This document shows, in pieces, positions 1 to 64,000 of a stretch of DNA of 64,000 nt. A program made the translations under genes and the position numbers. The stretch's first letter is position 1. The number at the start of each line of letters is the position of its first letter. The notes under the pieces were generated by a model. It ran no database searches. It had not been told where the DNA came from and was given only the letters and a program-made list of their open reading frames with translations. The DNA lies in NCBI GenBank assembly GCA_009869945.1, contig WIXG01000001.1, forward strand, positions 620,001 through 684,000, written 5' to 3'. The stretch comes from Mesaphorura yosii. Lineage: Eukaryota > Arthropoda > Collembola > Poduromorpha > Tullbergiidae.

Positions 1-3000
1 CCTTTTCACTCTCACTTCACCAGCAGTCGCAAGTCCCAACCGTAAACCGACAGCCTACCAACCACATTAAGTAGTCAATTCATACTAAAATATGTATGCC
101 TAAAATCCCTCCTGTCCTGCGAGGAGAACCTAGTAGTTAGAAAACAAGCGACAGAGACAGTCAACAGTTGCGCCGTTGTTGGATAAAAACTCAGCCTTCT
201 GTTCTGCTAGGGATAAAATTTGTGGTGTGTTTATGTAATGATCGCTGTGCATATAAAAAAGTGAGAAAAAGAGCGCATGCTATAAAAGTAAAAGAGGAGG
301 ATAAATTGTCGACACGTTACACTGGATTGGATCTAACTTTTATTTCACTACACACCTCAATTAACCCTCTCCTCTCCCTGGCTCCGCTCTCGTCGCTGAG
401 CTGATGTTCATTTATTTACGCGCTCGTAGTGCACTCCTTGAATTTTACGTTTCATCGTTCGAAGCGTGTTACGGGCTGCGGCTGCTTGCAGAAAACACTT
501 AACATCTCCACTAAACTCATATTCACTCACTCAAGATTCATGTACTCATTCTACTCCGGGTACTGGATTTTTGCAGTGAATCGAGAGTCTTCCAGAGCTG
601 CACTGATCATGGCGTCAAGAGAGAAATCGTCCCGTTTCCTCATTCAATCAAATTCTTGGCATACATGCGCTAATGTTACTAAAGTTTACTGAAGCTTACC
701 TCGACTTTTGATTTCAGAGTACAGCACAGCACACAGGAGCCACAAATAATGTTGACAGCGCGCGTCGTTTTTCCGTCTCACGGTCGAACTTAAATAAGGT
801 TCGGTCTGTCGTCGCAGGCTCGGGCCAGTTTTTTTCTTTTGTCACTCTCTCGTTTTCAGTTAATGACTGAATAATTTAACTTCACTTTTTATTTCACCAC
901 GGCGAGCCGGTAGTTCAGCAGTGCTCATCTAGTGATTGTAAATGTAAATGCAGCTAAGGTCTAGACTTGACACTTTATGGGGCTTGCATACAACTGTGAA
1001 AGCGCACACGTGTGGTCCATCGGAAAATTGGAATGTACTTGCCATACAAAAGAAACCCTAACCCTGCGCGTCGCCTCATCTCATTTGCTTATCAGCAAAC
1101 GTCTTAACGTCGATTTCTTTTCATTTGTACGGTGCAGAAGCAAAATCGTAAATAATGAAAGGTCAATGCTTCTGTTCTATTTGAATGGTGAGAATTATCA
1201 TTCTTTTGATTACATTCCGATGTCATTTGTCATAAGTTTTCGTCCGAAATCATCTTGTCATGCGCCTTAATGAGCTGTTGATTGGCACTTTCATGTTGTG
1301 ACCCTTGAACGGTGAACCATATGGCAAAGGGCTCAGCAATTAGTGGCATGTAATTGCAATCTGCAGGACTCGAGTTTGGACGCTGCTGCTGATTAGCTGA
1401 ACTGGAGAAGATAATTTTGCCTCACCTGCCTGCAAGGCAGTAGTCCCAAGGCCCAAGGCCCTTAATAAAATTAAGGCCAGGACTAATAACACGGGAAGTG
1501 GATAATGCGTACCCAAGATAATGATAAGATGAAGGAGCCAGGCTGCCCGTATGAGCTGAGCTATTGAGCAGCAGTAACAAGGAACGAAACAACCGGCAAT
1601 GACGATGGCGAATGGTGATGATTCGTGATTATGATTTCCAACATCTTTATTGTGTGGTTTTTTACGCGATACGCGATAATAGACACCTGAAATACTATCC
1701 ACTAAGCAGTACCCACCTTCCCTAATGCACTTAATTCATCATAACCTCATTTTCTCAATTCCCGTATCCTTCCCTTGCAATGGTGTCTCAGTGCCTGATC
1801 CTATAATGAGACCCGTAATAGTGTTATTAGGAGTGATTAACTTGCTGCTGTACAAAAATAGAAGCGCACTCGTACTCAATAATTCGAAATTCATGTAATA
1901 ATATCCTTACAACCGCAACGCACCGGAAATAATCATTATTGCATTACTGCCAGCTACTCCCTTTGTGAGATTCTAGACACACACCCTAAGAGAAGTTTGT
2001 AAGATGAAGCAGCCTGGGATACGAGACCCACGCATGCCCAGAACCAAAATAATCGAGGTTCGACAGTGAGTCTTGTTGATCTCGTTAGTGTTTTGATTAA
2101 TGCAAGAGTCTTCGCGTTGGACTTCTGCGAAGCGAATTTAAATCTCTCATTATTAGTATGCAAGGTTCCTTTGGACAATTATCGAAAGGATGAGCTCATT
2201 CATTTACGCCTCGAATCAACCTGCGTGGTCAGCAATTAAAAAGAAAACGACCATTCGAGCTAGGGCGTTCTAACAAAAGGTTACGCTTTGCAAAAAAAGA
2301 GAGAATGAAAGTATCCGCCTGTGTACGAGGTCATGCTACAATTAATGCGGACCGACGACGCGACCAGCAGCGTCCGAGCTCATGAGTGAATTCAACTCTG
2401 TTAATTAAAGGGTTAGCTATTTGTGCATGTGCTGACTGATTACAGGTTACATGCCAGATCGGGGCAAAAACTGAATAAAAACAAAGAAGAGGATACGGGT
2501 GTAAGTGTGCATGTCAATTCATTTAAGATTTCACTCGCTGATAATTGATAATTACTGTTGACCGACTCACACCTATCATCTTGTACTGCTGGTTGTGGTA
2601 TCCTGCACTGTGCAGTACAGTGACTGTAATGTAATCCAAGTGTGAGAGCCGACGGGTTTGTTTTAAGTACGCCAGCCCATTCGAAGGAATAACGATCAAA
2701 TTAATTAAGCTAACGAGAATGATCGAAGTGATAATTGTAGCCAGAGCCAGACACGCCCGACTGCTAACTAGTCTCGATTTAGTAAGGTAAACATGCAAAA
2801 ATGCAGTATGCGGGAAAAGTGAGGATAACTGCCAGGGTCAGGATGGAGAAAGGGAAGTCGTAGAAAGTGAGTGCATTTCATTCATTAGGAAATGCAAACA
2901 GAAACAACAACAGCAGAAATGGTAAAAGCTGCAGCAAACAAGTTTTGGCTTCTCATGGCATTCCTCCGCCGTCTGTACGAACTTCTTATGACGCAGTCAT

Positions 3001-3699
3001 AAAATTCTCACTTACAATTGCCATCAGATCTGGATAATCGACCTTCTCACAAAAGAATGGGCCGTTCCGTTGGATTAATCATGATTTGGTTAGAAATGTG
3101 ATCAGATCGTCAAATCGATCATTTCTGAACATGAACCCACGATCACAGAGGAAAGCCAAAGAAGTGTGAACAAAGACACGAGAGTTGCGCTCCGCCAAAT
3201 TATAAAGAACGAGCATGTGACTTGCGCTAACTAAATTATCGACAGGAAAGTCATAAGAATTACAAATTCGTAGATTTATATTGTTCACCTAGCAAATTAA
3301 CTCTGGCTTGGCGACGACGTGAGCCAAGTTTGTACTTATTTCAAGTCACAAGTCGTAAAACAGATTAATTTATTCCAATGCAATGTGACGATTAGCAGAA
3401 CAAGATTTGTGCAGTGTGTTTCGTAAGCCGAAAGTTTGTGGTATTAGAGCTCAAATTATAAAATTCGTGCACTTGAACCTGGAGTCGCTAACTAGTAGAC
3501 CCAAAATTAATTAACTAATTGCTATGCGTCAGCACGTCTCTTGTGACTATTAGTTAATTGGGCTACCAGAGCAAGATCTCAGTGGATCGCGCTTTGGAGA
3601 CTCAGGTCTGAATAATCTGACACCAATCAGCACAAGGACAAAATCTTTCGAACAAGTTGCAAGACTCATTAGTTAATTAGTGTTTTAATTCACAAGATA
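1..3699. other. Non-coding or unassigned 5' region upstream of TOM70
   Basis: No open reading frame here resembles a known protein, and I could not chain exons with consistent splice phase. The stretch is AT-rich, with scattered short frames on both strands that look random. It probably holds TOM70 upstream sequence and possibly the flank of a gene outside the window. I see no tRNA, transposon ends or long tandem repeat. Confidence 0.5.
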
Positions 3700-6211
3700 A
3701 TGGATAGAGTCAATCTTCAAAATGTGAACATCGTAACTAGAGCGGTTCCTGCAAGTGCGGCCAGCAGCAGCACCAATGCCGGTGTCCACAACACTCCAAC
3801 CTTTCAAATAGGGAGCCTTCCTCCAATTCCCAGATGGGTTGGCGTTGCAGCTGTGGCGGCGACCACAGCTCTCGGGGCCGCGGGCTGCTACTACTATTTC
3901 TATTCCAGAGCACAATCATCTCCAAAAAAGGTAAAGCGCTGGTGGCTTCTGGGAATCCACTAGTAGAATGTTTCATTGTTCTTATTGAACCATGTTGGAC
4001 TGATTATGCACCTTTTCAGACTGGATCGGGAACGAGTAGTGATTTACCTACAGCGCAAAATTTGAAGGACTTGGGAAATGAATATTTCAAGAAGAATGAC
4101 TATGCGAATGCGCTTGACTGTTATTCTAAAGCCATTCAGACTGGAGACAAGACACCAGAACAATTATCGGTTCTGTACCAGAATCGTGCCGCCGTGTTCG
4201 AGAAATTAGTAAGCGTTATGAGAAAATATTTATGTATGTTAGACTGAGGGTATATATTTTTAATGAAGGCATCTCATTTCCAAACAGGGAGATAAATTGC
4301 AAGTAATTAACGAATGCACGTGCGCTTTGAAGTATCAACCAAATTATTTCAAGGCATTAATCCGACGGGCGAAAGCTTACAAGGAGACTGGATTTCTGGA
4401 CGAGGCCTTAGAAGATATTACCAAAGCTTGTTTAACATCAGAACAGTATCAAACTGCTAGCACTGTTCAGTTAATAGAAGAACTTGTGAAAGAATTGGGT
4501 AAGAATATAATCATAACTAATAACCACTGTGTGAGAGCACCTTATGAGTAATGTGTACATGGACCCACATCTCCACAAGGACTTAAAAATAATTTCCTAT
4601 TTTGATCAGGTATACGGGAAGCGAAGAAAGTATTCAAAACTCTGCAGCCAGCGGAACCTAGTCCCCAGTTAATTATTGCACATTTGAGATCATTCCAGGA
4701 TGACCCAGTGACTAAGGCCTGGGCAGGCGGTACATCGAATGAAGAGAACAAGCTGAATCATAATTCTGCTAACGGTGATGATAGAAGTGTGTAAGTGAAC
4801 CTATTCCATGATCGTCGACCGTGCCTAATATTGGAGGTTTCAAGGATAAAATTTTTCGTGATAGTTCTGAGTCCAGCTATGCTTTAGCGATTGATCAACT
4901 AAGAAGCAACAAGTTTGGCGATATCATACAGCTCTGCACGGAAGATATCAATAATCCTGAAAGCTCAAACAAATTAGATGCATACTTGCTCCGGGGTACC
5001 TTTCGATATCTTTTTGGCTACAAGGGCAATGATGTTGTTGAAGACTTTAAGATGATCCTTGAGAACAGCAGTGCTACCGATGAGGTATCTCGTGAACAAC
5101 ACCTTCAATTTCATTCTTGTGAATATTCTGAATAATATTGCATTTATCTCATTTAGCTGAGGCGCAGCGCATGGATTAAAACCGGAATTAGCTTGTTTAA
5201 CTCGAGTTGGTTCACCGCCGAAGAATCCACCTGGCAGGAGGCGTTCGAGAAGGCAGCGAAATTGCATCCGAATAGTCCTGATGTTTACTACCATTGGGGC
5301 CAGGTATACAGATTTCGATATATTGTGCTTTCAGTGTTGTTGTACTACGTTAGCTATTTTATCAAAGAGGTACCGTTAAAAATGATCCGTTTGCCCCCTC
5401 TTTAGAGTCTTCTGGTAAAAGGAGAATTGGCTGAGGCGATAAGCAAACTGGACCAGGCCGTGGACACCTCCCAGACATTTCCACTGCCCGAAGCCACTAG
5501 AGCATTTCTTAAATATAAAATAGCTGTTATTAATGAGAATAGCATAGAAATGGGGCAAGCATTCTTGGAATTCGAAACTCTGCAGAGGAAGTGGCCAAAC
5601 TGTCTGGAAGTTTTTTCCTACTACGGTCAGGTAAGATCAGTCGTGCACACTCTTGAGTGAAAACAGTAATTTCTGAAGATAATCCTTAATCCTTTTCAGA
5701 TTCTAATGGAGATGAGCCGCTTTGATGACGCTCTTCAAATTTTTGAGAAAGTGATCGCTTTGGCTCCAGAAAATACTAATGCCATTGTTCATAAAGGTAC
5801 AATTCGAGGATAATTTAATACCAGTGAGGCATCTCTTCTATTAACGTGTTTGGTAAAATGTTCTTCGTTCCTCAGTACTGTGTAAGGGCCGGAAACAAGC
5901 TGGATTCGGAGACCTCAACTATGATGCGTTAACGAAGGAGCTTCGTAATTGTTCTAAACTAGACCCAAAAAATGGACTTGTTTGGGAGACAATTGCTACT
6001 CTGGAAGTCCAAACGTAAGTCAAAGACAGTTTCACATAATTCGCACTCAATAATATTCAATGTTCAACCACTTCCTTGTAGACGTAACAAAGACGCGGTC
6101 GCCGAAGCCATAAACAATGCCATCGGGTGCGCCAGAACCTTCCCCGAGATCGCCATGCTCTTCTCGCTCAAAGTTGGAAGTGAGTTACAGTTTAAAGTGG
6201 CAGAAAAATGA
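3700..6211 (+). CDS. TOM70: Mitochondrial import receptor subunit TOM70 (10 exons)
   Basis: TOM70 is an outer-mitochondrial-membrane receptor that takes Hsp70/Hsp90-bound precursor proteins and passes them to the TOM pore. Exons: 3700-3930, 4020-4208, 4288-4498, 4610-~4788, ~4845-5084, 5157-5303, 5406-5630, 5700-5796, 5876-6014, 6082-6211; about 595 aa, near the usual ~600. The start has an N-terminal hydrophobic anchor (about residues 46-68, WVGVAAVAATTALGAAGCYYY), then TPR units: the first contains LGNEYFKKNDYANALDCYSK, the next FKALIRRAKAYKETGFLDEAL. A later repeat has DVYYHWGQ, typical of TOM70. The exon 4/5 junction is ambiguous: 4788/4845 and 4774/4837 both keep the frame. All other junctions are GT-AG with matching phase. 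An AATAAA lies at 6568. Confidence 0.93.
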
Positions 6212-8387
6212 ATGAATGTGAGCCTTTGTAAATTCGGTAGTACGAACAAAAGTTGTGCGTCTAAAATTTTGAATCGAGGAGCAACTAAATAAGCTGTACA
6301 CTGATTTTATATGCTTAACTTTCCAAGCCTTTTCTAGCTCGTAATTCAGTCCCAATATAATTTAAACTAAGATACGAATACGGAATCCATCATCATCGGT
6401 TCAGTTTAAGTTATCAATACCTTCCGCCTCGTTATTGTTTCATGATTGTCCTAGTTCTTGTACTTCTCTACTTTCTATTTCACAGAAGACACAAATAACT
6501 TGTAGTTTCTTCGTAATGAACTACGATTATGCAAAAATTAAAAAGTCAATGCGTTATACACGAAGTAAATAAAGACTGTTTGAAATCCACATTTTTCCTT
6601 CTGATCCCACACAAGAACTTACGAATTGTCTCATAAAGATGATTAACTGGACGCGTAGTGTCTGAAGTTCAGAACACATCGCGTCGTTGCTGTTCAAAGT
6701 CAAGTGTGTGTGAGAATTTCGCACATGACGTTCGCGAGTTACTGTTATGCGACTTATTAACATTTTTATTGTTATTATCGTCTTTGTGAGTGGCTCGCGT
6801 CAGCGTCTTTATTACGGTAACAGTAAAAGTTATTACGTGATTAAAAGTGCCGAATATGCGATGAGGAGACTTCCTTCCCCTTTTTCGCTCGTTCGGATTC
6901 GTAAGATCGTGGGACGCTCAATTCTACCGTATGACAGTGTGAGAGGATCACAACTTTTTGTATTTTGTATCGTTAATCCTTTGTAAATTGCGTAGGTCCT
7001 TAATTACAGATTAAAGCAGGTCATCATCATCAAAACCGTCGCTTTTGTGTGGGCGGATTGTTTTGCTTGATGTGACTTTCACTTTGTACATTTGGCAAAG
7101 ATTCGATTATGCAATGCAAAATGCATAATTGACAGCTCGCACGAGTAGTGCGAAGGAAACCAAACAAGCCACGATCAATCCCACATTTGCAAACGCATAA
7201 TGCAATCATCAGTCTCATTGTTGGGTGAGTCGTGCATTTCGACGATTGGCGAGACAGTCGGAGGAGGATAGAGTTAATTGTCAAGCGTGATACGTTCTCG
7301 AGGAAGTACTAATTAGTCTCTGTAAGCGCAAGACAAACACGAGATGCTCGCAGCCGTAGCTAGGCCCGTGTACTGTTTGTACTATCAGCATTAAAGATTG
7401 TGGCTTGTACTGAACCAAATCTCAATGGTACGCTTCCCGAAGGTAATTCAACCCAACTCGGAGCGCAGGTAGACAAAGTATGACTCATGATGGTAACGAC
7501 ATAACTGCATTATTGTGTGGTTATGTTCTGAGAAAGGTTTGCGAACCAAACTCAAGAGGTTAGATACGAATCTAATCTTCCTGAGCAGTGTTCAGTGTTC
7601 GGTTACGTTGCTGGTTGCTGTTCACTGGGTGTTGGTTTGATAACCAACCGAGCCTGCCGAGCTAGCTTGTTCACTTGATTTCATTCCTACGCTGCGCCTT
7701 GTGCTGTCCCAGTTTATTTATGTACACTCACGCACGCATGTTACAGAAGAGCCAAAAATCAACCATTCATTCCTCCACATCACTGAACAGATGTGCGAAA
7801 GTATGACACATCACATCTCGACTTTCATTCCAACTAACCGTGACTGCGACTGTGACTTAATTGTGATCGTTACCGACATTGCTTTATCTCATCTGTCAAC
7901 CTACAGATAAAATTAGACTTGACAAGTAGTGGTAATAGGGTAGGTGACATTAAAGTTGAATCATTGGATGATTCAGCACGGTATAAACAATCAATTAGCA
8001 TTTCATCAAGAATTTGACATTTCCAAGCTCTGCATTGCCATTTAAAGAGTTCGTAGACCGTCGTGTTATGTGGTATATGTGCAAAGCGAATTTATAGCGC
8101 CGAGGAAAATTGAGATGCACATTTTGAAGAAAAGGTGCTAAACTGTCAGTGTGACGGACTTGGACGATCACCGCCCCGAAGCCATTCAGCTGACACATCG
8201 TTACTGACACTGTATCTGTGATAACAGTATTACGCATTCCTTTTCGGTGTCGTGCAGCTTCATGACACGATCCGCATTCCACATGATCGTCATGATCATC
8301 GACCTTCCATTGCAAAATTGCCCGTAACTGGAGCACATCCAAGCAATTTATAATGATTCTTCGTCTGTACGCTAATTAAGTACGAGG
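6212..8387. other. Intergenic region between TOM70 and myosin V
   Basis: The first few hundred bases should be TOM70 3' UTR and the last part the 5' UTR or promoter of myosin V. Short frames occur on both strands, but none has family resemblance or matching splice sites. Nothing else recognised. Confidence 0.5.
6568..6573 (+). terminator. Probable TOM70 polyadenylation signal
   Basis: A canonical AATAAA hexamer lies about 360 nt past the TOM70 stop codon, on the coding strand. It is the first full hexamer I found downstream; cleavage itself cannot be seen. Confidence 0.4.
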
Positions 8388-11300
8388 ATGGCAGCAACGA
8401 GAAAAAGTACAAGTTCCGAATTGCTCTACACGAAGGGAACCAGAGTTTGGATCCCGGATAAACAAGATGTGTGGCAATCAGCTGAAATCGTCAAAGATTA
8501 CAAGGAGTCAGACACCGAACTTTTGCTTCAACCGGAGGATGGAAAGGTGAGATCCAAATTCCAATTGTGCTTGCATACGCCAGTGATAAGGTCAAGGTAT
8601 ACTGAACTACTGATTATTTCCACAGGAGATTTCCATACCGATCAAGGCGAAAGAGAATCTGCCGCATCTTCGAAATCCAGACATTCTGATAGGGCAAAAT
8701 GATCTGACATCGTTGTCGTACTTGCACGAGCCAGCTGTGTTATATAATCTTAAGTATCGTTTCCTGAATCACAATATCATCTACACGTATTGTGGAATAG
8801 TTCTAGTTGCCATTAATCCTTATGAAGAGTTAGAAATTTACAATGCCGAAACAGTATGGGCCTATCGTGGCCAAGCCATGGGAGATTTGGACCCGCACAT
8901 ATTCGCCGTTGCGGAAGAGGCGTATACGAAAATGGAAAGGTTCGCATGCATATTGATAAGACTTGATAGGAGCCACGTGCTTAATTGATTACGCTGTTCT
9001 ACAGGGACGCCCGAGACCAGTCAATCATTGTCAGTGGCGAATCTGGTGCTGGCAAGACGGTATCAGCGAAATATGCTATGAGATACTTTGCAACTGTGGG
9101 AGGTTCTGAAAATGAAACCCAAATCGAGAAAAAGGTGCTGGCGTCAAGTCCGATTATGGAAGCTATCGGAAATGCAAAAACCACAAGGAACGATAATTCC
9201 AGTAGATTTGGCAAATATGTGGAGTTACATTTTGACAAGAAATACTCCATCATGGGTGCAAGCATGAGAACCTACCTACTAGGTACAATGTTTTAATCGG
9301 ATAGCTAACAATGCATGCAACTAACATGTGACATACTTCATTGCCAGAAAAATCCCGTGTCGTATTTCAATCTGACGACGAACGAAATTATCACATATTT
9401 TACCAAATCTGCTCTGCCGAGCATCAGGAGGTAGGCGGGTCGTGATCGTCCTGATGGCGTGCTATGAAAGGTTTGTTAATATGATGCCTTCCTTAGGTTT
9501 CCGACCTGTACTTGGCCTCGGCAGACTCATTCTTATACACTAACCAAGGTGGTGCTAGTAAGATAAAGGGCATCGACGACTCTAATACATTCCTGGAAAC
9601 ACTGGAGGCACTGACATTGCTCGGATTTGGTATTGATAAGCGAAGAAATTTCTTCAAGGTTCTTGCAGGGATTTTACATCTGGGAAACGTGCAAATTCAC
9701 GGCGGTGACGATGAGTCAAGTTCAATTCGGGTAAGTCGAACGATTCTTTTGCCTCCTGGCTAGTCAATTAGAGCAAACGTTTGTCATCGGTTTGAGGTAC
9801 GTTTGAAATTTCTTTGCAGAAAGATGATAAGCATTTAACCCACCTCTGTGAGCTGTTGTCTCTCGACTTTGACTCAATGCGTAAATGGTTGTGCCATCGC
9901 CGAATTGTTACTGGGAAAGAAGAATTCATCAAGGCAATGAGCAAATCGGAAGCTCAAAACTGCAGAGACGCATTATCAAAACTACTCTATGCACAAGTTT
10001 TCAATTGGGTAGTAGAAGGTATCAATGAATCACTCAGAACAAGTGGAAAGTGGAACAGATTTATTGGAGTCTTGGATATTTATGGATTTGAGACTTTCGA
10101 ATTCAATTCCTTTGAACAATTTTGTATAAACTATGCAAACGAAAAACTTCAGCAACAGTTTAATCAGGTTAGTTGAAAGCGTATTTGGCAACTTGAAATG
10201 CGTCATACGTCATATTAATCGGTTATGTATCTTACAGCATGTGTTCAAACTTGAGCAAGAAGAATATGTTCGAGAAGGAATCGAATGGACATTCATTGAG
10301 TTTTATGATAATCAGCCTTGCATAGACTTGATAGAAACAAAACTGGGAATCTTAGATTTGCTCGATGAAGAGTGTCGTATGCCTCAAGGGTCAGATGCAA
10401 CTTGGACACTCAAACTATATAACAAGTGTGGAAAATGGGCCGATCATTTTTCCAAACCTCGCATGAATGAAAACGGTTTTAACATTCACCACTTCGCAGA
10501 TAAGGTACCTTTCACATAGGATTGGGTTTAATGAGGAAATAAAATATTTCATCAAATGGCTGTACCCAGGTTGAATATCAAAGTATGGGATTCTTGGAGA
10601 AAAATCGTGATACAGTACTTCAAGAGCAAATCTTCACTGTTGCGGAATCCCAAAATCCATTCATATCAACCATCCTCAGCGATACGACGGACCAGCCGGC
10701 GGCGCCCAAGGGTCAGAAACCAAAAGTCTCAGTTTCGTCAGGGAGTGCAGCCAGCGCAACCGCGACAAGAAAGAAAACTGTCGGCAGTCAATTTCGAGAT
10801 TCCTTAACATTGCTCATGTCGAGTTTGAATGCAACAACCCCACATTATGTTCGATGCATTAAGCCCAATGATGTGAAGAGTGCGTTCGAGTTTGATTCGG
10901 CCAGAGCAGTTCAGCAGTTGAGGGCGTGTGGAGTTTTAGAAACAATAAGAATTTCGGCGGCTGGGTTTCCCTCAAGGTACGCGCCGCATTTCGCATTCTG
11001 GAGAAATTCGGTGCGTATAAAACGAATGTACCTTGAATGTTTTTCAGATGGACGTACTCAGATTTCTTTAGTCGATACCGCGTGCTGTGCCATTCTCGAG
11101 ATATTAAGAAGGACATGCGGTCAAATTGTGAACGCATTGTTACGAGGATAATCGAAGATCCCGAAAACTACCGTTTCGGAAAAACGAAAATATTCTTCCG
11201 CGCTGGACAAGTGGCATACATGGAAAAAATTCGCCTCGAGAAATTGCGAAGATGTGGCCTCATTATTCAGAAGAACATTTGCAGCTGGTACTACTTTAGT

Positions 11301-14300
11301 CGCTACCGAAAATTGAAAAAGGCAACACTCGCCATACAAACCTTTGGCCGTGGAATGCTGGCACGCAGGAGGGCGCTTCACATGCGACAAACAGCAGCCG
11401 CTACAAAAATCCAGAAGCATTTCAGGAGATTCGTCGCGCAGAGGAAATATCAGCAACTTCGCCGTGTCGTGGTTGCTTTGCAAGCTGTGGCGCGTGGTTA
11501 CTTGGCTCGGGAGCGAGCGAACTACTTAACAAGAGTTCAAAAGGTCGAGAAAATACAAAGATATTGGAGGGGATGTCTAGCCAGGAGAAAGCGTGACAGA
11601 AAGTTAAGGAGAATAATTTTGGTGCAATGTTGCATACGGCGTTGGTTGGCGAGACGAAGGTTCAGAACATTGAAGGCCGAAGCTAAGAGCATTGAGCATG
11701 TCCGACAACTGAACAAAGGCTTAGAAAATAAAATCATCGAACTTCAACAAAAGATTGGAGACTTGGTAAGACAGATACGAGATAATTTTCACTATCCCGA
11801 AAATGAGTTCTTACATTCTTAACCGCTTTTCTGTAGATGAAAGAAATTAACCAAAACAAACATCTCAAGTCCGAGCAAGCTCATCTAAAAACAGAAAAAG
11901 AAGCCAATAAAGCATTGGAAGCTCAGCTCAAGGCATTGCAACTGAAAATAGTAGAACTGGAAAAAGGGAAGCAGATCGCAGAGCTCAATCTAAAGAAAGA
12001 AATTGATGAGAAAGTTGACCTTGTCACAACGAAGACGCGTCTGGAGTCTGACTTTGTTCAACTGAATGGTGAAAAGGATAAACTGGCTGCAAATCTTGCA
12101 GAAACTTTGGAGCAAATTAGCAAGCTGGAAAAACGAAACGAGAAATTGGAAGTGATCAGACTAGAAAAGTCTGAATTAGAGAAAGAAATGGACGACCAAA
12201 CTGTACAGTATCAAACTATGGTCAAGAGGATAAATGATTTGGAGCAGCAGATTCATCAGCAGCAGGTAAATATAAGGTTCAATCTTGCGTATGTGTTTGA
12301 CCTTCAGAAATATTGACAAAATTCACAAGTTTCTGTTTCTATTTTCCAACCTTTTTAATGCTTCATTAACTAAAGAAATTGAGAAAGGTGAGCGTTGATG
12401 CATGTAGGACTTCCAGAGAACGTGTAGTTGAAAATACGAATTCGATTACAGTTATTAAACCGGTATCTTTTACGAACTAAATGTTTTTCTAGAAAAATCC
12501 AATTCCCCTTCCGCGCAAGACGGCGCCATCGTCCGCAACACCAAGTGTAAATTCCCTGGACAGCAGTGGAGTGGAATCACTTCAGGAAGATGTTGGACTC
12601 ATTTTAGCTCTTCAGCAAAGGCTGAAAGATGCAGAGGAAGAGAAGGAACGATTGGCTAGATTAGTAGAACTGAAGGAGAACGAGAGTCCAGCCAGCGAGA
12701 AACGTCGGGCGCACGATTCCCTGAGAGTAATAGCTTTTACTTGAATAATAATACGGAATGTGGCTAAGAAATTTCTCAATTGCCTATTTCTGATCACAGT
12801 TACAGGAATTGGAGATGGAAAATGCCAAACTCACAGCCAACTTGAAGACGCTTCGACAGTCAATCGAAACCAAGAACGGTCCGGCAGAATTGCAGAAACA
12901 ATTCGAGTCCTTGCAGGAAGAATTGAGTCGCAAGAAGGAAGAATCCATTCAGTTGAGATCTGTCCTTGCATCTAAACAACCTAATCAAGAGACGCTGAGT
13001 GGTGACGATGAGCATGAGATCGGACTAATTCTGAAGACTCAAAAGACTGTAAGCTTACTATTGAGCCAGCTTCAAGTAAAGTCTCACTCGCGGATAATGA
13101 TTATATGCATTATTTATTACTCTGGACCTAATCACAGGTTATTCAACAACTGGAGAAGGAACTACAAGATGAAAAATTAGCAAAGGCCAAAATAGAGGAA
13201 AATTATCGGTCTGAAGCTGCTAAACTGAAGGAGGAGTTGGCTACAGTGTTCACACACTTGAAATCTCCACAAAACAAAAATGAGCTCCTCCTTCAGCATC
13301 AAATTGGAAAATTGACATCGGAGAATCTTAACCTTCGAGCTAAGATCGAGGATCTTCAACACCAACTTCACAAATTACCAGCGTTAGAACAAATTGACAA
13401 TAGCCCAGCTTCCGGACCAATGATTCACAAAATGAAGAGAAATTACACCGGCATGCTTCAATACGCAGACGAAATCAAGCTCACGAAAATTCTAATTATC
13501 GATCTTAAGCCTAAGATAGCAATGAATGCACTTCCAGGGCTTCCAGCTTACATTATTTTCATGTGTATCAGATACACCGACAATTTGAATGACGACGACA
13601 AAGTCAGGAAGTTATTAACAGGCGTTATTCAAAATGTCAAGAAGGTGATAAACAAAAAGGGTACCAGTGACTTTGAAATTAGCGTGCTGTGGCTTGGAAA
13701 TGTCCTGCGCCTTCTCCATACTCTCAAACAATACTCTGGTGATCCAAGCTTTCAACGTGAAAATACATCAACCCAAAATGAGCAAGCACTCAAGAATTTC
13801 GACCTTTCTGAGTACAGACAAGTGTTGAGCGATGTTGCAGTGTGGATATACATCGTAAGTGATTGAAAATTGGCCTCAATTCTCGAAGCACTTGAAAATA
13901 TCTTTAATTTGTTTGGAATTTTGTAGATGGTGATTAAACAGCTCGAAGATAGGATTCAGCCATTAATTGTTCCGGCAATTTTAGAAACTGACACAGGATT
14001 AGCTAGTCAGGCAATCGGAATTGGTGCTGGACACCGTTCAAGAACGTCGGTTTCGGCGTTGCAGAAGCCTTTGGAAATGTTGACCGCAGAATTGGACGCG
14101 ATGCATGCACAATTGTGCTCATTCGGAGTGGATCCCGAAGTTATTTCACAAGTTCTGCGTCAACTTTACTACTATCTATGTGCTGGTGCCCTCAACAACT
14201 TGTTACTTCGACGAGATCTTTGCAACTGGGCGAAAGGTCTACAAATTCGCTACAATGTTTCAGTCCTTGAGGTATGGAAGATACGCGAAAAGCTGCCTTA

Positions 14301-14806
14301 ATTCAGTTGTTTTGTGGCAGATAAATATTCACACTTTCGCTTGACAGGAGTGGAGTCGGAAAAAGAAACTTGGATCTAAGGAAGTCCTGCAAACTCTGAA
14401 TCCTATTATTCAGGCCAGTCAGCTTCTGCAGGCTAGGAAATCGGAAAGCGATGTTGCTAGCATCTCTGAAATGTGCGAAACACTCACAATACCTCAGGTA
14501 TGATGAGACAAGCTTCACGTCGATGTGCAAATGCAATTAGTTAAACTGCCCTTATATTTCCAGGTGGTCAAACTTCTGAACCTATACACAACCGATGAGT
14601 ACGAGAACAAACTCACGCCAGCATTCATTGCCAAAGTCAAATCGCATTTAATGTCAATGAGGAAGGAGGCTGACACAACGAGTGTATTAATGGATACGAA
14701 ATACTCATTTGCCGTGAAGTTTCCGTTTAATCCAAGCTCAATACGGCTGGAGGATTTGGAAGTTCCAGAGACATTCGGTTTGGGAGACATTGTGAAGAGA
14801 GTGTAA
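8388..14806 (+). CDS. Unconventional myosin V heavy chain (16 exons, 1724 aa)
   Basis: Processive actin motor for vesicle and organelle transport. Exons: 8388-8546, 8626-8939, 9005-9282, 9348-9430, 9497-9730, 9820-10167, 10238-10504, 10570-10976, 11048-11765, 11837-12265, 12493-12726, 12800-13048, 13138-13854, 13927-14271, 14348-14497, 14564-14806. They sum to 5175 nt with every phase matching. The N-terminal SH3-like part ([19 protein letters not shown]) precedes the motor. Visible motor elements are the P-loop GESGAGKT at residues 169-176, switch [10 protein letters not shown], switch II DIYGFE and the relay/SH helix region [12 protein letters not shown]. About six IQ motifs follow from roughly residue 765, then long coiled coil (exons 9-12), then the cargo-binding dilute domain (exons 13-16, ending GLGDIVKRV). 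Length and domain order are those of class V, single-copy in most invertebrates. No frame damage is seen. Confidence 0.97.
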
Positions 14807-15785
14807 TCGGAGTCTCACTGACTTGTGGGAGTAGTACCAAATCAACGCTTTATTTAATTTATTGTTAGCTTATAAACTAAGTAGAACGACTAACAGAAAG
14901 ATTGTTTTAATTCTGGCTATGATTTTTGATTATGAGATGGAATTTCTCCAGATCTCTGAAGTGACTAAATAGAAATACGGTTGTGAATCGTGGGCAGCTT
15001 ATTATTGACAATTAATGCATTAATCAATTTCAAGGATCTCTTTCTGTGTACTTAACTTAGTGGTGACGACCATGACGTGATTCCAAAGATACTACGAGTG
15101 CATTGTACTTGTACTTAAGTCGCTAAACAGCCTAAAAAACTGGAAACTTAATTAGTTACAAGTTAAACCGACTAACCGGGTGCTACTAAACCGTAACGTC
15201 CTGCAACATCAGCTACTTGCACTAAAATGCTTGTTAAAAAATTTATCGAAGTATTTTAACACCATGTAATTAGGACCGTATTTAGCAGGAAGATCCGGCT
15301 GTTTGCCGTCTGTGTTAACTGTAAGCACTGTGCTACAAAAACTATGAAGATGACAGGCAGCGAATTGCATTATTTAACGCAAATTATTCTGAAAGAAATT
15401 GTAGTTAATTAGATTTAATGATTGAAAATTGAGAAATAAATCAGACACTGGTGAGCATCAGAATTAAAAGTTTAAGGAGTTCGTCTTGGAGTAAAGCCGC
15501 CGAGGTCCTAATTTGTCCTGACTTTGATACTTTAGCTTCTACTTCGTCCTAGTTTACATCTTGGAGATGAAATGAGACAACAACGCTCAACTCAGTGCTC
15601 TGAGCTCTCATGCGGGAAAGGCTGTTCGAATTATTCAAATTTGTTGTGTTTGATCGTGTTTCGTGCTTGCATTGTTCGACAATCTTTTAATTGCAGCGTA
15701 CTGATAAGAGATCAGTTACCTTTGTTCAGTTCTGACTTCCAAACTTCTTTGCTGCACCACTTTCTTCCAACCTGCAAGGGATCCG
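14807..15785 (+). other. Myosin V 3' UTR and LYRM7 upstream region
   Basis: About 980 bases separate the myosin V stop from the LYRM7 start. An AATAAA at 15435-15440 could end the myosin V transcript. An open frame beginning at 15572 overlaps the LYRM7 start in another frame and shows no family resemblance, so I treat it as chance. Both genes run in the same direction with little space for a separate promoter. Confidence 0.5.
15435..15440 (+). terminator. Candidate myosin V polyadenylation signal
   Basis: AATAAA about 630 nt past the myosin V stop codon and 345 nt before the LYRM7 start; its position fits the 3' end of the upstream transcript. Confidence 0.4.
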
Positions 15786-16326
15786 ATGAACGCGAATACA
15801 AGGCTAAAGGTAGGTCCTTATACGTGAACAGTGCCGACTTACGCGTGGACAATCAAATAATCAATTGACCTTGATGACTTTTTATTGGGATTTAGGTGCT
15901 AAGTATTTTCAAGACATTACATCGGTCGAGGCAGCATGTGTTCAATGGAGATCAAGAAGGACTTCAATGTGAGCCGTAGTTTTATTGAAATTCCAGGAAC
16001 ACAAATTATCATGTGACTTGTTGCAGATATCCGCACAAAGATAAACGAAGAGTTTAGAAAATGGCAGACCGTAGAAGACCCCGCTGAGATCAAAAAATTG
16101 ATAAACATCGCGCATGAGTCAAATGAAATACTCCGTAATAAAATTATCCAAGCACAAGAAGTTCGGCCGAATGTTTACAGTAAGTCATACTCTTCAAAAT
16201 TCTGGTATGCTGTAATGTTCACCTGAACTAATTCTCGAATTTGACAAAACAGGGCTCAGATCAGATCAACTGCAGGCGAACTGCACAAATGCTCGCGAGA
16301 CCTGCGAAAATTGCACGTGCCAGTGA
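15786..16326 (+). CDS. LYRM7: Complex III assembly factor LYRM7/MZM1L (4 exons, 107 aa)
   Basis: LYR-motif protein of the mitochondrial matrix that binds the Rieske iron-sulfur subunit before its insertion into complex III. Exons: 15786-15809 (only 8 codons), 15896-15968, 16027-16179, 16253-16326; total 324 nt, all phases consistent. The N-terminal helix reads VLSIFKTLHRSRQHVF, very close to the vertebrate LYRM7 pattern LFKTLHRTRQ-VF. It is followed by IRTKINEEFRKWQ, matching the family's KINEEFK block. The LYR triplet itself is degenerate (SIF), as in the known orthologs. The C-terminus adds a Cys-rich tail (CTNARETCENCTCQ) that I do not recall from vertebrate versions. The split over tiny exons explains why no long frame marks it. 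The downstream AATAAA at 16437 fits its 3' end. Confidence 0.9.
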
Positions 16327-16436
16327 TGGGATATGACTCATGTCACGAAGTATGAAGTATTTAGGCGTAGAATTCTACGTACGTTTAATATTGAACTCTC
16401 CATAATGCCTGGCAAAAGCATTTCCTCAAAAGCATA

Positions 16437-16442
16437 ATAAAA
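16437..16442 (+). terminator. Probable LYRM7 polyadenylation signal
   Basis: AATAAA about 110 nt past the LYRM7 stop codon, the expected distance for a short 3' UTR. Confidence 0.5.
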
Positions 16443-19281
16443 TCCACCTGATCTAGTCAATTTAATTTCGTAGCAAGCTTTTAATTAATGGAATATTGAG
16501 CCTGTAAACGAGTGCATACGCATGATTGAGCACGTGTAATATAACTACGGCGTGTTGAAACTGAATTTTTAATTTGCGAAAGCAAATTATTTCTTGTAAG
16601 AATCACGAGATGTTTGTGTACGTGACTGCGGGAAGAACTTTGCCATTCTATAGACTTGATCCGTGACCCTTATCTTAAAGACGTCGAAATTAATGTGAAT
16701 TCGCACGTCTCTTCATACCATGCCCAATGAATGGAACCGACTGGACACGAATGAAACTGCTCTTGCGATAGCCGTAGCATTGCCGCTTGAAAGCAAACGA
16801 GACATATTTCTTCGTTAGGTCACAAAGGCCCTTGTGATATTATGCAATAAAATGGCACATAGTACGAGTTCTTTGACAGAATGTGATGAGGCTGGCGGTT
16901 TCATATGCGTAGTGTCAGTGACTGAATTGTTTCAAGTACTTTTTGAAGTCAGAACTAGAGAATAGTTTCCTTATCTGGGATTTAAGTATTCTGCATTAAT
17001 AAATTGTCAAGTTCAGAGGAACCGTTCAAATGTATTTATTTCTGAGCATTATAACCAAAACTCGAGGCTGCTAGTTAACTTTTAATCTTGCTGGGCTGAA
17101 ACTGAAGCTTCTGAAAGGAATACATGTTTTGATTAGGCCGTCTTACACTAACACGACAGCCGCTCCTAACACTGAATGGGACAAAAGTCAGATGAATCTG
17201 AACTTCTGAATTGACTGATCTGACGCAATCGTGCGTTCCGCCCTTGATTTTTAATTAGCTCGCGCATAGCATTAATTTCTGCAACCGTCTGGAAGTCGTA
17301 AGCCAAGGTCATTCTTTGCGACATCGTCTGGCACGGGGACGAAGCGAAACATGTTAGGAACCAAGAATGTGGTTAGCGCTCATACAAGACAGAACAAGCT
17401 TGGTTTGCAGATTGTACAACAGTTTGGTACATTGCACGTGATGTTTTAATCGTCACTCATATTCATCAACATTTTATTTTTGCAAAAATGAGACACCACA
17501 CATGTGATCACGAGTTTGAGTTGTGTACAAAAGCTTCTCTCATGGCTTTAGTGTCTCACGAACTAACTGTTCACTTTGTAGACGCATGACTTGTTTCTAT
17601 TCATGTTTAACACTGCCCTGCATCTTAAATTCAGGAGATTGGTGACCTGTGGGCTGAGTTCAAGCTACTGTCGCGTACGCCTTAATCCTGATCCTAATTC
17701 AGCCTGCAGGCCTGCATTCCCAGATTCTTTTTCGTGACTGCTGCTCGTTGGAATATGAGCACTTGAGAAATGCTCATCGTTGGAATATGAGTTTTGGACA
17801 CAAGGCAATTAAGGAGCCGGCCCCTCGCCGGTCATGCGTCTAATCCATCCAAATCGCCTTTCTTCTCCAGCTTACTGCTTTGTATGAATTATAAAGTGGA
17901 TTAAGTTCTTAATTTAGAACAAGCAACCTTTGCTTCTGTGTTTCACGTCGCTGATTGGCCAGTTCGCCAGTTGGCTGCGGCATAATCTTGCGTAATCTAA
18001 TGCTTCAGGATCCCGTCGAGAATCGATCCCGATAATTTCAAACTCAATTTCCAAGTTAAGTCCCATGTAAGATTGTTATTTTTGTTTTGATAACTTCTGA
18101 AATGCAAAGCATCTCAGTTGAGATTCCAAATCGCAATCATATCCTTCATGCAATAACGAAGTAAACAAGTTTTGAGCATTTTTGTCATTGAACCGTGTTG
18201 TGAATTAACTTTGAACGTACGTGAAAATTGAGGTCTTCATTGTTTACAATCTAAAAGCTGACTAGACAGAATCGCAATTCTGGGACTTTAATCGTCAAAT
18301 GCGGTTGTAAAAAGCGACGAAATAGCATCGTGTGCAGATTCCGATACTAATTTTACTACGACTCAGTCAGTCAGAGCAAGAACGAAACCAGCAGAGATAA
18401 TGATGCTCTGCGTCTTCTGAGTTCAAGAGTTGATCGATCATGTTTAACCTTAGTTTTGTGTGCAATTTCGTTCTGCTACTCCGCGGGTCACGGGCTGATG
18501 ATCAAGACCAAGTATCCAAGTTGTCAAAGTCCATGTGTGATCGTATTTGTACTGACAAACAGAAACAGCTGTCCACGACGCAATACCACCATTCAATGCT
18601 CTATTCACATGTTCAGCTCGTGGCTGGCAGGCTTCTTTCTTTTTGTTAATGATAATTGTAATGACTACCTCGCAAATGGTATCGCTTTATTGCTACTGCC
18701 ACAATACAAAATAAACGCCAAACGCACACTCATGTGTACGTGTACGCGCAATTGTGATGATAATTGATAAGTAGTCCCACACATGAATCAAGTGTTAGTG
18801 ATTTAGTCATCTTACAGCAAATGCAGGTCGATTATTGAGCAAATCAAACCAATCCAGCCACAACTGGGCAGAAGCAGTTGCAAAAGCAGCAGAAAGTTCA
18901 GTCAGTTCAGTTTAGTCAACGGCCAGCGTACAAGAGGACAACAAGTTGTAAAATCTCAACTCTGAATTCTTGAACTCCCTATCTATCCGTATTGCATTAC
19001 TCGTAACTAGCACAGTGTACGTAAACAGACTACAGGCGGACGTGATTCATAGTCCTGTAGTGGAAGAAGGTAAAGCAGAGTCAATAACATCAACTCGTCT
19101 TGGTCGCTATTATTTACTGCAGCCATCACTTCGCTTCGTCTCAATCCTGGTTCAACTGGTCGTGTCAAACGAAGCAAAGTGGGGATTATTCATTGCCATC
19201 GTATCAAGCGTTAAAGATTGTCTCGCCAAGTATTTCTCTCTGGTCACAAATCCCCCAACATAGAAAACTCTACAATCCGCC
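16443..19281. other. Intergenic or 5' region before the CARD gene
   Basis: Roughly 2.8 kb without a supportable exon. The open frames at 18440-18770 and 18970-19263 have no family features. The part just before 19282 probably contains the 5' UTR of the CARD gene; an in-frame TAG at 19261-19263 closes the frame upstream of its start. Confidence 0.5.
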
Positions 19282-19663
19282 ATGGATCGTTTCTATCGAA
19301 TAATCCTAACGAAGTGTCACGAGAAGATTGTCCAGGATCTGGACTACAACATGATCTGCGCCCACCTTATCTGCCAAGACGCCCTTGATTGGAACACGCA
19401 CCACGTCATCGACTCGAAAAGTACAAACGAAGCCAAAGCTGAGGCGCTAATTTCCCTCCTCAGAATGAAGTAAGTTTCCAGTAAATGCGCTGTCATCAAA
19501 GTCTCGAGTTGCTGTCCTGCTCCATTTACTAATGTATCCGATTTCTGTTTCTGTTCACAGGGGACCATCAGCATTCAGAAAATTCATCTCCGCCCTGAAT
19601 GTGGCCGAATACACTACGCTAATTGAAGAAATGAACCGCGCCGCACAAGAGCTGTACAGTTGA
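19282..19663 (+). CDS. CARD-only protein (2 exons, 96 aa)
   Basis: Exons 19282-19469 and 19561-19663 join with matching phase into 96 codons plus stop. The whole protein is one caspase recruitment domain, a six-helix death-fold module that pairs with other CARDs in caspase or immune signalling complexes. The diagnostic blocks are present: helix 2/3 with IVQDLDYNMICAHL, the central DSKSTNEAKAEALISLL, and the helix 5 block KGPSAFRKFISAL that matches the typical K-GP-AF--F--AL pattern. No caspase, NACHT or coiled-coil domain is attached. The start is the first ATG after an in-frame stop, so unless an upstream exon is spliced in, this is a complete stand-alone CARD. Such proteins in other animals often act as dominant regulators of CARD assemblies; the partner here is unknown. 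Confidence 0.88.
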
Positions 19664-19910
19664 GGAATTTCGAGTTCATCGTCTCGTCTAAATAGTTCAT
19701 TAGTTAATTCCTCAAGATGTGATTAGGAAGAGCACCCGCTTTCTGACGCATTTTCTTATGTACCATGTGATTATAATGTACCAAACAGCGACAACGATGG
19801 GAGAATTCCAATCTCCTTGATTTATGTCAACTTAGTGCAAATATCTCACCAATAATGTAAATGTAATTTACCATTCATGTGATCGTGATGTAACTCCAAC
19901 AATGGAAGTC

Positions 19911-19916
19911 AATAAA
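19911..19916 (+). terminator. Probable polyadenylation signal of the CARD gene
   Basis: AATAAA about 250 nt past the CARD stop codon on the same strand. Confidence 0.5.
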
Positions 19917-19970
19917 AACAGAAATCTTTAACTTAATGTTGTGTTGTCAAATTCTGGAATATTTTACCGT

Positions 19971-20024
19971 ACTCAATCAAAACAAATGACTCAATCAAAA
20001 CAAATGACTCAATCAAAACAAATG
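19971..20024 (+). repeat. Tandem repeat, three perfect 18-bp units
   Basis: The unit ACTCAATCAAAACAAATG occurs three times without mismatch, followed by a broken fourth start (ACTCAT). It lies about 300 nt past the CARD gene stop and just after its probable polyadenylation signal. Perfect copies suggest recent expansion. Confidence 0.9.
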
Positions 20025-20984
20025 ACTCATCTACAACCTTGCTTTGTTTACCCGCAGTTTTTTTTAGCGAAATGCAAATATTATGCAAATGCACAGCCAC
20101 GCATGTACTCTGCTTTTCGCAGTCGTAGACAAGCAGCGTACACGCGCCGTACGCGACAACCAAAACATTGGAATTTTTCGCTGGTCCATTCCTCTCATAC
20201 TGATTTAAACTTTGATTGGCTCAACCTTCTGTTTACCCTTTTGGAGAAGTTGAAGTGCAAATTGTGCCCGAACACGTCACGCTCTCGACAATCAACAATG
20301 ACGTTTATTTAAAAACAAATACTTGTACACTTATTCGATTAAAATGCATCGAATGCTTCAAGTCGCACTCTGAAGGTAAAACTGTTCCTGCTAATTACTA
20401 ATACTTCACAGTAAAGGATTTCAATACTACATCGCACGCCTACAAGTAGGCAAACTTCATGGCATAAGTAAATTGTCAGCAATATTGCCATTCGCAATCA
20501 GCACTTTTGTAGTGAACTAAAGTTAGGTTGAGGTAGTCCCATTACGCAAGAGAAGCAAATGGCTCCAGATCTCCCGAAAGCGAAAGCTAAATTATACGCC
20601 CACACACTATTACGACCGATACTTGCGGTCATTTGAGCACTCACGACATATCGCAAAACCAGGCCAGTATGTACGTGCTAAATTTTTCCCATTTGAACCA
20701 TTCTCCAATGCCCGTATTAATAAATTAACCAGTTTCCCGTATAATTATTCACAAACGAGTGCATTATCATATTTAATAGCCAGGTGCGCATTAGGCGTTA
20801 AATGTTTAAGTTTCAGGAGGCCCACCGATCTGTCGCCATTACTTGCATTAACTTAATTAACTAAAGCGTTGGGTTTAGTTAGAGTTAGTGTAAACTATAC
20901 TAATTATCGTAACTCCTATTCAATAAATGCAATTCAATTTGGTGAAATGCTATTCAGAAATTCTTATCATGAGTGAGTCTATCT

Positions 20985-23900
20985 TCAAGGTACTCTTGAC
21001 TTTGCCATTGAGGAATTGGACCAGTGTGGACGTTGCTGGTGCTGCGCGTGGGTTGTCAGATGGTGATGATGGATCGGTGGTGTTGTTGAGTACGGTCTCA
21101 AAATGTCGGACGCATTGCAATCGCTAAGTAGCTTGACTCTCCTGAGTCTGACGCACGTAATCATTGATACCATTCCAACGACAGTCAGGAGAACTGTGCC
21201 CAGTCCTGAAACGAACGCGAAGAAAATGAGAATTTATTGAATTCTGCAGCAAACTAATTGGCAAAAGACTTTACCAAATAAGGCTGTGAAAACTCCGGTT
21301 TTCAAGCAAACGCTGTCTGAATTCTCGGTCTCTGTTTTCTGACTCGCAATTTCTTCATCTTCCTGTAGAACTTTGAGTGCTTGGAAGAGGTTCATCTTTT
21401 CTGACAGCGTCGAGTTAAAATTAGACTCCAATGTGTTTGAGTCCACGGAACGCTTGCGAACATTTTTGACATTTCTCCAATAGCACGGCTGGCTCTGTGC
21501 GGCAATTCAGAGAAACAGTTTAGAAATCCTCCATCATTCAATTGCCAGTTCGTTTGATTTTTTGATTCACTTACCGGACACTGTCCATGGCACATTCGCA
21601 CATCACACTCAATGTAAAGAGCCGGTGAGCCAGTGAACCGGAACGTTTTCAAGTACGCGTACACTTGCGTCTCGTATACCGTTGTGTGCGACCATGTTCC
21701 TCTGAACGGGCTCATCAGTTTGCTGTCCACCGGGCACCTGAAAATGCACAAAGTACAATGAGATTGAAGTACCTTCGTATTGAAGTTTACGAAAATATCA
21801 AAGCTGCCGATGCTGACTCTTCAATTTTCTATCTGTCATTTAATCGCACATAAATTAAACTAGCTGAGAAACCGTAAATCCAAGCCATAAAGCTTGCAAA
21901 ATGCAAAGAGATTGAAGAGCTTACGCGCGTTTATATGTTGATCTCAAGCCTTAATTCTCTGAATTGTTTAATCTTAGCAGTTAACATTCATAAACACAAC
22001 AGCGCATAAAACCTAAAACGCTATGCTGTAACGTTTTCAATTAAGGTTAAGTAAATCAAGGCAGCAGCTGCTGCAGCGACAAATTACCTCTCTATAAACT
22101 GCGACACGAGCAAGTAACTGTAAACCGTACTTAAGTTTATGTTGTTATTTAACTAGACTTGTTTGCTTGAGAAATTGTCAAAGAAAGAATCAAAGCCAAT
22201 TCGTTTTGTCTCACGTTCCCCACAATTGAAGATCGTTCACAAATTAGCGTACCCGTAATGATCAATTAGTTGAATCCTCTTCGATGCTCCATTGTGGGCG
22301 TAACAGTCATTGACGACAATGTCAAATCCGTCGTACTGACTCCGCATGTAAATCATTAGTGTGAGTGGGTCACCTGTACATGGGAAAATTGAGAAATTGC
22401 CCTTACTGTTTCAAATACGAAGCTGATTCTGATTTCTGGTCAGCATGGTCAAGCTTACCGACACGAACCGGGCCACCGACCCGCGTCCCCGACGCACCAA
22501 ACCCATAGCGAACTTCCATGTAGCATTCTGGTGGTGTTAAGGTAAAAACAACTGGATTTCCGGTAGCAACTCTGCTCAGATCAAAATGAGATTGAATTAA
22601 CGTCGAACATTTGGTCAAGCCACCGGCCTTCGGGATTCACACTTCTTAGCTGGCTTACTCAACATCCAGAAACGGGAACGTGACGGTTTTCCAGAAATCG
22701 TAGCCATATTCACAAGTGACTTTGAAATGTTCGTCCCATTCCTCCTCAATCATGGGATTATACTGAACTGTGACTGTATTCCACATGAAGTTTTTCTAAA
22801 TAACAGTCAAACACACACTCGATATGAAAATAACTCTGCGCCCAAGTGTACGTTTTCTTGAAAGTGTCAGCGCGTAAGGAGCTAACTTACCGACGGCTCT
22901 TTTCTTCCTTCGACCTGTGAACACATGAAATAACCAAAAACTTGGTTTAATTGAATTCATCGGTTAAGTTTAACTCAAAGAGAGTTACTGCTCACATGAT
23001 TTGAGGCGCCCAATGTTCCGCATCGATTCAGCCGTATCAGATACTCATAGTAGTCTCTTCCGGTCCCGTTGATGTATACGCAGTCTGGATCGTACGAATA
23101 ACCTGCGTACAGAGCATAAAACTGTTCAATTATGTTAGACAATGAATTCAGTTACTTCTGCTAAAGTGTGATCTTATTTGCTCGCTCAGCCACAATCAAA
23201 CAAGAAAAAACCTCAACTCAAAATCAGTTATTTTCCTTTCTCCGCGTCAGCGCTCAAGATCAGTATCTCTTAATTTGGCATCGTATTCTAATTTTTGCAT
23301 TGTTCGAGTTACTGTGTATTTGCAAGACAATAAGTTTGATTTCAGCATTAAAATGTGGTGATTTGTTGCAAACAGTGATAATAATGATAATGTCGAGCAC
23401 TGTGCTCGAAAAGACGTTCTCCACCCTGATTTATAACGTTATCGTCTTTCTTCTGTTCGTTTTATTGTGATTCATGTTGATTTTAACGGGATTGTGGAGT
23501 AATGATAGTAATAACAACCGCGCTGCAGCAGGCGTGCAGACAACTGCAATCACAATCGCAATTGTCAGGATCATGTAACATGTAACCTTTGTGATATTGT
23601 AATCGTAATGGAGTATGTGCGGCTTGTGCCGTATAACTCGATGTGTGTGCAGCACGATAATTATTATGTAATTCCGTCTTTGACTTTTTGGCGTGCGTTT
23701 GCATTTTTGTGCCGTGTTTGTTGAATTGCTCACGCCTGCAATTATTTTTGTAAATAAATGCAGAGATAACGTGAGCGGCTCTGCGGCGCGTGGTTTACCG
23801 TAAACTTGTGCGAATACACAGATAAAGAGATAAATGATGAAAGTACCTGAGGAGTAAATCAATCCTTGGAATGATCCATTGAACGCGACGCGAATCTTCA

Positions 23901-26232
23901 TGAAATCGTCTTGACATTCGGCTTCGATGTCTGCACGTGCGGAATTATTCAATTAAAATATGACCATAAAATTCGCAAATGCGTCTAATTAAAGTTTACT
24001 CACGTTGAACGCGCGTCATATTGAATGGGTTTCGATAGTTTCTGTCCCAGGCGGCCTGAAGCGGAACGGGATATCTTGTATCAATTAACGGTCGCTCCTG
24101 CCACAGTGGGTCCGTCGCTTCGAGTATCGGCCTTGGTCGCAAGTTGTTTGGCGGAATGTAGCCGGGACCTCCAACAAACACAACCTAAGAACAAAGTGAC
24201 GTGTGACGAGTGTTATCAACTGCATAAATGAATGATGCGATGTAACTGTAATTGTACTCCAAAGTGGCGCTGTGGTACTCGTTCAATGTACCGCATGTGT
24301 CGCAATAAAAGTGTTTTTATTGTCTTTTGCAGATTTAATTTCTATAATTATCCTTCTCAGTATCTCAGCCAATTCAATAGAATTGCTCTTAATATCTGGG
24401 TAACAACGCATTCCGTCGATTCGTGGAAACTCTTTGTGCACTGGTAAGAATTGCACTACGCACTCGAAACACGAGCAGTAGGTTTTTGGATCCTTTCGTG
24501 CTTCCTGTGTCGAGAATTTAGTAAAATTTAGCTTGCTTACTTGTGACCCTCACTGAATTGCACAATGTATTCCACGGAGTTACCCTGATTCTTTTAATGA
24601 ATCCTGGCATAGTGAAACTTATGTTTGTTAACTACTTACCGGCTGGTGGTAAGATCCTTCCTCTTGCAACGCTTCTCGTTCGCGTATTGTTTCATTGCTA
24701 TTGGAGTTAGCATTGGCGTTAGCGTTCAGTGCCTGCTGGATCAGTTGTTGCTGATGAAGGTGATGCTGCTGGAGGAGCGAAGGGTTCAGCGGCGGGTTGA
24801 GGAGTCCGAGTCCAAAGCTTCCGCCGCCCATCGGTCTCTTTGACAATTTATCGCCGCTATTGCCATCTTTGTCACTCGAGTCCTTTGTGGCATTTGCTAT
24901 CCTGTCTCTATGAGTCTTGAGCTGTTGGAATTCATGTGCAAGCCCGAGAAACGGCTCACCCTTCTTGTCCAGTTTGCTTGACGGTTTGTCTGTTGGTGCG
25001 CCGGCTGCCACCGTGGTGGATTTTGCCGTGGATGAAGATTGCGCAGATGATGAAGCGGCCGACGTCGAAGCAGATGACACAAGGACATGTTGTGTGGACG
25101 GCGAAAGAGTTGAAGCAGCAGCCGCAGTTGTTGGCTTTGACTTGGTTGTAGTTAGCTTGACAGGTGTGACTGTCGAAGACGTTGTGAGAAATTCGGTGTC
25201 CGATAATGGGTCTCCGTGCACCTTAACATACGAACGAAAAGAAATTCTTATTCTTACGAACATCAATATTAACGCCTCTTCGGAGCAAAGAATGAAAACA
25301 AATTATTTTTGACCCTTTTCTGTAGCATGAAAGCATTACGTAACAGTTATGCCATGTGCAGCATGAATCAAGTGCCATTCATGCGAGCAATGAAACACAA
25401 TTCTGGTAGACTGGTAGATTGTCCTTCGAACTGCTAATTTGTATGGCAATTGCAGGTCATACACTCGCACTGACTCAGCATGATGCGGCACCGGACGGTC
25501 TAATTACAGAGCAATCTAAAAATAAAAATCGCCAACCAAAATTCCGGTACGTTGCGCTCATCCATTTTCATTTTCAACACAGTAACTCGTACAACTTAAC
25601 CCAAATATATATTACGCATTTTAATCGAGTTAACCTTCAAACTGTTGAAATCCAGCTCATTTCGATCGACAATGACAGAAATGTATTGTCGTCAGGCTTG
25701 TAGTCTGACTGTTGATTCAAATTGATGTTAATGTTAAGTACGTGCATTGGACAAGTTGACAATACTAACACAAATTCGAGAGCACAGGAAATGCAAAGTT
25801 AAGGCGTTAACGTTTTCGTTTCTGTGCATAACAATAGCCAAAGTGCAGTGATCACTGAGCGGCTGAGCAGTGATTATTAAAGATGAGATTGGCGACTGCC
25901 CTGTCTGTTTGACTGTGTTTGAACGATTTCAGTGTACATCCACATTTCACTACTAAAGTCATTGAGGAATTCGGCCTTGAAGATGACCGTAACTAAAGAC
26001 TGGCTATTGCCCACTACTTCCGGTTATTTGTGGCCTCAAGTACGCAAGTAGCGATACTTACCGTGGACAAAACGGAGCATCCAGTCATCACTAACGTCAG
26101 CAGGAAGATTTGATTGATTCGGACCAGCAGCATGGCGCCTGGCCTTCGACTCCGTCGTTTTCCGTAGGCTAATGGCTGGCGGTTCCTCACGGTGGAGGTG
26201 TCTTGTGGTGAAGGCGCGCTGGAGACTCCCAT
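20985..26232 (-). CDS. ZP-domain transmembrane protein, cuticle/apical matrix type (12 exons, 707 aa)
   Basis: Exons from the start: 26232-26062, 25221-24640, 24184-24004, 23930-23847, 23102-22996, 22914-22891, 22795-22659, 22571-22459, 22373-22253, 21737-21575, 21494-21275, 21205-20985; 2124 nt, all phases consistent. A hydrophobic N-terminal segment (LVRINQIFLLTLVMTGCSVL) is the signal sequence; translation may start at its internal ATG at 26133. Exon 2 encodes a Ser/Thr/Ala-rich, then Gln/Asn-rich stalk. The ZP domain begins near residue 313 (EAECQDDFMKIRV) and includes DPDCVYINGTGRDYYEY, LNRCGTLG, IVVNDCYAHNG and IECDVRMCHGQCP. A furin-type site RKR/S follows at 576/577, and a transmembrane helix at about 636-653, with a short His-rich tail. 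ZP proteins of this kind polymerise in the apical extracellular matrix after cleavage. Which insect ZP ortholog it matches is unclear. Confidence 0.93.
22891..22914 (-). other. 24-nt microexon inside the ZP gene
   Basis: Flanked by CAG on its 5' side and GTAAGT on its 3' side (minus strand), it adds eight codons (VEGRKEPS) between GTLGASNH and KNFMWNTV. Its length is a multiple of three, so skipping it keeps the frame. Confidence 0.8.
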
Positions 26233-29200
26233 AATGCCTATTCCAAATGCAATCTGTGATATTAATCACAAAGGGCGTCAAAAATAAAAGAACGTAACGA
26301 CTTGGTAGTATAATGACTTCATCAGAAAGAGCTTTCGTTGATGACTTCACAGACTTCTCAATTTTATGGGCTGTGGCACTCCGAACAATGAACGGGTAAC
26401 TGTGAATGGACTTTTGTGACCCAGTACTTGACAAATTTCCCCTTTCAGTGGCACTGGGCCCAGCATGACACCTTTGACTCAAATTCTGGATTTTTGTTTT
26501 CGCAATTTCAATGCAAATCATAATTGCATAATTAGCAATTCAGCAGTGCAGTACAGTGGTACCAAGACCCGTTTTGTTGGTCGTGCATGCATTTGATGTC
26601 AACGTCAAGCTCGTATGTATGTATTTGTTTGTCGCGCAGGGAGAAACGAAATATGACAAGAATCCGTTGCAAATGTCAACCATGACGAAGGAAAATGGAT
26701 TGACGAGAAACCGACGACTTGGATCGCAGAATCTCAAGACAAATTGGGACAGATTTTTCAGCGTCGCGTCGGATCCAAAAATCCAAACCCTCAAAGCAAC
26801 AATTGTAACGAAGACGAAAGGATTGTGAATACGCGATCCCGTACGCAATACGCGTGAGTGTGAATTCTTATTATGCAATATTTTGATCGCAAGACCCACA
26901 GCAGGTGATCCCAATTCACTCATCATATCATCACATCACACACTGATACCAGGGTAGGTTTCCCCTGCGAATCTTCATTTCATTCACGTTATTGTTCACG
27001 ATTCTTTCTTTCTCAGTGTCTGGTCTCTGGCCCATCATTTCCGGATTTTTGTGTACACTATAAATTGTGGCAAAACAATGACAGCAGCAGCAGAAGAAGA
27101 AGCTCAAAGATAACAGTTAAGTCAAAGTCAGCATCGAAGCAGACGACGACGCAGATGCAGAGTAGAGGGAGATGAATAAGTTTAGAAATGCAAAAAAAAA
27201 GAAGTAAAGTAAAGAAAATAGTTCAAGTATGAAATTCATGAACAAATACAGTCACAGTCGTCGTGGATCGCTATTTAATGAGAAGAATTTGCATTGCATT
27301 TGAATAATTCCGTGATACAATTATTTTGGGGCTGTTGGTTCTAGATTGTGACGTATAATTTGAATGAAGGCAGCAAAACCGAGACCAGAACCAAAACACT
27401 CCACGCAACGGGGCAACAATAGCAAGCAGAGCCCAGCCACCAACGACGACGATGATGCGACGGGAAAGAGAAGGAAGACGATCACAAACATGCCTACACA
27501 GTTGGACCTTTTATTGTGATATCGTGATAAGTGGATGCATTTGTTTGCCGTTTAGACTTGACACTTTGATTTCTGCCACTGAATTCTGCGCCCCTAAATA
27601 ATTAATCGTCTCTGTCACCCACTAGCACCACAGCAGCAGCACAGCAGTGCACTGATGTAACGTTACTAAAGAAAGCTTTAACCTTTTCTCACCTCGCGAT
27701 TTCAATCAAGGAAAAGATTCTGCGCTCTGCACTCCATTGTTAATTGCACAAAGTAGAGATTCGATACGGGCACAAATTCTTCACAAAAGTGTAGCTGCAA
27801 TCTGCACAGTTCAAACCTCTCGGAAGCAAATGGCGAACGGAGCAACCATGAAAAAGCGTCGCCTTTTGTTCTAGTAACATGCTAACAATGCCGGTGTAGA
27901 ACTGCGATACGCTTTGCTTAATGAGTGGGTGACTCTAGATTGGAATTCTGAGTGTGAAGGAACTCTCGCGACCTTGCCTGGGTTTACGTGCCGATCTCGA
28001 GATAGCAGGTATTACAACTCGCAGCAGCACGTACACAAATGAGGAATTGATCTTTGGTCTATTAATAGCCTAAAACCAAGTCTACTCTAATTTAAATTCT
28101 GTCTGCAGCTCTGCCTCAATTCAATTTATCTTGAATTGCTTGACTCCTCCAACTAAAAATGCATTTCCTGTGCCTACGGTCCAATAACTTTTCACCCATT
28201 GCATTGACAGCATGACACGACACATTACATCATAAAAATGTCGAGTTTCATGTAATTAGCATGAGTTGTCATTTCTCTCATGTGTCTCACACATCGAGTT
28301 GTCGCCGGGTGCATTTTTATGTGTCACTGTCATGCAATTGAATGCTCGTATTTTTTGGAAAAGTGCCTCCCGTTATTGCGGCGACAGAAAAATTGGCATT
28401 AAGGGAACAGTTTGGCCAAGTTCAATCGCAGTCAATCCAAAGTCAAGTATTCATGGCATCATCCAAACTTAGAATCCTCTGAATACATGCACAATGTACG
28501 ATGGACCATTCAACATCATTCAAGCACCAGTTCAATTAAGCCTGCCGAGTACGAGTACGTGACGTGAACAAAAGCCGTCTGAGAGACAGAGCCATGCGGA
28601 GCGGAGTGTAATAATTTCCGTGCAGCAACAATTAGGAGCGTTTCGAATGGGTGTACAAAGAAAAGATTACACAAGACAATTTAAATTGAAGTGAGCGAGT
28701 TCCGTTAGTATTAATTTGAATTGAATTCATTGCAGATCTTGGCAAATGTACTGTGACTGGGAGCCGTAACTTGCTAATTTATCAAGTAGCAAACACGAAA
28801 TCTTCGGTTTTATGGTTCGAATCGGCGAACACGCATGTTAACCTGCCTTGGCTGCGCTTTCGATTGATGACGTGTTAACAGTACGGAAAATTAAGTGATA
28901 AGTTTACTTTTTATGATTTCAGGAAGTAAACTAGCAGCATGGCGTGAGCCCAACAGTGGCAGTAGCAGCTGGAGTTAAGGAACTAATAAAACAAAAGAGA
29001 GTAATTGCACTTTCTCACGAATTGCTGTGCAGTCAAGTCATCATCGCAGTTCAATAAATTGGTAAATTACTTGTTTCACGAGTCACACATAACGTAACGT
29101 GCCTTATCGAGTGAAATCTTAATTTCTGAAATCGAGAGTGTTCAGGTTCAAGATCTTTGCCTCCGTGTTCGTGTTTGGTGTTTTTGCTCATTGAGCTCAA

Positions 29201-32200
29201 CCTCACGTTTGCTGATCCACTTTTTCCCTTTCTAAACGTAATTTCTTAATCTTGCCTACGTCGGTGAGAAGATTCAAATAAAAATAAAAGTAGGAAGTTG
29301 AAAATCAAGGTTCGTAGGAGAAAAATCTTGGGAATTGTTTTAGAAGGAATCCGATCCCACAATGTTCAGCAATTCGTCATCCTCCTTTCCATCTGCTGTT
29401 TGTGAAATATTTTGCGTTTTCGCACACAGAATGTCATTCCAGAGCAGAATAACGTCTTTCGTTCTTATTTTGGTAGCGCACTGCAGTGGCGGCTGCGTGG
29501 TGGCAGTTTTATTGTCATCAAAACCACAACAACCACGGCCATTGACACTGACCAAAATACCGCGACCACTTAAATATGCAGAGCAACAGCGGTAGCAGCA
29601 TGGTGGCGATGAGAATGAGAAATGCCTGTCTCAGTTCAGGGAAAACGGATCGGGTAAATCACACTAAATACTTGAGCACAACCACGACCACCAAATGACA
29701 AGAATTTTCTCACTCATCCATCCACGACTGCTACAACAAGTGATAAAGCCGCGTGTCGCATTTTCGTCTTTCGCAACTCGCAAAGATTCGGTCAGAAAAT
29801 TGAAAGTGTAACCCGAAGGATAACTTTTGGAAACAATTACAGACCAACGCTCAAATTAGTACAGCTGTGTAAGCAATCGGTGTAATTGACCAGGATTCGG
29901 AATCGGAATGCAATCAACAGACTTTGCATGGCGAGTGCGCGCACTCGGAAGTCGAAAGGTTCAAATAAGGAAATGTATTGGAAAATACGAAGGCGCATGA
30001 GCGCGGTCGCGAGCTCGAGTGGAGTAAACAATATTAATAAAAGTTCGCACGTTTATTTTGCATGTGAGTCAGAGTCAAAGTCAAAGTCGTATGAATGAAG
30101 GCAGGTTGGAATCGGAATTGGAATGAAAGAAAACCAACGGCATGAGTTGCTCTTTCTTTCACTGCAGCAGCACTGCAATTATTATTATTACAGATTAAGA
30201 CTCGTGTAAGTATTTAGCACTTTAATTCGCGTAGCGTAGCGCGTAGGTTGCATTCAAGAGCCACGACCAAGAATAACAAAAGTAACACCTTGCTGTGCTA
30301 TTCCTATTGCGATTGCTGATGCTGTTGCTTTTTCTTAGAAAGCTCTTTCTTTTATCATTCCCTTTGCATTGCCATGCACGGCCGTGGCAAGGGGATGAGG
30401 AAGTTCAAGTTCAGTTCAGCAAAAGAATGGAACAACGGAGAAAAGAAAAGAGCTGTAGTGCAAATGTTATTGTTTTGCAAAACGCAAACGCTTGAAAAGC
30501 CGATTCTGCAATGCTGTTGCTCAAAAATGCTTTCCTATACGCTTTATTCGCAATTTGTAATTTGCTAAAGAGATTATGCACATATGTTGCATAGAAGTAT
30601 GCAAATCTGACTCAGGCTGAAGATCCGTTCGTCCAATAAATTACTCACACATGATCCTCGACGCTGCCGCATTTAACCTGAACCGCAGCTCATTCCCGTC
30701 ATACCCATTTTTAGATCTCATTTAGATAAACACTTTATAGGCGAGAGGAAATTGCAGCGTCGAAAGAAAATCATAACAAAAATATGATGGACTGCCACTC
30801 TTTGTCTCGATGTTGATGCGGGGCAAAGCAACGGTTGGTTTAAGGATGGTCGGTCGGTCGGTCGGACGTTTTTGAATGAGCCTGACGCACACGCTCAAGT
30901 GCTCGTTTCCTTTTACGAAAGCAGCGGCACGAGCACAAGTACAAGTACAAGCTGTTATTATTCGAGTACGACATGCCATGCCATCGTGTTCCATGCTAAT
31001 GGATTTGTAATAAATTTAAATGCTTACATTATTATTACCATATTATTACACGCCGATGAAAGACGAGAAAGACAAGACATCGTCTTCATCGCACAGTAAT
31101 CACCTCTCGCTCAGAGCAGCAGCGGCAAGCCGGTGTCATGCACATGCAAAAAACTGCTCCGTGCACATAAAAGCTATAAAAGCGCTCCGTGCGCTTAATG
31201 GCGAGTGATTTCTTTCTCTTCTTTACGCCGTGCTCGTAATTACGTAACAAATGCATGCATGCATTTTCTTGCGTGCGTGCGTGGTGCGTGTAGCATGTTG
31301 AATGGAACCTGAACTCGTTTAGAAGACGATAGTCGCTTAACATCGAAGACCAGGACCTGCTTAACTCACCCATAAGCCGGCTTAAATAACTTGGCATTCT
31401 AATTCACGCATTAAAAGATGCACGATACAATTGCAATTGGTTCGTTGACTTTTCAACGAAAAGTATTGTCATAAAAGTTTAATGCGATCGAGTTGACTAA
31501 TTATTGCATCTACCCCGTTGCTGCTTTTTTAATGACTTGCTACTGAAACACGATATTCGCCACTTCGTTGGCCGAATTACATGCACTTAAACACTTAGTT
31601 CGATAGAATTTTCACAACTGCGTAATTGCACCGGCAACTCGTAAAGTAATAAATGAATTGGCAAGTTCGGTTCAGTCTGGCAAATTTTTCACGTGAAACT
31701 AAAATCCTCGAAAGTCGAAAGTTCAATGTCACTTAAAGTCGAACTTTTGTTTTCTATCGACACCGGCAGCATTTAATGACTTGCAATTGCAATCCACTGC
31801 CGAATGCCCAATTTGTAAGCTGATCACTGATAACAAAAAGTTACACAAGTTGTAAACGCAAACGCATTTTTGTCATTCTGCAACACGCATCACGCATGGT
31901 CATGGCCATAATTTCGCGTGATGTTTCTGGGTGCTTGCTTCTTGTTTAGCCTGAAGTCTCAAAAAGTTACACAGCATTGTCTTATGTTTCCTCCTTCCTC
32001 ATTAATTTGACTCGACTTTGCTAATTTGCATGCTGAACTTAATTCGGTTCGGCACAAAATGCTCAAGTGCATTCTTTTCCGGCTTGGTTTCTGACTCAGC
32101 TGGCTCTTGGCTCTTAACTTTCCTTTTGAAGTACGTCTTCAGATTACAAAGAGTACAATTACATAAGATCGCATTCAGCATTGGTAGTGGCAATGACATC

Positions 32201-35200
32201 GAAACAATGTTTGAGTTTACGACCTTACTCTTGCTCTCAATTTCGGTTCTCAGTTTAAATTATTCGGCAAACCCAAGTCGTATTTCCGAATTCAGTCGGC
32301 TTGCTGCAACTTGGGTGGTTCTACTCGCTCACACTGCAGTTTACAGAATCCCAACTTCTGAAATCTGAATTCGCGAAATATTTCGCAACAATTAGCAACT
32401 TTGTGTTGATTGAACTTCTTTCGGTAATTTGGCAAGAAAAGGCAAAACTTCGGCTTTGCTAACGAGCCATACAGAACAATCACGTAGGACTTAAGCTGTT
32501 AAACCAGCAACAAAGTTAGCGTCGTCACAGGGTACAGCCGCAAATGCAATTTGGTCTTTGCTGTAAGCATAGAGAAGAAAGTACGAGTCAACCAACTCAT
32601 AACGTATTATGATGACAATCAAAAATTATGGACTGCTTGCGTGCATTAAACCGAATTTAACATTTTTTAAGCATTTGGTAAACCACTAGCGCCATTGCAT
32701 TGCTTGATGTGAAGTCTAACGCCAGCAACATTCCTAAACCATAGTTTATTTAGCGTTTTCAGTTCAAGAAAAATTCTACTGTTCATTGCGGCGACCACAA
32801 ACTTGCAAAATTGCACTGGAAATAGCATAAATGCTAACGACGGCAGAGGAGCTCGATTTGGTTGAGGAATTCTAGGTTGGAAGGGCAGTTGGACACTTTT
32901 CGCCCTCGCTCGATGCAAGTAACAAGATAAAAAGCAGTCCAAAGTTATTATTTCTCATTTTTCGCACTCATTTCACACTCCACGCTGCAAGACGCTATTT
33001 AAAGTTAAAGCGATCAACATGGCTGGCTGGGTTTATGGGTGAACGAGATGTGAGATAACCCACTCGTACTGGCCTCCGCACATTACATAACTATGTGTGG
33101 TATGACGATGATAAGAAAAAGATGGACAGAAACGAGTCACCAGTGCGATGACAATGACAATGGCGATAAACAGAGCACCCTACCATTTATTTACTCAACG
33201 GTATATCACAATCGCTTCAGATTGAATTGGTTGCAATTGGACTGCATTCAAACTTTTGTATCGTGTTGACACTCAACAGGAAATCGCCAACAAAGAAAAC
33301 AGGTGAGGTTCAAGTTTACTACTACTTTGGGAATTCAGTGCAGTGCAAAATATTATATTGCAGATTGCGTTACACAATAGGCTAGACCAGACGCGTAATA
33401 GCAATGGCATAGTTTCATAGAAATGTGAATCAAAGCGTGGAATTATCACATCTTTTATAGCAAATATCCACATTGCATTTTTAAGGAAACACGAAACATG
33501 ATGATCGCATTATACGTAAAATATTTGTATTACGATTACAAGAATAATATTTCTCATTTCTCGCAATCCAGTTATTTTTCTTTTTGTCACACTCACAATG
33601 CAGCCTAGAGCATTTGTACAATAAAATAAAACATACTTAACCTCTGCTGCCGTCACTGCTGCAGCGTAGGCACGTGAGTATGAAATTAAGACTCTTTTTT
33701 CTTTCATATTGTACCAGAATTACTTCAAATTCCAACGCGACGAGGTAATAATCGAAAAGGTTGTGTTTAGTTTGGCTAATTACGAGAAATGACGACCATG
33801 TAACACCAATCTCGCCGGCAGCTCGCCTGGGCTCTGTAATTATTCAGAAATTCCTGCGAGAAATGTAAATGCAAGTGCAAGATCAAGTTATTATCAGCCG
33901 TTACAAAGCCATGTGGCACCCGGGCGATGTGAGACTCGAAAACACGTACCGCAGAACTGCAATTCTTTGGTATGCTATTGAATTTTGGTGCAAAGTGTGA
34001 ACAGTTTAACCCGACTGTCGAAACACATTTACGCTCGCTTCGAAGAATAAGAAAGTGACAACTCATCGATTTTGATGGTTTCATGCTCATACGTGCGAAA
34101 TTCGCATACGTACTTGGCCCTGCACTCGAATGTTTGCTTACAGAAATCTGACGATGAGTCTCAAGTTTTCCTGAAATGAGCGCATTGTTGCGGAGAGATG
34201 ATTAGCTCACTCGCAATTTATTCGAGTTTCAATGGAATTCAAATACTGGCTGTTCAGTTCCGTAAAACGAAACATTTACCGTTGTAATCGACGCGTTGAT
34301 TCGAGAAAGTATGCTGGAGAAATACGAACAGGAAGTTGCCATTTCCCGGGATTTCTTACCTTTGCGCAGCTTAACTGTGATTTCTAGCTTCTGATTCCAG
34401 AAGGTAGCTGGCTTCTCGTCTTTCAAACACAAAACACTGCGTACTGAATTAACAAAGTTTGCAGCACCGAATTAAGCGTTAAGTCTCAAATTCCCGTATT
34501 GAGAGAAACAAGAAGGCGAAATTGTCTCAGCTTTGAATTTGACATTTAGTAACTTTTACCAGCGAAAACTTTGAACCAAGTTAGTGATTTTAATCACACT
34601 TCCAAACCAAAGAAATCCAGAGAACTTTTCGGGTCGGAGACGAAGATCAGTAGACAAGTTGTTGCTGTTGTTGTCTGATGACTTGTCTATCCGCGATTGA
34701 AATTCTGTTTTGCGAGGAACGCCGTCGTCGTCGTGGCTGATGGCGCTTAGGTAAAGATGAGACGCGACTGGTGATGTAATGGGCAATGGGGTAGGTAGAA
34801 AACTTAACAAGGTACGAGAGGGTTGCGAGATGTGAGAGTAGCGAGACCGCAAGATCAGCAGCCCGTGAGACAAAACACTAAAGACTGGGCTCAACTGGTG
34901 CAAGAGATGTAGTACTCCAATGCCTGTGCTTTTTAGCAAGAACAATGCAACAAGTTACATAACTAACCAACGCATCTCCCGTCTCATTTTGTCTCTTCTT
35001 CCCCTCTCCAAGCCTTGGCTTGGGTTGGAATGATATGCAAAAAGTACAGGTAGAGGTAAATTAGCGTTGTGGATATGACATTCCGTGAAGGTTTGATTCT
35101 GCTTCAATTACGAGACCGCAGGATTATGATGACATTCTATACATTTGCACTTTGCCAAATATCGCGGGGCGAGTTCTGGTCCTGGTCACAGGTTGGGAAC

Positions 35201-36171
35201 AACGAAAGTACTTGTAATTAATAAATTCCACCGCCGATCTGTTTTTGGTACAGTTTTAATCTCCGTTGCTTTTATTCCCCGATTAAATGCATCCCTCATC
35301 ATCTGACTAACCCAAGCCTAGTAGAGGATTCACTCAAGGACGATAATGTCAAGAGTCAGGTTATGACAAAATGACTTCATAAAGGCCAGGTCGTGATTAT
35401 TCAAGCTTAATGTCTAAATAGGTAACCAAAATCTCGAGATTATATAAAGATACTACTGAAAACTGAACGAAAGTGTTGCTTTCGCAGAAAAGTGGCAAAA
35501 AGCGAAAATGGTATTTTAGTTGGCTTTCTTAATAGTTGAGTTGAATGTTATCTTACGTAAATTCACAATATTGTGCTGCGCGCGTGCATAAAAAATTAGA
35601 CAGTGCGCGTCCGCTTCCTACACCATGGTGCTTTACTTCTTGCATCATCACCCTTTGTGGTTGACAAATTTGTTAAGGGAAACGTAGCGATGATGATTAA
35701 GGAGAAGAGGAGCAAGTTCACGAAAATATAACGGGTTCACATCATAGTTCATAGCAGTACGGAGTTGAACTAAGTGTTCATGGTGTCGGTGCTTCTGGTG
35801 TTAACGATAATTGCACTGCACTATAGCTGGAATGCGTAAGCGATGATCTGAGATGTACTGAAATCTTGTCTTTGACAAATTCATGTAAAACAATAAAAAT
35901 GTACGTATCACTGCTGCCAACCATCACTAATTCATTACTCTTGCTTGTAGGGAGATTTTCGGAAGAAAATTTACCACTATGGCTTGTTTTATTCTTAAAG
36001 ACATCAAATATAAAGCACAAGCATCTGCAAACATTGCAGCACTGTTAAACGCAGGATTCTTTTGTCCTTCTTAATTCGGTTTCGTGCTTGACTCATTCCA
36101 ATGCCGCCGTGATAGCACTTACCAAGATCGATAACTTGATCGTGAGCTTGATTCAAAGCTCAGCGATCAGC
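26233..36171. other. Gene-poor 10 kb region
   Basis: I found no exon chain or protein-family signal on either strand. Many short frames rich in Leu, Ser or Cys occur, as expected from random AT-rich sequence. The part next to 26232 is upstream of the ZP gene and may hold its promoter and non-coding first exons. A short (GGTC)n tract lies at 30848-30865. Long-range regulatory DNA is possible but cannot be shown by eye. Confidence 0.45.
30848..30865 (+). repeat. (GGTC)n microsatellite
   Basis: Four and a half uninterrupted GGTC units in non-coding sequence; a simple repeat with no sign of function. Confidence 0.85.
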
Positions 36172-36956
36172 TCATGCTCCTAAGTCGGAGTGGCTGAATT
36201 CAACTGCTCCCACAACATTTCCTGTAAACGTTAAAGATGGTCTGCACGCAGGCTCTTGAGTCCAGCAACTGGTCATGATTCCGTAACTGAAAATAAAATT
36301 TTCAGCATCAGCAAAATTACATTCTTTACCTTGTGAAGGCTTTGCGTTACATTTCTTCGGACGCAGCAACATGCCACTGTAATCTGATTCCTTCTGCCAA
36401 CTTCTTGGAGTACTCAACGAAGATATTTTCATAGGGAAGCTGTGCCAAACTGTAATCTCCCACAGAGTGACTCCAAAGGACCACACGTCAGAGCACGTGG
36501 AGTACTTTTCCTCAACGAACGCTTCGAGAGGCAGCCAGCGCCAAGGAACTTCTTTCTACACATCCTAAGGATTAAGGCTCTATACTTTCAATTGGCCTGT
36601 CGATGAATGTATACCTCTGTTGTGCTTTGATACAAACAGCAACCGCAAAATGTGTGGATGCTCTTTTTGCTCTTTCAGAAATGCCAACACCTTTAACTCA
36701 TATTTCAGAGATGCGTAGTCGCTGTCGTTCTTCACGGTTTTGAGTGCGATATTTTCTTCATTGTGCTGACCACCATATACGATCCCAAAATTCCCTTCGC
36801 CTAGAATATTGCTTCGATCTACGACATCTAAAGAAGTAGGAAACGCCATGTCCTCATATTATTTGTCGGCCCAATTTTGATAAGGGAATGATTACCAGGT
36901 ACAAGCCCGGATGTAATCGCATATTTGCTCACAAGGTCAACCAACTCCGTCCTGTT
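36172..36956 (-). pseudogene. Decayed receptor tyrosine kinase copy lacking the catalytic core
   Basis: Four blocks align exon by exon with the intact kinase gene to the right. 36956-36896 matches exon 6 (ELVDLVSKYAITSGLVPG), with the same phase. 36827-36615 matches exon 7, the N-lobe (LGEGNFGIVYGG, IALKTV, YELKVLAF, EHPHILRL). 36555-36351 matches exon 11 (KEVPWRWLPLEAF, SDVWSFGVTLWEI). 36286-36172 matches the last exon (IMTSCW, ACRPS). Between N- and C-lobe only the first five codons of exon 8 remain (GQLKV, then TAG at 36582-36580). The rest of exon 8 and all of exons 9 and 10, which carry the catalytic loop and DFG, are gone. In the exon 11 copy the frame shifts by one base around 36440, where LPYENI continues in another frame. 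I read this as a dead tandem duplicate. No lysozyme-like ectodomain remains could be recognised upstream. Confidence 0.85.
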
Positions 36957-37756
36957 CTTGTTAGATTATGTCAGGGTCTCTGATTACGATTTTTCCGATT
37001 TTACAGCAAAGGCCCGAAAAAAGGAGCTAGGCAGAATTCACTCATCTTTTGCCAGCAAAAATTTTCGTGAAACGAAGCCAAGCGCTAAGATTGAGAAACG
37101 GCCGCGGCAGACAGTATATTAAGCACTGAATATTCACCTGGAAAATGGTCTTGGTGTAAGCTCCTACATTTCTCCACGTGGAAGACCACATCGTTCTCGT
37201 CTGACGTCTGTTCTTATCTACATCTTTCAAGCTGCTACTCACCGGTCGGAGAAAGTTCGCACCCATCAAGGTAGAAGTTGTTATTTCTATTTCTGCACCC
37301 TCTATATAAACCAATCCAATGGTTTAGACACCAATCCCCGAAATCTGGTTGATATCTCAAGTTGGCCCAACAGTGGCACAAATCTCGCCTATCGCTTAAG
37401 TAGGCGAAGGTACCGCGACCACCTCACAAAATGGTTCTCGCTTTTGAAAAACTCAAAATTTTTCGGTAGAATAACAATAAGCCTATGCGATTTGTGGGGA
37501 AGAGGAGCTTCTCAAGGTTCGCTTCAAGTTCAAGTTAATTCAATTACAACAATATTGTCATGAGATGTATTGTTTAATTCGTGTCACAATAATAGTTCTG
37601 TTGCGAGCGCCCAAGCTAAGAGCTAAACTCTTCTTTGAAATTATACAATTGATTGCAGGTGCAGTGTTAGGGAAGAACGAGGTGTGTAACGTGCAGTTGA
37701 GTTGAGGTGTTGGAGAGAGTTGAGATGAGGCTCGATGCACCAACTCAGGCAGAGAC
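36957..37756. other. Spacer between kinase pseudogene and kinase gene
   Basis: About 800 bases. Minus-strand frames around 37042-37314 could be unrecognisable remnants of the pseudogene's extracellular and transmembrane exons, but I see no cysteine pattern or lysozyme motif in them. The right part should be the 3' UTR of the intact kinase gene. Confidence 0.4.
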
Positions 37757-40132
37757 CTAGACACGCTTAATCGACGTAGTTGAGTCGCTTTGCGAAGCAT
37801 TGGAGCTTAAAAGCTGGAGCAACGTCTCCCGCAACGTTGTGAACGCTGGTCTGGATTCAGCATCATGAGCCCAACAACTGAGCATAACTTCGTATCTGAT
37901 AAGACACACATTGCAAAAAATTTTGACGCTCGCTCATTTAAGCAAACACTTACATGCAAACCGGTGCTACTTGTGGCTGCTCCAGTCTGAATCCCTTGTG
38001 CAACTTTTTGATGTACTTGTCGTACGAAATATTCGCGTACGGCAACTGGGCGAAGTTGTAAATCTCCCACATCGTCACTCCAAAGGACCAGATATCAGAG
38101 TTTGTAGAGTATTTGTTGTTACACAGTGCCTCCCATGGCAGCCACCGCCAAGGAACTTCTTTCTGCGTATAAAAATGAACTGAGTAAAAATTAAATTACG
38201 AGAGTTTTAGCTCATGCTTGACTTGACCATGTATTACATCATGTGTACGTAAATAAATTGGATTCGTGTAGAGCTTCTTGGAAAGACCAAAATCAGTCAG
38301 CTTGATGTTTGCCCTGTCCTTGAGCAAAATGTTTCGCGTCGCCAAATCTCCGTGTATGACCTTCGAAGACCCAACCTGTTAAAGCACTAGCACGCTTATA
38401 ATCAAAAATTGCCGATACTCACATTCTTGCTTCCCAAGTACTCCATTGCCTCCGCAATTTGGAATGACCAAGTGAGCATGAGATGCAACGACACAAGCTC
38501 ATTTTGCATAAATTGCATGGACGTTTGCTTGTAGCTCCTGCGTTGTCAGAGTTGTGCACACAAAATTCAGTTAATTAACCGCTAAACGTCTTACTGATCT
38601 TGTGTATCGCAATTGTCAGTTAACGCGTTAATCAAGCACGAGTCCCTGTTCGACTCCAAGTGGTCGTGAAGATTTCCAAGCTGGCACTCTTCAACGACCA
38701 AGTACAGTTTGCCTGACACACAGAGAAGACTCAATATCATTATCAAGCGACGGCATACCACATTAAGAGCGGCAAATCTCACCGTTTTCAAGCTCGTCTA
38801 TGTACGTCCCAAACAGCCGGATGATGTGTGGATGCTCCTCGATGAACGCCAACACTTTCAGCTCGTACATTAATGTGAGGCTATCTGTTTCGTCCTTCAC
38901 AGTCTTAAACGCAACATTTTCCTTCTTGAATTGGCCTCCGTACACGATGCCAAAGTTTCCTTGTCCCAAAATCCGTCCCTTCTCTGAAATCGATTACGAT
39001 AAACCAATTTCTCTTTCGCAAAATTCTAACCTACTCTATCAGGGCATAAGTCCTACCTAGGACAGCCTCATCCGCCTTAATCCGATGTTTCCGTACACAG
39101 TCTTTCAACTCATCACGACCCTGACCATATTCAATGGATACTTTAACAATCATCGGGACAACATACCGTAAACAATTGCTCACCTTTCCCCAAAATTGTC
39201 TGCCGTATTTCCACCCAAGGAAGGCGAGCCCCAGCAGCAAAATTAAACTTGAGAGTGAAAGGGCAACTGGGAGCACGAATGACTTCTCGTCATTATCGGG
39301 GCCACGACCAGGATCTGGAATGTATAATTGTGAGTATCAACACATATCACTTCCTTCTTGTGAAGTTGGCAATGCATTGATCAAGCAGTATTCAGAAGGC
39401 CAAAACTTTTAACTTCCAAGCGAGCAGCGAGAAACGGGCAAGTTATGTGATCTTACTTGGAAGTTTCGGAGAGAGACCACAGTCTTTAATGTATGTGCTT
39501 GTATTGACGCCTCTGCACTTGTCGAATGTGTTACCCCAGTGCCCGAAATTCGGCTTCTTTTCGGCAATAACTCGTGCGCATTTGAGATTGTCGGAGATGT
39601 CGTCTCCTACCAGCTCTAAAATTGTTATTGTTGTAAAGGAAGTGCTGCATTCATAATGTCATGAAGGAATAACTTCGTTTTACATACTTGAGCATGCAAT
39701 GTCACAATCATTTGTGTCGGGTTCAGGAAAGTCTAGGTCAGAACACCAAAACTTGTTGCTAATCTGTGAAGCAGAGCAAACAAACATTACTTCAAGAGTT
39801 CATATCATGCGAGCATCGTGTTGAATTGAGATTACCAAATACAACCCGTAGAGCGTCGAGTTTGTTGTGTTGTGGAATCTCTGGAATGAAGAATTGAGAC
39901 GGCTACCTTCTTCGGCAAGGCAAACCCCTAAATTGTTGAAAGCGGCAGTGGTCACTGAGCGTCGGACATGTTTAAACAAAATAAACTTACAATCTCCAAG
40001 CTCCGAGTAGCTGAACTTGTTGTTGAGCAGCTCATAAGCAAGCTCGCATCTGGAAAACACTTTCGAATGGCTGCCCACAGCGAACAATGCACAAATTGCA
40101 CAAAACTTTAAGACTCCCTGCAGAACGGCCAT
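37757..40132 (-). CDS. Receptor tyrosine kinase with a C-type lysozyme-like ectodomain (12 exons, 527 aa)
   Basis: Exons from the start: 40132-39991, 39927-39836, 39763-39688, 39615-39457, 39314-39184, 39120-39057, 38983-38783, 38712-38595, 38537-38423, 38375-38238, 38162-37954, 37895-37757; 1584 nt, every junction GT-AG in phase. Residues 1-23 are a signal peptide. Residues 24-156 are a C-type lysozyme fold (KVFSRCELAYELL, LGDWVCLAEE, YGLYLISNKFWC, DDISDNLKCARVI) with all eight cysteines: 29, 50, 85, 98, 102, 116, 137, 149. The catalytic Glu position holds Gly55 (Glu54 beside it) and the catalytic Asp position Leu73. There are four N-glycosylation sequons. The transmembrane helix is at about 169-191. 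In the kinase: glycine loop GQGNFG, Lys248, Glu262, HGDLATRN (Asp376, Asn381), DFG from Asp394, then VPWRWLPWEAL and SDIWSFGV. The catalytic residues are intact, so kinase activity is likely. Ligand and pathway are unknown. Confidence 0.9.
39121..39183 (-). other. 63-nt frame-preserving intron in the lysozyme-kinase juxtamembrane region
   Basis: Begins GTGAGC and ends GTCAG on the minus strand. The pseudogene copy has an acceptor at the homologous place, before NRTELVDL, which supports splicing. The intron is 21 codons long with no stop, so retention would only lengthen the region between membrane and kinase. Confidence 0.7.
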
Positions 40133-43100
40133 GATTTAACTACGGACTTTCCAACGTGTACGTCTTAAAACACTAATGAAATTATGAAATCACGCCCGGC
40201 ATAAATGCAACACATGTCCGACGAAAAAGCATGAATGATGAAGCATTGACGTCAACAGTCAACTGGAAACTGAGACCGAGTCGTCCCGTGTCACACGAGC
40301 CATTATTGATGTGTGCTCTAATAATTTCTGATAATTTTCCTGTAAGTCGTACCAGAAACTGAGTTCGTTTCGGTCTCAACGTTTACCGATTACACGAAGT
40401 CACAAATACACGTGCGTCTGCTCATGTAATTGTGATGCTGATTTAGCAGCTGCGCGCATTCAATATTCAGAAACAAGTGAACTGAATCTCTGATTTATTC
40501 ATGTTTCGCAACCAAATACATAAACAGTGAACCGATGATTAGAACATGTCATCCTTAATGCGAAAAACGTTGCGAGTTGAGCAGCGAACCCATCGCAAAT
40601 CGTAGAACAGCAGTTGGAAAGGTCAAACTGATAATCCGTAAAAATCAAAATCGGTGATCCCGAACAAAGTTGGCTCTAGGCTTTAACCTCAGGAACGCGA
40701 ATAAAAATTCGAGGCTCTTAACCCCGGATAAGAGACAAGGATATCCTTTCTAGAATGCGGAATTTCAACCGAATCAGATTGTCCCTTTGTCGCCGACGAC
40801 GCACAGAACGGAAGATTTATGAGATCTGCACACAATTAATCATTTATGGCGCACATTGTTCCAGTTGTTCAGAGAGTTCCGTCATCCGTCGTTTCGTGAT
40901 TGGGACAGATAATTGATGCGTCTTTGCACAAAGCGATACGCGAAGTCAGCACCGTTGATAAATCGCGTGCTAAAAATACATGTAAAGTTCAGTTATGTAC
41001 TCAAGCCAAGAGCCGGTCGGTTGAGGTGAAGGAAGGTTGTGGTTGTCGAACGTGGCTGTGGCGAATAAAAGGCGATTGATGAAATGCGCAACAACGCAAC
41101 AATGTAAGTCAAGTTGTTCAAGTATGGGAGTTGAATTCAACTCTCTTGAGATGAGAGTTATTAAAAGACTGACTGTGAGACTGAACGCACGCACAATGGC
41201 CTGTGAGAAAGATGAGACATTATTATCAGCTCATTTGTTTGCTATCTGCAAGCTGCTTCCTCAAAGATCAATCTCGTGAAGTCTTTGTGACCAAAGGTCC
41301 GTTCCTCTGAATGAATGGGTGGTGCATTGTGCAGTGAGGACAAGAGACGAGCTCCATGCTCATGATGAAGATGGAAGACCGACCCGAAAGAATTCTTAAT
41401 AAGGAAATAAAGTTGCAAAATTCTCAAGTCAAATGAGTAAAATTAGCAATTGGTAGTTGCGAATTGTGCTCTTGAGTAATTTGTCAAGTGTGCTGTCAGC
41501 ATGGTAACTTGAACTTGGGAACGAGGACAAAGACGAAGCACAACGTCTCTTTGTCATGCTCAGGTTACGACTTTTGACGCTAAACGATTCAAAGGAATTG
41601 TAAGTTGCAAAATTCCACTCGGATTTTATGGCCCTCTTTGAGTCTTTGCTTATCGTCGTTGCGCAAGTAGCTCTTCAATCAAGTTGTTAAACAAGTTCTC
41701 ATACGTTCAAATCATTTAACATTGTAAGCACTCGGAATCCAGGCTACATTAAAAATGATGATTCGCGAACTTTGAAATATGATTTTTCTTGGACTCAATT
41801 TGGAATCGGCACATGTCAGTTGTCAAAGAATGTCCAATTTCATCCAATCTTGAACTTTTATAACACTTTGCTAATTTAACTGGCGATGATTCATTCTCAC
41901 CAGTAGCAGTATATTGAAAATCAAGTCCAAGTTCTCTTCGTTTTGCGTCAAAGAATTCGAAATTCTGAACGGGTCAAAGCTCTCGACTGTCTCGAGTCTC
42001 TATTGTTGAAAATATTTGCACGTAATTTCCTATTTTTGGAATGTGAATTCCGAATTCTGAATACTTCTGGCGGATTTCATTACGGCACGGTCGTCAGTCG
42101 TCGAGTTGTCACTTTGTGAGTGGGCATTCTTGATTCCGCGCCGGCAAATTATCTATCTATCAAAGATGTGTTCTAATGAAAGCTATCACATGACGAATCT
42201 TAGCATTGACATTCATTACAGCCGCATCTTCAACTGCGTGTTTCGTCTTCAATGCTCAGGCTAATTATGGGTTCTTGCAGCGCTGGCATTGGCATTCAGA
42301 TCGTGCGTGCGTGGACGACGTGTTGACGTTCACGAAGACGGGAATTCCTTGCAAATGCATTTTGGAGCCGAATTAAAAGTGCGACGTGCGAATTACGAAT
42401 TGCAAATTATTTCTGGTACTCAGCAGCAGCAGTTAGCAGTGACAACATCAGCTTTGATTAGGCACGAGCGCCGAACCCATCACAAGATTACGACACGACT
42501 TGATTCTATAATTTCAGCCTTACACCTCTAAGCGCCAAGTGTATCGCCTGCAAGAACAATTGTCGGAAGTGGAGCCAACTCGCAATTTTGCAAATCTTAC
42601 CCGTGCGCGTACGTGGAACGCTGGTACGTGATGTGTACGCGAATTGAATCGCTAATTTAATGAAGTCAGGTTCTTTGTTTCGGATAATCTTGATGAAATC
42701 TGTAATCACCGCACTGCCGGAGACCAGCTACAAAACCAGACTGCAGACTACCTTAGCTTATCGATCGCAGGATTATGCAAGCGTACGACTGAAGACTAAT
42801 CATATCAAAGACCAACCGTTTGATAAATTACGATTTCGTGGTAGTTCAGAATGAAGTTCCAGTTCAAGCTCAATGCGGTGGACCGTCCAGTTTCTCTCAC
42901 TTTGCTTAGAATGTATGATGACCTTTTTGGGGGGATCTGTACCGATTACATGCAGAAAATCGCCTGTACTTGCAATACTCGAAGTATGTCCATTGCAATT
43001 GTCTTTGCGATAGTCATTGCAATAGTCTTTCACAAAAATGTAAAATATGACAAGCAATTAATTTATTGAGTAATGTGTTACAAGTTTTGACGCGTCGAGA

Positions 43101-46100
43101 AATACGCTTTGTCATTCCTCAGCTTTTAGCGTCCGTACTCGCAATTCCAGGATTCAGTGAACTTTAATGCAGTGTGTTGTTAAGAACTGAGGACTAATGG
43201 CAAAGAATTGGTTTCAATTTCAACTTGTCGCAGGTATGTCCACAGGAATCTCGGAAAAATGCTTCGAATGCTTTCAACTTTAGGAATTCCGAAATTCATT
43301 CCCAACAGCAGGTTTCAGACACTTTATTCAACTCATAATTTATTGTCCCTGCTACGTTTCTGGGTATTTTGCATACAATATACTGAAGATGCAAATATTT
43401 CATCCACACGTCCGTTTCTTCGATTGACGAGAATTGCCCGTAGATGGGAAACGCAAGAATTTTTCCTGTTGTGATTAATGCACGTATCAACACGGTGATC
43501 TTCCCGTCCCATAGTCATGGAACATTTACTACCATCTTATTGCGTAACTCCATACCTGTGAATTCTTCTCAGAGTATATTTCACTCTCATTCACTTTTTC
43601 ATATGTGCGGCCAAATTCACAGACGCAGACCCCGCAAGAGAGCAATCAATTTTGGGACGTGGAGAGTCTGATTGAGATATCTGCCGAGCTTGTACACGAT
43701 GAAGCCGGTACACATTTCATGCTTGCATTTCGTACCCACGTCACACTCTCTGAGCATTTTAATCCCTTATTAATTTGTTCTGAAAAAGCTTTTACGCGCG
43801 TTAATGCACTTACGCCCCGCATTATTGTTTACCATGCAGAAATACAGTCACGTTTTTGTTTTAAGAGCTTATCAGATGACGAGCACAAAGGCTTGAGGAA
43901 AAACAAACGATGTCTCGCTGCTCCGGCGGATCTCCCCGATGGTCTCGGCCCCGCCGTGCTGGTGTCAGACAAGTTGTCTGCCCGTTGGACGCCTCAAACT
44001 CTACTTCATAAAATCTTTCTTTCTCAGCCGCTTGACGCTTGAAGCCTGTCAATTACAGTACGGAAAATCGAGAGTGAATCATTCGTGGTCATTGACATTG
44101 CCAACGATTTCGTTCACTTTCGCATTAATCTGATCCCGATCAACCATACCGCATTGCATTAATGAAACGAAGAGATGGAAATTTATTCACGTTTGAGGTA
44201 AATTCCGCTGCGCCGGCAAAGCCTACGGACAAAAGCCAGTAAATCTTCAACGAATGCAGCTCGAAGCCAGAAGATTTTGACTGCATTTCCCAAAAATTGA
44301 AATTAAAATAATTCCCATGACCAAAAAATCAATTTTCCACCAAAGCCGAGAGAAAAGGAAATTCATTGTTAAGCAGCCATAATTCACTTCAGACTCTCAT
44401 GATGAGGTTTCGTTCGCTTCCGTTCTCCTTTCAGAGACTTGAGCTTTTCAGCGTAAATCGAGTTTCAATTTCCATCTTCCCAATTTTCCGCTGATTTCAT
44501 TAACAATATATACCACACACGAGCAATGTTCATCACACCACCAAAGATGCTTCGCATTTCAGATTTTTCATTATTTTCGCGAAGTGTATGAAGATGAGCA
44601 AGCCGCACTTCATTGTGATTGAACAACAATGCCATTGCCCATGACCACGACTACATGAACACGTCCTGAAATGAACCTGAACCATTTACTCTTGTTTACT
44701 ACAAGTTTCCGGTTTATCAATTAAAGGCAGTAGCGAGTAGAAAAAAGTTAAGACTTCTGAACTGAAGAGGCGATGAAACTAAAATTGAGATGTTTTGAAC
44801 AAGAAAATACCGTATGGTCAAGTGATAATTTATTCGCTGTGGCCACGAAGGGAATTAATCTTCAGGATGCTGGCAAAAGGGCTGCTGAATATTTGGACAG
44901 CTTATGAAACAAAGCTTGATTTCCGCAAATCGTAAAACGGGAAACATGATCGAAATTTTGGTACCGTAAACTCATGGACAAATTATCCATGAATAATTTC
45001 GCCATTAATAATGACAAGCTTGAGTGATTGCGACTTTGCAAGCTTATGTGATCTCGTGTTTTTTTGCATTTCCTCCTGTTGAAGATGCTCTTGGCGGCTC
45101 TCGCGCATCATTACAAGGTCAAATTATGGCGAATATCTACATTGACGTGATTTGCTCTTGGTTGCATTTGCTTCAATTTTGGTTTCAGCTTGTAGGAAAA
45201 ACAAATTCGCAAATATGGAAAATGACAGAACAATGAAAGTAAAGCTCCATGCACGTTTTCCTTTTTGAGCGGCAATTGACTAATTCGTTCCAAATTACGT
45301 GTACGACGTTTTTATGTCCATTTTTTGTGCCTGATCGTAGTTTTTATTTGATGTGAACTGCATGGCTAGATTGCTACTGGCTACTTATTTATACAGTCAA
45401 TGCACCAAAGTAAAAAAAGTGACGAAAGCTTCGAATTACAATTACAGACGCTCAGGCTGGTCAGCGCTGAAAACAATCAGAGGAAGACGAGCAGAGAAGA
45501 CGGGCGTTCCTACAAAAAGTGTAGACAGAGATAAGTTTGTCGATGAAGAATTTCAACAAACTATTTTCGACTCCTGGACTGGGATTTTATATTCTTGCTC
45601 TTGAGACTTGGTTCCGGCGAGATTCAGAGTCTCACTTAGCCCCAGACACCAAAATCGTATCTCGTAAAGGTCTCTTCTCAAAAATTGCATGATGCTAATT
45701 GTGGGCTGAAAACGGATTGCCAATCTCAATTTTAGAACAAAAATACGCTGGGCTCAGATACACGCGCATGTGCTTCCGGTTTAACGCTCACAAGCATTGA
45801 GTACAAGCATTGCACTTCATTCATTTCGGCTACTGTTATCGTCATTGCGTAAGCATTGCATGTGCTGCATAATCATGTAATTGCGATTTCCGAATTCGCG
45901 ATTCGCAAAACTAGTCTCGACGATACGAGCAAGAATACACAGGCAATAGACAGGCAGTATGATGAATGAAGATAAGGACGTATCATTACAGGTACTAAAA
46001 AGCCGAAATGGTTTGATGCACGATGATCTCTTGAGTTCTTAAGATGAATCAAGTAGAAAAATGCATGCAAGCAGCGGAAACATTTTGCATGCATAAAATT

Positions 46101-49100
46101 ACGGCCATCCAACTTAAAGATTAGATTCGATGAGACTGTGGGCAAAAGCTTAAAACATTTATGTGCAGGCACGCACAAACCATGAGCCAGAGATTTGAGA
46201 TCTTTAATGCTCTTGAACTTTCTACTGAATTGCTCATTTTTACGGTAAAACGGTGAATTCTGCAGTGCAATAATTCGTATTTACTTAAGTTTTTGCAGTA
46301 ATATAAATACTTTCTTTTGTTCCGTATTCGTAAATTCGACTATCTGCTTGAGAACGTAGGGCAGGGAGCCTCTTGACCTGTTCCTTTCATTTTTCATCAT
46401 CTTGCCCGGCTTCCTCTCCTTAATAAAGAAGTAGAAGTAAGGTAAATACTGCGTACGGCCGGCAGCCCAACAAATCCGCAAATGAAAACATTATTATGCA
46501 ACTTTTGGTGCACGTATGAAATGTTTGCAGAGCGCAGGAATCCAGTGTAATAAATTGAACACGAAGTTGATCTCATCCTATTTGATGAAGTGGAATGTCC
46601 GTCCAATTTTTTCATTTTTCTGGCAGGCGCAGCGCGCAGAAAGATGATGAAGTGGGCACACCATTTGTTAATGTGACAGCACACATTATCATTAGCGGGA
46701 CGGTCGACGGGCGAACAGTGTTTCTGTTTCCTAGAAAAATTGAAACCGTAATATTATTCCTGTTCCTATTCAAGCAGAATTTCATCTTGCACCAGTTTAT
46801 CTTGATTTACATCTTCTTGTATTTTCTACGTTATGGTTCGAAAAATTGTACAGAAAGAATGAAAGGGAGTTTCATGGTTTCTCCTTCATTTACTCGCTTC
46901 GCGAAAGAATTCGCAGCGAATCTGTTGCAAGGTGAAATGAGCATGCCATAATAATATTATGATCTGCGCAAGTAATGATGATGAAACAATTTGAACCGGT
47001 ACATTTGCGAATGCAAATTCCGGCAATGCCATGGCCGTGGCTTTAACCAGATCAGACTTGACAATGCGCAAAGTGCATACTTGAAGACTAAAGAAGCGTG
47101 AAAAGGATCAGGATCAGACGCAAAAGAGTAAAAGTACTGTTTCTGAATTAATTACAGCGGACGAAGGGTATTTCGAGATGTTTGTTTGAGTGGTTTGAAC
47201 TCTCTTGTCTTACAGAAAACATATAAATGCTATAAGCGCCTTCGTGATGGAGAACTGACACTTTAATTATTGTCAAAAACCCGAAAAACAAAGCAATAAT
47301 GGAGTGATAGGATAGGAAATATGATTGAACGTTTGAAATTGCAAATAGAAAATCAAAGAAGTACAGTTACATCTTTACCGGCTGTCACTGTGCTATACAA
47401 GTCAGCCAGAATCCATTAAGCATATTTTCACGGAGACGGCGTTGTGGCAGACAGACAGTTCGTAATGCATTTCTTGAATTTGATGAAATCAAATACTGAA
47501 GGTTATCATAACAAACCTAAGATGCAATACAAACATGACATTGACAAGCGATTCCTTACTTCAGATTTCATAACTTTGAGCTTAGCGTTAAAGAAACCTC
47601 TGCATCAGTCTGAAATGGAAATTGTAACCAGGAGGAAGGCACAAGGCAACTTTGGTAATAAAATTAGCCAAGCGTGAACCTCTAATAAGATTCCTCAATA
47701 GTCTCTTGTTCCACAAGCTACAAACAAGCACGAGGTGTGTCATGGTCAATGGCCAAGTTCAGCTTCAGCTCCTGCCCACCACGAGCGAAACACATGTCCA
47801 TGTTTTCTGCTCATTTGACTGGTAAATTGAAGTTGTGTTCTGCTGCTCATCGGGTCGAGTGTAATTTCTTTACGAACTGCAACCAATTAAGCAGGCTATA
47901 ATTAGCACCAATAAAGATTTCTCAGATAGCTGACTCGTGCGCCTTGCTCAAGGCAGAAATGCCGACGTAGATAGTCGGCTGACTTGTACGTCCAAGCCTA
48001 TCCACGTTTCACGGAAATGAAATTCAATTAAGAGTTCTTTTGTTTTGAATCGCATTTCCTTTCTGCACAAGAACGTGCAATTTGCGCCTAATTTGGACCA
48101 ACGACGACAAATTCAGGATTTCGCAATTTTATGTTAGTTTTTACGGTTCCTTTGTTGCTTGAACTTACCAAAAACAAGGGGCGACCAACACTTCGTTGCA
48201 GCATTAACTTTATAACATTTTGTTGAGCATTATGACAGGCGTGACCCGCGCCCTCACTTTCAATGTTAAATGCTGTCAAGGTCAAAGCAGATGATTCAGA
48301 GGAAGCTTCCTGGTTGCAAGGCATAGTTTTCGACAGCCTTAAATATTAACTTAAACAATGCAAGTGCAAATTGAGTTCTGAAACCCGTGCTTCCTTTCCA
48401 GGTTTGTGCTTTGTAAGCATATGTTTGAGCGTATTTTTTCGTTTCGTAAATCGAAATTACGCTCTTCTTGGGTTTATGCCGGTGGATTTCATTGGAACAG
48501 ATACAAAATATCAAGTTCGAATTTACAAGGGCTAAGCTGTTAGTGCAATAATACTGTTGTCATTCAATTGTAGGGAAGTGCTACGCGAGATTAATGAATT
48601 TGGAACTGTCAAAATGTCAGACGCTCGGGCCCACGACCCAGACATTAAACTTTGAAACTGCCGCATAGCATTGCAGTGAACTTATGACATTTCTTACTTG
48701 GCGTCAGATCCAAGTCGTATTTGCATGTTAACGGATTTACCATGGCCACGACCATTTACGCAATCAACTCTTTCGTTAACTGCACGCTTCATTGCTTCCC
48801 ATAAACAATAGGCATCGCACGATAAGTGCAGTTATTCGTTGTATCTCGGTTGAAATGTGTCACCTGCCACACTCATTCGTTAATACTACCGATCATCAAC
48901 CAGCACGGCGTGCCGACATCTCTGGCTGATTTGACACTCTCATTCCGTATTCGTATCGCAATTAATAAGGCGATGAATGCGAAAAATGCGAGCCTGCCTT
49001 TACGCACAGAGATTGGTTTCATTGTCACGTTATCTCTCGTGAGAATGCAATCTCCCGATGCAACAGGTTTGAATGAATTTCCAAAAATGACACCCATGGA

Positions 49101-50068
49101 GCTGTTGACTGCTGACGAATGCTCAGAATTCGAACAGTTGCAAGCACTGGGTGCTTAACATGCGTACAAACAGTCAGCTTCTGCTTACACAGAAGAGATT
49201 AGCATTAACACAACGGGACTCGCCCGTTTTTTGCTCCGCTTATTATCCAAATCATTTTATTAAATGTTCACGACTAGTTACGAGTGCGAATGGACTGGCA
49301 ACTGTTGGTTCATGAATTCGTAATAATGTGTGAAAAAACTGTGCATAAATATTTAGACTGATGTTCATTGTCGTACTTTGCATGGACTTGAACGTGAAAT
49401 GATCGTGTTAACAAGTTAACAAGAATGTAGCTGTTGGGCTCTGAGCAACTGCAGTGCGGTGCAAATGCGCGTAATGAATTGCACTTTCTTAAGTGAAATG
49501 AAGTGAACTTTGTATACTTCTTTAAGCCATTGTAATACAATTAAATAGTAACGACGCTTGTGATCATTAACTGATTTACGTGTATAGAGCATAATGCATT
49601 AGTAATTAAATGCCCTAACTGTTAATTTTGTCGGAATTGGATTGTGAATCGATTTAATGCTTATTACGTGAAACAGAAACTGAACCACGATCTCGACTTG
49701 ATGCCAAATTCCCGTGCGGTGTGCCTCCTTGAGCTCAGCAACGAATTGTTTGAGTGAAGATTAGCTAGCACAATGCCAAATTGAATGAATGCACGCCGAA
49801 ACAGAAGCAGAGTCTCAATTTCTCTGGAATTTGCCGAGGAAATGCGATCTGGCGTATTAAGTACTGTGTTTGACGATTTGTCAATGCTTTGGTATTTGTG
49901 AAGACTCGCAATTTATTATCACAAAATTAATTTTACATTCAAAGAACCCCAACATTATAAATATTCTACAATTTGAACTTGAAGTTGAACTAGCTAATAC
50001 TGCATGCAAATGATTCGCTGTTTTAATTGGATGAGCAGTTAGGAATCGTGTTCGCCTTCCGAATTAAA
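40133..50068. other. Second gene-poor region of about 10 kb
   Basis: Only short, unrelated frames are seen. The longest, 145 codons at 43605-44042, has no recognisable motif. The left edge should be the promoter of the minus-strand lysozyme-kinase and the right edge the 3' UTR of the second ZP gene. No RNA gene or mobile element recognised. Confidence 0.45.
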
Positions 50069-53000
50069 TCACCAATGACTGAATCTGTAATACGGAGTAA
50101 TTGGAGTCGGACTCGGGCTCCCGGTGCTTGTCGTGTATGAGCTGAGAGTATTCGTCGTGTGTGCAAGCTTTCCGCGCGCCACCGCCCTGGCGTACTTCTT
50201 GGCCTCTGACCGTCGTAGCGCCAGCCACAGCGTTGCGGACGCTGAAATGACGAGCACGACTCCCAATATTACCAGCACGAGGATTAGCGTTCCTGGAGAG
50301 ATGCAGACACTTGACAGATTTGGATGGTGACTTGTCATCATTTGTAGCGGCATTTGATTGACCCTGCCACTGTACGTTGATTGATCAGATCCCTGCCCCG
50401 ACTGATGCTGATCATTGTGATGGAATCCATTGTTGGTATTGGCATTGTGATTCCCCATGCTACGACCGGTAGCTGCGGAAGACAGTGCGGACATGGCAGC
50501 CGAGTGCGCGTACGGGGTTCCTCGGTACGTTTTCGTTGTGTCACTGAACTGTGCAGTCTGCTGTTGTGGCTTCTGTCGATGATGATCCAATAAGTTTGAC
50601 TGCGTCGTGCTCGTGGAAGACGGTGCGGCGACTGCATGTTGCGTTGCGCTTCCAAATGCCAGACTTGATTGATGCCTCTCGTATTGATGACCACCTGCCA
50701 GGTCAAAGAAAAGCAGATACCATTATTGCGCACTGTCTCGTAGTAACATGATGCATGATTGCAATTGCATTATTACGATACAATTTAAATCCTGTTAACT
50801 GTTAACTTTGAATTCCTTTAATAGTTTCTAAGAATGCATTATCTCGCTCATATCATTCACCCGTGTTATTAATAGCAGCGTTCGCAATAGCTGGCACTTG
50901 AGCCTGCCGAAATGCATTGGGAATTCTTTCACTTTGCTTTGAGAATTGAGATGGACCAATCCATCATTTTGATTGTTGAATTTTCTCACGTCGCGTCGGT
51001 GAACCTGAACTTTAGACTTAAGTCTAATAAGCTAGTACATTGTGAATTCGGCATAGAGCTTACTTGCAAAATGCCGCGCGGCTAGTACAACAAATTCATG
51101 CGATTCTGACAAATTCCTGGAACTAGTTGGGAATTGCAATAACTGGGTTAATATAAGGGAGAATCGGAAGTGAGTTACATTAATATCTTGTTTCTTCAGA
51201 GATCACTACTGTGCTTGTAAATCTGAAGCAGTTGGTGTTCGCATGAAATATTTGCATAATTCATTCACACTTTCATTGTTAATAAAAACGATAATTCTTG
51301 CTCAGGAGGGACCGCCATGGATTATCACAACGGTGCTGGGGATCGGAAATCTAAGAGAATAACAAACCATTTACAATTCACGGTTCAAATGTTCGCGTGG
51401 AGTAACAGCACCAGATGACTTCAATTCAACCCGAAATCACTTCTTGTTCTCCTCTTGGTAAACATGACGTTACTATATTTGGTCTTGTTTCAGGATGAGT
51501 GCTCATAAGAATGAAATATGGCCCTGTACTACAGCATTTCGACATTGACTTGACTAAACTTGAACCTTAACAGAATTTGAAAGGGAAAAGGTTGGATACA
51601 TTTTCCCATACACTCAAATCATGACATGAGAACGAGATTTGCCAAAAATAGTGCACAATTGGCGAATTTTCACTTGGCATGGGGCGAGTAAGAATGAAAT
51701 ACAACACACATCTCATTTCGCATTCGTAACAAACCGTTTACGACAAATCATGCTGACGCCGTCAGTAATAAGATTGTTTTCGTGTTCGAAAGGAAAAGTT
51801 GGTGGGGGTCCACGCAGAGAATAATCACATTGTTACTAGAACTTGAGTCAAAATGGATAACTGTAAAATACTTTCCTTTGTTCTAAATGCAGTTCCATGG
51901 ATGGCCAATGTCAGCCATAACCTTGCCTTCACATATTTTTCAGAAGTTGTTACCCAGGTTGTACCGAGTGGAAATTGAAAAACGACCTTTCCAACTCAAA
52001 TCACATGACTGATAACTTCTACAATTTATAGCTGGCTCATTTGAACACGCTACCATTCTAACAACTTTATTAAAGTCAAAACGTATTCTTTGCCACTTCC
52101 ATCAAAATGTAAACGGTGACAAACTTGAGGTGACATGCAATGCGTTGAAAGGTGTGAATGGAAACCTTGTGATTGTAATTGTAATTGTAATTGTGGTGAG
52201 TAGAATTGGTTGAAGCGTTAAATCAGAATACTCATTCCTTCTCATTAAAAAGTTAAATCAGTTAATAATCACAAAAATAGGTAAGTACAGAAATGAAGCC
52301 TGTCTAAATTCTAATATTCGCATTAGGTAGCGAACATGACACGAAACCCATATCACCTTATGCGGACACCAGACACTTCGACGTTGGCAGTCAAAACAAT
52401 TTGCTGGATCCAGCAATCATGATCTCAAAGTTCGTTTCTCAAGTTAAGACTTGGCTAATACGTTCTTGCACCTTCGTAGCTCAAAAATCACCCTGCGCCA
52501 TCTTCCTCACAACTGACTGACTATGTTATGCAATAATTCAACTCACCACCATCACCAAGATTTGGAGCTAAAACTTGCAGAGAATTGGCGACTTCAACCG
52601 TGTCCATCAGAGCGTCCGCCACACGAGCGCCATACTTTTCTTTCCAGCTGCCAAAATGATTTACTCCATTATCGCAGATTTCTTGAGGACACGGTCCAGC
52701 ACAATAAGCCACTGAACATTTCATGTGAATGTGGTCTCGTTCGGGAAACTTGAACGCGGGGAATGATGCAAAGTGGAGAGTAATCAGCCGATTTTGTGAT
52801 TCAATTGGAAGCCTCCTCCTGCGGAAATTCGGAACCAGGCTGCGGTCAATAGAGCATCCGGCTGAATCCAAAATTTGCTGCATTCGGCTTCCGTCGTTTA
52901 TGTTTCTTGAGCCGTCGTTGACGCTGCAGTTGACAATGCGAGCGTCATACCCGCCTAAACCAAAGAAAATTTTAAATAATGCATTCGCTCGGTAATTTAA

Positions 53001-54011
53001 ACGAAATATGGCTGTTGGACTAACGCATGACTTTTGTCGAAATAACAAGCGTAACGTCTTCTCCCACGAACACGGGGACTATTTTCTTAGATTTTGGCGA
53101 AGGGTCCTTTCCACTCAAGATCTCCATAAACGCTTCACCAATTTGTGTAGCTTTCTTTGACACAGTGTGACTGTTCAGGCTCTTCCCTTTCAGAAGCCTT
53201 CCTTGGCGTGACCTCCTCTGAGGCTTTTGCTCTTCTGTAGCATCTAGATTCTGATTGCTAAATTACAAATTGAATGCTTAACATCAAGCTTCTTTGTCAT
53301 GAATTTATACATCTGGCTCGAATATTACATGTTGTCTTCCAACGGAGCTCTCGCTTGCATACAGGAGACGGCCACCTTTTCATCTGCTGCCTGCTGCACA
53401 AATGAGGAATATTGGACATACAGCACCAAATCGTGTCTCAAAAACTCCACCCCCAGATTCTGCAAATTCGCAAATAAGATTAATTCCTACATTTATGCCG
53501 AGTTGGTTATGTTAATGTTAATGCGTTTCAGCATGTAATGTCGTTAAGATTGGCTGAGATTGGTTAAAGTGGCTAAATAAGTCACTTTATATACCACTTT
53601 ATGACTTTGGTGTTCAGAGTCGTTTCGCAGTTTATATTTCCCGTAACATATGCTCAATGCTACATTTAGTTTCCCAATTTCGTCGGAATTTGTGGAAGTA
53701 TTCAGTTTTAATTCTATTTCTAGTAGTCGCTGCAAGCAATGCTATGATAATTTATTGAGCGTCACAGTCACCTCGTCCAGGGGAGTGGTCATTTGTACCC
53801 CGCATTGGTTCAGCGGTAAACTGAAGTTCACATTCTTCATCGAACCGTTTCTCGCGATCACTCCGCACGACTTGTCATCGGCGTAGTCTGACGCGTAAAT
53901 TCTGCCGTCGAAAACGGAGTCGAACAGAGCAAATATCTTGACTTCATCCTTACTGCATTCAGCAACGGCAGCTAAACAGATTAAAACAAAAGTAATGAAA
54001 AATTCAGCCAT
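50069..54011 (-). CDS. Second ZP-domain transmembrane protein (5 exons, 545 aa)
   Basis: Exons from the start: 54011-53772, 53459-53329, 53257-53025, 52954-52547, 50694-50069; 1638 nt with all phases matching across a last intron of 1852 nt. The chosen ATG gives a classical signal peptide (MAEFFITFVLICLAAVAEC). An open frame continues upstream to 54173, but a good acceptor (CTTCAG) just before the ATG argues that it is non-coding. The ZP domain follows at once: SKDEVKIFALFDSVFDGRIY, LPLNQCGVQ, LYVQYSSFVQQAADEKVAVS, then VGEDVTLVIS, GYDARIVNC, FPAFKFPERDHIHMKC and AYCAGPCPQEIC, a pattern typical of arthropod apical ZP proteins. A His/Gln/Asn-rich linker leads to a transmembrane helix at about residues 473-497 and a short tail. 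Likely role: apical extracellular matrix or cuticle organisation. Confidence 0.9.
52172..52194 (+). repeat. ATTGTA/TTGTAA microsatellite in ZP gene intron
   Basis: Three to four copies of a GTAATT hexamer inside the long last intron of the second ZP gene. Confidence 0.75.
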
Positions 54012-57000
54012 CGTCACTATTGACTGAAGTAATTTACATTTTAGCTTGGGAAATGGGAATGTTTCATGCTTGCTGGAAGCCAGCGCTATCATTCGGGTGT
54101 CAGTAAGTTCAGACACTTGCGCTTCCTGCTCCTCTTCCTCTTGTATTGGAGTCTCATGGTGGTTTTGTGGCAAGTGAGACGATGAAGCTGAGCCGAGGAA
54201 GCGAAGAAGGATGAGACTCTGGGGTAAGAAGCAAATCCAAATGGATAAATTAAGAACCTTTTGTAGAATGAAGCTGAAATTCGAAACGTAAACATGCCAT
54301 GCCAGAAATACGGAGAAAACGAATTAAGATGAAATCAAACCTGAACAAGTATTGTGGATGAAAAGAACAGGCTGTTGTTTTGTTTTCTGTGTGTCATAAT
54401 CTTGACGTCTTTGTTCCAAACACTTTGAAACTGCAACCGTACAACTATAAACAAAAAGAGATCTCACTCTTTTGCTTTTCCTTCCTGTTTTAGCGAGAAA
54501 CGAATTCTTGGTCTTGATCTGTTCACTTTCAACCTTTCAGGATGCTGATGCTGCTGATTCTTGAATGATTCGACGCAGGAACAGATGTGAGATCACATTT
54601 TGGCGCAAAGCAGACAACGACGGTGCTCGAACTGAAGACAACCGCATCCAACAGTCACGGTGACTTGACTTGACAGAAGATGATGAAGATGACGAAACAA
54701 TTACCGGAGCGGCAGGGGTGAAGAACTGTGATACGGTTCTTTTTCCTTTCTGTGTTCTGGGAAAGCAATCACCGCTGACTGCAGAGGCGACCGTTGTTTG
54801 TGATTTTGTGTGGTACACTGGCACTTGACGGGTGTTCTGGCAGGATCAACTGAAAAATTGAAAATACAAGACACGTAGCTACTAATTTGATCTATAATAT
54901 TGACATCTCACAAAGACTGACTAATAACTTGTTAGTTAGTAACAATTAAACGTAAAGACTGAAGCATCCAAGGGCAAAATGAACATCAAAACAGTAGCCG
55001 CATATGGAAGAATGCTAACTACGAATTTTAAACCATGCCAATTTGAACGAAGACGACATCTAATGAAAAACCGGCGTTGAAGAAAATTCATTTCCGTGTG
55101 CGTGCACTGCGCGTGCATGAGACAAAATTCTGCGATGTTTACGATGACAAGAACATGACCATGACAGTGACCATGATGCGAACCAGAGAACCCGACCAAA
55201 TGTTTCATTGCATGCATGTCACAGACTAACCCAATTCATTATGCGTCCGCTACATCATATCCCGTTCACGTTGAATGGAGTGACAGGAACAAGCCAGTGG
55301 ACTGGCGGCGATTCGCTTCGGATTTAATTAGTGCATTGTCATGTCTTCTGTCATTTACGTCGAGAATTTATCCGCTTAACTGATTTTTAGGAGACTGACA
55401 TCTGATATGAATTTTGTGCATTTAAAAAGACAGGATAGGGATTAAATAATGCTTACGTTCAAAAAATTTGCATGTTTCAAGTTGCAGTTGCGGACATTTT
55501 ATGGGAATCGTGACAAAGCTCGACAAGACGAAGCGTAAAGGAAGAAGGTTCAAATGTCAAATGGCCAATTACCAGTTCGTGCACAATTGAACATGCGTAT
55601 TCCGTTTGACATGCCACCATGCGCAATACTAATTTGTGACCGAGTGACTTGGACATGGACTTGACCATGTCCTGCGCCCAAGTGCGTGTGTGTAGGTCAT
55701 TTGGTCACCTAATCTTTTGGTGCGGTTTACGCTCACATTTAGATTAACTGTTGTGTGATGCGTTTTTAAATTACGTAACCGTTACAGTTTACGATATACG
55801 TATTCGCGTGTGTATTTTGACGGTATGTAATGTACGGGTAATCAATCTTTATCGCAGACGTGTCAGTGAGCCAATTGATTTTACATTTGGTGTGATGGCA
55901 TGAAAAAATCTCTGACGAATGCATGAATTATTTGTCCTACAGCCTCCTCTCATTCGTAAATTCAGTAAATTGCCTTCTAAACCATACCTTTGGCGAACCT
56001 GTTGCGTTGTTCCCGCAATCAAAACGTTGTGCGGTTTTCTCACGGGTGAGATGAATCTGTCAAATTGTCAAATCATCACGGGACCCAGCGAAAATCTTGG
56101 ATTATTCTACGCAATGTTCGTGTTCGATGTTCTCTTCGATCCCGGTGCGGAAAAATTTGTACGCATTTTTTGCAATTTAGTGCGTACCCGAGAGGATGAC
56201 AGGACAAGTGTCGAGGTCGCGAAATTAACACGATTGGCTCCAAGCGCAATTATCCCTTCTCAATTGTCACGCCGCGTCTTTCATTAAGACGATGATAAAT
56301 CAACCACAAACTCTCAAGGAAGTTTTAGGGTGTCGGGATTGACGAAATGTTACACGGTTAACTTTGAAATGTCACCCCATTTCCCGTTGAACAACAGAGG
56401 ACAAGCAAATGGATGACCCGGCTAGAAGTGGTATGTGTAGCTGTAAAATGACCTTCACAGATGCTAGGTTCTTCGAGCTTGATATAGTAAATGTCGTTCG
56501 CTCGTATGAAGGAACCGATACTACGAGAAGGCACGAATCATTAATTACATCATCTTTGAACACGTTCATCTACTTTATATTTAGCAGCAAAGGACAAATT
56601 TGAAGAATTTACAGCGATATCGAAGCTCTCTGACATAAAACTTTATAGCTGTACTTTACTCGAACATAAATACATACCCGACTGACTGAAGTGTCTTAAG
56701 AGTTGCCCACAGTTTCCGGTTTCGTCTTGATCCAGTCCTTAAATTGCGAATTGGAATCCTGAATTTGGAACAGTCTCAATCTGAACTTCTCATCACTTGT
56801 TGCTGCACTACACTGTTGGCTACAATTTTGTTGACTCTGTGCTGATAAGCTGATACAATCTTGAATCGTGTCTCACCGAAAAATGGGCTTAGTGCACGAG
56901 GAGATGCTCACTTGGCTTGGCTATTGCTTCGCGTAATTCAGATGTTTCACAGGTGACACATAATTCGCGTCTGGTGTTGTTGTAAACAAAGTTCTTCTTT

Positions 57001-59073
57001 TTCAGAAAACTGCAACTGCCATTGTTAGCTAAACTTTACGGCTACGGCTTGGGTACGTATAAAAGAACTGATTACTCAGAATGAGTCGTCAAAGACCCAA
57101 GCCACGTTTAGGCTTTTCAGCCTTTTCTCTTGTTCTTGTTGAATGTCAAGTACCACGGCTACGCAATGGCTTACTAAGAAAATACCCGTTAGTTCCGTAG
57201 CGCAGTCCACGTCCACGCGTTACGTCTCCGTCTCAGCGTCTCAGGATTATGTTGTATGAAGTATGAGACGATGATACGGTTGATGATAGCACGATCGCAT
57301 TAAAATGGCAAGGTGTTAACGTAACTCGTAGTCTCCTGCTTCTTTGGTCACAGTATGCAAAACGTATTCGTGCTTTCCTTTCATCACACGCTGCATTCTT
57401 ATACAATTTTTCATCAAGATCAAGACCAAGTCAAGGCAAAAAACTCAAGCTCGAGCATTTTCCACGCTGGCTTGCTTTTGCATCGCATTGCCTTGCGTCA
57501 CAACAATGCACGTTAATGTTTACAAATTTCCTATTATGGCATAAATACAAATGCCTAATATTATATCACATAAATATGGTATCAGATCGCACCACGAGAA
57601 ATTAAATCGAAGTCGTCTCATAAATGCGAAATGCCTAACGCACGCACTCATTCAGTGCAAAAGCTTCATTTCAAGTCGTATCGTAATAATTCTTTCCGTT
57701 AGTTATTAAGTAAGAATTGCAGGATGTATTAATTTTAGTCCACATTCTCACACGTATGAGTTTGAGACCCTACGTCGTAAGCCTGACCGTACATATACAC
57801 GAGCTCACCACAACAAAAGTACAGAATATTATAAAGACGGTCATTTAGCTCACACTATTGCGAATGCGAACGCGAACGCAAATGGTGACTTCCTAAGAAA
57901 AAGAGTGTGAATAAGAACCATGAACATGAACGTGAATTCAAACACGAGAGGCGAACGTGGACGAAGAGACTCTCGGAGGCTTTCTGATGAATACGTGCAA
58001 TTAAGAATGAGCAAGCGGTAGCAGAAGGTGTCTTCATTCTTCATCTTCCGTTTGATCCTATTTATTCAGAATTGGGATCGCAGTCATTGAAGTAATAATT
58101 ACAGGCTTTGCTGCGATGAATTAAACAAATATTAGCCTCCATTCTCATTCTACTTTTGCATCCATCCAACGCGAGATTAAAATGAAGCTTGTCTCCTTTT
58201 TTTCATATTAAAGGAAATGCGAGCTAGATGCAGAGCACCTTCGTATGGCTTTGGCTGCTGGCTGTGCACAATGCTGAATTTGATAAGCAAAAAGATTGCA
58301 CTACGTTGCCTATTAAGTTGGCACCGGCATTGGCATTGCCCACGTCGCGCCGTGACTGACATACATTTCATTCACGACGTCTTCAAGCGGTTTGGTGCAC
58401 GAAAATAGTCACAGAATCTAATGCGATGTGTTGAAAAGCCGGCGTGATTATAATAAATTACGGGATCAATTCTTAATCATGAAAGATGCAATGAACTATG
58501 AGAGTCACGACATAATTTTCGTTAGAGATTGCATACGTTCAAAAGACTGAAGATTCAAGTTAAAACGGTCAAAGTGTGGACTCTTTGTTATTTCTTTGCG
58601 GCCGGAATTGTAAATCGTCCCTCCACCAAGTGCTTGATTTCTTGTGACTGATAGCATTCCCCCGCACTCTGCAGTTTCCAGCATGTTGAAAGCTTTGCGA
58701 TTAGTATGTGATTAGTATTAGTATGAAAAGTCAGTTCTTATCTAATCGGCTGAGTTAATTTTTCAATATTTGTATCTGGAGAGGTCTGAACATCACAAGA
58801 GTCGGCTCTTGAGAATGTTCACAATTGACTCGATTTATCGTTCCGATCTCTCGCTAGGCTCATGGGCTCTTTATGACACTGAGCTTCGTTAGGCACAGAA
58901 TCATAAATTGACAAAGAATATATTCCTACGAAAGGTTTAGGTACTTCCATGAACGGCCGCATTCTTTCAGATAGATTGAGTCATTGTTCAGCGTCGTTAC
59001 TGCCACACTTCACCTGACATCAACTGGAGAAATTTGTTTTCGATTCCGAGTCTCCTGCAGGTCGTCTTACAAG
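54012..59073. other. Intergenic region between ZP gene and ABCG gene
   Basis: The two genes point away from each other, so promoters or 5' UTRs of both are expected here. Frames at 54089-54824 on the minus strand are short and low in complexity (Ser-, Glu-, Arg-rich) and may be 5' UTR of the ZP gene. No other gene recognised. Confidence 0.45.
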
Positions 59074-61399
59074 ATGCCTTTGGTTTGGGAAGATTTGTGC
59101 TTTCAGGCCGATGAACCGGTTTTGAAGAAACTCGCGACTGTGTGCTGCTGTTGCTGCGTCAAGCAGAAGAAAGGTGAAACTATTCTGAAAAATCTGAGCG
59201 GAAAAGTGGATTTTGGCACCATTGTGGCATTGATGGGACCGTCAGGGGCGGGGAAGTCCACCATTTTAAAGTGCCTCACCCAAGGAAAAATCGACAGAGG
59301 GTACTCCGGCGGACAGATTCTCGTTCACAAGAATGAGGCAGCTGTCTCAAGCTACATTTGCCAGAATGATGTGGACCATTTGCTGTTTTCTTTAACTGTG
59401 GAGCAGTCAATGATGTATGCGTCTCAATTGAAGAATCCTAGGAAAACTAGTCCGGAATTTCATGAGACAACAATAAACGAGCAGCTAACTCAGCTCGGCT
59501 TGTCACGAGTACGAAAGAACTACGTGTCAAAGCTATCTGGAGGAGAACGTAAGCGCTTGGCTGTGGGTTTGGAGCTCACTCAGGATCCCAAGCCAAATTA
59601 TCTGTTCTTGGATGAACCAACGAGTGGCCTGGACAGTCAAGCCGTCTTTGAGGTACGAACGTCTAAATTCTAGCAAGATTGTCAAAAAATATTTAATCGC
59701 GTCTCGTAACTCAATTAACGATGTAACACTTCCACAGTTGCTGGAGATGCTTCAAGGTCTAGTCCGGGACAAGCCAATGGCCGTGATCACAGTGATTCAC
59801 CAGCCCAGCTATTTTTTATTGCTAAAGTTCCAGCAAGTTTTCTTTTTGTCCAAAGCTGGCTTGATTTATGGAGGGTCACCACATCAACCGCTTCAGAAGT
59901 ACATTGCTGAACATGGCTACTATAACGCAACCGGCTTGCGAAGTCAAAACGAGAATCCGGCGGATATTATGATAAGGATTGCAGCATCATGTCTTCAGCT
60001 TGATCGGGGTGACGACGAGGACGTGGAGGCACAGCCACTTGAACCCAGTCCACTCCAAACCATCTGCATAACAATGATTAAAACGTACAGGGAGTCTTAC
60101 GCCTTGGTCCGACTCGACCCGTCACAGTTGCGTCCGGTACACGAAGATGGTCTGTGCAAGAATGGCTCGAAATTTAGCATGCGGAGTTTCTGCGTGCTCC
60201 TGCGACGAACTGCAAGGACAACGATTTGCGGCCAAGCAAGCTTTCTCGTGATTCGCTTCGCACTGCACGGAGTTGTAGCGATTACTCTGGCGCTGCTGTA
60301 CAGCCGAGACATTTGGTACGGAAGATAGTTGCTACACGCTCGATCCACGGTTTGATACTCACAATTGTTCCTGTGTTCGACGTGAGGAAGAATTGCGGGA
60401 TGAGGCTGTCTCGGCTCAAAACGTCAAGTTCCAGTTCTTCAGTCTGCTCTTCTTAATGTTTGCCGCACTGATGCCCACTGTGCTCTCGTACCCTGCCGAA
60501 ATCAAGGTACGCACCACACACGCCTAAACAAGGCCCTGGCCAGGATATTATCTTAGTTTATTGGTTTTTAGATTTTCTTGAATGAACATCAAAATGGATG
60601 GTACACAACGGCAACGTACTACATTGCCAAAACGATCACCGAAATACCAGCGCAGCTCATGTTTCCCATCTTTTACATCTGGTTCCTGTACTGGTACACT
60701 CAACAGGTGGGAATGGAACATTGGTATAATGGAATTATTGGCCTCATGTCCTGGAGATACTTCATATTCATGCTTATTACAATTTTGGCTTGCTTCATCG
60801 CACAAGGACTTGGTTTCCTGATTGGTATCATTTGCGTGTACTCTCCAAACATCTCAATCATCCTCTCTTCCTCTGTCCTTCTCTTCCTCTTTCTTTTTTC
60901 TGGATTCTTCGTCAAGACGGTGAGCATGGGACCACACGTCCAATGGATAACGTACTTGTCCTTCATAAAGTTTGCTTTTGAGGCACTTCTTATTTTGATT
61001 TACGGCTACGAGCGTTGTGGTCTCATCCAAGAGCCTGGAAGCATCGTGCCCACGGTTCCCACAAAGTCCTCTATTCTGTACACGTTCGACCTAAAGGACG
61101 ACGACTTGCTGCGAAATGTCTATTGGCTCCTGGTACACTTCTTAGTCATACGAACACTCGCCTTCATTGCACTCAAGAATCGAGGAGATCCAAAATTTTT
61201 GAAGTTTTTGAAGACGCGAATAGTACTGGATGGAGTCAATTGGTTGTTGGACGCCTGTTCCAACAGTTACAAAGTTTGTGGCAAATTTTGGAAATGCGTG
61301 GAAATTGTGATCAGAATCTGGTTTGCATTGTTTGTCCTTGAAATAGGTATAGGAGTTATAATTGCACTAATTCAAATATTCAATGGAGATGTTAAATAA
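59074..61399 (+). CDS. ABCG-family (white/ABCG1-like) half-transporter, with an apparent frame break
   Basis: Exons 59074-59652, 59738-60506 (frame broken inside) and 60572-61399. Order is nucleotide-binding domain then membrane domain, as in subfamily G. Visible: Walker A GPSGAGKS, Q-loop ICQNDV, signature LSGGERKR, Walker B YLFLDEPTSGLDS and H-loop VIHQPS. A Cys run (CCCCC) precedes the core. Membrane segments include FALHGVVAITLALL, FFSLLFLMFAALMPTVL and several in exon 3 (LLFLFLFSGFF, FVLEIGIGVIIAL). In exon 2 the frame reaches TAG at 60326-60328 just after the first membrane helix. The following sequence (DSCYTLDPRFDTHN, then the second helix) is coding in the +1 frame, and I found no GT-AG intron of normal size to bridge this. 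Either an assembly or read error, an odd splice, or a recent inactivating mutation. Start: the ATG at 59074 follows a possible acceptor (CTGCAG); an upstream in-frame ATG exists at 58984. Confidence 0.87.
60320..60330 (+). other. Frame break in the ABCG gene
   Basis: Sequence upstream reads LLYSRDIWYGR then TAG. Downstream family-conserved sequence (FFSLLFLMFAALMPTVL) is in the next frame, open back to this point. A loss of two bases or gain of one near here would explain it. Confidence 0.7.
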
Positions 61400-61601
61400 A
61401 CTAATGAACGAGATATTCAATAGAGAATATAATTTACCCAACCACGGTAAAAGTGTGGCTGTGGTTGGAATTGGAATTTAGAACGTCAGAATTCTTCAAA
61501 ATTTGCTGTTGTCATTCTTGTACAGTCAACTTAATGCCGGCTTTAGCGAATTCGAAATTGCATAGGATCGACTCTGAAACTGAAGCTCATTAAGTCACAG
61601 C

Positions 61602-61607
61602 AATAAA
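61602..61607 (+). terminator. Probable polyadenylation signal of the ABCG gene
   Basis: AATAAA about 200 nt past the ABCG stop codon, same strand. Confidence 0.45.
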
Positions 61608-62924
61608 ATCAAGTAATTGAGATCTGCAATAAATGCGGAATGCAGGCCAAGACGATGACGACGAGGAGGGTTTTAAGTGCATGGGCATCATTATTTACAG
61701 TTGTCAAAATTGAAATAAATAAAAACTGCATCTTCGCTGTTCGCAATCCCCGTTGAAACGTTACTCATCAATATGACTGAGACGGCGGTGCGATTTAATG
61801 ATGAATGAGAATGAGACGATGACAATTACGCGAATTACGACTTTACAACTTTATTTCGCATTCATCGGTCTCATACACCGTGGGCTCGGCCAAAAGAGCA
61901 CACCGACTGACTCGTGATTCCATTCGTTTCACCTTTCCATTCACACAGCGAGACGTACGCACAGTGAAACGCAAGCCAAGCCAGATGGTTACGTGACGTT
62001 CAATACTCGACTCGACAACAATCACAACCAACGCGTCTTAATTCGTCTAATTTCGTTACTGTTACCCCATCGAAAAAAAAACAAAAACAGCTTTGCATAA
62101 CGAGAAATCATTTGACTCTCGCTTGCTCGATTCTCATTCGCATTCGTGCTCGCGTTGTTTCACAATAAATTGTGCACCGAAGACGCATTACAATGGGATG
62201 AGATAACTTTATTTACAGCATTGAATTTAAGTCAGATGAAATGAAACCATAAAGTCAACATTTCCATTTTCGGTGGTTGCAGAAGTAGAAAATCGCACAT
62301 CTCATCTAAGTCTTCACGATACAAAGCATACAACCATCGACCCCTGATGTACCTGAGTTTAGGATTTCGTATCCTGAGTTTTTAATTCGCTATGCAGCTT
62401 GACACTCTGAAAACTTGCAACGAAAATCTAAGTACGTGCGCATTCGAAATTAATTTTTGCATCCGGAAATGGCACTCAGTTTAGGATCAAGCAGCAGAGT
62501 ATCGAGATTTTAAAAAATTCAATTGAGCATGACGTGTTTAGATAAACGAAACAACCACTCAAGGTGGTGCTTTTATTCCTCTAAAGCTATACATCTTTAT
62601 TCTAATGAACACATTAAACAACACAACATGAACATGAATTCAACCCAATATTGAACAGAGATCATTAAATTAAGACAACAGACGATAAACTCACAAACTG
62701 ATTCAAGACTGAAAACTACTAAACGAACACCGGATATTGAGTTTCACACGACTTCTCTACCACGCTAGCTTTAATGCCCATAAAAATGAGGACGGTTTTC
62801 AATTGAGCAACTTTCTCAAAGAGTCTTTGGCTAATAAGAGGTCACTTGGGATACGGTCACGCTTAAATTATTTCAAAAATGAGTTTCAAGTCGTTCATTG
62901 AGCCTTGACGTTGTAAATTTTTAA
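61608..62924. other. Intergenic region after the ABCG gene
   Basis: The ABCG gene and the unidentified minus-strand gene converge here, so the two 3' UTRs are expected. Low-complexity T/A- and TGA-rich stretches; no further coding signal seen. Confidence 0.45.
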
Positions 62925-63295
62925 TTAAGCTCTAGACAAGTAATTTGTGTAAATTGTTCCAATTGCGTTTGAAGTAACAATGAGAAAAAGACACCACCAA
63001 GTAGCGAATCCAAATACTCCTTTGAAAACTGTCTCATTGAACACCTAAAAGAAAACGAGGTAATGATTGGCTTAATTGGCAAAGAAGAGACCGCGTCAAA
63101 TTTAAGCACCCGACTGAAGAATGAGACTTACGAGTTTCAGTGAAGCTAGCGCAAGTGTAAAGTGCTCGGCTGCAGGTTTGATGGCATCCGAATCGGGAAG
63201 GATGTTTGTACTGTTCACTACAGCAGCAGCTTTTGGGACGATGACTTCATCTGCAGTGCTTCTTAACGACCAATCACCAGTCCAACTTCCTCCTC
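62925..63295 (-). CDS. Unidentified membrane protein, last two exons (partial)
   Basis: Two exons with good splice sites and matching phase: 63295-63132 (acceptor TTTGCAG, donor GTAAGT) and 63044-62925 (acceptor TTTTAG, ending in TAA). The first encodes an Ala- and acid-rich stretch starting GGSWTGDWSLRSTADEV and ending FTLALASLKL. The second has a hydrophobic helix within VFGFATWWCLFLIVTSNAIG, then a short tail ending YLSRA. No family recognised. The upstream exons lie to the right; the candidate at 63705-63830 does not join directly in phase, so at least one exon is missing from my model. A membrane protein is all that can be said. Confidence 0.6.
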
Positions 63296-63704
63296 CTGCA
63301 AATTAGTTCTGGTTTGTACATTGTTTCTGCCATTCCGGCCCGACACGGGCATTTAATTGCAATGAATTGAACCTTTTGAATTCAAATACGCAGAGGCTAA
63401 CTAATTGACTTCGGTCTGTTATGAGAACTACCATGTACTACTGAACTAATTCCAGAGCGTAATCATCAAGTGAACAATGATAAGAACAGAGCACGATCGG
63501 CTGATGTAACCATTTCACTCACCGGAAGTTGTTACGCATCATAATCTCAAGCACTTATTGTTAAAGGTAATCTCACTTGAGAACTGAGATCATGTAATGT
63601 TCGTATCAAAGCAAGATAAAGACATACAAGAACTTCATTCAAAAGCACCCATCATAAAAGCACCGTTAATAAAAACACGTGCAATGCAATGTGATAGCTG
63701 CCAC

Positions 63705-63830
63705 TGCTATTAACAGCGCGGTTACAGTCGCGCCGGGCCGACAGAAGCATAATTTGTCAGTAATTCTCCTGACCCATTTTGGCTTGAACTTCACTTTATT
63801 TTTCAAGTCTTTTAAATCGAATGAACGTGC
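63705..63830 (-). CDS. Candidate upstream exon of the unidentified membrane protein
   Basis: Begins after a GCTCAG acceptor and reads SFDLKDLKNKVKFKPKW, then KLCFCRPGATVTALLIA, a basic stretch leading into a hydrophobic helix. It is the only open frame of the three. The left end is uncertain: possible donors are after 63726 (GTAACC) or after 63705 (GTGGCA). It may belong to the same gene as the two exons to its left, with another exon between. Confidence 0.35.
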
Positions 63831-64000
63831 CTGAGCATTTTGAAGAATGCAAAGGAAACCACAAACTGGGAAATGAGTTATGAATATTAGTCTGATTTCC
63901 AAGTAATTTCACAAAGCGCAGTCAATCAAGCAGAAGAGGCAGTGAAAGCCATTGGCTTAGGATGCTGTTTGGTCATTTGTGCGAACTCCAGGTTCCTGGG

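Follow-up and report, generated by a model that had tools for sequence, protein, structure and literature searches.

A candidate receptor tyrosine kinase with a lysozyme-fold ectodomain in the springtail Mesaphorura yosii

Can one gene join a C-type lysozyme fold to a tyrosine kinase across the cell membrane, and what would a lysozyme do at the head of a receptor? These questions are raised by a locus on the minus strand (40132-37757) of the window, the whole stretch of 64,000 nucleotides analysed here. To our knowledge, a lysozyme fold and a tyrosine kinase have not been described together in any animal receptor. A full-text literature search for lysozyme or novel heads on receptor tyrosine kinases gave none among the matches listed, and such proteins may sit unremarked in supplements or in animal protein databases. 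Ectodomain shuffling is described in passages of a holozoan tyrosine kinome survey, the main text of which leaves lysozyme, kelch, springtail and Folsomia unmentioned (PMC8662651). Neither kinase nor lysozyme is mentioned in the main text of the Folsomia genome paper (PMC5490193), and an arthropod gene-fusion paper does not mention kinase and has lysozyme only within a reference (PMC13389597).

Gene model and paralogs

The gene consists of 12 exons with GT-AG borders throughout, which join into 1584 nt encoding 527 residues. Phases agree at every join and the single stop lies at the end, as the first-pass annotation had claimed; the two alternative frames of the spliced sequence contain 17 and 30 stops. 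Exon 5 was likewise found to span the end of the ectodomain, the whole helix and the first cytosolic residues, as that annotation had stated. The features of the locus are as follows.

40064-40132, minus: signal peptide, residues 1-23, within exon 1 (hydropathy peak at residues 1-19; domain match from residue 24)
39991-40132, minus: exon 1, signal peptide and start of the lysozyme domain (spliced model)
39836-39927, minus: exon 2, lysozyme, with Gly55 at the E35 site and Leu73 at the D52 site (model and alignment)
39688-39763, minus: exon 3, lysozyme (spliced model)
39457-39615, minus: exon 4, C-terminal part of the lysozyme, with a coding ATTAAA at 39490 (model, Pfam, motif scan)
39315-39456, minus: intron 4, 142 bp, separating lysozyme from helix (sequence)
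39184-39314, minus: exon 5, ectodomain end, transmembrane helix, first cytosolic residues (model and hydropathy)
39220-39276, minus: transmembrane helix, residues 170-188 (hydropathy)
39057-39120, minus: exon 6, juxtamembrane (spliced model)
38783-38983, minus: exon 7, kinase N-lobe with GQGNFG and VAFK (model and Pfam)
38595-38712, minus: exon 8, kinase (spliced model)
38423-38537, minus: exon 9, kinase (spliced model)
38238-38375, minus: exon 10, catalytic loop HGDLATRN and DFG, alternative start at 38360 (model, paralog models)
37954-38162, minus: exon 11, kinase C-lobe (spliced model)
37757-37895, minus: exon 12, kinase end, tail and stop (spliced model)
37573-37578, minus: possible polyadenylation signal ATTAAA downstream of the stop (motif only, by motif scan)
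36229-37351, minus: decayed tandem copy of the lysozyme kinase (tblastn with the intact protein)

Exon 10 may begin at 38360 rather than 38375, which would remove five residues (VGSSK) that the three closest paralogs lack in their models.

In the predicted protein, Pfam places Lys at residues 24-149 (71.0 bits, 1.3e-19; cut-off 27) and PK_Tyr_Ser-Thr at residues 222-507 (232.7 bits, 5.7e-69), and the sole further match over its cut-off is the related Pkinase model. Pfam reported no Ig domain, and with regard to a Venus flytrap ectodomain it gave Lys alone outside. Hydropathy has two peaks, the signal peptide (residues 1-19) and a single helix (residues 170-188), which confirms an earlier claim, and alignment recovered all eight family cysteines that had been reported. 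With Lys above its cut-off and these cysteines in place, the head has the fold of a C-type lysozyme, as first read; what that reading had not noted is that Glu35 and Asp52 of the enzyme are replaced by Gly and Leu. The signal peptide, one helix, predicted cytosolic kinase and conserved catalytic Asp give the layout of a receptor tyrosine kinase. The kinase motifs GQGNFG, VAFK, HGDLATRN and DFG are present and the catalytic residues are intact as described, with Lys, Asp and DFG in place, though the Arg of HRD is Gly. Elsewhere in the window lie a myosin head with IQ motifs (10543-11819, plus), an ABC transporter with ABC_tran and ABC2_membrane (58975-61396, plus) and a cuticlin N-terminal match (54323-53745, minus; 28.0 bits against a cut-off of 27) with a signal-peptide-like stretch seen by eye.

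We searched the genome (93 Mb in 1127 contigs; gene counts are lower bounds) for paralogs, taking as queries the window protein, lysozyme domains and the Lys and tyrosine kinase families, and then applied a spliced-alignment script. Spliced alignment recovered seven further lysozyme-kinase genes, giving at least eight with the window gene. Three of them (C604, C966 and C313) encode lysozyme, helix and kinase as in the window gene; C535 keeps this order with a kinase from another group, and C346, C328 and C297 encode lysozyme, one Ig region, helix and kinase. The eight loci lie on eight contigs with identical domain order. In four of the seven paralogs (C328, C297, C535 and C346) one uninterrupted exon holds the lysozyme domain, in full or in part, together with the helix and a partial or complete kinase. 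The open exons of C328 and C297, of 427 and 441 codons, run from the signal peptide through the whole Lys domain (82 and 81 bits, respectively), Ig and helix to the kinase start. The C535 exon starts inside the lysozyme domain and reaches the kinase end, with half of Lys at 37.9 bits, and the C346 exon also extends from within the lysozyme domain to the kinase end, matching Lys profile positions 76-123 only at 21.4 bits, below the cut-off of 27. For C313, Pfam did not report Lys on the exon with the kinase; another exon scored 26.8 bits, or 27.6 with its neighbours, and the rest of its lysozyme was assigned by alignment. The paralog models are partial: no signal peptide is modelled for C966 and C535, the start codon is unfixed in C604, C313 and C346, and the last exons are uncertain in C328, close to a contig end, and in C297.

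A lysozyme-Ig open frame close to C297 (C549, L055; 4922-4209, minus) has no kinase among the matches listed there and is either a truncated copy or one that lost its kinase; its model is not credible beyond the Ig region and was not used. In the decayed copy next to the window gene, a lysozyme C-terminal piece (37351-37247; weak, E 0.002) precedes kinase pieces at 36825-36637, 36555-36229 and 36454-36377, the last in a different frame, in the same order as in the window gene. A spliced model was attempted for this copy and no sound one was obtained.

Because four paralogs carry the join in one exon, the fusion does not hang on splice prediction, and because seven further genes have the same make-up it is beyond chance. 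As read from the sequence, the lysozyme-kinase fusion at 40132-37757 holds. The fusion and receptor layout of the first-pass annotation are thus supported, also by the paralogs with lysozyme, helix and kinase in one exon; what it missed are the probably dead head and the family of at least eight genes.

The lysozyme head

The catalytic residues were compared in an alignment of hen lysozyme, as reference, with 13 domains from this genome (14 rows). E35 is missing in all nine kinase- or Ig-linked lysozymes and kept in all four free ones (Fisher 0.0014), and D52 is missing in the same nine and kept in three of the four (Fisher 0.014), values that ignore shared descent and overstate the difference if the linked lysozymes are one clade, since loss of catalysis may then be one event. 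The free lysozyme without D52 is C118, whose gene model is weak. The change at D52 is mild in C313, where the residue is Glu; in C966 an insertion makes the E35 column uncertain, with no Glu aligned there. The eight cysteines are kept in all 14 rows. Because E35 and D52 are gone while the cysteines are intact, the lysozyme head is probably a binding module rather than an enzyme, and that of the window gene is very probably not an enzyme.

The sugar cleft gives a mixed picture. Trp108 is kept in nine of nine linked lysozymes and Trp63 in eight of nine, C313 having His at 63, and on this account glycan sensing by the head is possible, with a glycan as first guess. Conservation of these tryptophans may serve the fold alone, and in the window gene hen Gln57, Asn59, Asp101 and Ala107 are replaced by Leu, Ser, Lys and His, which weakens the guess. 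The nearest precedents are the sperm proteins SPACA3/SLLP1 and LYZL4, which share the C-type lysozyme fold with replaced catalytic residues and conserved cleft tryptophans and differ in being vertebrate sperm proteins without a kinase; in sperm lysozyme-like proteins, several of which lack the same catalytic residues, the binding sites that vary least are Trp63 and Trp108, and the proteins are modelled to hold (NAG)3, the cleft being still usable (PMC5104373). SPACA3 was among the solved-structure matches of the C328 head.

Where did the heads come from? The C-type lysozymes that occur free in this genome (C1114, C167, C1 and C118) belong to the same family, and no kinase was found among the matches listed near them. 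Introns common to free and fused genes lie at hen positions 28 (phase 1), 58 (phase 0) and 82 (phase 1); they are partly or wholly lost in some copies, with none in the domain of C328 and C297. Because positions and phases are shared, the heads most likely derive from the animal's own intron-bearing lysozyme genes. By Nei-Gojobori counts, dS is saturated in six of seven lysozyme pairs and six of six kinase pairs, and dN is 0.20-0.56 for lysozyme (one free pair included) and 0.14-0.47 for kinase. Saturated dS with low dN points to old genes and long constraint on both halves; with dS saturated, no dN/dS ratio is claimed.

The kinases and their other heads

The best solved relatives of the kinase, by phmmer against solved chains, are VEGFR1, VEGFR2 and PDGFRA, and the matches listed include KIT and CSF1R as well; the top row, above these, is a tandem EGFR entry scored over its two copies together. 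We assign the VEGFR/PDGFR class from these matches to solved chains and not from a tree with named kinases. The likeness to the VEGFR/PDGFR/KIT/CSF1R class lies in the kinase sequence, the single helix and, in three of the eight genes, one Ig domain, whereas the lysozyme ectodomain and an HGD rather than HRD loop set these proteins apart; ectodomains of the VEGFR/PDGFR class consist of several Ig domains. Each of the eight lysozyme kinases has the ATP-binding Lys, the catalytic Asp and DFG, and each has Gly for the Arg of HRD, giving a non-RD loop. Such loops usually go with a different control of the activation loop. Among 32 kinases kept from the genome, the catalytic loop is HGD in 25, HAD in two and HRD in three, with two unmatched by the motif. 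Genome-wide we counted at least 159 tyrosine kinase family matches (129 of 642 candidates scored), of which many occupy long open frames and some contain in-frame stops; by this count, a lower bound, the kinase family is greatly expanded in this genome. The genome also has 66 Chitin_bind_4 matches, which mark it as that of an arthropod, and, at C420:24688-32376 (plus), an open frame of 3156 residues with three condensation-type matches (non-ribosomal peptide synthetase), which presumably resembles the beta-lactam peptide synthetase of springtails. A Folsomia isopenicillin N synthase is mentioned in a passage of the genome paper of that animal (PMC5490193).

The kinase tree comprised 32 of the 33 rows, the trimming motif having removed the Cys-rich C727. 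In it the lysozyme kinases occupy three separate positions: the group of the window gene, C328 with C297, and C535 with C346, the last two inside a kelch-kinase clade (98/90). Four AU tests were run on 31 rows, the ACK row being left out, and their p-values are lenient guides, the groups having been named after the tree was viewed. All eight lysozyme kinases as one kinase clade were rejected (p 0.0002), and with this one fusion followed by simple descent; C535 and C346 as kinase sisters were not (p 0.154). The four kelch kinases alone were rejected as a clade (p 0.00008), mostly since C1099 groups with one of them, and the kelch kinases with C1099, which was placed by its kinase with its head not seen, were weakly rejected (p 0.032). 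In the lysozyme tree a weakly supported branch (71/69) has all nine linked lysozymes on one side, and their heads may have one origin. Because the lysozyme kinases are not one kinase clade, heads were probably exchanged between kinases or gained more than once, and exchange is favoured over repeated gain.

Other heads on sister kinases were read for the loci fetched from the genome. Kelch propellers stand on C539, C578, C654 and C732; further heads are Ig regions (C328, second locus) or regions without a Pfam name. Receptor-like tyrosine kinases with such propellers as ectodomains lie in long single open frames (L016, L021, L029 and L030). In one gene, C789 (L014; 1-2463, plus), a receptor-like kinase has a subtilase ectodomain that has lost the catalytic His and Ser of subtilisins (GHGT to GIGT, GTS to GTN), and this head also looks dead.

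Proposed function and rival readings

The reading we favour, and hold to be fairly probable, is a single-pass receptor tyrosine kinase in which a dead-lysozyme head binds a ligand, most likely an aminosugar glycan, and a VEGFR/PDGFR-like non-RD kinase signals. Ligand binding by the head would pair or cluster receptors, the clustered kinases would phosphorylate each other, and the phosphorylated kinases would pass on a growth- or defence-type signal. The likeliest ligand would be a beta-1,4-linked aminosugar glycan: peptidoglycan, chitin, fragments of either, or host glycoprotein sugars.

The strongest rival keeps the same receptor and gives it a protein ligand: a growth factor that is secreted, a protein of microbial origin or, as between sperm and egg, a partner carried by another cell. 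Kinases of the VEGFR/PDGFR class normally bind protein growth factors through Ig domains, and one Ig domain is present in three of the eight lysozyme kinases; the changes at catalytic and several sugar-contact residues also fit a protein. Against it stand the conserved cleft tryptophans and the lack of a candidate ligand, and we regard it as a serious minority reading. Far less probable is that the window locus yields mostly a secreted dead lysozyme, with intron 4 retained or the transcript ending near exon 4, and the receptor as a minor form. Read-through into intron 4, the longest of the eleven introns, would add four residues (SKIT) before a stop, and exon 4 contains an ATTAAA; however, neither AATAAA nor ATTAAA was found within intron 4 itself, and such a form is impossible for the paralogs in which a single exon encodes lysozyme, helix and kinase sequence. 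That two adjacent genes or an assembly chimera were wrongly joined has in its favour only that the window join is read from genomic DNA; two neighbouring genes or a splice artefact are rejected by the single-exon joins of the paralogs, for which the eight loci on eight contigs in one order also contradict a wrong join, as does the like order of the decayed neighbour, and we consider this hardly credible. The intact cysteine pattern would also suit a lysozyme that is active, anchored in the membrane and equipped with a signalling tail; this reading is rejected by the loss of both E35 and D52 in nine of nine linked domains and is just as improbable.

A glycan- or protein-binding receptor of the kind favoured here has partial parallels. 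Plant LysM and other immune receptor kinases place a glycan-type head on a kinase with a non-RD loop; their head fold is unrelated and they are Ser/Thr kinases, and the likeness is analogy only. Venus kinase receptors are invertebrate receptor tyrosine kinases with an unusual outer binding module (PMC4026697), and differ in having a Venus flytrap head and an insulin-receptor-like kinase. More speculatively, and with rather low confidence, the interchangeable heads (dead lysozyme, dead subtilase and kelch) on mostly non-RD VEGFR-like kinases could make up an extensive set of receptors particular to this lineage. Such a set would be the animal equivalent of plant immune receptor kinases, with microbes or food sensed by what were once antimicrobial or digestive enzymes.

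If the head binds glycans, the receptor would link microbial or cuticular sugar directly to signalling of the growth-factor type. It would also be a clear example of an enzyme that became a sensor, for which free relatives with catalytic residues in the same genome serve as controls, and the sister kinases with their differing heads offer a natural series on how new receptors arise.
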